Below are positions 1 through 64,000 of a stretch of 64,000 nt of DNA, piece after piece (positions within the stretch are counted from its first letter, which is position 1; each line of letters opens with the position of its first letter). Source of the DNA: Owenia fusiformis (taxonomy: Eukaryota; Annelida; Polychaeta; Sabellida; Oweniidae). The stretch spans positions 28,482,425-28,546,424 of the forward strand of contig CAIIXF020000010.1 of the NCBI GenBank assembly GCA_903813345.2. The letters run 5' to 3'. A program made the position numbers and the translations under genes. The notes under the pieces were generated by a model. That model was not told the DNA's origin and made no database searches. It saw only the letters and a program-made list of their open reading frames with translations.

Positions 1-1080
1 GACCCTTGAACTTTGCTTTGTTGACGTGTCAACCAAGCATGTCTGGTGTGAAAATTAAAAGAATATTAAGCAATGTTCTACATCCGCCAAGCTACGTGAA
101 GTAGTCAATATTTAAATTACCAATTTCAAGTGAAGTACGCAACGAACGAAACTGCGTGATCTACACTCCCACTATTGGTCTGAATGAAATGCTACGTAGA
201 AATATGAGCCGTCTGCTGTATTAGTCGATTAATAGAGTAAGACCTGTTGGTGATGCTTTATAATTTAGACCAAAACATTGAAGAACAAACGAACCTGTAA
301 ATCGTGAAAACAACGAACAAATATTCGATTTTCACATATGTTCGGTAATTTTTCGTGTTGAAACTTCCGGATCTTACAAGAAATCATTCATTTTCTCGGT
401 CAATGATTTACCTCTTGGATGTTGTGGCAAATGCTCCATGGTTGACGGAACAAAAGTGATATGGTTTCATTAAGATTCGGGTTCTAACCTTTAGAAGGTA
501 AGTCAGACTCCCAAACGTCAGCTAACTCTTATATTTAGCATGTTAGCGACGCAGTCAGGCCTTGAAAAAAGTAGTATTTGTTGTTGCCAGATAGACTAAT
601 AAAATTCAGATACAGTACATAAGCAAACACATTTCCTGGATAAAATAAAATGTGATGTCACAAATATCATTTAGACTGAAAAAAGTTTGTTCATAGACAA
701 CTCAGACCTCTCGTATCATCACATTTCAGTTCAAATACATTTCTTTTGAAAAAGTCCCACATTTCTTACCTTTAATTTTTCTTTATATGTATACAAATTT
801 TGAATTTAATTAATAGTGTATATTTTTCAAGTAGACTGTTTACTTAAGTAAATACAAATAAAATATCATTTATCAATTGGTAGTGATTAAAGTGTCATAT
901 AGTTTAATGATTAAATAACTTATATCATAAATATATGAACTACTATGAATAATTATAAGTCGTGGATGATTACAATATTAAAGTAGATGGGCGCGCATTC
1001 ACTTCCGGAATATTGCAATTCTAATAATTTTTGCATAAAATCATAATTTTATTCATATTTAGAGCAGGAAAGCTGCCAAA
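1..1080. other. Intergenic sequence upstream of PAFAH copy 1
   Basis: I see no convincing coding exon here. The stretch is AT-rich, with no clear TATA box at a suitable distance from the ATG at 1081. The bases before the ATG end in CCAAA, an acceptable animal start context. The 5' UTR and promoter of the PAFAH gene presumably lie here, but the sequence does not fix them. Confidence 0.5.
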
Positions 1081-1146
1081 ATGAATACTGCAACTGTACC
1101 AACACCTGTCCAAGATGTCCAAGGGGATAACAGGTGGATGAGCATG
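1081..1146 (+). CDS. PAFAH1B2: PAFAH copy 1 exon 1 (start codon)
   Basis: It encodes 22 residues ending DNRWMSM, matching the N-terminal QGDDRWMS region of the family. The donor is ATG|GTAGGA. Joined to exon 2 it gives MSM-HNRF, equivalent to MSQHNRF in vertebrates. No counterpart is present in copy 2. Confidence 0.85.
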
Positions 1147-4100
1147 GTAGGAACACTTCAAAAATATGTTTTTCAACTAATCAACCAGGACATTTTTCTT
1201 ATGCCGATCATACATATGATTAGTCCAACAACATTAGACCTAGCCTGGGCTTCGTTTCTTATCTGACATGTCTTATGGCCCCTGCTAGGTCTAACCTCCA
1301 TGACCATTTTGCCCTTGATGTGTTAATTTAGTCGTTCAGCAGGTTCCGACATGCGGAACTAATTAAACTCCGAAAACATGGTAATATTACATAAAGAATG
1401 TGATTCAAGCATGCATACATACCTTATAAATACATACACACCATCCCGTACCCCCCTTAGACCATATTGATGCATAATTACGAAAATATTGGAGACAGGT
1501 TTGGAATTTTACGAAAATATCGGTCAACTCCGGTAACATCGAAATTGCAAATCGTATCAGGAATTAACCGTCATTGCGACACTGCATCAACGAACAGTAG
1601 GTTTGCAATTAATAACTATTTTGTGTGTATACAAGCGCTATATAAATCAATCAAAGATACCTGCTATCCTCAAAAATAGTTATTTTATCCCGAGTAATCG
1701 CGTGATAATTATCAATCTATTTGACAACAATTTCGTTTCAATAGTTTACATTTTAACCCGGGACGAACAGACACAATGGCGGACATGCGGAAATGTCATT
1801 TTAGAGATTGGTAAGTTTAACCTCATTTTACTTGTATAAATGACCATTTAATACAATAATATTGTGTTTAATCGCTTGATGTTATGTGTTTTTATATTGT
1901 TGTCAAGTATCAGTTGCATGTTATCGTGGAAAAATGGTTTCGGTGGATCCAAAACTTGCATCAATGGAAAGAATAGTAAGGAGGTTAAACTCAATAATGG
2001 CCCCAAGAAAATTCTTAATAATAAATAACGCCGTTATTGAGTTTAACGACGTTGAACTAACATATGATGTATTATTAGGCTTATTTATCCCTATAAATGT
2101 GGGGTTGATTTTTCACATCACCACATGGTTGTTGGAAGTTCAATACAATAAGTAAAAATATCAGGTTAGGAAAGATCCATGTAGAATTTCATTTCCATAC
2201 GGATACTGCACATGCTTCCCGCAATGTGATTGGTCATAAGGCGGAGCGCGGATCATTTTATGTCTGTTTTTTGTACTGTCATCATCTTATGTCTGATAGA
2301 TATGCTTTGAGTGGCTTATTTATACTTTACCCGTTCAAAACAGCATCACACTTTTTAACATTGATAATGATATTTTCGACAGACAGATGTAGGTTGCCAA
2401 ATTGATTTCGATGTAGCTGATGACTAGTTTTCATTATTGTTCATGTATCATTGTCAAGTTTAATATATCATGATATGTTCAGTATTGAATGTTCAGTAAC
2501 ATCTCAGATTTATAAGTATATTTTTCAAATAGGTACGCTCATTTAAATGTTCACATGTTCTATTTACAATGTAATATTAATAATCCTTTGAAAACTCACC
2601 CATATGCTCTGGGCACTTTTTAGAGAATGGGCGCTTATTACGGAGAATACAGTATATATGATGCTATTCTAGTATCAGAAAAAACAACACATTTGAACTG
2701 TACCTACACCTACAGGAAGTGGGCATTTGCAGTAGGCCTAGTATCAAATGTTTAACACAAGCAGACCTTTCTCAGAGCAAATCTTTACTTTTTCTGTTTC
2801 AGCACAATCGGTTTGTGGCACAGGGGAAGCGTCGTGAAGTAGAGGTGTTGTTCATTGGAGACTCTCTCGTTCAACAATTACAGTTCTCTCCAGTAAGAAA
2901 AATTAGATTAATGTCATATAAACTGTATGAAATAAGCTTTTAATAAAGATCTGTTGTTTAAAAGCATTTTGATAGATTAATGTTTATAAGTTTATGTCAA
3001 AACTGAAGTGTGCAAAATGCAACCAGGCTCTGGGTAACTCTGGCTCTTATTGGTTGCAATTTGTTATTATATAGCCAATTAATTATATCAACAATTAGGA
3101 GTCTGGTTGCAGTTTACACAGACCCGCGAAGATTTGTAGACATATTGTTTAGAGTTCATGATGTAAAAGGCAAATTAAATAAATTATTATCTTTATTTGT
3201 TAAATTTTAGTGTCACTTCAATATATAAACTCCATCTTTATTTTATTGACCAAACTGATTTTAGCTAACTAATAAAATAAAATAAAATTTAGGGTGAATG
3301 TCTGTATTATGGCCTATATGTTGTTGGCCAAAGTGCTAGCCATAAAAATTAGATTATTAGCAAAGTGTGACTTTTGACTACTGTCAAATCTCATTCATGC
3401 TTTTTTAGCTCTACACCAAAGGATTGGCAGCCATTATTCAAACTTGATTTACCATTGCCTGGCATAGAACAATTAAGTCATACTATTTCTGTCTTGTTCA
3501 TCTTGAGTATCTTGTACTTCTGGAGTATCTTGTTCATAGTGAGTATCTTGTTCACCTTGAGTATCTTGTTCATCCCAAGTTTCTTGTTCATCCCGAGTAT
3601 CTTCTTCATCTTGAGTATCTACTTTACATTTATACCTAGAGTACAAGTAATATGATAATATTCAAACTTTTTTGCTCTGTTAGTTTTCAATATATTGCCA
3701 GGCAATTGAAGATCGCGGCTTATAATCCTTTTTGACTCAACACTATTAAATTACAATTTTCTTGCATGTTACTTAGGTGTTATCCAAACAAATGGAAAAC
3801 ATATAAGAAAACCTGCACATAAATAATATATAACTTCTACACTCTCCTAGGTATGGGAAAAATTGTTTGTTCCCCTTCATTCAATCAATTTTGGAGTCGG
3901 AGGTGACGCAACTCATCACGTATTATGGCGTATACAGAATGGTGAACTAGATCATATAACATGCAAGGTATAGAGACAAGGATTGACCCGTAGAAATGTC
4001 ATTGTGCTCATGTTTTAAAATGACAAATCGATTGTAAAACAGAGGAATTAGCATGAAATAAAGCTGAAAAATCACATGAAATAAGCATGAACAGACGGAC

Positions 4101-7100
4101 ATTCAACCATGGAAAATATAAACATGAGCACAATGACATATTGTAAGTAAGTTGGAGTAATCTGTTCTTTTGGAAAGGTGACAGGAAGTGGTGTAATCCT
4201 TGGGTGGTTTCTGCGACTCACTATCTTCTTCATTTCTTTGCACAAAAGATCATTCTGTTAAATCATGCCAGTATTTTGTAATTTTGAAACAATCATGGGA
4301 TTATTTTCACAAAATTTGACTTAAAACTATAACATTTCCCTGATTAGATCTTTTTGGCAAAAGATGGTATGCTTTATTGGAATGGTCAAACGGAAGCATC
4401 TTCATCCACATTTAGATACCTTGATGATTGATTGATTCATTAGTTGATTGGTTGATTGATTATTCAATCGATTGATTGATTGATTTACATTTAATAGTTT
4501 TACACCTTATCTCTGAATCCTCCCCTGCTATTCCCTGAATAAGAATATGTAACATTCATCAGGGCAAAGGCTTTAACAGAAGTAACAATGTTTTCTACTT
4601 TTACCACTCTAGTTGATTTAACATTATGATACATGGTTTAAAGGGAACACAAACTATTTTCAAACGCACTGTCTGTTCAGTAATAGTTTCTAATGTGTGT
4701 CCAAAGGTGCTTCCAAAATATACTTAGCAAGAATTCAAAAACATTGATACATGTATACTGTAAAAAATCTTGAAGTTTGAGTATGTTTTTGTTCACTCAG
4801 TATGCACAACAATTGCATTCTAAGCAGTCTCTAAATTTCCATAACATTGCTGTCAGTGGTTTTGCATATATAGTTCAGTGAAAGAGTGAAGTACAAAGAA
4901 TGATTGTTTTTGGGATTCGGTTTTTTCACAGTATACATGCACAGTACTGTCTGAAGCCAGTTATGATGTAACTTCTTTAATACGCCAATTATATTCAGAA
5001 AATAAATGCTGCATTTTTATTTACCTTAGTTTCATATTAGAAGCTTTAGTCAAAATGCTGGTTTCAGGTGGTATTTTCATGTTTTTGATAGAAACTAAGA
5101 TAGTAACCCCAGTGGTCTCCCCAGCATTAAAGCAAGTGGATGCAGCACCCACCTGAGATTTTAAAAACAATCTTTCACCCACCTGAAAATCCATTTGCAC
5201 CCACTTGAAAATGAGAGAATCATGAAAAATGGGTATATTTTGACCAATTTTGGTCTGAATTTTGAAAATGAGAATTTTGCACCCACTTGAGAAAAAATCC
5301 TCGGGAGAACACTGAACCTATGTATTTAGTCTATATGGGGGTAGCCAGGTAACAGGAAGGTGAAGCAACTACCTCAACAAAATGGTAAAGGAAAGTAAGA
5401 AATTGGACATTTTTGCAATTGAACCTCTGAAAATAAAGTCTTATGACTGAAAGTACAAGTATAACTATTACTTTAGTTCATATTAGCCTCACCTATTTGC
5501 CTCATCTTTTAAATCCTGGCTACACCCTTAGTTTTTTTATCTAGTTTAGATATAGGTGGCGTCCTAAGAACCTCATTCTGCTATCTGATTGGTTAACCCT
5601 CTTACCTCTGACCTTGACCTTTAAATTAACCCTTTCACCTACACACTGCATCCTTTAGGTCTGGGAGAAAATGTTTGTTCCTCTACACTGTTTAAATTTT
5701 GGGATCGGGAAAGATGAAACCCAACACGTTTTATGGAGGTTACAAAACGGAGAGCTTGATAGTTTGTCTCCTAAGGTACTGCTTCTGCTTCTAAATACTA
5801 TGTACAGAATAATGTGTTCAAAGTGAGCAAGCTTTTGCATTAAGAGATGTTCACATTAAGTGGTGCTCACATTAGGTGGTTCACATTAAGTGGTGCTCAC
5901 ATTAGGTGGTTCACATTAAGTGGTGCTCACATTAGGTGGTGCTCACATTAAGTGGTGCTCACATTAGGTGGTGTTGACATTGAGAGGTGTTTATATATAT
6001 AGAGGTGGACATGGGAGTCAGTGGACTATGTAAAATTGGGAATTTTCAACAGTTTCGATTTTGTATAAATAAGAAGATTTTACTGCGGTATTGTGTTTAT
6101 GCATTTACAATATGCCACAAGATTTGTGTTTAACCAGAGACATATATAATAACATTATTTTATGTCTTTGGTTTAACCTAATTGAAAATCTTTTAGAATT
6201 AATTTTTTTATACTGAATGTTTTTGTAAGATTTGTTGATGTTTCCAATTTTGTAAAATGAAAATAAAGTGAAAAACAGTAGAATTTGTTAGTAAAAGAAT
6301 AAACAGACTTATAGTCAATGCTTTAAATTGTATAGAAACATCAGGACATCAAACACTTTATTCAAATTTTAAAGAGAAAAACCTCCCAAGAGGCAAAACC
6401 GAAACTAAATCCCATAGCACTTTAATGTTACCCTTTTCTAGAATATTCTTGCATTTTAGGTAGTGGTGTTGCTAGTCGGTACAAACAATCACGATCACAG
6501 TGCAGATCAGGTAGTTGAAGGAATATTGGCAATAGTTAACACAATTGAGGAAAAACAACCAGAGGCCCAAACTGTTGTTGTAGTAAGTAGACATACGAGT
6601 ACATAGTAAAATGCTCACGAAGGAATGACTCAGATATGAGTAGGTAGTTACCAGTTTTACAGCCAGGTGGCTCCTTCGGGTCAGATAGCATGTAGAAAGT
6701 TCCCTTTAACTTAATAGTCATCTGTTTTGGTGGTTCAAATTCATATCATATATAAATATGACAATGATCAAGATAATGTATTGTGATTCAAAAATGAAGA
6801 TGAAATATAAAACATTTGCCCTGGCGGATTTGAGCCTGCTCCATTTGAGTCAAAAAGCTCAGTGTAAACAATAAGCAACCGAATTAGCTGATAATGACTG
6901 AGAATTTTAATCACTCAATTGTCCTTCTGTTTGAACATCCATCTGTCTGTACATCTATCCATCAACCATTTTCAGATGAATGAAATTTGCTTGTCCTCAA
7001 TCTTTTGCGTTCCTGTCCATTTGATGGCGCTCATACTACTAATTTATAACTTAGGTCTTACTTTTGCCTTGTTAGAGTAATCAGTCGTTACTAAATGCAA

Positions 7101-7629
7101 TTTTAATCATGTTTCACCTCGTATGTTTTGAGGGACCTTTTATGATTTCTTTCCTGTCAGGTGTCAAAACAATTTTTACAATAAATTCTTCAGTTATAAG
7201 GCTACATTATCCAAGTCAATATGAGTGAACACATCTTCATTAACCTTAATAGTTCAAAAGTTACTTTTCACATAATACTAGTGTCCTATATATAAGAAAA
7301 GTGAAGATATTTCTATTTTCTACTTTCAGGGAATTCCACCTAGAGGTCAAAACCCGAATAAATTACGTGAAAAAATCACCAAAATCAACCAATCACTAGC
7401 CAGTAAACTATCCAATGAGCCACGAGCAGTGTTCGTCAATGTGGACGCAGGACTTTTTGTAAATTCTGACGGTGAAATAAGCCATAGAGACATGTATGAT
7501 TATCTCCATTTTACTGCGCAAGGATATCAAAAATTATGCGAACCAATTTTGGAGGAAGTTCAGAATTTGCTGAAAACTTTTGTCAAAGTAGAAAGTACGT
7601 CGTTTGATGAGGGTCGTGACCTTAACTAG
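1081..7629 (+). CDS. PAFAH1B2: PAF acetylhydrolase 1B catalytic (alpha) subunit, complete spliced gene with two alternative copies of exon 3
   Basis: Coding exons are 1081-1146, 2803-2892, 3851-3967 (3a) or 5659-5775 (3b), 6460-6582 and 7330-7629. All internal junctions are phase 0 with GT donors and AG acceptors. With one exon 3 the product is 231 aa, close to the 229 aa of human PAFAH1B2. SGNH-hydrolase landmarks are visible: GDS with the nucleophilic Ser in exon 2, the block II GGD in exon 3a, GTNNH with the block III Asn in exon 4, and DYLH with the catalytic Asp and His in exon 5. The family removes the sn-2 acetyl group from platelet-activating factor in the cytosol and associates with LIS1. 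Exon 1 carries the family's N-terminal QGDNRWMS motif. An AATAAA lies at 7885-7890. Invertebrates usually have one ortholog of vertebrate B2 and B3, so the symbol is approximate. Confidence 0.93.
2803..2892 (+). CDS. PAFAH1B2: PAFAH copy 1 exon 2 (nucleophile Ser)
   Basis: Thirty codons from HNRFVAQ to QFSP, containing LFIGDS, the SGNH block I with the catalytic serine. The acceptor is a polypyrimidine run ending TTTCAG and the donor is CCA|GTAAGA. Confidence 0.92.
3493..3618 (+). repeat. 18-bp tandem repeat, 7 units, in PAFAH intron 2
   Basis: Seven exact-length units built on CTTGTTCATCTTGAGTAT. The matching place in copy 2 (39148-39201) has only three units. An apparent ORF across it is a by-product of the 18-bp period. 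Confidence 0.85.
3851..3967 (+). CDS. PAFAH1B2: PAFAH alternative exon 3a (block II GGD intact)
   Basis: Thirty-nine codons beginning VWEKLFVPLH and ending ELDHITCK, phase 0 at both ends. It contains NFGVGGD, where the Gly before Asp is the block II oxyanion-hole glycine of SGNH hydrolases. It aligns without gaps to exon 3b and to a single 39-residue segment of vertebrate PAFAH1B2. It probably represents the conventional form. Confidence 0.9.
4425..4492 (+). repeat. GATT-type microsatellite
   Basis: Interrupted GATT/GATTG run in the intron between exons 3a and 3b. It is shared with copy 2 near 40324-40388. Confidence 0.8.
5659..5775 (+). CDS. PAFAH1B2: PAFAH alternative exon 3b (block II Gly replaced by Lys)
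   Basis: Also 39 codons, phase 0 at both ends, beginning VWEKMFVPLH and ending ELDSLSPK. It encodes the same protein segment as 3a, with about ten substitutions and no gaps. The motif reads NFGIGKD, so Lys occupies the glycine position. Splice signals are good (TTTAG acceptor, AAG|GTACTG donor) and both genomic copies keep the open frame. It lies 1.69 kb after 3a. Including both exons would keep frame but duplicate 39 residues inside the fold, so mutually exclusive use is the most likely reading. Confidence 0.88.
5856..5960 (+). repeat. 30-bp tandem repeat in the intron after exon 3b
   Basis: The unit is made of two related halves, TTCACATTAAGTGG and TGCTCACATTAGGTGG. There are about four to five units here and about two at the homologous site 42060-42120, so copy number changed after duplication. 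Confidence 0.8.
6460..6582 (+). CDS. PAFAH1B2: PAFAH copy 1 exon 4 (block III Asn)
   Basis: Forty-one codons starting VVVLLVGTNNHDH. GTNNH holds the block III asparagine. The donor is GTA|GTAAGT, a consensus site. Confidence 0.92.
7330..7629 (+). CDS. PAFAH1B2: PAFAH copy 1 exon 5 (catalytic Asp/His, stop)
   Basis: Ninety-nine codons plus TAG. It starts GIPPRGQNPN, as in the family's GLLPRGEKPN segment. YDYLHFT carries the catalytic Asp and His three residues apart. The C-terminal tail (VESTSFDEGRDLN) is not conserved in vertebrates. Confidence 0.93.
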   Translation, partial: GIPPRGQNPNKLREKITKINQSLASKLSNEPRAVFVNVDAGLFVNSDGEISHRDMYDYLHFTAQGYQKLCEPILEEVQNLLKTFVKVESTSFDEGRDLN

Positions 7630-8763
7630 AAAACCCTGGCTTTTCAGTCTGAATTCTGAGTATGAAAAGAATGGATTGTAAGCCTGAAAATTCGAAGTGG
7701 GTATTTATTCTCCTGTTTTGATAGTCCAACAATCATATCCATTAATAGTCCAACATATCCATTAATCAAGGAAACTATCCCATAAAAATCCAGGAAATGT
7801 GGTAAGTCTATTTCCAAGGTTAGAATACCTTAGTGGTTATGTTTTGAGATGAAAAGTAGAGAGGAAACGAGTGAAATATACTGAAATAAAGTAAACAAAT
7901 ATGTAAGCAACACTCTTAAGTGTAAAGAAATGCCAGAAAATCTAGGTAGTTCTTTCTAATTTAAGAGAGAAATTAGCTAAGTAGATGTGACAAGGCTGAG
8001 ACAGGACATCACCAGGAGAACACTTTTCATGTTAACACTATTCAAAAACTTAAATGAACAGATGATTGCCAGTTCAAGAATCTGTTCATGAACTATTCTT
8101 GAATAGTTCAGGAGTAGTTCATGAACTGTTCTTTTCACCTGGGAGCAGAGATTAGCAAATGTGTGTATCCGTTTTGAGTTAAATATAGTAATTAGATAAT
8201 ATCATAGATGCACGCAATATACCCAGGGATCACCTTAAAAGTAGGTTCTATCATTGTACTTTAAGGACAATTCTGTGCAAATATACGTCCCTTTTATAAG
8301 TTTGTCATCTGGAAGTCCCTGGCATCAGTGTTGAGGCCTGTTTGTATTGCTATTTAAAAAAATCACAAAATTTGTTGTAAGGTTCTGAACTATTGTAATA
8401 TAAGGAGAAAAAGATTGAGACGTTAACAGGCAATCAAATAAATACTTCCAGTTCCCAAACTAATAGTGGGGAGTGTAATACTGTTTTTTATTATTATATG
8501 TATACCTCAATATATAAGGGCACATTACAGTGTATATTACATGGATAGATAGTATGTGGCACAGGTCATATTTGAAATACAGTATAATGTAAGTCTAAAA
8601 GAGTGGAATTACCATGGAATAGAATACAATAGGCATCTAGTATATATTCTAAAGTGTATAGAAATGCAAGCAGTGTTGTAATTTTATCAAAGAAGGAGAA
8701 AAATGGAATGAATATGATTCGAACATGACTGTATTCACACCTTATATAAACTGTCAACATTTC

Positions 8764-9040
8764 ACCCGGGGTATATTCGCGAAGAATACCCCTGGTAATG
8801 TGTGACATAATAATGGCGGGTTGAAGTAATGGCGGACCATAATGAATGTTTGAAACATTTTGGTGAGTTTTCATGTTCGAATCGTAATATAGACTTCAGA
8901 GCAGGGATAATATTGTCGAATACATCCCTAAGGGCGAGGCACCAAAGCTTTCTAACCCCTCACTCCCTTTGGTCGTTTGGCCTAGCCCTGCGGGGTGTAT
9001 TCGTCAATATTACCCCTGCTCTTCGGTCTATATTTCTCAA
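8764..9040. repeat. Inverted-repeat element with GGGGTATTCG/CGAATA arms
   Basis: Arms near 8886-8950 (tatagacttcagagcaggg and following) and 8985-9040 are reverse complements with a short loop, next to a smaller hairpin at 8765-8800. The homologous site in copy 2 is 44870-45135, with several base changes and a deletion. It looks like a small non-autonomous foldback element older than the duplication. Confidence 0.65.
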
Positions 9041-9469
9041 ATAGGAGTGTCTGACCTATTAAACCTTGAAACATAAATGATACCAATGGTGTTCAAAAAC
9101 AGCTTTGCTTTAAATATTGCCAAATACTAAAAACTGATATATACACTGTATGTGTGAGCTAGGACATCATAATATGTTTGTCATCTGTGGCAAACATACA
9201 TATTTATTATTATGAAAATGTTTTTTGTTTTGAACTATAAGTTTGAAGTTTAGTGTATGCAATCATGGTGAAGAAATTATTTCAAGTAAGTCCTTGAAAT
9301 ATTTATCTTACTAATCTTTTATTAATTATTTGGTATGAAATATAAGTACCAAAGTGGCACTAAATTCTCTTTGTACCATATTGTATGTAAATTTCTCTGT
9401 AAAAATATTATATAAATTGACTTTGAGCATGACCTCCACTAAAATTACGCAACAACAGTTTACTCACTT

Positions 9470-9575
9470 TAGTCCAGCACACAGACCCAACAAATGACTC
9501 AACTAATCTCTTTATATGACCCATTTTGTTAGATAGTTTGCCCTTTTTATGGGTCTGTGGGCTAGACTGATTTCA
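9470..9575. repeat. Short inverted repeat (CACAGACCCA / TGGGTCTGTG)
   Basis: Arms beginning TTTAGTCCAGCACACAGACCC and ending GGGTCTGTGGGCTAGA face each other across about 70 bases. The copy 2 version is at 45560-45662. Confidence 0.6.
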
Positions 9576-10179
9576 AATTTTCATGAATTCAAATGTTATG
9601 ATAGTTTGATATAAAATATCTTAGAATTAAACACTTTTGTTTAACTGTATTATACTTGTAGTATTCTTACGGCAACACAGTCAAGGGCATAGCCTTAGAA
9701 TTGGTGAGGCAAATTTAAATAGGTGAGGCAAATGTGGTCTAATGGATTTTCCTGTTGAGGCAATTGCCTCATCTACCTCATCTCTGACTCTGTCTTTATC
9801 ATAGAGAAGTAATTATTGTCGTACAGTATAACTGTTTTAGTGATACACTACTAATCATAATCATTCATATTCGTTTATTTGTTTGTTGAAGTCTTGTTTA
9901 ACAAGATGTTTAACAAGATTTGTTGAGGCTGAACCTTTCATGAATTCGCTGAATTATTTTCTTAAAAGAACCTTGTAAAATCAAGATCTACCAAATACAA
10001 TTTTTTTTAAATTTTATCTTTACAGCTGATCAAGTCTTTCCCAGCCAGCAAGATATGGATGTGGGTGTTTAATTAGTTAGAAATTCTAACAATAAGCCAA
10101 AAATTTAATTGCCATGCTAATAGATAAAAGATTGTAAATCTTGACTGTGAAGCACTTTAAATTGCTCATAATTATTTTG

Positions 10180-13100
10180 TTAACTGCTTTGTCGTACATG
10201 TATATTATTATTGCGATAAAAAATGATATGGTATACTGTCAAATAAAACCAATCTAATCTGAATATATATTATGTGGAAATGATTTCATTGGGTGATGTT
10301 CATTTGGAGGTATTTTATTTCAAATGGGAATAAGGAACAAGATAAGTATTCCATTTATAGAGGCTTTCCATTATTGATTTAGAAGAGTTTGTTTTTTATA
10401 AAGCGTTCATTATTTTAAGTATTAGACTTCCTCCTTTTGTAAGCACAAATAAAACTTTTGTATTTTGTTAGAAATTACAAATTTAGTATTTGTAAATAAT
10501 GAGGTTATGCATATTAACTAGTGCATATCGAGGTAAAATATAATGAGGTAATACATAATAATTTAGGAAATGCATGATTTGCAATTTATGTCTAGTAAAA
10601 CATAATGAATCAAAAATAATGAGGGAAAAAATTAAAATGAGGTGAAACAAAAAGGAGGTAAAGTATAATAATAAGGTAAATAAGGTAAAAGATAAGACTT
10701 TTGTCGGAATAGTGCAATGCAGTTACAATTTAAAAATGTCTGAATCAACATTTTTGTAAAATTGAGATGAATGACACATTAAACAAATTGACTGTCATAT
10801 AGTTATGCATTTTAAACAATTTCAGTTTGATTATCATGATATATTTAATTTTAATAGAGCGTGTTATGTGTCTCTAGAAAAGCATTAAGAGACAAATGAT
10901 CTTGTTATTAGGGTATCCTTTTTTATTTATTTTTATGTCCCCACCACATAGTGTGGGGCCATATTGTCGTTATTAGGGTATCCTTGAGGTTATGCACATT
11001 AATTAGTGCATATCGAGGTAAAATATAATGAGGTAATACATAATAATTTAGGAAATGCATGATTTGCAATTTATGTCTAGTAAAACATAATGAATCAAAA
11101 ATAATGAGAAAAAAATTAAAATGAGGTGAAACAAAAAGGAAGTAAAGTATAATAATAAGGTAAAAGATAAAACTTGTCGGAATAGTGCAATGCAGTTACA
11201 ATTTATAAATGTCTGAATCAACATTTTTGTAAAATTGAGATGAATGGCATATTTAACAAATTGACTGTAATATAGTTATGCATTTTAAACAATTTCAGTT
11301 TGATTATCATGATATATTTAATTTTAATGGAGCAATTACGCGTCTCTAGAAAAACATGAAGAGACAAATGATCTTGTTATTAGGGTATCCCTTTTTATTT
11401 ATTTTTTTATAATTGTTTTTTTTCTTTATTACACAGTTTATGATATTAGTTACAAATATTGGTGATAAATCACTATAAGCTAGCATTATGAGTTCATTCT
11501 ATATATAAAAAAGAAGATCGAGTTCTTTTTATGCCTTTTTATTTATGGGGCAATTCAGCCCTTGATATTGTGCTTATCCGCTTTGGTATAATGTTAACAT
11601 GTACTTGCATTGTGCATGCTGTAATTATTATTAAATGCAATGCATTTGTAAAATACAATGCATTTGTAAATTACAATGCATTTGTAAAATGCAAAGCATT
11701 TGTAAAATGCAATGCATTTGTAAAATGCAATGTATTTTTATAAAATGCAATGTACTTATAAGATACAATTTACTAAATGCAATGTACTGATTATAGCTTA
11801 GAGCAATATACAAGTACTGAGCTAGTGGACTTGTTTTGTGCAATGTACTTGCCTAGTGTACTTGTATATAGTGCAGTTATCATAAGCGATCTTTTTTTGC
11901 CAATCATACTTTATTAAAATAACTTGATAACAGCTGCTGTAAATGTTATGTATAGTGTCAACTTATTGTATAGCATAAGATTATTGTATAGCCTCAAGTT
12001 ATTGTGTAACCTCAGATTATTGTATAGCATCAAACTATGGTAATAAAAATTGTAATACACACCTAGACATATTTATTTGTTTCCAGTTCATTTCTTGGTA
12101 AATTAATTAAATATTTAAGAAGAATGTAAAATGGCATATTTCTATGGTAAAAAATTAATCAGTATCACTTCTCATTTATTATTGTGATAAAAATGATATG
12201 GTATACTGTCAAATAAAACCAATCTAATCTGAATATATATAATGTGGAGATGATTTCATTGGCTGATGTTCATTTGGAGGTATTTTATTTAAAATGGGAA
12301 TTAAGAAACAAGAGAAGAATTCACAATAAGATCTTCAGAAGGATGTTTTTCAGAAAGACATTCCATTTATAGAGACTTTCCATTATTGATTTAGAAGAGT
12401 TTGTTTTTTAGAAAACGTTCATTACTTCCTCCTTTTGTAAGCACCAATAAAACTTTTGTATTTTGTTAGAAATTACAAATTTAGTATTTGTAAATAATGA
12501 GGTTATGCATATTAACTAGTGCATATCGAGGTAAAATATAATGAGGTAATACATAATAATTTAGGAAATGCATGATTTGCAATTTATGTCTAGTAAAACA
12601 TAATGAATCAAAAATAATGAGGGAAAAAATTAAAATGAGGTGAAACAAAAAGGAGGTAAAGTATAACAATAAGGTAAAAGATAAAACTTGTCGGAATAGT
12701 GCAATGCAGTTACAATTTAAAAATGTCTGAATCAACATTTTTGTAAAATTGAGATGAATGACACATTAAACAAATTGACTGTCATATAGTTATGCATTTT
12801 AAACAATTTCAGTTTGATTATCATGATAAATTTAATTTTAATAGAGCAATGTTTACATGTCTCTTGAAAAACATGAAAAGACAAATGATCTATTATTACG
12901 GTATGCTTTTTATTTATTTTTTTATAATTGTTTTATTTCTTTATTACACAGTTTATGAATATGGTAGTTACAAATATTGGTGACAAATTCCTATAAGCTA
13001 GCATTATGAGTTCTCCCTATATATAAAATAAAAAAAGAAGATTGAGTTCTTTTTATGCTTTTTATTTATGGGGCCATTCAGCCCTTGATATTGTGCTTAT

Positions 13101-13651
13101 CTGCTTCAGTATAATGTTAACATGTACTTGCATTGCGCACGTTGTAATTATTATTAAATGCAATGCATTTGTAAAATGCAATGTACTTATAAGATATGAT
13201 TTATTTGTAAAAAGCAATATATTTGTTTAAAGCTTAGAGCAATGTACAAGTACTGAACTAGTGCACTTGTTTTGTGCAATGTACTTGTCTAGTGTACTTG
13301 TATATAGTGCAATAATCATAAGCGATCTTTTTGCCAATCATATTTTATTAAAATATCTTGATAACAGCTGCTGTAAATGTTATTGTATATCCTCAACTTA
13401 TTGTATAGCATAAGTTTATTGTATAGCCTCAAGTTATTGTGTAACCTCAGATTATTGTATAGCATCAAACTATGGTAATAAAAATTGTAATACACACCTA
13501 GATATATTTATTTGTTTCCAGTTCATTTCTTGGTAAATTAATTAAATATTTAAGAAGAATGTAAAATGGCATATTTCTATGGTAAAAAATTAATCAGTAT
13601 CACATCTCATTGAGTCATCGACATTCCAGTAAATAATTCACTAAAGCAAGT
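10180..13651. repeat. AT-rich macrosatellite-like array, copy 1
   Basis: Kilobase-scale direct repeats share a module running from GAGGTTATGCATATTAACTA through AATGAGGTAATACATAATAA to CAGTTTGATTATCATGATA. Modules start near 10500, 10985 and 12499. Near 11630-11745 there is a smaller run of AATGCATTTGTAAA words. The downstream module ending GTAATACACACCTAGA is repeated at 12050 and 13495. Small ORFs here are periodicity artefacts. Homologous to 46300-50780. Confidence 0.75.
10934..10970. mobile_element. Stub of the ATGTCCCCACCA element
   Basis: About 36 bases matching the left end of the element at 48678, flanked on both sides by TTATTAGGGTATCCTT. The same stub is at 48203-48240, so it predates the large duplication. 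Confidence 0.7.
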
Positions 13652-13690
13652 GTCCTTTTAAATGTACGTTCCTTTGGTATTTCATTTTCC

Positions 13691-13732
13691 CTATTTAGGG
13701 CAGAGATATATCACTGTATAATCATTGGTATG
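13691..13732 (-). pseudogene. Decayed terminal-exon remnant of a WxxW gene
   Basis: On the minus strand the frame reads DYTVIYLCPK then TAG, against DYEVRYLCPK then TAA in the intact terminal exons. Flanking bases also resemble the 3' flank at 53590-53640. The rest of the exon is gone. It marks an extra, lost WxxW 3' end. Confidence 0.7.
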
Positions 13733-13739
13733 ATAAAGA

Positions 13740-14490
13740 ATAAACATTTAAAACGAGAAGGTTTATGTACTTTTTTATGCACTTGCATGACCAGGAATGT
13801 AACATAAAATGTTAGTCCTCACTTGCATGGCCTAGAATGAAACAAAAAGTTGGTGCATTTGCACGACCTAGAAATTAATATAAAAAGTTGGTGCACTTGC
13901 ATGAACTGGAATGTAACATAAAAAAGTTGGTACAATTGCACGACCTAGGATGAATCATAAAAAAGGTTGGTACACCTGCACTTATACAATATAGACCCTA
14001 ATATGAATCATAAAAAAGTTGTTTCAGTTGCATGACCTAGCATGTAATATTATACAATTGTAGACCTCTCTTGAGGTCAACTGGCAAAATTGTACATGTA
14101 TACCTATAATGTAAACCTTTAAAGTACTGTTGACCGTGACCGATAGAAGGAAGGATATATCGAATATCAGGTGAAGATATTTGATAAGTGGATCAATATA
14201 TCATATTTTAACAAACAATCTGCAAAATATCCGCAAACCGTTGATTATCGCTTCTAAAAAGTTGTCTAATTTTTTCAACAGTACATATTGCTGATTTTTA
14301 ATCAACCAATCAGAATTGAGTATTTCAATTGCGGTACTAACAAAATAAGTTGGTACACTTGCCTGACCTTCATGTAAAATGTAGCACACAAAACTTGTTG
14401 CACTTACACGACCTAAAATGAATTATCAAAAAGTTGGTTCAGTTGCATGACCTAGGATGTAGCATAAAACAATTTGATGAACTTTCTTTT
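13740..14490. repeat. Degenerate ~50-bp tandem repeat (AAAAGTTGGTGCACTTGCATGA)
   Basis: Repeated words of the type GTTGGTGCACTTGCATGACC followed by TAGAATGTAACATAAAA recur about a dozen times, broken at about 14055-14330 by other sequence. Related units lie at 24480-24700 and at 53870-53980 and 54600-54800. In each place the repeat sits beside a WxxW terminal exon, so it travelled with that gene. Confidence 0.65.
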
Positions 14491-14497
14491 TAATGTA

Positions 14498-14840
14498 CAG
14501 GGTGGTCAAAAAATGGCAACCCTCTTCTATTTCCTTTATATCTTTGTCATTTTAAGATATTACTAACTGATATTGAGCACATGTGTACATTATTCAATTG
14601 CCAACCATCCTGCCATATTTCATGACCATCAGATACATAGTCATAATGTAAGTGGGCACTATTCTGCTGTAGGCAAACCTGCACACATTGTCCAAAATGT
14701 CCTATCTGACTTCTACATGTACCTGTGGGGATATGCCAAAGATAGAGTGTATAAAAATGACCTCTGGACAATTGCAGATCATAAAAAGGAGATCATCTTT
14801 GACATTCAGTTCGTGCCTGTTGAGAAATGATGAATGCCTT
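14498..14840 (+). pseudogene. Decayed mariner-superfamily-type transposase fragment
   Basis: The plus frame 14573-14830 holds SDFYMYLWGYAKDRVYKNDL followed by TIADHKKEI. This resembles the DFFLWGYLKDRVY...TLDELK segment near the C-terminus of DDE transposases of the mariner type. The left edge (CAGGGTGGTCAAAAAATGG) looks like a transposon terminus. Only the last third or less of a transposase is present, so it is inactive. Confidence 0.55.
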
Positions 14841-15069
14841 GATGCGAAATAAATGTACTTTTGATTGCTGAATATGCCACAAATGGACCTTTATTGATAT
14901 TTAGTGTTTATACCAAATCTTTAATCGGCAACCAATCAATAAATGTCATTTGACTAATCAACAACGATAGAATGCAAATAGTGACTGTTATTGGGGGAAA
15001 CAGTGCAAAATATTTTTCACCAAAAATAAAAGTTAATTGGACAATTGAATTTTAATTTTGAGTTTGAAC

Positions 15070-15905
15070 TCCATTTAACAAAAGATTTCATCATTTAATG
15101 CCAAGGTTATATATCATTTAAAGACAGTTTGCCATTGATGCTGACAGCGATATCGTATCCTTTTAAAGTACGATTAAACATATCAAAGGATTTTTGAGAC
15201 CACATTTTAAAAACAAATTTAACTCAACACGTTTCTAAATTAGTTTAGTTCTTATTGGAACATCACGTTCATGAACATATAACTATTGATTAGCACAAAC
15301 TTATTCAATTTTAAGTTTATTTCCTCTATGCCATTCGAAAAATGATCAATCCATGAAATTACAAATTTTGGGAATATGTCTACAGAATCGAATCTTGATG
15401 TTTTGAGTTGTTAAAATTCTGTTAAATACTCTGCCAAAGTGGTTCCCGGGAATGGTTCTTTTCAATGCATGTTCATCTGAAATTTCCTTTTCTTTATTTA
15501 GGGCAGAGGTATCTCACTTCATAGTCAAGACACCAAAAGCCACCAGCGCCACCTCTCTGATCGCTGTTCTGACACATGAGTCCCCTTGCAAGTGAACACT
15601 CAGCTCCTGGCATAAACACCTGGTGAGTTTCCGAAGCAGGAGTATGGCTTCCTACAGTCCTGCATTCTATCCCTATTGGGTTCTTACATGGCATGCCCTG
15701 TAAAATAAAAAATGTTGTTGCAATAGCAATCACTGCACACATTCTAATTGTTGCACTAGTATGACTCAAAACAGCTGAAAACTTGCATCATGACCAAGAT
15801 TAGAGCATAAAAGCTTGTTGTACCACAAAACGTTCTTATTTCTACACTTGCTAAAATGACATAAAGGCTGAAATAGAAATGAAAAAGCCTAAATTATAGC
15901 ACACT
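15070..15905. repeat. Segment duplicated at 23742-24680
   Basis: Both segments hold a WxxW terminal exon with shared intron and 3' flank, including CATTTAATGCCAAGGTT at the left and ATAAAAGCTTGTTGTACCAC at the right. A more diverged third version covers 53325-53870. This is the unit by which terminal exons multiplied. Confidence 0.75.
15494..15697 (-). CDS. Alternative or orphan terminal exon of WxxW-1 (exon B with stop)
   Basis: On the minus strand a TTTTACAG acceptor precedes GGC ATG CCA TGT, then 67 codons ending EVRYLCPK and TAA at 15496-15494. It has the C-terminal half of a WxxW (Mucin WxxW repeat) domain: CKNPIGIECR, a Cys before the GLMC segment, and CLDYEVRYLC. It is a close paralog of 24156-24359, including the RGGAGGF insertion. 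It has no exon A of its own, but the phase-0 start fits exon A at 25465-25362, so it could be a second last exon. AATAAA overlaps the stop codon. Confidence 0.65.
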   Translation of the reverse strand, partial: GMPCKNPIGIECRTVGSHTPASETHQVFMPGAECSLARGLMCQNSDQRGGAGGFWCLDYEVRYLCPK

Positions 15906-16184
15906 GAAACAAATGTCCCTTCCAATGGGTGTTCCTATAGATTTTTCATCCTATATGCCCAACACTAACACTAGACAAGCATAAGATTTTAGGACAAGAA
16001 ACCAAAATGGCCACTTTAACATTTACCCTGAATGCCCAGAAACTAATCAATACAAATAAATATTAAATATGTTTTTAAATGTGGCATAGAAGACGCATTT
16101 ATCTATAGTCACTCATAAGTCGACAACGGCTGGACATATTTGTTCAATTGTATTTTGTTTTATGTATTGCAATTGTATAAATGT

Positions 16185-17560
16185 TAAGTATGGCCACCTT
16201 AAAATTTACCCAGAATGCCCAAAAACCAATCACTTCTTGACGTTGATATGTAGAAACATCCCTGAAAATTTCAGATGAATCCCTCAAATGGTTTGGCTGA
16301 AAATCTGTAGACAAGTCTTGAAAGTGAAGATTTTAGGACAGAAAATCCAAAATGGCCACCTTAAAATTTACCCAGAATGCCCAAAAACAAATCAGTTCTT
16401 GACGTTGATATGTAGAAACATCCCAGAAAATGTCAGATGAATCCCTCAAATGGTTTGGCTGAAAACCTGTTGACAAGTCTTGAAAGTGAAGATTTTAGGA
16501 CGGAAAATCCAAAATGGCCACCTTAAAACTTACCCAGAATGCCCAAAAACTAATCAGTTCTTGACGTTGATATGTAGAAACATCCCTGAAAATTTCAGAT
16601 GAATCCCTCAAATGGTTTGGCTGGAAACCTGTAGACAAGTCTTGAAAGTGAAGATTTTAGGACGGAAAATCCAAAATGAGCACCTTAAAATTTACCCAGA
16701 ATGCCCAAAAACTAATCAGTTCTTGAGGTTGATACGTAGAAACATCCCTGAAAATTTCAGATGAATCCCTCAAATGGTTTGGCTGAAAACCTGTAGACAA
16801 GTCTTGAAAGTGAAGATTTTAGGACGGAAAATCCAAAATGGCCACCTTAAGATTTACCCAGAATGCCCAAAAACTAATCAGGTCTTGACGTTGATATGTA
16901 GAAACATCCCTGAAAATTTCAGATGAATCCCTCAAATGGTTTGGCTGGAAACCTGTAGACAAGTCTTGAAAGTGAAGATTTTAGGACGGAAAATCTAAAA
17001 TGGCCCCCTTAAGATTTACCCAGAATGCCCAAAAACTAATCAGTTCTTGTCGTTGATATGTAAAAACATCCCTGAAAATTTCAGATGAATCCCTCAAATG
17101 GTTTGGCTGGAAACCTGTAGACAAGTCTTGAAATTGAAGATTTAAGGACGGAAAATCCAAAATGGCCACCTTAAGATTTACCCAGAATACCCAAAAACTA
17201 ATCACTTCTTGACGTTGATATGTAGAAACATCCCTGAAAATTTCAGATGAATCCCTCAAATATTTGGCTGAAAACCTGTAGACAAGTCTTGAAAGTGAAG
17301 ATTTTAGGACGGAAAATCCAAAATGGCCACCTTAATATTTACCCATAATGCCCAAAAACTAATCAACCTGTAGACAAGTCTTGAAAGTGAAGATTTTAAG
17401 ACGGAAAATCCAAAATGGCCACCTTAAGATTTACCCAGAATGCCCAAAAACTAATCAGTTCTTGACGTTGATATGTAGAAACATCCCTGAAAATTTCAGA
17501 TGAATCCCTCACATGGTTTGGCTGGAAACCTGTAGACAAGCTGAAAAGTGAGACGCCGCC
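16185..17560 (-). repeat. 161-bp minisatellite, about 8.5 units
   Basis: Successive units repeat GTAGAAACATCCCTGAAAAT, CAAATGGTTTGGCTG, GACAAGTCTTGAAAGTGAAG and CCAAAATGGCCACCTTAA at about 161-base spacing. One unit is shortened at 17325-17417. The reverse complement is clearly related to the repeats inside the element at 48678-50091. Diverged monomers also lie at 15920-16040 and 29550-29650. Confidence 0.85.
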
Positions 17561-17925
17561 CGCCCGCCGCCCGTCAAGCTGACTACAATATCGTACCTTT
17601 TGTTAGGTACGATAAAAATTTAGCACACTCCCTTTCAGGTCTGTATCTGGCTTGTTACAGTATCGTTAGTTAGTCATTCCTCGGAGGCGCCCTGGGGTCA
17701 TTACAATAGTACAACTGTGAGGACTATATATGCGTTGCCTCAATGCATTTCCAAAGAGTGAAACAATGATATGTGATAGTTGCTTTCAACACTTAAAATT
17801 TCGTCAAAAAGTGACGCTAGAACTTTGCCCCCTCCCAGACATTGACATTGGTTACCATAGTAAACATAACTTTGTCAATACTGAATTGTGATAGTCAGGA
17901 ACTTTTTATAGAATAATGTCAGATA

Positions 17926-18060
17926 TACACTCCCCTTCATAAGTTTGGCAACCTTAGCTCCCTCGTGTTAAAGCCTCTTTATGTTTGAATTTTTATTTAC
18001 ATAACATGTAAGGAAAATACTCATCATATTGATTGAAATGTAACTTGTTACATTTTAACT
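17926..18060. mobile_element. Left arm of the TACACTCCCC inverted-repeat element
   Basis: It begins TACACTCCCCTTCATAAGTT and matches the left arm of the intact element at 53988. The right arm is absent. Confidence 0.65.
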
Positions 18061-19405
18061 TTAATACATCTTTACAAAAAAATACAAAATACCTGTATAT
18101 TGATTTTTTGACCTTGACCGATTCTTGAATTGAATCGAATTTGTCCAAAGGTCTTGAAACGTAAAATACCTAAATATTTATCTTTGACCTTGGGATGACC
18201 TTGTACAAGAAACATTAATATTGACCTCGGTTCATCTAATCACAATTCGCCAATGGCCATAGTATCATCAAACGCCAAATACCTAAACATTGATCGTTTA
18301 CCTTTGAATGAACTTAACTCTGACCTTCGGAGACCAACTTACTAAGGTTAAATGGTGTAGAAGGAAATGTCCCGACAGACAGACAAAATGACAGACAGAC
18401 CGAACATGCTTTATAGTAGGTCTCGACATCTCCTTTTGCCCTCATACTTGATGGGCCAGTGAGCGTTCTACTAAGGTCAGAGGTCAAAGTCATTCTAGGT
18501 TAAAGGCAGAATCAGATATATGGAGGTGACAAAATTACAAGCAACATGTACAACTGACGTACACTATTCCTTACAATCTCAAATACAATATCTCACAAAA
18601 TATTTACGATATGTTAAAAATTGATGAAGTTATAATAGATTAAAAGTGCAAAATTGTAAATAATAAGTAACCATTCTTATAGAAGAAATATACAAAAGTC
18701 ATTGTTGTAAACTCTTTAGTTTTCCTGAAATAAAGTGTGCACTTTTGGGATTATATTTTTAGAAAATAGACATGAAAAGGAATGACATAAGCCAGAAATA
18801 TTCTAAAATTGAAACTTTTTTTTTGTTAGACAGCTTGCTAGATCCGATTCTCTCTTTAAAATGTCAATATCTTGGTTTACGCGTTTTTTACCCTCGGTCT
18901 GAGATTCGACCCTTGATGAGGCATGATAAGGTGACCTGAAGTCAAGGTCATTCCTATGTAAAATATTAATATCTAGGTATTTGGTGATTTAAAGTCCTTT
19001 GGGCTGCTGTGACCCTTGGCAACCAACGATTAGGTGAACTGAGTTCAAGGCCAATGTTACTGGGTCAAGTTTGTTTCAAGATCAAAAATTAATATCTAAG
19101 TATTTGGCGTTGTAAGGACCTTGAGGGCTACAATGACCCTTGACGACACATGATTAGGTGACCTAAGGTCAAAGTCAATGTGTATTGGCCAACATTATTT
19201 CAAGGTCACATCTAGGTACTAGTATCTGGCGTTTCACGAGGTTTCAACAAGTTCATCTCAATTCAAAAATCAGTCAAAGTCAAGTTATCAATACAGGTAT
19301 TTTGCATTTTACGGAGACTGCTGCTATGTGGGGACCCTTCGTGATCCACTCGAACATGTAGATTTCTAGTATCTGTAAAGATGTATAAAAGTTGAAATGT
19401 ATACT
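18040..19405. repeat. Large foldback region
   Basis: The left segment 18040-18335 (ACAAAATACCTGTATATTGA, TGACCTTGACCGATTCTTGA) is the imperfect reverse complement of 18940-19400 (TCAATACAGGTATTTTGCAT and neighbours). Degenerate words such as AAGGTCAA and ATCTAGGTATTTGG recur inside the right arm. A short GACAGACA run is at 18375-18405. No gene seen. Confidence 0.6.
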
Positions 19406-20759
19406 TTCCATGAGCTCCTATCGTTGGATTTAAATAAGGAGTATGATTTTAAAATTGGCTGGGGCGTGGTTATGCAACAATAGTATGTTCGAAATACCGC
19501 TGTGTAATGCCTGGATCACATTTGCTGCGAGTATTTTGTTCAAAATTGAATACATTTCTGAACACATTACTCAATCGGCCGGGCGCCGTAGTGAAAATCG
19601 GAGCAAATGTGACCAAGACATAAAACAATTGAATAATACACAACTGTATCAGTTTCACATTTACCGCGGTCAAAAGCATTTACAAAAATACCGCCAGAGT
19701 TGGCAATCATATAAAATGAAACCAATCCCGCTGTGATTCATAGAAATAACTAATTTACTGCATTGAGCTCAATGTTATAACCATGTCGATTTACATGAGT
19801 GTCCGATTCATTGTACCAAAGGACCATGGGAAAAAAATAATTCATCTGATTTTTCAAAATGAGTATTCTGCTTCAATTATTACATTTATATGCACACTAG
19901 TATCTTGTTGACCTATATTCAGCACTGTATTGATGTATAGGCCATTTATTAGGGTCATAATTCAATCATGAAGTGTAGAGGCATAGATTCCAAACCAGGA
20001 AGTATTTTTGTGTCTGTCAAAATCCATTTACATCCTACGGATCCCTGCATCTTATCCAAATATGTTACTACATAATGAAATATAATAGTATAATCTTTGG
20101 TTTTACAAACTTGTATGATATTTGATAAGTGTAAAAGTTGTTTTTGGATCATTTTTCTATAGCCATTTTGTAGGGAAAAAAATAATGAAAAAATGTACAA
20201 TCTTTTAATTTTAAGTATGACCTGAATCGATTGCAAACTTCATATTTGCACATTTGATGAGATAAACCATTTGTGTCGTATTGTGAAATTATTAAGTTTG
20301 CAATCGATTCAGGTCATAGTGTATTTTTGGTATTTCTGTGATAATCAATGGAAATCAATGGCCTCTATTGGGATCTGCTGATATCCTCATGTTAAGTCAA
20401 TGGTGTACAGCCTCATGTAAGTCAATACAACCTTACTGAACGAAATGATCCCTATCTTAGCTTATGTGTGCCCGAGCACTTTAATATTTTCCAAAATATT
20501 ATATGACATTTTATTCTTCATGTTACACCTACGAATGATTCATTTTGACCATAGGGATATTTGCCAATAATTGCACCTTGTCCTTTAAACCTTGACTGTT
20601 CTCCAGAAAGCAATAAGCTGACATATATCATATTTTACATTTTAATACAACTGAAAAGATAATAAATGTTTTAATATAAAGTTGACGTAGTTATAAATGT
20701 TTTCAGCGTAAAATCAAAGCACAACCATATAATTAAAAAAATAAAATAATACGCTGGAA
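19406..20759. other. Non-coding stretch with a 25-bp inverted repeat
   Basis: No gene recognised. The sequence at 20216-20240 (tatgacctgaatcgattgc and following) is repeated in reverse complement at about 20294-20320, leaving a loop of about 55 bases. This is a small hairpin element. Confidence 0.6.
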
Positions 20760-21510
20760 TTCCAACTGGATACAAACAGTAAAATTACGATTTCTCTGCA
20801 CCCTGATGTTCAATCAACATCATTCGAGTATCTATATGTTTCTGACACGTTCTGGCATCCGGTTATGACAACGTCTACCCAATGTTTGCACGAGAAATTG
20901 ACGTAATTCATGACTGAAATCGGGAAGACAAAAATATGTGATATTCTTTCAGAATTGTTTATAATAACTATTTACAAAAACGTTCCTGAGACACAATCCA
21001 TTTAGGTAGGGTTTGTTTTAAAGTCGAAAAGCCCCAATAAGACAATAAAAACCCAGATTAAACCCAGAAGAATGCAGATTTCATGTAATGATTTAAGTTC
21101 ATGTAAACAAGTAAAGTACATATAATCCCCATATAAAACATTGTAATAACAGGTTCAAATTGAAAAAATAGAAAATTTTCAACATAGCATTTGCTCCCGT
21201 ATTCTGTATGCCCCTCTACCTGCTTAATAAGGCAATGTATCTTCAAATAAAACCTTAGCCAAGTAGATTAGAGTCTCTGGAACACTTTTGTAAATAGTTT
21301 TCACAAGCAATTTTGTTTGTGAATCTCAAATTTTGTCTTCCCGATTTCAGTCATGAATTACGTCAATTTCGCGTGCAAACTTTGTGTAGACCTTGCTATT
21401 CCCGGACGCCCAAACGTGTCAGGAACACATATATATTTGAATGATCTTGATTGGACATTAGATTGCAGAGAAATAGTATTTTTACTGAGTGGATTAATGA
21501 ATTTCATAGA
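20760..21510. mobile_element. Foldback element with ~250-bp arms
   Basis: The left arm, about 20760-21015, and the right arm, about 21240-21510, are imperfect reverse complements. Paired words include CATGACTGAAATCGGGAAGA with TCTTCCCGATTTCAGTCATG, and ACTATTTACAAAAACGTTCC with its partner near 21280. No transposase is present. The 77-aa ORF at 21353 lies in the arm and is not a gene. Confidence 0.75.
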
Positions 21511-21821
21511 TCTAGAGGCCCTTCAGGAGTGGAAAATCTTAAATTATCAGAGATTAATGTTTCCAAACTGTTTTGAAACAAACTAACGTCTTGTTTTCAA
21601 ACTACACCTTGCTCCTTTCTGTCGTATTTAATGAAACAAAAATAGTATATCACGGAGGGATACGAACCACTCACCTGGGACTTGGTTATTCACTAGCGCC
21701 ATAGGCGTTCACCTATTCTGGATACATCTGACGAGTCGTATTTAAGTGGAGTCAAAAGTGAGGATCATTTTGAATTGACGCTCGGTATAAATATATAATA
21801 CTTTTGTTCTTTCATATCGGT

Positions 21822-21905
21822 AGCACGTTGGCCTAATGGTTAGCGTGCCTGGCTCCCACGCTCTAAGTTAGTTGATCGAGACCCGTTCATGTCGAACTTT
21901 TTGAT
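21822..21905 (+). repeat. tRNA-derived repeat (SINE head or tRNA pseudogene)
   Basis: It has an A-box-like stretch TGGCCTAATGGTTAGCGTG and a B-box-like GTTGATCGAGACCC 40 bases later. Acceptor-stem pairing is not evident, so a working tRNA is unlikely. Confidence 0.6.
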
Positions 21906-21924
21906 TTGCTTGTTGTCAAGATAT

Positions 21925-22380
21925 AAGAAGTAGGGCAAAATCCAGAAAAGGTAGATCAAAAATACTCCAATGGAGTATAAAATTGTCACCAGGATTCCGA
22001 AATGAGACGAATGTAACTCGTTAAATCTCGGTAGATAAGGTAGGTCAGAAAATCCGGTTTAATCCGAACTATGTTCGGGAATTTTCGTCATAAGAAGTAG
22101 ATCAAAAATACTCCAATGGAGTATAAAATTGTCACCAGGATTCCGAAATGAGACGAATGTTAACTCGTGAAATCTCGGAAGATAAAGTAGGTCAGAAAAT
22201 CCGGATTAATCCGAACAAGGTTCGGGAATTTTCGTCATAAGAAGTAGATCAAAAATACTCCAAATGGAGTATAAAATTGTCACCAGGATTCCGAAATACG
22301 ACGAATCGAATCGGCAAACTTCGGTACAATATTGAAGTGCATAAAAACCGAAATGATCCGAACAACGTTCGGATAAAATC
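21925..22380 (+). repeat. ~145-bp tandem repeat, 3 units
   Basis: Three units start with GTAGATCAAAAATACTCCAA near 21945, 22097 and 22245, each followed by GTCACCAGGATTCCGAAAT and a CCGAAC..GTTCGG element. Confidence 0.8.
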
Positions 22381-23741
22381 GTGAAACAGGTGTCAGGGGC
22401 TTCCCCTCATCTTTCCCGACATGGTTCTAAAAGCCTTATATGGATCTATCACGTGACATTTAAAATGATGTTCCTATATGGTTCTATGGGCCTTATATGG
22501 ATCTTTGGAAGACGTGACCTAATACCAAATCAAAATCAAAATTTTACCTTGACCATTGGATGGGATTTCATAGAAAATGTCCAAGAAAACATATTCTCGT
22601 GATCCTTAAATCACTTAAATTCGATCATTTTATCTTCACCCCTTGATGGAATTTTATGACAGAAGTTATGAAAACACATCATCATGTAAGGGTTTTCACC
22701 TAAATTAAAAATGAAAAATGTTTCATGAAAAATATCATCATGTTATGATTTGTATTTAAATAAGACCGTTTCATCTAAATACTTGCTGGATAATATTTCA
22801 TAAAAAATGCACTTTAAACAGGATTTGCCTTAATTTATCAATGTAATGTAAGTATTAGATTGACTCTCAAATAGGGTTCTATTTTAACTTTTTTATTGAA
22901 ATTAATACTAGGCAGGACTCACTCTCTAAATAGCTAATAAAAATTCAACCCTTGGATGTGATTTCGATGAAAAAAAAATATGACAAGTCCAGAATCAAAT
23001 GATTTGTCCAGAACCTCTTAAGATCCTGTTATATTACTAATTTACTAGGGCTCCCAAAGAGTGGATGGGGAGGTTGTGTTTGTCACTTTTAAATTTTACA
23101 TTTCAAAATTGTCATTTTACATGTCATAATTTGTTGGTTTCATTCGTTTAGCCAATCAAAACATTGTAAAACAATAAATTGTCTGTTACGTACAATCAAT
23201 TTTGTTCAGTTTTGATTAGTTGTCAGAATAAAGTTACGTTCATCTGAATCCATGTATCAAAACAAAAATCCTATTTTCACCTCAAAATACGTCAGTGAGA
23301 TTAAGGCTCGGAATTGTCACATGCAATAACTTATTGTCGTATTCGTTATTTTATCTTCTCGATAGTAGCATTTAGTCGCACATTTGATGCCAGGTCACCT
23401 TGTCGCGTACCTCTTGGGGAACCCCACATTTATGTGTGTACTCATGGAAGTAAATTCCCCGGTGTAGCCGAGAGCCACAAACTTTTCAACAGGTTCGAAA
23501 TGACCAATTTCTCTCATATATACTCTAAATATTTTATTATTTAGCACCTACAAAGTATTGCTAATAACCATATGTAATTTCAATAAGGAAACTTATCTGG
23601 CTACATATAAATTCAATATCAACACTAGCTGTTCTCTCAACACGTCCTGGCTTACCTTGTGGTGACAAACCCTGGATTTTCGCTATTTATAGTTTATCAA
23701 CACCTGGACGCATGCGCATTTTATAGTTAATCGGGCACTTT
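22381..23741. other. Non-coding stretch
   Basis: No gene recognised. Bases 22388-22470 (AAAAGCCTTATATGGATCTA) contain a short internal repeat and are related in reverse complement to 33170-33250 and 38290-38370. Confidence 0.5.
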
Positions 23742-24155
23742 AACAAAAAATTTCAACATTTAATGCCAAGGTTCGTATTGCCATTTCAAGACAGTTTGCC
23801 ATTGATCCTGACAGCGATATCGTATCCTTTTAAAGCACGATAAAACATATTAAAGGATTTCTGAGACCACATTTTAAAAACAAAATAAACTCAACACGTT
23901 TCTAAATTAGTTTAGTTCTTATTGGAACATCACGTTTATGAACATATAACTATTGATTAGCACAAACTTATTAAATAAAAGTTAATTGAAAAATGATCAA
24001 TCCATGAAATTACAAATTTTGGGAATATTATATGTATTGTCTACATAATCGAATCTTGATGTTTTGAGTTGTTGAAATTCTATTAAATACTCTGCCAAAG
24101 TGGTTCCCGGGAGTGGTTCTTTTCAATTGCATGTTCATATGAAATTTCCTTTTCT

Positions 24156-24359
24156 TTATTTAGGGCAGAAGTATCTCACTTCATAGTCCAAACATAAAAA
24201 GCCACTAGCGCCACCTCTCTGATCGCTGTTCAGACACTTGAGTCCCTCTGCAACTGAACACTCAGCTCCTTCCCTAAACACCTGGTGAGTTTCCGAAGCA
24301 GGAATATGGCTTCCTACAGTCCTGCATTCTATCCCTGTTGGGTTCTTACATGGCATGCC
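24156..24359 (-). CDS. WxxW-1 domain 4, terminal exon B
   Basis: Starts GMPCKNPTGIECRTVG, has the longer loop DQRGGASGF, and ends EVRYFCPK then TAA. AATAAA overlaps the stop (CCTAAATAAAG), so the usual poly(A) signal may sit at the very end of the coding region. Confidence 0.85.
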   Translation of the reverse strand, partial: GMPCKNPTGIECRTVGSHIPASETHQVFREGAECSVAEGLKCLNSDQRGGASGFLCLDYEVRYFCPK

Positions 24360-27300
24360 CTGTAAAATAAAAAAAACGTTGCAATAGCAATCACACAATT
24401 TTTGCACTAGTATGACCCAAAACAGCTTAAAACTTGCATCATGACCAAGAGTATAGCATAAAAGCTTGTTGTACCACAAAACGTTCTTATTTCTGCACTG
24501 ACATGTCTCAAGAGGCTAAGGTATGAAATAAAAAAGGCTGGTGCACCGAAATAACCTACATCCAGATTGTAAAATAAAATTGTTAGTATTAATATGGCTG
24601 ATGTACTACAAAACATTCTTATTTCTACACTTGCTAAAATGACATAAAGGCTAAAATAGAAATGAAAAAGTTGGTATCGTTGAATGGCCTAACTTATAGC
24701 ACACTGTAACAAAGACACAAACGTGTCAATATTTCCCCGCATTTACATAAAGTCACTCATAAGTCGACAACGGCTGGACATATTTGTTCACTTGAATTTT
24801 TTATGTATTTCAATTGTATAAATGTAAAGTATTTTAACTAACTAACTAAATACACTAAAAAGAATCATCATCCCTTGCCACCTCAACTCAGAGTGCCGAT
24901 AAACTAACTAGAAAACGGCAACTCCTCGGAGTAGCAAATCCCAACGAACAAAACACATTTTGATAAATAACGTCCGTAAGTTTGCAGAGATTTTAGCATT
25001 TGACTTCAAAATGGCCGACGGACCGACCGTATAGAATTTACTCCAAATTCTATATTCTTTTGTTAATCAAAAGTACTAAATTTTTATCAAAATCAATTGA
25101 TGTCATACTTGAAATGCAGTTATGTGGTAAAAAGTAGAAAATATATATTATCATAAGTTGCTTTTACAAGGCAACCTTGTGTGACCCCAATTTAGAGGAA
25201 AGCGCCCCTGTTTCAATCGAAACGAAATATATTTTTTCAATAATAGAAGTCAAAACTTTCAAACAGTATGTCCATTTTTGTGGCAGAGTACCAGACAACG
25301 ACAATTCATTTTTTGGAGCAGCTCGGGAACGATATTGTTAGATATGACATCGTTTGCTTACCCCACCCATTCCATTCTCGAGGGACCATCTATCCTCCCA
25401 ATCTCCACTACCACTGGCGTCATCTCTGTCTATCCACGAAGACCAAGACCCCACTGAAGACGCTGCTGTAAACATCAGAACTTAAACTGTCTTAATGGTT
25501 GATACTTTAAAACAGGAGAAGAGAAGATTTTAAAAATGTCAGTGAATTGGCACTTTCTAATTTAAATTATTCCAAAACTAGAAGTATGATTCCATAACTA
25601 CTTATGATATTATATACTTACTTGAGGTAGCCATTGGGCAGAGAAATCTGATTTCATAGTCCAGACAATGAGAACCTGGTCTTTGTTCATTGTTGACACA
25701 CACCAGCCCACCTTCTAATGAACAAACAGCACCTTTTTTAAACACCTGACCAGTTCGTAAAGCATGGATATGGGTTCCTACTTTCCTGCAGTCTATATCT
25801 ACTGGGTTCTGGCATGGCATGCCCTGGAAAATGTATCTACATAAATGTGTTTGCGTACTTCAAGCACCTAAATCTCGAAGTTTATACGTCATATTTTATA
25901 TTTTAAAGATTAGCCTAATAGGAAATCAAATTGTAATCATTGTTGGCCATTCTGAAGAAAGCCAGGAAGTAACCTTGACCCGCATGCCATTCAAAATATT
26001 TGACAACCGCCATCCACTTACCCCTCCCAATCCCTTCTCGAGGCTCTCTCTATCCTCCTTGTCTGCAGTACCACTAGGGTCATCTCTGTCTATCCACGAA
26101 GACCAAGACGCTGCTGTAAACATCAGAACTTAGACTGTCTTAAGGTGAAATTAAAGTTAATCAAAAGTACAAAAAGATGGCAGCCATATTTTTTTGATAA
26201 AGTCAGAAGATTTTGTATAATGTTTTCCTTGTATGTGCATGCACTCGCTGACTAAACAGACACATCGAAGAAAACATCACATTTAAACGCATTTTTCAAA
26301 ACTATGAATTGGAGGTGCATGGATCCCCAAAGCTAGAATGAAGAGTGTGAAGTGAGGCCAATTTTTGAAAGTTTTAAGGAGTAGCCTTGCAACAGTCACA
26401 CATTTTCAGGAATCCAAAATTTATACAAATCATCTTACCTTACCAAGGAACATCGAATGATCATGAAAATGTGCACTTCTTGCTTTGTTAGAGTATGATA
26501 AAGCTCAAACCGTAGTTTCTTATAAATATTTCATGTCCACCATTTTTTGCTGGAACTACTTCTAGACTTCCTGATTAATCCTCAAACAAGTTTTGTGACT
26601 TCACCAAGTGGCATGGATTATCACAAGTATATTTTATCTATAACAGTATAATTATCATGATAGATACATGATTGAGGCTTTATAAATGATTAACAATGGA
26701 TACATGAGTGAGGATTACTTTGGACAAGAAAATAGTCCCAGCAAACAAAATGGTGGACATGAAATATTTAGAATTCACAATGGTTTGAGTTTTATTATTC
26801 TCTTACAATGCAAGAACCACACATTTCCATGCGTCTTCGATGTTCCTTGGTAAGGTAAGATGATTTGTTGAAATTTTGGAGTCTTACAAATGTGTCTCCA
26901 TTGCAATCCTACTCCTTGAAATTTTAAAAAGTTATCCTCACTTCACTGTCTCCATGCTAGCTTAGAGGGGCCCATGCACCTCCAATTCATAGTTATAAAA
27001 ATTGCATTTAAATGTGAAGTTTTCTTTGACCTGTCTCTTTAGTCAGTCAGTGCATTCACATATAAGGAAAACAGATACACAAAATCTTGTGACTTTATCA
27101 AAAAATATGGCTGCCATGTTTTTGTACTTTTGATTAACTTAAGCGTTACCTTAATGGTTGATACTCTAAAACAGGAGAAGGGAAGATTTCAAAATGTCAG
27201 AGAATTGGCACTTTCTAATTTGATTAATCCTAAACTAGAAGTACGATTCCATATCTACTTATGATACTATATACTTACTTGGGGTAGCCATTGAGCAGAG

Positions 27301-30300
27301 AAATCTAATTTCATAGTCCAGACATTGAGAACCTGGTCTTTGTTCATTGTTGACACATACCAGCCCACCTTCTAATGAACAAACAGCATCTTTTCTAAAC
27401 ACCTGACCAGTTTCTAAAGCAGGGATATGGGTTCCTACTGTCCTGCATTCTATTTCTGCTGGGTTCTGGCATGGCATGCCCTGGAAAGTGTATCTACATA
27501 AATGTGTTTGCGTACTTTAAGTTCCTAAATCTCGAATTTTATACGTCATATTTTATCTTTTAAAGATTAGCCTGAAAGGAAATTAAATTGTTATCATTGT
27601 TGGCTATTCTGAACAGAGACCAGGGTGTAACCTTGACCCGCATGTCATTCGAAACATTTGACAACCGCCATCCACTTACCCCTCCCAGTCCCTTCTCGAG
27701 GTTCCCTCTATCCTCCCAGTCACCTGAACCACTAGTGTCATCTCTGTCTATCCATGAAGACCAAGACGCTGCTATAAACATCAGAACTTAAACTGTCTAA
27801 ATGGTTGATACTTTAAAACAGGAGAAGGGAAGATTTCAAAATGTCAGTGAATTGGCACTTTCTAATATGAATTAATCCCAAACTAGAAGTATGATTCCAT
27901 ACCTACATATGATATTATATCATATACTTACTTGGGGCAGCAACTGGGCAGAGAAATCTTATTTCATAGTCCAAACATTGAGAACCTGGTTTTTGTTCAT
28001 TGTTGACACACACCAGCCCACCTTCAACTGAACAATCAGCATCTTTTCTAAACACCTGACCAGTTTCTGAAGCAGGGATATGGGTTCCTACTGTTTTGCA
28101 TTCTATTCTTGTTGGGTTCTGGCATGGCATGCCCTGGAAAATGCATCCATGTAAATGTGTTTGCTAGCTTCAAGCACCTTAATCTTCATTTTATATGTCA
28201 TCATTTTATCTTTTAAAGATACGCTTAAAATGAGTTTAAACTGTAATAATTGTTAATCTACTGAACAAAGACCAGGGTGTAACCTTGACCCGCATGCCAT
28301 TCAAAATATTGGACAAAGTCAATCCATCATCCACTTACCCCTCCCAGTCCCTTCTCCAGGTTCTCTCTATCCTCCGAGTCTTCATTACCACTAGGGTTGT
28401 CTCTGTCTATCCACGAAGACCAAGACGCTGCTATAAACATAATTTAGTGTTCGAATGGTTAATGTTGATTTTAAAGGGGTGGGTATATATTAACTTACAT
28501 TTCAAATACCACAATACTGTCAAAGGATGATTAAAGTAACACAGGACGATCTGCCGATTACTCAATTAGTACAAAATTAGTACTAAATTAGCACAGAATT
28601 GGCAAAAGCACGCTATAAGCACTCATGAATTGAGTACTCGGCATATGTATGAGTGCTCATTGAGTAATGAAAAATCAATGAAATAAGCGCTATTTTATTA
28701 CTTATCATATGAGTACTAATTAAGAACTAAGATGCAATAAATCAGTGCTCATGTCATAAGTGCTCATTTCGTACTGATATTTACTGAAAGAGTACCCCAT
28801 TAGCGCAAATGCCATGAGTACTATTTTGGTACCCGACATATCTCCCTGTGAATCTCACGCTTTCCATGCCTCTACACAGAGCCTTTTATCAAGATTTGCT
28901 AGAAAAATGTATCTATAATTCTCAATTTCTTTTGGTTACCTATATCTTGTTTTAATTTTTTTACATTTTAGATATTTTCCGGGATCTCATCGCCTAAATG
29001 GCTCAATGTGAAGGAGCAGGTCGATTTTACAAGAAATTTCAAGATTTTCACACATTATATTTCTTAACTGAAAAGCTATTTATTTGCAGAGAATGAAATC
29101 ACGCAATGACGATGTCAATCGTGCTTATGCACAAAATTCGTTGGAAGTCTTTTATGATCTGATACGAAGTAACTAAAAAAGGCGCTAACGTCCGCTATAT
29201 GGAATGATCGTTTTTCCATTATAACTTTTTAACAAATTTTAACGAAGGCATCTAATTATTAGCCTGGATAGTCTAAATACCGATTAAGATATTTCTTTCT
29301 TCAAACAGGTACGGCTTCCTTTATTTAATTTTCTAAAAAATAATATCAAATAACTCTTGTCAATGTGAGGGAGCACATTACATTGGCCTTTACAATGATG
29401 CATAACACGTATACGTCTGCGATATAGTCCAGTTACCATAGTAACTGTTATTTCTGACCTATCAAATTAGAGATGCTGATATTTTACAAATCAGTAACTA
29501 GAAATTTTCTGATGTGTGAAAATTTCATGAAAGTAATTAAAAAGGGGTGATCCTTTATAGATTTTCCAACCAGAATACCCAACACTACTCACTACTAAAA
29601 TGGGCGCCTCAACATTTACCCAGAATGACCAAAAATTAATCAGGTCGAGATTTTCATTGTAAAAGATTATTCCTGAAAAATTTGCAATCGATCCGTCAAA
29701 CTATAAAACACGTTAACACTACAGATAAGATCAAGGAGGATATTCTGCCGTATGTCAGTCATGTCGTGATTACAAAATTTGAAATTAACAGCCACAAAAG
29801 AGTGGTATCGTTAAGGAGAACTGAATTCAACAATGTTTTTCTCTTAAACCAATCATTGAAAACATTCTGTAATAAACACGGTATTTTATGAAATGTTACT
29901 AATTTAATGCGAAATTATTTAGTCCGATAGCCAATTAAATTTAGACATATCATTGGCTCCAAGAAAAGTTCTGTAAAACTGCCAAAAAATTGTCCAAAAT
30001 TCTAAAACTAGTACAATATACTAACCAAAGATACTGTGAGAAGATTAAGGATTATACAGGTGCCAATATGATGTGGATAAGCGACAATAACCAAAATATG
30101 TTAGATAACATTAAAAGAGTAAAGGATAGGTATCGATATGGAGAACTGAATTCAACAATGTTTTTCTCTTAAACCAATCATTGAAAACATTCTGTAAAAA
30201 AACATGGTATTTTATGTAATGTTGACTGAATGACAACAGTTTAATGCGAAAATTATTTAGAAATATTCTATATAACTGTTTTTGTTAACATTTTTCGTTT

Positions 30301-31379
30301 TTCTAACATTAATGTAATTGTTTTTGCTCCTTTCTACCAATTCTCGAGAATGAAATAAAATGTCTTTCCGAACCTTGTTGGAACAAAATAGCATATACAA
30401 CATGTTTTTAGACCTCTCAATATTATAGTTATACAAAGGAATTTTTGGTTCATTTTAAAAAAGTATTCAAAAATTAAAACAAAATCCCCCAAAATAGATA
30501 AAAATCAAGATAAACCTTTTATTTCATGAACAAGATACTTTTTTAAAATGAACCAAAATTTCCTTTGTACAATTACAATATTGAGAGACCTAAACATGTT
30601 GTGTTTATGTCGTTTTGTTCCAATGAGGTTTCATTTCACTCTGGAAACACGATACCAAGAACAAAACAAGTGTTTGATGTGTTTTCTAAAACAATATAGA
30701 TGAAAGTATATATATATATATACATCTTCCAATTATTTTGTTACCATTCAAAAGATGACCATTAAATTGACAATGTGTAAAATTTTCAGAATTTTTTGAT
30801 GACTGGTTTAAAAGAAACGTGTGTTCAAAAAGCTCGCCATGATTCGATACCCATCCTTTTTCACTTAAGAATTTGAATCGCGAGTTTTGGTCTTATTTCC
30901 TAACAAAAATTTCAAAACTCACAAAAAATTATCAAGATATTAGTTCAAATCTTTTGGATTGCTAATATGTATTTAATATTTCTATCTGTATATTCTGACG
31001 GCAAAAATAAATGACATATCATTTGAAAGAAGAGACACATGGCATCATGGTTAACTAAATGGACTGGATTTATCATTTTTCAATGTTTTTGTTTGTTGCG
31101 TTTTTTGAGACACATTGTACTTTGTGAGTAAAATATGATGAATTCAATTAGCTTCGATAAGATATAATATTGTGCAATTTAGAAATTGTAACAATTTGTG
31201 ACTGTGACACAATTTACAAAAACAGATATCGACAATAAGGAGAAATGAAGAACTGAATTTGAAATTATATATAAAATCTGCAGTTTCAAAAGCTGATATT
31301 CATTTTACTTACCCCCACTGGCTGAAATGTTTTCCAGCGATAATATGAACAGCACGAAAACGCCAACGTACATGTACAT
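24156..31379 (-). CDS. WxxW-1: secreted protein with a signal peptide and four WxxW domains
   Basis: Exons in order of transcription are 31379-31313 (signal peptide), A 28430-28339, B 28133-27932, A 27771-27680, B 27480-27279, A 26113-26022, B 25823-25622, A 25465-25362 and B 24359-24156 (stop). Phases alternate 1 (into A) and 0 (A into B). The sum is 1257 nt, so 418 aa plus stop without frame conflict. Each exon A gives a WSSWIDRDDPSGxGD-type motif and each exon B gives CxNPxxIxCR, a GLxC segment and CLDYEIRxLC. Together these form the WxxW domain (Mucin-2 WxxW repeat family), found in gel-forming mucins and CILP. The product should be extracellular and disulfide-bonded. The precise role is unknown; mucus, matrix or carbohydrate-related roles are only guesses. 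Confidence 0.82.
24490..25361. other. WxxW-1 last intron, central part
   Basis: Contains related ~50-bp GTTGGT units to about 24700, then non-repetitive AT-rich DNA. No further exon is seen. Confidence 0.6.
25362..25465 (-). CDS. WxxW-1 domain 4, exon A (12 nt longer)
   Basis: 104 nt instead of 92. Twelve bases (25451-25462) near its 5' side add four residues in frame (SSVG before SWSSWIDRDDASGSGDW). The donor is GTAAGC rather than GTAAGT. Confidence 0.8.
25622..25823 (-). CDS. WxxW-1 domain 3, exon B
   Basis: Starts GMPCQNPVDIDCRKVG. Its intron boundaries match those of the other internal B exons. Confidence 0.88.
26022..26113 (-). CDS. WxxW-1 domain 3, exon A
   Basis: Contains SWSSWIDRDDPSGTADKEDR, 92 nt. 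The intron before it holds the TTAA foldback element. Confidence 0.88.
26140..27154. mobile_element. TTAA-flanked foldback element (piggyBac-type MITE), 1,007 bp
   Basis: TTAA at 26140-26143 and at 27151-27154 bracket the element. Its arms, about 400 bases each, are reverse complements: both ends run GGT..., then AAGTTAATCAAAAGTACAAA, then ATGGCAGCCAT. Arms continue to about 26555 and from about 26745. The paralogous intron at 25480-25510 carries the uninterrupted sequence ACTGTCTTAATGGTTGATAC, an exact empty site with one TTAA (25492-25495). TTAA duplication is the hallmark of piggyBac-type insertion. No ORF for a transposase. Confidence 0.88.
27279..27480 (-). CDS. WxxW-1 domain 2, exon B
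   Basis: Starts GMPCQNPAEIECRTVG and ends CLDYEIRFLCSMATPS. It is 202 nt and nearly identical to the domain 3 exon B. Confidence 0.88.
27680..27771 (-). CDS. WxxW-1 domain 2, exon A
   Basis: Contains SWSSWIDRDDTSGSGDWEDR. It is 92 nt with the same splice sites as its neighbours. It lies 659 bases from the first A exon, one tandem unit. Confidence 0.88.
27932..28133 (-). CDS. WxxW-1 domain 1, exon B
   Basis: 202 nt starting GMPCQNPTRIECKTVG, with VFRKDADCSVEGGLVC and CLDYEIRFLC. The phase-1 donor is CCCCAA|GTAAGT. Confidence 0.88.
28339..28430 (-). CDS. WxxW-1 domain 1, exon A
   Basis: Reads (A)ASWSSWIDRDNPSGNEDS, then EDRENLEKGLGG. The TTTATAG acceptor and GGG|GTAAGT donor match the other A exons. 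GNED replaces the usual GSGD. Confidence 0.85.
29700..30260 (+). repeat. Two diverged direct repeats, ~325-bp offset
   Basis: GAACTGAATTCAACAATGTT followed by TTTCTCTTAAACCAATCATTG occurs at 29818 and 30142 with related flanks. Confidence 0.7.
30345..30655. mobile_element. Foldback element with ~120-bp arms
   Basis: The left arm (ACAACATGTTTTTAGACCTC and TTTTTGGTTCATTTTAAAAA) pairs with the right arm (TTTTAAAATGAACCAAAATT and GAGAGACCTAAACATGTTGT). No ORF. Confidence 0.75.
31313..31379 (-). CDS. WxxW-1 exon 1, signal peptide (proximal)
   Basis: On the minus strand ATG opens 22 codons: MYMYVG, then VFVLFILSL as hydrophobic core, then ENISASG. The exon ends G|GTAAGT in phase 1, exactly the phase required by every exon A. 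Joined to 28430 it reads ..SGAASWSSW. A second Met is at codon 3. This fills the N-terminus that the WxxW exons lack. Confidence 0.78.
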
Positions 31380-31425
31380 GATTGAAGGTTTACGTGAATA
31401 ATGCTTCTATACCGATGCTCTCGTT

Positions 31426-31433
31426 ATTTTATA
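31426..31433 (-). promoter_or_regulatory. TATA box of the proximal WxxW-1 promoter
   Basis: TATAAAAT on the minus strand, 46 bases upstream of the ATG. A start site about 30 bases downstream would leave a very short 5' UTR. It is conserved at the duplicate promoter. Confidence 0.6.
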
Positions 31434-31533
31434 GCAAATGTGATCGAGCCAAAAATGTTACGCATTCAAATACATGCATCAATAAGTTGATACCTGAGGG
31501 CAGTTTTGACAAGATGCTCTATAAGGCATACCA

Positions 31534-32708
31534 TGATAAGCGGACAGTTACGTTCTGATAGCCTCTTTCCATGTAATTGTTATAATGGGTAAGAAATGGA
31601 ATATTGAATTGCTTATATTTGTTTTCAGTACTCGCAAGAGACGCTCTTGTTTGCGCCTCTATAGGGCAAGGAAAAAATTGTGTCTTGCTTTATTAATGAA
31701 ACCAATTTAAGTCAAAAAGATAGCAATGAAGAGGCAAAAGAAGAATTAGCATCAAGTACTGATGAATATGACAAAATTAATAACAATGAATCTGGGATAC
31801 ATATTTGAACGAGGTTCGCGTAAACCGTCAATCAAATTTTGGCGTAACCGCAAATTAAAAATACAATATTATGGCTTAAGTAGAACATATTTGGTGGTTT
31901 CAATGCTCAATTGGCTTTTTATGATCGTATGTAGGTTACATCTATATACCCCGAGGTCGTTAGGCAATGTAGACCATGCCCTAACGACAAAAATAAACAA
32001 ATTACTAAATTTTGTGTAGTTTTGAATTTCAAACTCAACAGTTTTTCGCTTATTTCATGTTATCCCCGGGCATCAATTTGCAAAGAATACGTTCAAAATA
32101 TACATTACTAAATGCATCACCGAATGCGATGTCTGCAAAAATCGTTCATCCTTTCATTGATACACAGTAGAAGAAAATACTGCACCAACCTTAGTTTTCT
32201 GTTCCATCGCGGCCATTTTATTGGATATAAATCAGTGATCGTAGTCGTCTAATCTCGTAACCGTCATGCTATAACACCGTGCTCACAGGTTTACATGTTA
32301 ACCCCCATATTAGTTTGAACGACTGTTTCCCAAGCGGGGAACAAAAGAAATCCCAATAAAGAAAATAAATCTGTATCTTGATTCTATTCACTATAAAGTC
32401 CGCAACGTTTCAATGTTATATCTCCATTACATTGGGTCATAATTTGATGTCAAAATTGATGAATTTCATGAAATTTAACAAAAATGGCAGATCCCATGTT
32501 AAACAAATGGGGAATGGTTGGGTTGCCATAAGTCATATGAGGAACGATCCATCCATCCGATTGCTAGTTAAAAAGGAAATCTTATCTGAGAATCTTGCCT
32601 ACAGGCGAGAAAGAGGACATGCTGTCTTTCCCATCCGCCATTTTTTGTTATCGTTGCCGCAAAATTTTGCAAATCGCCTTGTCGTAACCGTCATGCTATA
32701 ACACCGTG
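31534..32708. other. Copy-A-specific insert in the duplicated block
   Basis: It has no match in copy B, which holds a different ~1.24-kb filler here. A 27-bp direct repeat lies at 32255-32281 and 32682-32708. A hairpin (GTCGTTAGG..CCCTAACGAC) is at about 31956-31988. ORFs here have no recognisable family. Confidence 0.6.
32255..32708 (+). repeat. Pair of identical 27-bp direct repeats 427 bases apart
   Basis: TCGTAACCGTCATGCTATAA followed by CACCGTG at 32255 and at 32682. The second copy ends exactly where homology to copy B begins. Confidence 0.85.
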
Positions 32709-32744
32709 ATACAGTGAATTACGCAACAAACAACAGAAGTGCCT

Positions 32745-32830
32745 GAACCGGGGATCGAATCCGGGACCTATGTATAATTGGTTCACGTTCTACCGCTTAG
32801 TTATAGGGTTTGCCTTGGACCACAGCTGAG
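32745..32830 (-). repeat. tRNA-derived repeat, minus strand (copy A)
   Basis: On the minus strand an A-box-like TAACTAAGCGGTAGAACGTG is followed by B-box-like GGATTCGATCCCC. The whole is repeated at 37849-37935 with base changes. No full cloverleaf seen. Confidence 0.6.
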
Positions 32831-33639
32831 GACAAGCTGAACGTGATTTGATAACCTGATGCAGATGCTTTAGTTGTTATTAAGTTACTTGTTTACAAAG
32901 ATATAGACGCCATTGGTACCATCATGATATGATTAGCAGGTGTACTACAAAATTGTATTTTCAGATTTATATATTTCATATAAATTCATGATAAAATGGA
33001 TGTAGTTGTTCCCCACATGTAGATTATTACTTTACTTCTTCTGCGGCTTCAATTTCGATATCGTTATATATTGGAATTTGTCACATCTGCCGATATTCAT
33101 TCTTTTTAGTTGGCACCCGCAGATGTAGATAAATGAAATGGCGAAAGATCAGAGTTGGTAATGGTACTGTTGTCTCCCATTTGAATGTCATTTGATAGAT
33201 CCATATAAGGCTTTTATGACCATGTAGGGAAAACCAAGGGAAGCCCCTGATACCAAGTAATACCAAACAATCATGTGAGCTTCTCACTTCTTCTGGATGG
33301 TGAACCACCAACACTTCCAAAAGTTAATTTTTTCGTGATATCGGGGATATAAAGTCAGCTCATGTCTGTTTTCGCGGCAAAACTGATTTAATTTTACGTC
33401 AAGTGACACGATTGCCAAATGACACTTCATCAAGTCAAGAGCAAATATAGCCAGCAGCTCAAACAATTGAGTGAGAATTCTCTCATCACTTGAGGACCAA
33501 GAACGTCATCTGGCTGGTGAATTTCATAACGTCTTGGTTGCGTTGCGTTAACGCCTTGGTTGCTGAAGCGAGGAGTTTCTCATTAGATTATTGGAGCCTT
33601 TGAATATACTCAGACTGATTCGCCTTTCACCATTACCAC

Positions 33640-34035
33640 GCGGTACTAACTTCGACCGCTAATTTGAATTTTTGACCTACCAGATGTTTGAAAATCAAGG
33701 ATTGCGAGTCTCATAATGCACCGTTTTTCTTCAGACTTCTTCCATTCAAAGCAAAACCAAATTGCCTTTCTGTCGGTGCATTGCTTTATTGGAAAGAGTC
33801 CCTCGTTTTAGCAGCGTTTTTGGTCCCCAGCTGTTAGAAGCCCTTCTGACAGCTGGAGACCACTGAAAGTAGAGACTTTGTATAACAGAATAATGTACCA
33901 TTAGAAAGGCGTTTTTTATGCTTTGAATGGAACAAGTTTGAAGAAAAACGGTGCAGTATGAGACTCGCAATCCTTGATTTTCAACCTGGTAGGTCAAAAA
34001 TTCAAACTAACGGTCGAAGTTAGTACCGCATGTTT
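33640..34035. mobile_element. Foldback MITE with GCGGTACTAACTTCGACCG ends
   Basis: The left arm, about 33640-33780, and right arm, about 33900-34033, are reverse complements. Paired words are AAAATCAAGGATTGCGAGTC and GACTCGCAATCCTTGATTTT. A small inner hairpin (CCAGCTGT..ACAGCTGG) sits near 33826-33860. Confidence 0.8.
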
Positions 34036-34397
34036 ACAGCCATAGCAAAAACGCATGAATTATTTCCATGCAAAATCCATGCAATCTGAAAGTACTAAAT
34101 AAAAGTTATCGTGAAAATGAGACAGTCGTTCTCGAGAGAAAAGAGCATAAATGCGCATTTAGAGAGTTTTGGTCCGTTTAAAAATCTGTAAAAAATTGGG
34201 GTACTTAAAAGCATCGGGAGGCATCATATATTTCAAATTAGACACGAGGAAGTCAAAATTGAGCAAGTTATGGCTGTTTTAAATTCAAATAAAACCGTTG
34301 ACCCGTACCGGTCCAGCTTTTGACCCGTACCGGTCAATTTTCGTTAGCTGCGTATACCAAGCGTGTAAATACGTTAAACTTTAATTAAACTGAGTAA

Positions 34398-35300
34398 CAC
34401 CACCCTATGCAGACAGAGCCTGTGGGAAATATTGGGTGCGGAGCAAATGAGCGGAGGGTGCGGAGCTAACGGTCATTTTTGAATTTAAATTTGGGATATT
34501 TCTGAAACTAAGCCGTTTTGGGGCTTCAAATATACCAAGATATGTGTATTTGACACCAAATATCAATACAATTGTGAAAATAGTAGCGCAATTCATTCTA
34601 TAGCGACGCAGTGTGCCTTAAACCTTTCCCAGACCTATATATTTTGAAATTATCCTTTTAATACTGAGTCCCAAGCATTCATAGAAAATGGTGTTCAAGG
34701 TACACTATCTATACAAATTATTTTTGCATCTTGGAAGCCAGGCAGTATCTGTGTGATTTTATAAAAATTCGGAAATGATTTCAGATATGAGCCCCCTCTA
34801 AATATTGGGTGCGGAGGAGCTCCATAAACGTACCTCATATAATTAATTATGTGAACACCCTATGCAGACAGAGCCTGTGGGAAATATTGGGTGCGGCGCA
34901 AATGAGCGGAGGGTGCGGAGCTAACGGTCATTTTTGAATTTAAAATTGGGATATTTCTGAAACTAAGCCGTTTTGGGACTTCAAATATACCAAGATATGT
35001 GTATTTGACACCAAATATCAATAAAATTGTGAAAATAGTAGTGCAATTCATTTTATAGCGACGCAGTATGCCTTAAACATTTCCCAGACCTATATATTTT
35101 GAGACTATCCTTTTAATACTGCGTCCCCAGCATTCATAAAAAATGGTGTTCAAGATACACTACCCATGCAAATTATTTTTGCACTTTGGAAGCCAGGCAG
35201 TATCTGTGTGATTTTATAAAAATTCGGAAATGTTCTTCAGATATGAGCCCCCTCTAAATATTGGGTGCGGAGATACGTTTATGGAGCTCCTCCGCACCCA
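34398..35300 (+). repeat. 455-bp tandem duplication
   Basis: Two units, 34398-34852 and 34853-35300, share ACCCTATGCAGACAGAGCC at the left and TATTGGGTGCGGAG at the right. Two 63-aa minus-strand ORFs simply reflect the repeat. Confidence 0.85.
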
Positions 35301-35362
35301 ATATTTAGAGGGGGCTCATATCTGAAAAACATTTCCGATTTTTTTATAAAATCACACATATA
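35199..35362. repeat. Inverted repeat at the end of the 455-bp tandem
   Basis: 35210-35280 is followed, after about 12 bases, by its reverse complement at 35288-35358 (TCCGCACCCAATATTTAGAG), forming a near-perfect long hairpin. Confidence 0.8.
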
Positions 35363-35732
35363 GATAATTTATCATGTTAGCAGATTCTTTTAATATGTCC
35401 GCTCACTCGTCAATAGAAAAATTGTCTTTTGGTGGTCATTCATGTTTTTAAAATTACAGCACAGATTTTCAAGTTTTTCAATATGGGATTTTCTGATATA
35501 CTCCAATTGTTTACATTGGAATAAAAAGTGTGTTTCATGTTTTATAACCGAGTCCTTACATAATTTACAAGATCGACTATTAAGATCAGTAATGGGTTTT
35601 GTATAACGGCCTCTCTCTATCTTTATGTGGGCGCTTATTCGTAATCTAGTTAAATGTTTAGCGTTTGAAAGTGTCGTTTCTGAAAGGTAGTGTTCAAATC
35701 CAAAGTGCGATTTTAGTTGTTTAAATAATCTG

Positions 35733-36060
35733 TTTGAGTGCTCATTGAGTAATGAAAAATCAATGAAATAAGTACCCTTTGCATTCGTTTGACTTCACTT
35801 CTTAAAAGAGAGCTTCGTCTAGACTCTGCACGCAGGGTATGAAATAAGCGCTATTTTATTACTTATCATATGAGTACTAATTAAGTTCTTATAACGATGC
35901 AATAAATCCGTACTCATGTCACAAGTGCTCATTTAGTACTGATATTTACTGAAAGAGTACTCAATTAGCGCTAATGCCATGAGTACTATCTTAGTACTTG
36001 GCATATCTCCCTGTGAATCTCACGCTTTCCCTGCCTCTACACAGAGCCTTTTATCAAGAT
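35733..36060. repeat. Duplicated WxxW 5' block, copy B part 1
   Basis: Matches 28651-28905 (AGTGCTCATTGAGTAATGAA to ATCAAGATTTGC), with a 70-base insert at 35770-35838. Its junction with the next block skips the 2.1 kb present in copy A. Confidence 0.75.
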
Positions 36061-36359
36061 TTGCACTAATGAAAGAAGAGACACATGGCATCATGGTTAG
36101 CTAAATGGACTGGATTTATCATTTTTCAATGTTTTTGTTTGTTGCGTTTTTTGAGACACATTGTATTTTGTGAGTAAAATATGAGGAATTCAATTAGCTT
36201 CGATAAGATATAATATTGTGCGATTTAGAAATTGTGACAATTTGTGACTGTGACACAATTCACAAAAACAGATATCCTACAATAAGGAGAAATGAAGAAC
36301 TGAATTTGAAACTATATAAAAAATCTGCAGTTTCAAAAGCTGATATAAATTTTACTTAC

Positions 36360-36426
36360 CCCCACTGGCTGAAATGTTTTCCAGCGATAATATGAACAGC
36401 ACGAAAACGCCAACGTACATGTACAT
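36360..36426 (-). CDS. Duplicate signal-peptide exon (distal first exon of WxxW-1)
   Basis: Encodes the same 22-residue signal peptide as 31313-31379 and ends in the same phase-1 GTAAGT donor. A TATAAAAT is conserved at 36473-36480. The next downstream phase-compatible acceptor on this strand is exon A at 28430, so it could act as an alternative first exon. It could also be a silent duplicate. Confidence 0.65.
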
Positions 36427-36472
36427 GATTGAAGGTTTACGTGAATAATGCTTCTATACCGATGCTCTCGTT

Positions 36473-36480
36473 ATTTTATA
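36473..36480 (-). promoter_or_regulatory. TATA box of the distal WxxW-1 promoter
   Basis: TATAAAAT on the minus strand, at the same distance from the ATG as in the proximal copy. Confidence 0.55.
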
Positions 36481-36586
36481 GCAAATGTGATCGAGCCAAA
36501 AATGTTATGCATTCAAATACATGCATCAATAAGTTGATACATGAGGGCAGTTTTGACAAAATGCCCTATAAGGCATACCATGATAT

Positions 36587-37828
36587 TGTCTAATGCCTGC
36601 TCCGATTCATCTGCCGGCGCTCTGCCGGTTGCAGTATTTTGTTCAAAACTGATTTCAACTAGCTTCAAATTGACCAAACTTCTTTTTTAAATCATGTACA
36701 AATTATCAGGAGTTCACATGTACAAAAAATACAGACAAGACTTTCATATTAAAATGCAATTTTAAAATGCAAAACGCCTTCATTTACCCGAAGATCAAGA
36801 AATAATTTAAGTGATTTAATCAACTTATGAATGGTGGATGAATACATCGAGGGCAACACTTTGGAATTCATTACCTTAATATTGAAATAAAATCATCTGG
36901 AAGTATTTTAAAATGTCATTATGAAGAAAGAAATGAGAAAAAACGTTTCTTATATCAATAATACCACTTTTCAAACATGACAGTGGGCAGTATATGACAA
37001 ATCTTTAAGTAGGTTTAAATAGTATACATTTATCACACAAGCAGATCCCCAAGCTATTTATTTCATAACTTTAGCAAGAAATATACACAAGTCGTGCCAC
37101 CCGTTCATTGAACAATGTTGTTAAAAAATATATGCATATATGGATAAATGAAATGCAACCAGCCCAGTAGCTCAGTAGAAAGAGCAATACTCTATAGACC
37201 GAAATGTCTTGAGTTCAAATCCCATCCAAGTTGAATTACTCTAACTCATTTTCTTACACTACAATTGATTTTGGATTGTTTGATATTATTGTTTTGTATT
37301 CTATTTTATCGTATGATCTGTAAAATGAAGCCCTCTGATAGGTCACTTCTTGTGCTGTACCAACCTGTTTTGCTACTGAGATTGTCCCCGTTGATCATCT
37401 CCGTCGCAATACAGAAAATATTGGGACGGAGTGGACATTCTCAGTAGCAATACAGAGGATTACACGATAAAAACGTTATAGAATGATTTGAAATGCAATA
37501 CAGGATATATTCTGTCTCGATATTCTGTGTTGGCACTCGACTTCGTCTCGTTCCAATACGGAATTTCTCGAGCAGAATATATCCTGTATTGCACTTCAAA
37601 TCATTCAATAACTTATAGTATTTACCACAAGTGAAGGTGAGCAATACCTCTTGGGTATAATTCGTATGTGTACGATCGGGATTTACGCAAAATAATCCTG
37701 AACGACGACCAAGAAACCCCACCTCGAAGGAGTTCTAGGCCTGTGTTCTTTTATGTGCACCCATACATAGGCATACGCGTTCACACGCCTTTTACGAGTC
37801 TAGGTCGTGGACCACTCAGTCAAATACA
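36587..37828. other. Copy-B-specific filler with mobile elements
   Basis: Unmatched in copy A. It contains a tRNA-like sequence at 37155-37235 (A-box-like TAGCTCAGTAGAAAGAGCA, B-box-like GAGTTCAAATCCC) and the hairpin element at 37305-37615. Confidence 0.6.
37305..37615. mobile_element. Double-hairpin MITE, first copy
   Basis: Begins TTATCGTATGATCTGTAAAA. It has one hairpin around the TTGCTACTGAGATTGTCC/GGACATTCTCAGTAGCAATA pair and a second formed by GCAATACAGGATATATTCTG and its reverse complement. Same family as 40805-41117. Confidence 0.8.
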
Positions 37829-38467
37829 GTGAATTACGCAACAAACAACAAAGGTGCCTGAACCGGGCATCGAATCCGTGACCTATGTATAATTGGTACA
37901 CATTCTACCGCTTAGTTATAGGGTTTGACTTGGACCACAGCTTAGGACAAACTGAACGTGATTTGATAACCTGATGCAGATGTTTTAGTTGTTATTAAGT
38001 AACTTGTTTACAAAGATATAGACGCCATTGGTACCATCATGATATGATTAGCAGGTGTACTATACAAAATTGTATTTTCAGATTTATATATTTCATATAA
38101 ATTCATGATAAAATGGACATGTGTTCCCCACATGTAGATTATTACTTTACTTCTTCTGCGGCAATTTTGATATCGTTATATATTGGAATTTGTCCCATCT
38201 GCCGATATTCATTCTTTTAAGTTGGCACCCGCAGATGTAAATAAATGAAATGGCGAAAGATCAGAGTTGGTAAAGATACTGTTGTCTCCCAGTTGAATGT
38301 CATTTGATAGGTCCATATAAGGCTTTTATGACCATGTAGGGAAAACCAAAGGAAGCCCCTGATACCAAGTAATACCAAACTATCATGTGAGATTCTTCTT
38401 CTGGATGGTGAACAACCAACACTTCCAAAAGTTAATTTTATTGTGATATCGGGGATATAAAGTCAGC
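37829..38467. repeat. Duplicated WxxW 5' block, copy B part 2
   Basis: Matches 32709-33359 with small indels and includes a minus-strand tRNA-like repeat at 37849-37935. It stops at AGTCAGC, where PAFAH copy 2 begins. Confidence 0.85.
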
Positions 38468-39147
38468 AGACCTTTCTCAGAGCAAATCTTTACTTTTTCT
38501 GTTTCAGCACAATCGGTTTGTGGCACAGGGGAAGCGTCGTGAAGTAAAGGTGTTGTTCATTGGAGACTCTCTCGTTCAACAATTACAGTTCTCTCCAGTA
38601 AGAAAAATTAGATTAATGTCATATAAACTGTATGAAATAAGCTTTTAATAAAGCTCGTTGTTTAAAAGCATTTTGCTAGATTAATGTTTATAAGTTTATG
38701 TCAAAACTGAAGTGTGCAAAATGCAACCAGGCTCTGGGTAACTCTGGCTCTTATTGGTTGCAATTTGTTATTATATAGCCAATTAATTATATCAACAATT
38801 AGGAGTCTGGTTGCAGTTTACACAGACCCGCGAAGATTTGTAGACATATTGTTTAGAGTTCATGATGTAAAAGGCAAATTAAATAAATTATTATCTTTAT
38901 TTGTTAAATTTTAGTGTCACTTCAATATATAAACTCCATCTTTATTTTATTGACCAAACTGATTTTAGCTAACTAATAAAATAAAATCATTTTAGGGTGC
39001 ATGTCTGTACTATGGCCCACATATTGTTGGCCAATATGCTAGTTAAGTTGTGCTTTGTTAGCACTGCACCAAGGAGGGTTGGTAGCCATTATTCAAACTT
39101 GATCTACCATTGCCTGGCATCGACCAATTTAGTCATAATATTTCTGT

Positions 39148-39201
39148 CCTTTTCATTTTGAGTATCTTGTACTTTTGGAGTATCTTGTCCATAGCGAGTA
39201 T
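39148..39201 (+). repeat. 18-bp tandem repeat, 3 units (copy 2)
   Basis: Counterpart of the seven-unit array at 3493-3618. Confidence 0.8.
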
Positions 39202-39238
39202 CTACACTACATATACAATGTACAAGTAATATGATAAT

Positions 39239-39446
39239 GTAATGACCCTTGGGCACGTCCGTCGGGAGCTGTAGTGTAACGAGACAGATACTAGACCCGA
39301 AAGGGAGTGTGCTAAATTCAATGCCCAGTGCGGGAATCAAACCCAGGACCTTCCGCTCTCGAGGCAGACGCTCTACTGATTTGGCCAAAGGGGCCAGCTA
39401 CTACAGCCAAGACTGTAGTAGCGACTTGCTATCAAAGGTCATTACA
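39239..39446 (-). mobile_element. 207-bp MITE carrying a tRNA-like core
   Basis: The ends are GTAATGACC and GGTCATTAC, flanked by ATAAT on both sides. The homologous place in copy 1 (about 3654) has a single uninterrupted ATAAT. The minus strand inside reads AATCAGTAGAGCGTCTGCC, CTCGAGAGCGGAAGG, then GGTTTGATTCCC, a tRNA-like A box, anticodon arm and B box. It inserted after the duplication. Confidence 0.82.
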
Positions 39447-40804
39447 ATAATATTCGAACTTCTTTGGCAATGCTAGTCCTCAATACTAGTATATGGGAAA
39501 TATTGTTACAAAATTGCTCCTTTGCCAGGTAATGGAAGATCGTGGCCTATAATCCTCTTTGGCTCAACACTGTTAAATTGTTACAATTTTCTTGCATGTT
39601 ACTTAGGTGTTATCCAAACAAATGGAAAAAAACAAACAAAAACCTGCACATAAATAATATATAACTTCTACACTCTCCTAGGTATGGGAAAAATTGTTTG
39701 TTCCCCTTCATTCAATCAACTTTGGAGTCGGAGGTGACGCAACTCATCATGTATTATGGCGTATACAGAATGGTGAACTAGATCATGTAACGTGCAAGGT
39801 ATAGAGACAAGGATTGACCCGTAGAAATGTCATTGTGCTCATATTTTAAAATCGCAAATATATTGTAAAAAGAGGAATTAGCATGAATTAAAGCTGACAG
39901 GCTCGTAGTAAAGACTCTTAATTGTTTAGAAATTCATGAAAATCAGACATTTCATTCAATTTTTGACAAAAATCGCATGAAATAAGCATGAACAGACGGA
40001 CATCTCAACCACGGAAAATATAAACATGAGCAAAATGACATATTGTAAGTAAGTTGGAGTAATCTGTTCTTTTGGAAAGGTGACAGGAAGTGTTGTAATC
40101 CTTGGGTGATTTCTGCGACTGACTATGTTCTTCATTTCTTTTCACAAAAGATCATTCCGTTAAATCATGCCAGTATTTTGTAATTTTGAAACAATCATGG
40201 GATTATTTTCACATAATTTGACTTAAAACTATAACATTTCCCTGATTAGATCTTTTTGGCAAAAGATGGTATGCTTTATTGGAATGGTCAAACAGAAGCA
40301 TCTTCATCCACATTTAGATACCTTGATGAGTGATTGATTCATTAGTTGATTGGTTGATTGATTATTCAATCGATTGATTGATTGATTTACATTTAATAGT
40401 CTTACACCTTATCTCTGAATCCTCCCCTGCTATTCCCTGAATAAGAATATGTAGCATTCATCAGGGCAAGGGTTTTACCAGAAGTAACAATGTTTTCTAC
40501 TTTTACCACTCTGGTTGATTTATCATTATGATAAGTGGTTTAAAGGGAACACAAACCTTTTTCAAACACACTTTCCGTTTAGTAATAGTTTTTAATGTGT
40601 GTCCAAAGGTGCTTCCAAAATATTCTAAGCAAGAATTCAAAAACATTGATACATGTATACTGTAAAAAATCTTGAAGTTTGAGTATGTTTTCGTTCACTC
40701 AGTATGCACAACAGTTGCATTCTAAGCAGTCTTTAAATTTCCATAACATTGCTGTCATTGGTTTTGCATAGTTCAGTGAAAGAGTGAAGCAAAAAGCAAA
40801 AAGA

Positions 40805-41117
40805 ATTATCGTATGATCTGTAAAATGAAGCCTTCTAATTGGTCAGTTCTTGTGCTGTACCAATCTGTATTGCTACTGAGATTGTCCGCATTGACCATCT
40901 CCGTCTCAATACAGAAAATATTGGCATGGAGGGGACATTCTCAGTAGCAATACAGAGGATCACACGATAAAAACGTTTTAGAATGATTTGAAGTGCAATA
41001 CAGGATATATTCTGTCTCGATATTCTGTATTGGCACTCGACTTCGTCTCGTTCCAATATGGAATTTTCTCGAGCAGAATATATCCTGTATTGCACTTCAA
41101 ATCATTCAATAACTTAT
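40805..41117. mobile_element. Double-hairpin MITE, second copy, inserted in PAFAH copy 2
   Basis: Sits between AAAAAGAAT and GTGATTGTTTTT. Copy 1 reads AAAGAATGATTGTTTTT without a break at about 4898. Same family as 37305-37615. ORFs across it are hairpin artefacts. Confidence 0.85.
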
Positions 41118-43701
41118 GTGATTGTTTTTGGGGATTGGTTTTTTTCACAGTATACATGCACAGTACTGTCTGAAACCAGTTATGATGTAACTCTTTAATA
41201 CGCCAATTATATTCAGAAAATAATTCCTGCATTTGTATTTAACTTTAAGTTTCATATTCAAAAACTTTAATCAAAATGCTGGTTTCAGGTGATATTCTCA
41301 TGTTTTTGATAGAAACTAAAATACTAACCTCAGTGGTCTCCCCAGCATTAAAGCAAGTGGATGCAGCACCCACCTGAGATTTTAAAAACAGGCTTGCACC
41401 CACATGAAAATCCATTTGCACCCACTTGAAAATGGGAAGAATCATGAAAAATGGGCATATTTTGACCAATTTTGGTCAGAATTGTGAAAATGAGAATTTT
41501 GCACCCACTTGAGAAAATATCCTCGGGAGAACACTGAACCTATGTATTTAGTCTATATGGGGGTAGCCAGGTAACAGGAAGGTGAAGCAACTACCTCAAC
41601 AAAATGGTAAAGGAAAGTAAGAAATTGGACATTTTTGCAATTGAACCTCTGAAAATGAAGTCTAATGAGTGAAAGTACTAGTATAGTTCAAATTAGCCTC
41701 ACCTATTTGCCTCGCCTTTTAGATCCTGGCTACGCTCTTAGTTTATTTATCTAGTTTAGATATAGGTGGCGTCCTAAGAACCTCATTCTGCTATCTGATT
41801 GGTTAACCCTCCTACCTCTGACCTTGACCTTTAAATTAACCCTTTCACCTACACACTGCATCCTTTAGGTCTGGGAGAAAATATTTGTTCCCCTGCACTG
41901 TTTAAACTTTGGGATCAGGAAAGATGAAACCCAACATGTTTTATGGAGGTTACAAAACGGAGAGCTTGATAGTTTGTCTCCTAAGGTACTGCTACTGCTT
42001 CTAAATACTATGTACAGAAAAATGTGTTATAAAGTGAGCAAGTTTTTACATTAAGAGATGTTCACATTAAGTGGTGCTCACATTAGGTGATTCACATTAA
42101 GTGGTGCTCACATTAGGTGGTGTTGACATTGAGAGCTGTTACAGTTTATATATAGAGAGGTGGACATGGGAGGCAGTGGACTATGTAAAATAAAATATGC
42201 CACTAGCTGTATTCACGTGTATTGCTCTTTGTTATTTTAAAAAGTATTTATTCGTAGTATTTTGTTTACTGGAAATCTAGTATAGATTTATTTAACTCAT
42301 CAAGATTTGTGTTTAACCAGAGACATATAATAACATTATTTTCTGTCTTTGGTTCCTAATTGAAAATCTTTTAGAATTAAATTCGTAAACTGAAAATAAA
42401 GTGAAAAACAGTAGAATTTGTCAGTAATAGAATAAAATACACTTTGCTTTATATTATATAGTCGAAATGTTAGGACATCAGTCACTTTATCAAATTTTAA
42501 AGAGAAAAACCTCCAAAATGCATGACTGGAAGGAAATTCTGTTTACTTTAATGTAGGGCCTAACCCTTTTCTAGAATATTCTTACATTGTAGGTAGTGGT
42601 GTTGCTAGTCGGTACAAACAATCACGATCACAGTGCAGATCAGGTAGTTGAAGGAATATTGGCAATAGTTAACACAATTGAGGAAAAACAACCAGAGGCC
42701 CAAACAGTTGTTGTAGTAAGTAGTCATATGAGAACATAGTAAATGCTCACAAAGGAATGACTCGGATGCGAATAGGTAGTTACCAGTTTCACAGCCAGGT
42801 GGCTCCTTCGGGTCAGATAGCATGTAGAAAGTTCCCTTTAACTTAATAGTCATCTGTTTTGGTGGTTCAAATTCATATCATATATAAATATGACAATGAT
42901 CAAGATAATGTATTGTGATTCAAAAATGAAAATAAAATATAAAACATTTGCCCTGGCGGATTCCAGCCTGCTCTGTTTGAAATCACTCAATTGTCCTTCT
43001 GTTTGAACATCTGTCTGTCTGTACATCTATCCATCAACCATTTTCAGTTGAATGAAATTTGCTTGTCCTCAATCTTTTGCGTTCCTGTCCATTTGATGGC
43101 GCTCATACTACTAATTTATAACAAAGGTCTTACTTTTACCTTGTTAGAGTAATCAGCCGTTACTAAATGCAATTTTAATCATGTTTCACCTCGTATGTTT
43201 TGAGGGACCTTTTATGATTTCTTTCCTGTCAGGTGTCAAAACAATTTTTACAATAAATTCTTCAGTTATAAGGCTACATTATCCAAGTCAATATGAGTGA
43301 ACACATCTTCATTAACCTTAATAGTTCAAAAGTCACTTTTCACGTAATACTAGAGTCCTATATATAAGAAAAGTGAAGATATTTCTATTTTCTACTTACA
43401 GGGAATTCCACCTAGATGTCAAAACCCGAATAAATTACGTGAAAAAATCACCAAAATCAACCAATCACTAGCCAGTAAACTATCCAATGAGCCACGAGCA
43501 GTGTTCGTCAATGTGGACGCAGGACTTTTTGTAAATTCTGATGGTGAAATAAGCCATAGAGACATGTATGATTATCTCCATTTTACTGCGCAAGGATATC
43601 AAAAATTATGCGAACCAATTTTGGAGGAAGTTCAGAATTTGCTGAAAACTTTTGTCAAAGTAGAGAGTACGTCGTTTGATGAGGGTCGTGACCTTAACTA
43701 G

Positions 43702-46300
43702 AAAACCCTGGCTTTTCAGTCTGAATTCTGAGTATGAAAAGAGTGGATTGTAAGCCTGAAAATGCAAAGTGGGTATTTATTCTCCTGTTTTGATAGTCCA
43801 ATGGATTGTAAGCCTGAAAATGCGAAGTTCTCCTGTTTTGATAGTCCAACATATCCATTAATCAAGGAAACTTTCCCATAAAAATCCACGAAATGTGGTT
43901 AGTCTATTTCCAAGGTTAGAATACCTTAGTGGTTATGTTTTGAGATGAAAAGTAGAGAGGAAACGAGTGAAATATACTGAAATAAAGTAAACAAAGATGT
44001 AAGCAACTCTCAAGTGTAAAGAAATGCCAGAAAATCTAGGTAGTTCATTCTAATTTAAGAGAGAAATTAGCTAAGTAGATGTGACAAGGCTGAGACAGGA
44101 CATCACCAGGAGAACACTTTTCATGTTAACACTATTCAAAAACTTAAATGAACAGATGATTGCCAGTTCAAGAATCTGTTCATGAACTATTCTTGAATAG
44201 TTCAGGAGTAGTTCATGAACTGTTCTTTTCACCTGGGAGCAGAGATTAGCAAATGTGTGTATCCGTTTTGAGTTAAATATAGTAATTAGATAATATCATA
44301 GATGCACGCAATATACCCAGGGATCACCTTAAAAGTAGGTTCTATTATTGTACTTTAAGGACAATTCTGTGCAAATATACGTCCCTTTTATAAGTTTGTC
44401 ATCTGGAAGTCCCTGGCATCAGTGTTGAGGCCTGTTTGTATTGCTATTTAAAAAAATCACAAAATTTGTTGTAAGGTTCTTAACTATTGTAATATAAGGA
44501 GAAAAAGATTGAGACGTTAACAGGCAATCAAATAAATACTTCCAGTTCCCAAACTAATAGTGGGGAGTGTAATACTGTTTTTTATTATTATATGTATACC
44601 TCAATATATAAGGGCACATTACAGTGTATATTACATGGATAGATAGTATGTGGCACAGGTCATATTTGAAATACAGTATAATGTAAGTCTAAAAGAGTGG
44701 AATTACCATGGAATAGAATACAATAGGCATCTAGTATACATTCTAAAGTGTATAGAAATGCAAGCAGTGTTGTAATTTTATCAAAGGAGAAAAAATGTAG
44801 TCTTGTATGAATATGATTTGAACATGACTATTCACGCCTTATATAAACTGTAAACAAAGTCAACATTTCACCCGGGGTATATATTCGCGAAGAATACCCC
44901 TGGTAATGTGAGACATCATAACGGCGGGTCGAAGTAATGGCCTACCATAATGAATATTCGAAACATTTTGGGGAGTTTTCATGTTCAAATCGTAAGAGCA
45001 GGGGTAATATCGTTAATACACCCCTTAGGGCTAGGCACTAAAGCTTTCAAACCCCTCACTCCCTTCGGTCAATCGGCCTAGCCCTGCGGGGTGTTTTCGA
45101 CAATATAACCCCTCCTCTTCGGTCTATATTTCTTAAATAGGAGTGTCTGACCTATTAAACCTTGAAACATAAATGATACCAGTGGTGTTCAAAAACAGCT
45201 TTGCTTTAAATATTGCCAAATACTAAAAACTGATATATACAATGTATGTGTGAGCTAGGACATCATAATATGTTTGTCGTCTGTGGCAAACATACATATT
45301 TATTATTATGAAAATGTATTTTGTTTTGAACTATAAGTTTGAAGTTTAGTGTATGCAATCATGATGAAGAAATTATTTCAAGTAAGTCCTTGAAATATTT
45401 ATCTTACTAATCTTTTATTAATTATTTGGTATGAAATATAAGTACCAAAGTGGCACTAAATTCTCTTGGTACCATATTGTATGTAAACTTCTCTGTAAAA
45501 ATATAATATAAATTGACTTTGAGCATGACCTCCACTAAAATTACGCAACAACAGTTTACTCACTTTAGCCCAGCACACAGACCCAAAAAATGATTCAACT
45601 GATCTCTATATGACCCATTTTGTTAGATAGTTTGCCCTTTTTATGGGTCTGTGGGCTAAACTGATTTCAAATTTTCATGATTTCAAATGTTATGATAGTT
45701 TGATATAAAATATCTTAGAATTAAACACTTTTGTTTAACTGTATTATACTTGTAGTATTCTTACTGCAAAGCAGTCAAGGGCATAGCCATATAATTGTTG
45801 AGGCAAATTGGTGAGGCAAATTTAAATAGGTGAGGCAAATGTGGTCTTATGGATTTTCCTGTTGAGGCAATTGCCTCATCTACCTCATCTCTGATTCTGT
45901 CTTTATCAAAGAGAAGTACTTATTGTCATACAGTATAACTGTTTTAGTGATACACTACTAATCATAATTATTCATATTCGTTTATTTGCTTGTTGAAATC
46001 TTGTTTAACAAGATGTTTAACAAGATTTGTTGAGGCTGAACCATTCATTCATTCATTCAGTCGCTGAATTATTTTCTTAAAAGAACCTTGTAAAATCAAG
46101 ATCTACCAAATACAAATTTTTTTTAATTTATCTTTACAGCTGATCAAGTCTTTCCCAGCCAGCAAGATATGGATGTGGGTGTTTAGTTTGTTAGAAATGC
46201 TAACAAAAAGCCAAAAATTTAATTGCCATGCTAATAGATAAAAGATTGTAAATCTTGACTGTGAAGCACTTTAAATTGCTCATATTTATTTTGTCAACTG
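43702..46300. other. PAFAH copy 2 3' flank
   Basis: Colinear with 7630-10180. A 40-base partial repeat of the sequence around TGGATTGTAAGCCTGAAAAT is present at 43800-43830 and absent from copy 1. No gene seen. Confidence 0.6.
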
Positions 46301-48202
46301 CTTTGTAGTACATGTATATTATTATTGTGATAAAAAATGATATGGTATACTGTCAAATAAAACCAATCTAATCTGAGTAATACATAATAATTTAGGAAAT
46401 GCATGATTTGCAATTTATGTCTAGTAAAACATAATGAATCAAAAATAATGAGGGAAAAAAATAAAATGAGGTGAAACAAAAAGGAGGTAAAGTATAATAA
46501 TAAGGTAAAAGATAAAGTCGGAATAGTGCAATGCAGTTACAATTTAAAAATGTCTGAATCAACACTTTTGTAAAATTGAGATGAATGACACATTTAACAA
46601 ATTGACTGTAATATAGTTATATAGTTATGCATTTTAAACAATTTCAGTTTGATTATCATGATATATTTAATTTTAATAGAGCAATTACGTGTCTCTAGAA
46701 AAACATGAAAAGACAAATGATCTTGTTATTAGCCTAGGGTATCCTTTTTTATTTTATTTTTTTTATAATTGTTTTATTTCTTTATTACACAGTTTATGAC
46801 AATGTTAGTTACAAATATTGGTGACAAATCACTATAAGCTAGCATTATGAGTTCATTCTAAATATAAAAAAGAAGATCGAGTTCTTTTTATGCTTTTTAT
46901 TTATGGGGCAATTCAGCCCTTGATATTGAGCTTATCCGCTTTGGTATATAATGTTTACATGTACTTGCATTGTGCATGCTGTAATTATTATTAAATGCAA
47001 TGCATTTGTAAAATACAATGCATTTGTAAAATGAAAGCATTTATAAAATGCAATGCATTTGTAAAATGCAATGTATTTTTATAAAATGCAATGTACTTAT
47101 AAGATACAATTTACTAAATGCAATGTACAGATTATAGCTTAGAGCAATATACAAGTACTGAGCTAGTGGACTTGTTTTGTGCAATGTACTTGCTTAGTGT
47201 ACTTGTATATAGTGCAATAATCATAAGCGATCTTTTTTTGCCAATCATACTTTATTAAAATATCTTGATAACAGCTGCTGTAAATGTTATGTATAGTGTC
47301 AACTTATTGTATAGCATAAGTTTATTGTATAGCCTCAAGTTATTGTGTAACCTCAGATTATTGTATAGCATCAAACTATGGTAATAAAAATTGTAATACA
47401 CACCTAGACATATTTATTTGTTTCCAGTTCATTTCTTGGTAAATTAATTAAATATTTAAGAAGAATGTAAAATGGCATATTTCTATGGTAAAAAATTAAT
47501 CAGTATCACTTCTCATTTATTATTGTGATAAAGATGATATGGTATACTGTCAAATAAAACCAATCTAATCTGAATATATATAATGTGGAGATGATTTCAT
47601 TGGCTGATGTTCATTTGGAGGTATTTTATTTAAAATGGGAATTAAGAAACAAGAGAAGAATTCACAATAAGATCTTCAGAAGGATGTTTTTCAGAAAGAC
47701 ATTCCATTTATAGAGGCTCTCCTCCTTTTGTAAGCACCAATAAAACTTTTGTATTTTGTTAGAAATTACAAATTTAGTATTTGTAAATAATGAGGTTATG
47801 CATATTAACTAGTGCATATCGAGGTAAATATATAATGAGGTAATACATAATAATTTAGGAAATGCCTGATATGCAATTTATGTCTAGTAAAACATAATGA
47901 ATCAAAAATAATGAGGAAAAAAATTAAAATGAGGTGAAACAAAAAGGAGGTAAAGTATAATAATAAGGTAAAAGATAAAACTTGTCGGAATAGTGCAATG
48001 CAGTTACAATTTAAAAATGTCTGAATCAACATTTTTGTAAAATTGAGATGAATGGCATATTTAACAAATTGACTGTCATATAGTTATGCATTTTAAACAA
48101 TTTCAGTTTGATTATCATGATATATTTAATTTTAATAGAGCAATTACGTGTTTCTAGAAAAACATGAAGAGACAAATGATCTTGTTATTAGGGTATCCTT
48201 TT

Positions 48203-48240
48203 TTTATGTCCCCACCACATAGTGTGGGGCCATATTGTCG
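48203..48240. mobile_element. Stub of the ATGTCCCCACCA element, copy 2
   Basis: Counterpart of 10934-10970, again between two TTATTAGGGTATCCTT words. Confidence 0.7.
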
Positions 48241-48677
48241 TTATTAGGGTATCCTTGAGGTTATGCATATTAATTAGTGCATATCGAGGTAAAAATATAA
48301 TGAGGTAATACATAATAATTTAGGAAATGCATGATTTGCAATTTATGTCTAGTAAAACATAATGAATCAAAAATAATGAGGAAAAAAATTAAAATGAGGT
48401 GAAACAAAAAGGAGGTAAAGTATAATAATAAGGTAAAAGATAAAACTTGTCGGAATAGTGCAATGCAGTTACAATTTAAAAATGTCTGAATCAACATTTT
48501 TGTAAAATTGAGATGAATGGCATATTTAACAAATTGACTGTCATATAGTTATATAGTTATGCATTTTAAACAATTTCAGTTTGATTATCATGATATATTT
48601 AATATTAATAGAGCAATTACGTGTCTCTAGAAAAACATGAAGAGACCAATGATTTTGTTATTAGGGTATCCTTTTTT

Positions 48678-50091
48678 ATGTCCCCACCACATAGTGTGGG
48701 GCCATATTGTCGTCCTAGGCGCGTCCGTCCGTCTGTTTGTCTGTCTGTCTGTCCGTCCGTCCGTACGTCCAGCAGTTTTCTCCAAAACCACTACAGATAT
48801 CACCTTCAAATTTTCAGGGATAACTTATAAGTGCTTACAGATGTGGATGAAAAAAATTTAACTCATACGTACTTCCTGTCGGTCATTTTGAAGTCAAATG
48901 CTAAAATCCTTGTCTGCAAACTTTAAGAAAAACGGCTTCACAGTTGCTTTTAAAACTTTAATATCTTGTTCAGCTTACTTCATTCTACATCTGATTAGGT
49001 TTGTACTTTGTATCATATTGAATGGTGTTTTTGAGTTTTCATACTTTAACTATTTAGTAGCTTTATAAATAGTTTCAGGTGTACTTTGTTGTAAAAGCCT
49101 ATGTTATTGTTAACAGTGGTTATATGTGACAATTTTGTAAAAGGAAATCAGCAAAAACTCATAATCACTTTTTTATTGTCGGCCATTTTGGATTTTTCTG
49201 TCCTTAAATCGTGTCTGTAAAGTCTTGTCCAGGTAAACCGTTTGGTAGATCAATTTCAAATTTTCAGGGATGATTCTTAGTATGATTCTAGATCTGATTA
49301 GTTTTTGGGCATTCTGGGTAAATGTCAAGGCAGCCATTTTGGATTTTCCGTCTTAAAAATCGTGTCTGTAAAGTCTTGTCTACACATTTCCAGGTGAACA
49401 GTTTGGTAGATCAATTTCAAATTTTCAGGGATGATTCTTAGTATGGAAATCTAGATCTGATTACTTTTTTTGGCGTTCTGGGTAAATGTCAAGGCAGCCA
49501 ATTTGGATTTTCCGTCTTTGAAATCTTGTCTGTAAAGTCTTGTCTACGCATTTCCAAGTGAAGCGTTTGGTAGATCAATTTCAAATTTTCAGGGATGATT
49601 CTTAGTATGAAAATCTAGATATGATTAGTTTTTTGGCGTTCAGGGTAAATGTCAAGGCAGCCATTTTGGATTTTCCGTCTTAAAATCTTGTCTGTAAAGT
49701 CTTGTCTACGCATTTCCAAGTGAACCGTTTGGTAGATCAATTTCAAATTTTCAAGGATGATTCTTAGTATTAAAATCTTAAACTGATTAGTTTTTTGACA
49801 TTCTGGGTAAATGTCAAGGCAGTCATTTTGGATTTTCCATTCTAAAATCTTCTGTTTCTGTTCTGTAAAGTTCTGTTTACATGTTTTCTGGTTAACTGTT
49901 TGATGGATGAATTTCAAATTTTCAGGAGTGGTTCATAGTATGAAAATCTCGAACTAACTAATTTTTGGGCATTCTGGGTAAATTTTTATGGCTGCCATTT
50001 TGGATTTTTCGTCCTCAAATTGTGTTGGTAAAGTCTTGTCTACTTATTTTCAGGATAACCATTCGATGGGATCACCCATTGGTGGGGACAT
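48678..50091. mobile_element. 1.4-kb non-autonomous TIR element with internal ~160-bp repeats
   Basis: It starts ATGTCCCCACCA and ends TGGTGGGGACAT, a perfect 12-bp terminal inverted repeat. The left end continues with a CCGTCCGTCTGTCTGT run (48722-48770). From 49150 to 50060 about five to six units of ~160 bases repeat ATTCTGGGTAAATGTCAAGG and CATTTTGGATTTTCCGTC. These are the reverse complement family of the 16.2-17.6 kb minisatellite. No transposase ORF; short ORFs follow the repeat. Confidence 0.75.
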
Positions 50092-50826
50092 TTTGTACAC
50101 ATTTGTGTTCTTGTTTATACTTGTTTTATTTCTTAATTACACAGTTTATGACAATGTTAGTTACAAATATTGGTGACAAATCACTATAAGGTAGCATTAT
50201 GAGATCATTCTATGTATAAAAAAGAAGATTGAGTTATTTTTATGCTTTTTATTTATGGGGCCATTCAGCCCTTGATATTGTGCTTATCTGCTTCAGTATA
50301 ATGTTAACATGTACTTGCATTGCGCACGTTGTAATTATTATTTAATGCAAAATGCAATGTACTTAATAAGATATGATTTATTTGTAAAAAGCAATATATT
50401 TGTTTATAACTTAGAGCAATGTACAAGTACTGAACTAGTGCACTTGTTTTGTGCAATGTACTTGTCTAGTGTACTTGTATATGGTGCAATAATCATAAGC
50501 GATCTTTTTGCCAATCATATTTTATTAAAATATCTTGATAACAGCTGCTGTAAATGTTATTGTATATCCTCAACTTATTGTATAGCATAAGTTTATTGTA
50601 TAGCCTCAAGTTATTGTGTAACCTCAGATTATTGTATAGCATCAGACTATGGTAATAAAAATTGTAATACACACCTAGACATATTTATTTGTTTCCAGTT
50701 CATTTCTTGGTAAATTGTAAATACTTTAGAAGAATGTAAAATGGCATATTTCTATGGTAAAAAATTAATCAGTATTACATCTCAATGAGTCATCGACATT
50801 CCAGTAAATATTTCACTAAAGCAAGA

Positions 50827-52300
50827 ATTTCGGTAGAACACACCCACGAACGAACGGAAAGTCGGAGAAACACACAACGTTGACAGATGAATCAAAGTTG
50901 AAGAAATATTTGCAATATTGCCATAGAATGATGTGTTATGATTGGCACGTTCGTGTACGTTCATATTAAAAAGGTCAATATCATCATGGAATAACAATGA
51001 AGCTTTCCTCGCGATAGAAGCGTTGTAGTAATGAAATCTGCTCGTGTTTTCAGCGGGGCATCTTGTGTTTTCAGTGGGGCCTCCTCATGTTTTAGCGGGG
51101 CCACTGGAACACTATTAATGATGTATTTCGACCCACATGGCAGGAGTAATTGTACATTAACTTATCAATACAGACCATATTGATCCAATATTTATTACGG
51201 AGTATGTAAATCGTATTTATTGACCTTTATTTTAACGATAAAAGTAATGTATGAACAGTAAATTATGCAAACGTGGATGTTTACGCCCAATTCTTCCATG
51301 TCAGTGAAAAAGAATCTTTTTCCTGTCATTGTTTGTCAAATATATCTGTTTTCAAAGTATCGCCTGAGTATCAAAAAACGGTAATAAATATTTTCATCCT
51401 TTTGGTCCATTTTCCAAAGTGATGCAAATAAACAAGACTATGCTCGCGATTTCAGCGGGAACTTACTCGCGACCTTTAAATTATAGCGGGGCTTTGGATG
51501 ATTATGCTTCTACAGTATGCTACTAATCAATGCTACTATTATGCTACAATGTAATGCTACACTATGCTACTATGTAATGCTACTATTATGAGCTTACCCC
51601 AACAGATTCAAAATGGCTGACTCTATCGAAATCACCCAAAATATTGAGAACGTATGATAAAAAATTTGTGAGGGCCACGAGTCGAAAAGTCGTTAAAAAT
51701 GGTTGATATACGCACGATAACCTCCACATTCTGGAAAATCTGAATTTCACTTTATTTACATCTCCCAGACAGGGGGGCCCCTTGGACCTGTCCCTAGGCT
51801 CGATACGAAAACTCATCCAGGTACCTTTCCCACGTTTTCTTCTGAAGTTTTTTAACCAGACCCCTGATGTCTGTTTACCTTTATTAATCAAAACCCCTAA
51901 CGATTTATTCATCCCACTTGGCACATTTGTTAAATTTATTCCTGCATATCATGCCTAAATTTTATGGAAATCAATGCATTTTCAAAAAGGTAATATCGAA
52001 ATAAAAAATATATGGACGGTTTTTTGGTCCAACCTGTACCTGTAATGTGGTGTTTATATGATCGTGAAATAAATCTTGTTATTGATAGTTAAATATGCCA
52101 CACATGAACCGTATACTGTTTGAAGAGTTTAAACAAAATTTTAAATCTGCCAATTTGTTTCCGATCAGTAAATGTCATTTGACTAATCAAGTACAAAAAT
52201 ATGGCGTGGCGTATGCCAGTCATATATCAATAAAGAAATAGCCTGGCAACGATATTGTATCCCTTTAAGATACGATAAATAGTACCGTGGGTACTGGGCT
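50827..52300. other. Unique stretch between duplicate and minisatellite
   Basis: No recognised gene. It holds ATGCTACTA-type simple repeat at 51508-51590 and repeated CAGCGGGGC words at 51050-51110. A 112-aa minus ORF at 51586-51924 has no family resemblance that I can see. Confidence 0.5.
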
Positions 52301-52309
52301 CACATGGTG

Positions 52310-53230
52310 TTACTAAAAAGTGAATAATGGCCGATTTTTTGTAACAAAATTATTTCATACAACTACTCTTTCCAGTGCCATGGCTTTTTACAATGCAGGA
52401 CACCTGATATAATTTGTAAAGCTTGGAAAAGTGCCAAAAGAGAATTTCAAGAAACAAAAATGGCGACCATTTTGAAAATAAGGGAGCTTTTAAACCAGGA
52501 GTCATGGGGGAGTTTTCTGTATTATGTTGAAAAAACTTGGATTTCGCGAGACATATGGACAAATCAATGGCTCAAAATATAAAAAAAAAGGATTTAATTT
52601 TTGCCCATTTTTTGTAACAAAATTATTTGGCGGCCATTTTGAAAATAGGCGAGCTTTAAAACCAGGAGTCGCATGGGAGTTTTCTGTATATTGATGTTGC
52701 ACCTAAAACAGGAATCCTATCGATAGAGGTTTTAAACCAAATGGTCCAAAAGTGGATTTCGCGAGACAGATGGACAAATCAATGTTAACTAAAATGGCTG
52801 GAAATAAAAAAAAACGGATATAATTTTTTGCAGATTTTTTGTAACAAAATTATTTTATACAACTACTCTTTACAGTGACATGGATTTTTACACTGCAGGA
52901 CACCTGAAATTTTTTGTAAAGCTAGGAAATGGGTCAAAAGTGAATTTCGCGAGACAAAAATGGCGACCATTTTGAAAATAGGCAAGCATTTGAACCAGGA
53001 GTCATAGGGGAGTTTTCTGTATCGATGTTGAACAAAAATAACTTAAAATGGGAATCCTATCGACACAGGTTTTAAAGCAAATGGTCCAAAAGTGAATTTC
53101 GCGAGACAAAAATGGCGGCAATTTTGAAAATACTCTTTACATTGACATGGCTTTTTACAATGCAGGACACCTGTCGTAGGGGGTTAAACGGAAATCCTAT
53201 TGACAGAGGTTTTAAAACGGGCCAATTGTT
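52310..53230. repeat. Degenerate ~250-300-bp tandem repeat
   Basis: Three to four units share TTTTTGTAACAAAATTATTT, ACATGGCTTTTTACAATGCA, TTCGCGAGACAAAAATGG and AACCAGGAGTCATGGGGGAG. Confidence 0.75.
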
Positions 53231-53287
53231 GACAGACGGACATATGGATGGACGGACGGACGGACGGACGGACAGACAGACAGACAA
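53231..53287 (+). repeat. GGAC/GACA microsatellite
   Basis: A run of GACGGACG then GACAGACA. It accounts for the proline/serine-rich ORF on the minus strand. Confidence 0.9.
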
Positions 53288-53642
53288 GTGAGTGATTGCA
53301 AAAGCTCACCATGTGAGCTAATAAAAACACTTTAAAGGATTTTCGAGGCCACATTTCAAAGAAAAAAATGAACTTAACACTTTCCTTAAGTCCAGTTCTT
53401 TTTGTAACATCGCGTTTAACAACATATAACTACAATGTATGGACTAGCACAACATATTCAAGTTTGAGTTTATTTCTTCTATGCCATTCGAAAAATGATC
53501 AATCCAAGATACAGTATTACATATTTGGGGAATATATCTACATAATCGAATACTGATGTTTTGAATTGTTGAGATTCTGATAAATAATTCACCAAAGCAA
53601 GTGGTTCTTTTCAATGTCTGTTGTTTTGATATTTCCCTTTCC

Positions 53643-53837
53643 TTATTTTGGGCAAAGATATCTCACTTCATAGTCCAGACATCTAGAGCCATAATTCTGA
53701 TCACTGTTCTGACACACGAGTCCCCCTTGAACTGAGCAGTCAGCTGTTGACATAAACACCTGGTTAGTCCTCGAAGCAGGAATGTGGGTTCCTACGGTCC
53801 TGCATCCTATTGCCATTGGATTCTGACATGGCATGGA
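53643..53837 (-). CDS. WxxW-2 terminal exon B
   Basis: TTTCAG acceptor, then SMPCQNPMAIGCRTVG through VFMSTADCSVQGGLVC to EVRYLCPK and TAA. Unlike WxxW-1, the downstream bases read AATAAG rather than AATAAA. Confidence 0.85.
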   Translation of the reverse strand, partial: SMPCQNPMAIGCRTVGTHIPASRTNQVFMSTADCSVQGGLVCQNSDQNYGSRCLDYEVRYLCPK

Positions 53838-56800
53838 CTGAAATGTAAAATAATAAATGCTGTTGCACTCGCTCGTTCTAGAATATAACAAATAAAAGTT
53901 TGTGCATTGCAAACATTATAATTTTTGCACTAGTATGGCCTAAAACGGCAAAAATATAAAACAAAAAATGGTGTATGACCTAGATTATACACTCCCCTCC
54001 ATAAGTTTGGCAACCTTAGCTCCCCCATTGAACCACTTGTTAAAGCCTCTTTACCTTTGAATTTTTATTTACTTAACCTCCGATGAAAATACTTATACTA
54101 TTATTTGAAACAGAATGTGACTTTATTTCCAATACCCCCAAATTTCAAAAGTCAAAAGACAGGAGGTGAAGATTTATTTTCAAAAATGACTTTGAAGCGC
54201 TGTTACTTTAGTATTCATCAAATAAACTAAACACTTGGTGTACAAAAAAAGTTACACAATTCAATTTTCTATATGAAAATATTTTTGCTGAATCTTTTAC
54301 TGAAAAGATATCTTGATTTCTGATTTGCCCCGAACCCTCCATTTCCCATTAGATTATGGGACTGACGATTTTCAAAAATTCATCAAATTTATCATAGATT
54401 TTCATCCTATTGTAATTAAGGAAAAAATTGAGAAAATTTGGAGGTATTGGAAATAAAGTCAAGTTACGTTTCCATCAAAATTATAAGTTATTTCCTCGCA
54501 GGTTAAGTAAATAAAAATTCAAACGCAAAGAGGCTTTAAACCGTAGTTCAATGGAGGGGGGGCTAAGGTTGCCAAACCTATGTAGGGGAGTGTAACATTA
54601 AAAGCTTGGATTTACACAAAACTTTCTTAAATATAAAAACAAAAGTTGGTATAGTAGAATGACCTAGAATTATAACACATAAATCCTTGGTGCACTGACA
54701 TGGCTTAGATTAACTTAGATTCTAAAAAGGTTGGTATATTTGCAAAAACCTGGAATATTACACATAAAAGATAAGTGCACTTGAATGAACAGAACAGCCT
54801 GATTGAAATTATAAAAATTATAAGAGTAATACGTTTATATGTTTCTAAAAATAGCCAGTCATTTGTTGCAAAAAGTATAGAATGCATTTGTTAATAAATA
54901 CTTCATTGCTTTTTAAATGTAAATATTGGCAAATTAAGATTTTCAGCTTGTATACCACCATGGGTATATTGTTAGATATGTCATCATTTGTTTACCGCAC
55001 CCAGTCCCTTTTCGAGGTTCTCTCTATCCTCCCAGTCACCAGTGCCACTTGGGTCGTCTCTGTCTATCCATGAAGACCAGGACGCTGCTGTAAACATCAG
55101 AAAAGAAAATGTCTGAATTCTTGCACAAGACAAAATCGTGTTTAATAATTTGCAATAAACTGCTTATTACCATCTTACTCGGTGCTTAGTTGTCGCTATC
55201 CTTGATTATTGATACACTTATTTGGAAGGTTACTTCTGCTTACCCCTAGGTATTGATACACGTATCCGTGGTTTTTAGGCCCGAATACCGAGGTTTATCT
55301 TTTTAATTATCGTGTCTTATTCTATTGCATTAATATGTTGTTAACTTTAGAACTACGCGCGTGATATGATAGGCCTACATTCTGACATTTATTTGAATAT
55401 GCTACATGTGTATGCTTGGTTTTTGGACTGATAACGAGTAGTAAGTATCGATGTGTTTAGCTAAATAGAAGCGTGATAATCCATAAAGCTAGATAAGGAC
55501 AATTCGTTTAAAAGAAAGCTACACTTTATAAATCTATTAATAAAAATGTAATATTCTAAGAAAAACAGGTTTTTAGATTTACCAGACGCCAGCAAGGTGT
55601 TGTGGTTTACGATATTAATTGAAGTTGCAGATTAAATATTCTTATTTAAAGACGTCTTTATGCAAAAAGTCTGATCTATTTAAGACATCAGTATTCTCAG
55701 AAATTGGTTATCCGAAGCGGATACCAAGTTCTGACCAGCAGACGAACAATTGGAGACATAGGTTATGTTTGTTTATTTAACGGTCAGACTTGTTGACTTG
55801 CCGATCCGTATTTTCAACTTTGTGCGAACACGTTCTGTTTATTATTCCTTTATACTTTGTATTTGCTGAGCAATGACTGATTTGATAGTTTTATTCAAAA
55901 ATTTTATTGTCCATTTTTTATATTTTTAATAAGTGATGTTTGATAAGTAAAAAAATTAAGAAATGGTGTAATTCTTTGTGGTAAATCATAAGATTGATTA
56001 TGTCTAACCATGAGATAATGAAATGACTGAGGTAAGATATAAGCATTTGTTATGGAAGACATATTATCAATATATCAGGTATATCACATATAAAAATAAA
56101 TACAGCGTTGTTGCAAATTGAGCAATTGTTTTAATAATATAATAAACGGGGCCGTTGGAAGAAACATTACAACATATTGATATTGAGCGTCATGTGTTGT
56201 TTGAACTGTCTTGTCGCTCATAATTACATCAGCCAGTTGTCCATAATCCGGCGTTTCTCAGTCTGGTATGCTTTTCTGATTTTAGGAATGGTTGCAAAAC
56301 GGCAAGATTTCCCATGTTATGTCCTTTTAATGGCCATTTTGTATGCCTTTTATTTCCACACCATGTTTTGATTTTGCCTTGATGCTATTGTGTCATAGTG
56401 TTTTTGCTTTAAAAAAGCAAGAAATATCAACTTTTTAATTAAAGAAATGTTGGTTAATCTCTTGTTGTAAATCACATTGTTGATGATGTTAACGGACCAT
56501 GAGATAACATATTGTCAGGGGAAAGATATCAATAATATAAAATAAATATTATAGATATTAATTGTTTGCACTGAAGTAATGTGACTATTCTAGCGAATCA
56601 GGTAGATATTTCTACGGTTTTCCGGTTTTTCCGTAATGAAAGCATTTATTTTTCGTTTCCATTAATTTGACTAGTAGGGTCGTTGATAAACACATTAAAA
56701 CTGTAAAAGTATTTATTGGAAGTACTTGTTTTAACTGTCTTGTCGCCTCTCTTTTTGACTCTCAAAGTCAAATGGCATAGCCGTAGCCAGGGGGGGGGGG

Positions 56801-59800
56801 GGTGCGATGCATAACCAATAAAATAGAACCATGAAATAGAAGAAGAGAAAGAAGCTTCTAGCTCAATTTTGAAGGAAGTTGCATCTTTTGGCCTGCTTTT
56901 GCCACGATTGCACCCCTCTCCCGAATGAAAACCGAGATTGTTTTTCTTGGCGATCGTATCCCCCCCCCTGACTGAAAGTTGGCTATGCCCCTGAACATGG
57001 ATAATAGGGGCACTATTATTAGCGTACAGAGTCTAGTTATAAACTATAAGAAGACGAAACTCTCTTTTTCATACACATGCCTGCATAACAATCGGAGACA
57101 GAAGTTTTAACATTGTCCAACAAAAATAATAAGAATCTAACATTTAATGATAACAAAAGGATTAATTGCTATGTAGTCTTTGTTTTTTAACTGCGGACGT
57201 ATACCAACATCACCTTGATTACAAAAAAGATTATCTAACAGTCTAGAATTGCTCCTGGGTTTTAATTACAGTTTATGAATAGAGTTATTTTTGCCTCTAT
57301 TCTCATTTTTAAACCGGTCTCTGTTTGCTTATCCATTATTTGTGATAAATTATTTCAGTTAGAGTCGAAATCAAACACCAAATAAACCGGATTAAAATAA
57401 GCCAGTCTGATTGCGAATTTGCAAATCCTGTAAAAGTAACTTAAAGCCGCCTTTTAATTAGAGAAAACAATAAGCTTATCCATCTGATTAAGAAGAAATC
57501 AATGCTATTTGAATCGTGCATTATCTTCAAGCAAGCCAGTAAGACAATCAACGATCTGGCGTTTTGTTTAATCCCCGCCAGTTTAAATTCAATATTGACC
57601 AATGCATGACTTAATATTTTCATTCTACAAGCATTGCAGTGTTTTAATGATTGTATAAACCACATTGTTACCATCCCCGATGCACCATCAGGCCTGTCTC
57701 TCAACCCGAAGTTGTATATCTGTAATTTGGGGGGGGGGTGACGTTCATGTAGAAATATACAATAATTATGTCCGTGTAAAAGCTAAAATTATAAAAAATC
57801 TAATTTCAAAGTCATTCTATTCATGGAAGCGTCAAGTTATGAAAAACAATGCTAAATACTAAAATAAACAAATCGACTAGATTACTTTTGAAAACTTCCT
57901 GAGAGGAAATGGACACATGTATTTTCCTAACTCATTAGAACGTCTGTCTGATTGAAATACTATTTTTCTAAATACAATATAAATGAATAAATCTTGGTTG
58001 CAAAATAATGCTGAGCCTAATAAAAAATTCAAATACTTTCTTTTGCAAATTCCTGAAGAAACTAAAGGATTACAGGTTTGGTTAGAATAAACTGCTTAAA
58101 TTGTACATTTTAAAACTATTAGTGTGATTTGAAACCCGGGATTTGAAACAAGTTTGTATTGAAGGTCTGTTACAGAGGGGCATACAATGTCCCATTTACT
58201 CACCCCTCATCTCCCATACCCGATCTTATTTATGTCTCCAGTTTGTTTCTTGTATATTAATATTTGAAATCAAGTCATTAAGAATGCCAGGGGCCAGTTT
58301 GGGGGTTTGATTCTAGTTATTTTCCTTTAGTCATAGTCTGACTTATATGAAAATATGGAAATTCGGAAGATACCAATTACCTTTTTCAAATGGCAACATA
58401 GTGAAATTTTAGCACAAGAGCACGAATCAATAGTTTAAAGCAAAAGCATTTGAATATTGTAATTTAAAGCGTTTAAACTTTCATGAGATTATACTTTTGG
58501 TTCCCATGATTTGACATCTTTGATCACCTGCAGTTAAGTATCTAGAAAAACATTGCTACTGTAATTAACTGTTAGACGCAGACGATCTTTTTTCCTTCAC
58601 ACAATATACATGTACATATTCACAAAAGGCATTCCCAGCTAAATCACACGAATTGGTGTGATTGTGTAATTGATGTGTTATAATCTCTTTTTATTGAATA
58701 AACCTTAAACTTTTCTTCAAACTTAACACATTGCCCTTGGTATATAACCAATATCCCCCGGAACCCCTCTCAATAAATACCCTGTATGATTAAATCGAGT
58801 TACAAGCCCTCCTGACAGTTGTTAAAGTGGATTGTACAGGGTCTTGAATAACTAGTATGATTTACATGTAAAACAAAATGGTAATCGCGCATTTGTTGGT
58901 GAATGCTCAAGATTTGCTGCACAATCATTCCCCGATTCAACAGTGGTGCAAAAAGCCATCCTTTGATCATTTGTTTAATCAAAAGTTCATGTAATGAGGA
59001 TTAGAAAAATAATGAAGTCTTAAATAATAATCTCTGCTGAAAATGATACCCTTATACTTGCAAAATCAAAACCTGACTCGACATATTTCTAGTGATGCAA
59101 TGAACGACCTGCGATTTTTAACAAACGCCAAATCCCAACCGCCGAACGTTAACACTTAATGCTGAATATTAACACATTAAAAAGTGACAAGAAACAAAAG
59201 GATTGTCTTCAAAATGCCAAACAGCCCCTGGAAACAGTCACATGTTTATTTCTATGCTACCGTATATCGATGGAAAATATGTTAAAACTAACTTTAAACA
59301 ATATCAAGTTGGTCTATTTTTAAAATTAATAATCTTGCATATAAGTGGCTTATCAGATCAATGATCAATCACTTATTCCATTTTAATCCTACAGGTCGGG
59401 AGGGAGCTGTGGGGGGTTACATATAATGAAATTTCTACATGCAAGATCATTTTCACATGTGCAGATACATGTATGATTAATAAAGTCGATGCCATGAGAT
59501 TTGTGATTGGGTTTTATCAAAAAGAATATCACCAAAATATTTTATCATCGTGTAGAAAGTCCAATCTAAAATCTGGTAAATGTGTTGCATTTATTGAAGC
59601 AATAACACTGTAATTAATACCACTGTAAAACTATATTGCAAATGTTTGATATGAAATTCGATTGTCAGGAGTACGAAATACACATCAATACTTTTACATA
59701 ATATCCAGTGTATTATAATAAGATGTTATGACAAAGTCAATTAAAAAACTTCAGTTTCAGTAAAACTAGTTGTAAAACTCCCTAAATCTGTTAAAGGGAA

Positions 59801-62800
59801 GCCCCGGGGGAAGCCTTCATTCAAGCACTGACGTTTAAGTTTATGTTTAAGAGGAAGAATTCAGTATCCCGTGTGTTCACTACCCCCCTCCCATCCCAAA
59901 TTATTTAACTTCATGTATGCTCTTTCATTTCTGTGATTGATAAATGTAATCAATATGATAGCTCTATATTACTCAATTCTTAAGTCGCCAGGAGGCGTTA
60001 CTTAAAAGTGCCTCTTCGAATCTCAGCCTGAAAAACAATTCCTAGCCGATCTCCTGTAATCAAGTTAAACATTCCCAGTTATGAAAACAATGAAATTGAT
60101 ATCACTGATTGATTGGACAAGTATTAGAAATTTGTCTCCAATTGTAATACATACAGATGTATCGTTTTTTGAAATCCTCGGGATATGCATTAAGTGAAGC
60201 AAAGCTGAAAAGTTTCATCTTAAACATAACCAAAATTAAGCACGGAGCTACATTTTGCACTTTGGAACTTTCAACGTGTATCTAGTTTTTTGAAGCTCCG
60301 GCCACCGTACGCCCCCCGTAGAGAAAATGTGCGCAAGGTTTAATTTTAATCTTATTGAATTATGTTAATTAGTTGCTTGGATGGTAGATTGTTTGTTTGC
60401 TTGCTTATCTGCACGATTGATTGCTTGATTGACCGTTTACTTGCTTACATTCTTTCTTTGTTGCTTAGTTGCTTCCTTGGTTTCTTTGCTGGATTAGAGT
60501 TTGATTAGTTACTTGATTGGTTGGTTTGTCGGTTGTTTGCTTGCTTTATTTGTAAGTTGCATGTTTTTTTACTTGCTTAGTTTCCTGCTTGCTATGATGG
60601 TCGTTTGCTTGGTTGCTTGGTTGCTTGCGTGGTTGGTTGCTAGGTTATTTATTTGAAACTTGTCTAAATATCCATAGGCTTAGCCAGGGGGGGGGGGGGT
60701 TGCGAATAAGAATAAGACCCTGAGAAAGAGGAGAAAAAGAACTTTAAAGCTTTTTATTTGAAGCTTCTAGCTCAATTTGGAATGAAGTTGCATCTAATTT
60801 TGTAAAATTCAATATAAAAATCATTTTTTGGCTGGTTTATGTCACAATCGCACCCCCCGATTATGTCACAATCGCACCCCCCCCCCCCCGACTGAAACCC
60901 GAAATCTTTTTGGCGATCGCACCCCCCCCCCCCTGACTGAAAGCTGGCTATGCCCCTGATATCTGTTATTGGCCATAAATAAAACTATATTTATATTGTG
61001 AGCAATTATGGGTTTTGATAATAATTGGCTTTATACATGTATAATTAATCAAATGTCATATTGTATCATGTTGGCTAAATCGTTTCAAGTGAAATATTTA
61101 GAACTGAAATCGGGGTTCGCTTAGTTTGAGTCAGGGAACAATCACACAGACGGATTAATTAATATTTGTTTTGATACATGAGTATTATAGGTTATAGGCA
61201 GTATCATGAGAACCAAGTAAACGTGTATAGGATTATTTTTTGTTTATTCGGAATTGAGTGAACCATCTGTAGTTTTAATTAAGGATCAATAAATACATCT
61301 AATCAAGATCAAATATTAGAAATCTATTTTTGACTGGATAAATTTTTGTTCGAATGTCAAACAGAACCTTCACGTTCTTTATCCATTTGGAACTTTGGTT
61401 TGAATTATTTCAATCAAATGTGTGTTGATACCCCGGGCCAATGCCATTAATTGACAAAATGTTGCAATACATCGCACGCTCGGTCTTAACTGTGTTCATC
61501 GACGGGAGCCGAGTGAACGAAGATGGTTGCAATAGGGGGGGGGGGGGCATTATTGTCTTTATTACAAATTACTTTTACACATTATAACATACATAGTAAA
61601 CGCGACCCGATCGGGGAAGGGATTGGGGTTGTGCACAATTTGCTATCTCTTTATACATGTTTTATTGCCAAATTAATATGAAAACAAGCTGGAGTAACAT
61701 AAATATTTATTTAGTATTTTGTTACCACACATCAAAAGGCGCATTTGAAGTTCAGAAAATGCAAGAAGACTTGGCTAGATATTATGTACTTATATATTTA
61801 TATGTTACGTATTTATTTTGTATTCAATTCCAATTCTCGCACTCCTTGAACCACCCCACCCCTTGGCTACGGGTATACGTACATTCGGCACACGGAGAGA
61901 ATAATATTAGACTTCTGCAATGCAACTAATAAGAGAGACCTAAAATGAAAATAATGTAACAAGTGCTCTACTTTGGTGATAAAAATAACTGTTCCTGTAA
62001 AAATATACAATTGTAGTCCATCACAAAGTTCATTTATTTCATGAAAGCGTCAAGGGACAATGCATCTAAACACTAAGATAAACAATTAATTAACTTCTGA
62101 AGAAACATCCTGTAGTGGAAAAAAACAAATGGCCTTTCATAACGGATTAGAATAGCCAGTCTGTCTGATTGTATAATATATTAGATACATTTTAAATTCC
62201 TTGGGAAATGAAAAATAGTTTTTTCTGGCTGTTTAATGAAAACATAAAAATAAAAAGATGAAAATTTCCCATTCATTAACATCTACATACCCCTAGTGGT
62301 ATGGGCCGTGTGATTGCTACAAATGGACATGCATAATAGATGATGTATTTGAAAGTTGGCTTTGCCTCGATGTATTGGTTAATGAATGATATTATAAACT
62401 TTATTGATCGTGAATTCACCTTTCCAAATTCAAATCCCAAATAAATAAAGCACACAATTCAAGCGTGACACAAAAAGAGCAAAACTGAAAACCCTTTAAC
62501 CTATAGTGCCCGACATTATGTTAATAAATAATTTCTACATGTTGAAATATATTGCTATTTGATTGAGTTCAAGACAAAACTTTTTGGAATTGTTTCACAT
62601 AATGTAATATTCCTCGGATTTGGTGCATACAGATGTTTTACAATCAGAGACAAGGGTCTTATACGGGGTATTATATTTGGCAAACCAATCAATAAGTAGT
62701 ATTAAATTATCACAAGGTAAATAACTTAATCCCTTTTAAAATTGCGGTTAAGTAGCATCTTAATTACAGTAAAGAAAGATCATCTAGGAATTATTTCTGC

Positions 62801-63858
62801 CTCTCATTCCTTAAACCGGCTTCGTTAAACAGTGTCAAGATATTTAAGTCAGAGCCAAAAACAAGACTATTTTTATATTTAAATCCCCTCACCTTGTCAA
62901 TGTTTATGTCTGCATCTGGTTTTTCCTACCTTTTGGAGGGAGACAATATACACATAGATTAATTACTGGCCATGGACAGGGGGCACAGAAACGAACATTC
63001 TGGGATCATTAGGGATAATTGGGGAAGGGGGATGGGTGGTGTTGAATAGAAAAGTCCGGGAGTGAAGTTAAGGGGTCCTGAAATCTTTCTTTTGATATTC
63101 AGTGCTTGAATGGAGACTTGTTTCCACTCCCCGCACTCTAGTAGAATTTAAATATTTGATCCAAAGGAGTTATTTTTAATCAAAAATCAAAAATGATTAA
63201 ATGCTTGCTGCATGCAAACATACTACACTTAAATTGAAATGCTTTACTTAGTTAATTAACGCAGTAGTCACATGACACACGGATAAGACGTACCTGGGCC
63301 GAGGATAAGCAATATTTATCTCTCAATAGGTATGATAAGTGTGAACTTTTTATTCCTGAGAATTAGTAGTTAGTAGTGCTTATTACTTATGGATAAGACA
63401 TTAAGTATTCTTTCTTAGTAGTGCTTAGAAAATAGTGTTTCACGTTGTGTTGTTCAAATATTTTAAAATGGCACTGAAACTCAAGTATTTGATTTTGACT
63501 TTCTAAATTATTCCTTAACTAGTTGCATGATTTCTTATCTACATAATGATATTATACACTTACTTGGGGTATACTTTGGGCAGAGAAATCTAATTTCATA
63601 GTCAAGACATCGAGAACCTGGTTTTTGTTCATTGTTGACACACACCAGTCCACCTTCTACTGAACAATCAGAAGCCCTTTTAAACAACTGACCGGTTCTC
63701 GAAGCAGGAACATGGGTTCCTACTGTCCTGCATCCTATTGCTATTGGATTCTGACATGGCATCACCTGGAATATATGTACACAAACACAGGGATCAGTTT
63801 TCGAAGCAGGAATATGGGTTCCTACTGTCCTGCATTCTATTGCTATTGGGTGCATCAC
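53643..63858 (-). CDS. WxxW-2: 3' part of a second WxxW-domain gene
   Basis: Exons visible are internal B 63765-63564, A 55087-54996 and terminal B 53837-53643 with TAA. Phases (1 into A, 0 into B) fit, so the visible part encodes the end of one WxxW domain and one full domain. Motifs are PCQNPIAIGCR and CLDYEIRFLC in the first B, SWSSWIDRDDPSGTGDW in A, and PCQNPMAIGCR and CLDYEVRYLC in the last B. The 5' end lies past the right edge. The last exon lacks the RGGA loop found in the WxxW-1 terminal exons. Confidence 0.8.
53988..54594. mobile_element. 607-bp MITE with ~165-bp terminal inverted repeats
   Basis: Starts TACACTCCCCTCCATAAG and ends with the reverse complement of TACACTCCCCTACATAGG. 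Arms pair through TTTGGCAACCTTAGC and TGACTTTATTTCCAATACC. It lies immediately 3' upstream of the WxxW-2 terminal exon, in the intron. A left-arm fragment is at 17926. The outermost TA could be a target duplication, as in Tc1/mariner. Confidence 0.82.
54996..55087 (-). CDS. WxxW-2 exon A
   Basis: 92 nt reading (A)ASWSSWIDRDDPSGTGDW, then EDRENLEKGLGA. Donor GTAAAC. Confidence 0.85.
56773..56991. mobile_element. Short hairpin element with G12/C8 ends, copy 1
   Basis: Left side ATAGCCGTAGCCAG then a G-run. Right side a C-run then TGACTGAAAGTTGGCTATGCC. The core holds GAAGCTTCTAGCTCAATTTT. Same family as 60672-60959. Confidence 0.75.
60360..60655 (+). repeat. Degenerate TTGCTTGG/TTGGTTGC simple repeat
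   Basis: Long run of TTGCTTG-, TTGATTG- and TTGGTTG-type words. Confidence 0.8.
60672..60959. mobile_element. Short hairpin element with G13/C-run ends, copy 2
   Basis: TAGCCAG plus a G-run at the left, a C-run plus TGACTGAAAGCTGGCTATGCC at the right, with the same GAAGCTTCTAGCTCAATTT core. The CACAATCGCACCCCCC word is doubled. Confidence 0.75.
63564..63765 (-). CDS. WxxW-2 internal exon B
   Basis: 202 nt starting VMPCQNPIAIGCRTVG and ending in phase 1 at CCCCAA|GTAAGT, as in all internal B exons. Confidence 0.85.
63778..63858 (-). pseudogene. Partial duplicate of WxxW-2 exon B, in frame with it
   Basis: TTCCAG precedes VMHPIAIECRTVGTHIPASK, then the sequence departs and reads without a stop through the acceptor of the next exon B. 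Only the first ~25 codons are duplicated, and the PCQN cysteine is lost. Confidence 0.65.
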
Positions 63859-64000
63859 CTGGAATGATATTGAAACGCGGGGTGTGTAAGGGGAATTTAT
63901 TTAGATGTTCTAGCCGCATTGACACTCTACCGCATTCATTACTATTAAAAAAGCTAGAATCGTTTTAGGTATTGAGCCTTCCATCATATCCCTTTTAAAG

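Follow-up and report, generated by a model that had tools for sequence, protein, structure and literature searches.

Tandem duplication of an internal exon raises the question of whether one gene supplies two proteins and, if so, in what these would differ. We addressed this question for a 64,000-nucleotide stretch of Owenia fusiformis DNA (the window), in which a gene for an alpha subunit of type-I PAF-acetylhydrolase (PAFAH1B) carries two versions of its third coding exon, 3a and 3b. A first-pass annotation of the window had described the two exons as probably mutually exclusive and as a possible source of a subunit pair comparable to vertebrate alpha1 and alpha2.

A PAFAH1B gene with two selected versions of exon 3

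The gene at 1081-7629 (Table 1) is the only complete PAFAH1B alpha subunit found in the genome. Both isoforms are homologous to the known subunits over their full length, as structures of alpha1 matched residues 2-206 at E ≤ 2e-80 in either case (7.2e-81 with 3a and 1.9e-80 with 3b). Three copies occur in the assembly, two in the window and one outside, and 3a and 3b are intact in each; for the two copies in the window this had been noted before. An exon 1 was located for copy 1 only, to which the single exon-1 match of the genome search belongs. Likeness of these two copies to copy 1 starts within intron 1, at 2760, so that both appear to be 5'-truncated. Changes private to them are few and compatible with neutral drift, and their open frames are therefore weaker evidence than the first-pass annotation implied. 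No further PAFAH1B gene, third alternative exon or retrocopy was obtained in the genome search at E values up to 10, a search that short or diverged exons can escape; the remaining matches were GDSL proteins with 21-31% identity.

Table 1. Positions of exons and of codon 70 in the PAFAH1B alpha-subunit copies (window coordinates unless indicated otherwise).
Feature	Position	Strand	Remarks
Exon 1	1081..1146	+	coding from ATG, 22 codons; sole exon-1 match in genome search
Exon 2, shared	2803..2892	+	Ser43 (catalytic); Glu34 (aligned with alpha2 Glu39)
Exon 3a	3851..3967	+	39 codons; block II NFGVGGD, oxyanion Gly70 kept
Codon 70 in 3a	3902..3904	+	GGT, Gly; aligned with alpha1 Gly74
Exon 3b, alternative to 3a	5659..5775	+	39 codons; block II NFGIGKD
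Codon 70 in 3b	5710..5712	+	AAA; Lys in 3/3 copies
Exon 4, shared	6460..6582	+	oxyanion Asn100
Exon 5, shared	7330..7629	+	Asp189 and His192 (triad); stop codon
Copy 2 exon 2	38508..38597	+	no exon 1 found
Copy 2 exon 3a	39682..39798	+	
Copy 2 exon 3b	41869..41985	+	Arg at 69, Lys at 70
Copy 2 exon 4	42593..42715	+	
Copy 2 exon 5	43402..43701	+	
Copy 3, outside window	C10:28588500-28598400		3a at 4175-4291 and 3b at 6326-6442 within that interval

Exons 3a and 3b lie between exons 2 and 4, and we recovered the positions, the length of 117 nt each, the phase (0-0), the GT-AG splice sites and the open frames that had been given for them. The encoded segments are identical at 27 of 39 residues (69%), and a tblastn search of the window with 3a matched 3b at E = 1.7e-17, a likeness well beyond chance. 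Silent differences between the exons are saturated (pS 0.86) and replacements are few (pN 0.19), indicating that each exon is of old origin and has been under selection, and that 3b is not a relic. When neutral evolution was simulated with 0.5, 0.75 or 1.0 changes per site (20,000 runs per level), no run left a frame that was open and identical at 27 of 39 residues.

That 3b is an unused remnant of exon duplication is thus highly improbable. Such a reading could invoke the weak 5' splice site of 3b (GTACTG, no +5 G), the loss of a catalytic-site glycine, and two further replacements in the 3b exon of copy 2. However, the donor of 3a (GTATAG) likewise lacks the +5 G that the donors of exons 1, 2 and 4 possess, and the additional replacements sit in a copy whose private changes overall amount to one silent and three replacement. 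On the deepest split between the copies, moreover, 3b has acquired three silent and no replacement changes (nine and two for all exons together).

The identities gave no support to the proposed alpha1/alpha2-like pair. Residues shared with mammalian alpha1 and alpha2 number 25/39 and 24/39 for 3a and 26/39 and 25/39 for 3b, so that neither exon can be assigned to one of the two subunits; an equivalence of 3a and 3b to alpha1 and alpha2 was dropped.

Inclusion of 3a or 3b

Features reported to mark mutually exclusive exons are homology, a common phase, likeness in length and splice sites that are compatible (PMC3228551). Exons 3a and 3b show all of these features and are, in addition, internal and neighbouring. 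The known examples of mutually exclusive tandem duplicated exons include PKM, KHK, SNAP25 and Dscam, and the Owenia pair resembles these in being adjacent, homologous, internal and equal in length and phase. Mutually exclusive inclusion, with splicing of 1081-7629 taking in either 3a or 3b, would therefore be the best reading of the gene structure. As had been pointed out before, neither the spacing of the exons (an intron of 1,691 nt) nor the reading frame, which is preserved on inclusion of both to give a product of 270 residues, enforces exclusion.

The same two features, the lack of an evident steric block and an in-frame double product, would also fit a gene in which some or most transcripts carry both exons, or in which 3b is an optional cassette, and no pairing mechanism was found in ungapped comparisons (see below). 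We consider such non-exclusive splicing improbable, since a 39-residue segment of the hydrolase core would be repeated at a place where the aligned relatives show neither gap nor repeat. In a survey of the Drosophila X chromosome, furthermore, only 90 of 16,180 non-exclusive exons were reported to share the features of exclusive ones (PMC3228551).

Competing RNA structures, with docking and selector sequences in the introns, had been suggested as a means of exclusion. We scored ungapped complementarity in nine intron-intron comparisons (introns 2, 3 and 4 of the three copies) against 60 shuffles each. Eight comparisons were unexceptional, with 5 to 58 of the 60 shuffles reaching the observed score. 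In the ninth, intron 2 with intron 4 of copy 1, a single shuffle did so, but copies 2 and 3 lack this pairing at the equivalent position. Competing pairing is thus not supported as far as ungapped comparisons extend; weak or gapped pairing may have escaped them. The original proposal is partly supported: exclusivity agrees with the sequence features and with selection on both exons, but no docking/selector pairing was found.

We also compared inverted repeats (25 of 36 in copy 1, all 20 in copy 2 and 25 of 28 in copy 3). Among these pairs, a perfect 20-bp one adjoining 3a (3996-4015/4120-4139) occurs in copy 1 only, while hairpins in intron 2 (3009-3030/3099-3120) and intron 3 (4750-4767/4922-4939) are common to all three copies. 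Intron 5 (7151-7183) has pairings with the start of exon 3a (3852-3868) and with a section of intron 3 (4169-4187) that copies 1 and 2 share. Some sharing of inverted pairs is to be expected among paralogues, and no common site pairing with both alternatives was present among those compared. Copy 1 has one TGCATG, the Rbfox motif, situated 88 nt upstream of exon 3a, and copies 2 and 3 have three each; 25 occurrences lie on this strand of the window, so that about 1.4 are expected by chance in introns 2-4. No cis-acting means of exclusion emerged from these comparisons. Under exclusive splicing, trans-acting control of the two weak donor sites, both without +5 G, would be expected to set the choice of exon.

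The oxyanion position in the two isoforms

The main contrast between 3a and 3b is the oxyanion-hole glycine, which was overlooked in the first-pass annotation. Across exon 3, 24 columns do not vary between 3a and the mammalian subunits alpha1 and alpha2. Exon 3b keeps 21 of these, and of its three changes two are conservative and one is radical, the replacement of Gly70 by lysine. The triad, the oxyanion asparagine and the LIS1-contact glutamate are all encoded by shared exons. The 3a isoform has the canonical SGNH set (Ser43, Gly70, Asn100, Asp189 and His192, aligned with alpha1 and alpha2); the 3b isoform has Lys70 in place of the block II glycine and the other four residues from the shared exons. 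As both mammalian subunits keep this glycine, a choice between an alpha1-like and an alpha2-like form is disfavoured on this ground as well. Exon choice therefore probably decides whether the subunit is active or has an impaired or altered catalysis.

A role of the block II glycine as oxyanion donor has been described for PAF-AH and for related enzymes (PMC9487903; PMC3905857). We propose that transcripts with 3a would yield a canonical SGNH hydrolase, with its Ser-Asp-His triad and with Ser43, Gly70 and Asn100 as the three donors of the oxyanion hole, and that those with 3b would yield the same protein with lysine at the block II position. Lysine is expected to be unfavourable to the type-II turn through which the NH of the glycine faces the active site. 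Catalysis of the 3b form would then be lost or strongly reduced, with fold, triad and the LIS1-contact glutamate retained.

Full inactivation is less certain, because the donor is a backbone NH, present in lysine too, and because bacterial relatives vary at this position. A search for related loci confirmed no bacterial or viral relative, and bacterial sequences were therefore taken from plasmids. Among nine of the 12 bacterial relatives, all plasmid hits (the set without H9, H10 and H12), three have a residue other than glycine at column 70 (Ser, Ser and Phe) and nevertheless retain Ser43, Asn100 and His192, indicating that position 70 tolerates change in likely enzymes. The exons might thus be exclusive and both isoforms active, the 3b form differing in substrate preference or rate through an oxyanion hole rebuilt by the lysine side chain or an altered turn. 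The intact triad and Asn100 agree with this, as does the Pfam GDSL model, on which 3b scores slightly above 3a (66.2 vs 64.2 bits). Active SGNH enzymes with a block II Ser (SpOatA) or Arg (PatB1) have also been reported, the arginine of PatB1 itself supplying an oxyanion donor (PMC9487903; PMC5697884). However, these precedents differ elsewhere around block II or in the fold of the turn; their replacement is fixed in active bacterial enzymes or domains, and that in 3b is a splice option. Lysine occurs at column 70 in none of the nine relatives, both mammalian subunits keep glycine, and the animal example with a basic residue at this place has a decayed triad (see below). We therefore regard two active isoforms as rather unlikely.

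Glu39 of alpha2 has been reported to be critical for binding LIS1 (PMC8690939). The aligned Glu34 lies in shared exon 2, and six LIS1-like matches with 60-82% identity were located at C12:27.638-27.641 Mb, so that both an aligned glutamate and a genomic LIS1 gene are present. LIS1 binding by the 3b isoform is thus predicted from the alignment. Our preferred account, an impaired 3b form, would make exon choice a switch: one form of the subunit would be catalytic, and the other would serve mainly in structure or regulation while remaining able to assemble with LIS1. Taken as a whole, with exclusive exons, lost or reduced 3b catalysis and this switch, we judge the account about evenly balanced between right and wrong.

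Relation to other PAFAH1B subunits

Compared with vertebrate PAFAH1B2 and PAFAH1B3, the 3a isoform is 58% identical to alpha1 and 51% to alpha2 and has all triad and oxyanion residues. Vertebrates, however, produce alpha2 and alpha1 from two genes, with the block II glycine in both, whereas the Owenia gene would supply two forms, distinguished by 12 of the 39 residues that a single exon encodes, and the glycine is missing from one of them. Among insects, the PAFAH1b alpha protein of the silkworm Antheraea pernyi is reported to have Arg70 at the same place and to have lost the triad histidine, and the Drosophila homologue is reported to be inactive and has been assigned a non-catalytic role (PMC3281379). 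The A. pernyi protein thus resembles 3b in having a basic residue at this oxyanion position of block II. The insect genes, however, carry the loss as a fixed feature that extends to residues of the triad; in Owenia it is confined to an alternative exon and the triad is intact. The 3b isoform therefore resembles the insect-type non-catalytic subunits at residue 70 alone, and its loss of activity is putative.

The swap also appears unusual among alternative exons. In human exon-swap events, predicted ligand-binding residues in the swapped region were reported to be kept in 80.6% of cases (PMC9741552), whereas 3a and 3b differ at a catalytic-site residue, a type of residue that is usually conserved there. 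With 69% identity to each other and 64-67% identity of each to mammalian alpha1, 3a and 3b suggest a very old split, and the pair may be widespread in related animals. That an old exon pair toggles the PAFAH1B alpha subunit of one gene between a vertebrate-type enzyme and a pseudoenzyme with a fly-type role is put forward tentatively, at somewhat less than even confidence. If true, splicing would allow a single gene to provide a functional enzyme as well as a form that is silent or altered.

The reason why animals retain PAFAH1B alpha subunits is unsettled, as the fly protein is reported to be inactive (PMC3281379) and mice without the alpha subunits are reported to have testis defects and not brain defects (PMC7373426). 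With an intact and an oxyanion-altered subunit from one gene, catalytic and LIS1-binding roles would become comparable by tissue and stage within one animal.

The PAFAH1B gene and its three copies

A PAFAH1B alpha-subunit gene (copy 1) occupies window positions 1081-7629 on the plus strand, with the homologous 117-nt exons 3a and 3b in tandem between exons 2 and 4. Its exon junctions are phase 0 and GT-AG throughout, and the predicted protein has 231 residues with either 3a or 3b alone, 192 with both skipped and 270 with both included. Residues 2-206 of the 3a isoform matched brain PAF-acetylhydrolase alpha1 structures with E = 7.2e-81, and the 3b isoform matched them with E = 1.9e-80; the chains matched by both, labelled 'IB subunit alpha' or 'gamma', are presumably bovine alpha1. 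The Pfam domain Lipase_GDSL_2 was detected in both isoforms (3a, 64.2 bits; 3b, 66.2 bits). Exons resembling LIS1, the partner protein of PAFAH1B alpha subunits, are present on another contig (C12) of the same genome. A short distance downstream of exon 3b of copy 1 lies a short tandem repeat (window 5838-5989; AGGTGGT/CACATTA-like units).

Exons of copy 1 and matches to exon 3a in the other copies
Feature	Position	Strand	Remark
Exon 1	1081-1146	+	
Exon 2	2803-2892	+	
Exon 3a	3851-3967	+	
Exon 3b	5659-5775	+	
Exon 4	6460-6582	+	
Exon 5	7330-7629	+	
3a DNA match, copy 2	39682-39798		
3a DNA match, copy 3	C10:28592674-28592790		outside window

A search of the 498-Mb genome with the DNA of 3a gave three matches, each on the contig of this locus (C10), and matches of the 231-residue query elsewhere were GDSL proteins, 21-31% identical. 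In each copy, exons 2, 3a, 3b, 4 and 5 have open frames and intact splice dinucleotides, confirming the first-pass annotation's statement that 3a and 3b stay open in both window copies; the third copy is likewise intact. Copies 2 and 3 look 5'-truncated, because the sole genomic match to exon 1 is at copy 1 and their similarity to copy 1 starts at 2760, within intron 1. Their private changes (copy 2, 1 silent and 3 replacement; copy 3, 0 silent and 3 replacement) are tiny in number and compatible with neutral drift. Copy 1 is separated from the other two by 9 silent and 2 replacement changes (P = 4e-5 or 6e-4 when silent changes make up 22% or 30% of random ones, respectively), not assignable to either side of the split from three copies; exon 3a accounts for 3 silent and 1 replacement, exon 3b for 3 silent and 0 replacement.

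A repeat of ~310 bp with inverted segments, possibly a small mobile element, occurs twice at each of copies 2 and 3, once upstream of the copy and once within its 3a-3b intron (window 37306-37617 and 40806-41117; 1797-2107 and 5300-5612 of L001, contig C10:28588500-28598400), and is absent from the 3a-3b intron of copy 1. Intron 5 measures 1,621 nt in copy 3 versus 747 in copy 1 and 686 in copy 2; the extra stretch (L001 7601-8544), with long inverted arms of 60, 109 and 130 nt, may be an inserted element. Downstream of both window copies are clustered, repeated segments (10205-13650 and 46377-50825; 82-97% alike), and a tandem array of ~162-nt units (16190-17365) matches another at 49182-50072 on the opposite strand with ~72-74% identity.

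Residue 70 and the 3b isoform

When exon 3 was aligned with the mammalian catalytic subunits alpha1 and alpha2, 3a shared its residue with both subunits at 24 columns; 3b retains 21 of these, the changes being L57M, I88L and G70K. Residue 70, the block II oxyanion-hole position, aligns with alpha1 Gly74 and is Lys (codon AAA) in 3b of all three copies; 3b of copy 2 additionally has Arg at 69. Block II of canonical members is described in PMC5697884 as a type-II turn directing the Gly NH towards the active site. The shared exons 2, 4 and 5 encode Ser43, Asn100, Asp189 and His192, and also the counterpart in the alignment of alpha2 Glu39, a residue reported in PMC8690939 as critical for binding LIS1.

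Exclusive use of 3a and 3b would switch the alpha subunit between a catalytic form and an impaired or altered one, which, judged from sequence, is probably what the pair does. According to PMC3281379, the silkworm homologue, the closest animal parallel seen, has the oxyanion residues Ser43-Arg70-Asn100 and has lost the triad His, and the Drosophila homologue is reported inactive, with a non-catalytic role. Of nine bacterial relatives compared (from 12 plasmid matches), six have Gly at column 70, two Ser, one Phe and none Lys; every one of them possesses Ser43, Asn100 and His192, and all but one, which has a gap there, possess Asp189. Active SGNH enzymes with Ser or Arg in block II are also on record in the literature. 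Because of these enzymes and the non-Gly relatives, the 3b isoform could be an active enzyme with a different preference, a reading we consider unlikely yet worth some weight.

Age of the duplication

In copy 1, 3a and 3b differ at 20.3 of 23.7 silent and 17.7 of 93.3 replacement sites; third positions are identical at 16 of 39, and of the 27 identical residues 16 are encoded by different codons. Neutral simulations let 3b begin as 3a and drift, a run being retained if the exon was still open with identity of 27/39 or more. With 0.1 changes per site 61% of runs were retained; the share fell to 1.8% with 0.3, and with 0.5, 0.75 or 1.0 not one of the 20,000 runs per level was retained. The duplication looks old, because the difference between 3a and 3b (27/39 identical) is about that of either from alpha1 (3a 25, 3b 26) or alpha2 (24 and 25), with rates that may vary among exons and lineages. 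Nor does 3b look like a decayed 3a, since at the 12 differing positions it carries the alpha1 residue at five (64, 68, 74, 80, 90) and 3a at four (57, 70, 87, 88).

Splicing of the exon pair

The length, phase, site class and homology of 3a and 3b fit the criteria published for mutually exclusive exons; a survey of the Drosophila X chromosome found such features in 90 of 16,180 non-exclusive exons (PMC3228551). We infer mutual exclusivity from the genomic sequence. The donors of 3a and 3b (GTATAG and GTACTG) lack the +5 G present in those of exons 1, 2 and 4. Neither frame nor spacing forces exclusion, as had been noted in the first-pass annotation. Its proposal of competing RNA pairing gained no support: docking/selector pairing was not found in nine intron comparisons across copies, and the one with exceptional complementarity was not conserved between copies. 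Some inverted repeats are common to the copies, as paralogy predicts.

No exon pair of this kind in a PAFAH1B gene was found in the titles and abstract openings of the open-access papers listed among the matches; automatic annotations may already contain both isoforms. Tandem duplicated exons are known, as are non-catalytic PAFAH1B subunits, and the novelty would lie in the combination of both within one gene.
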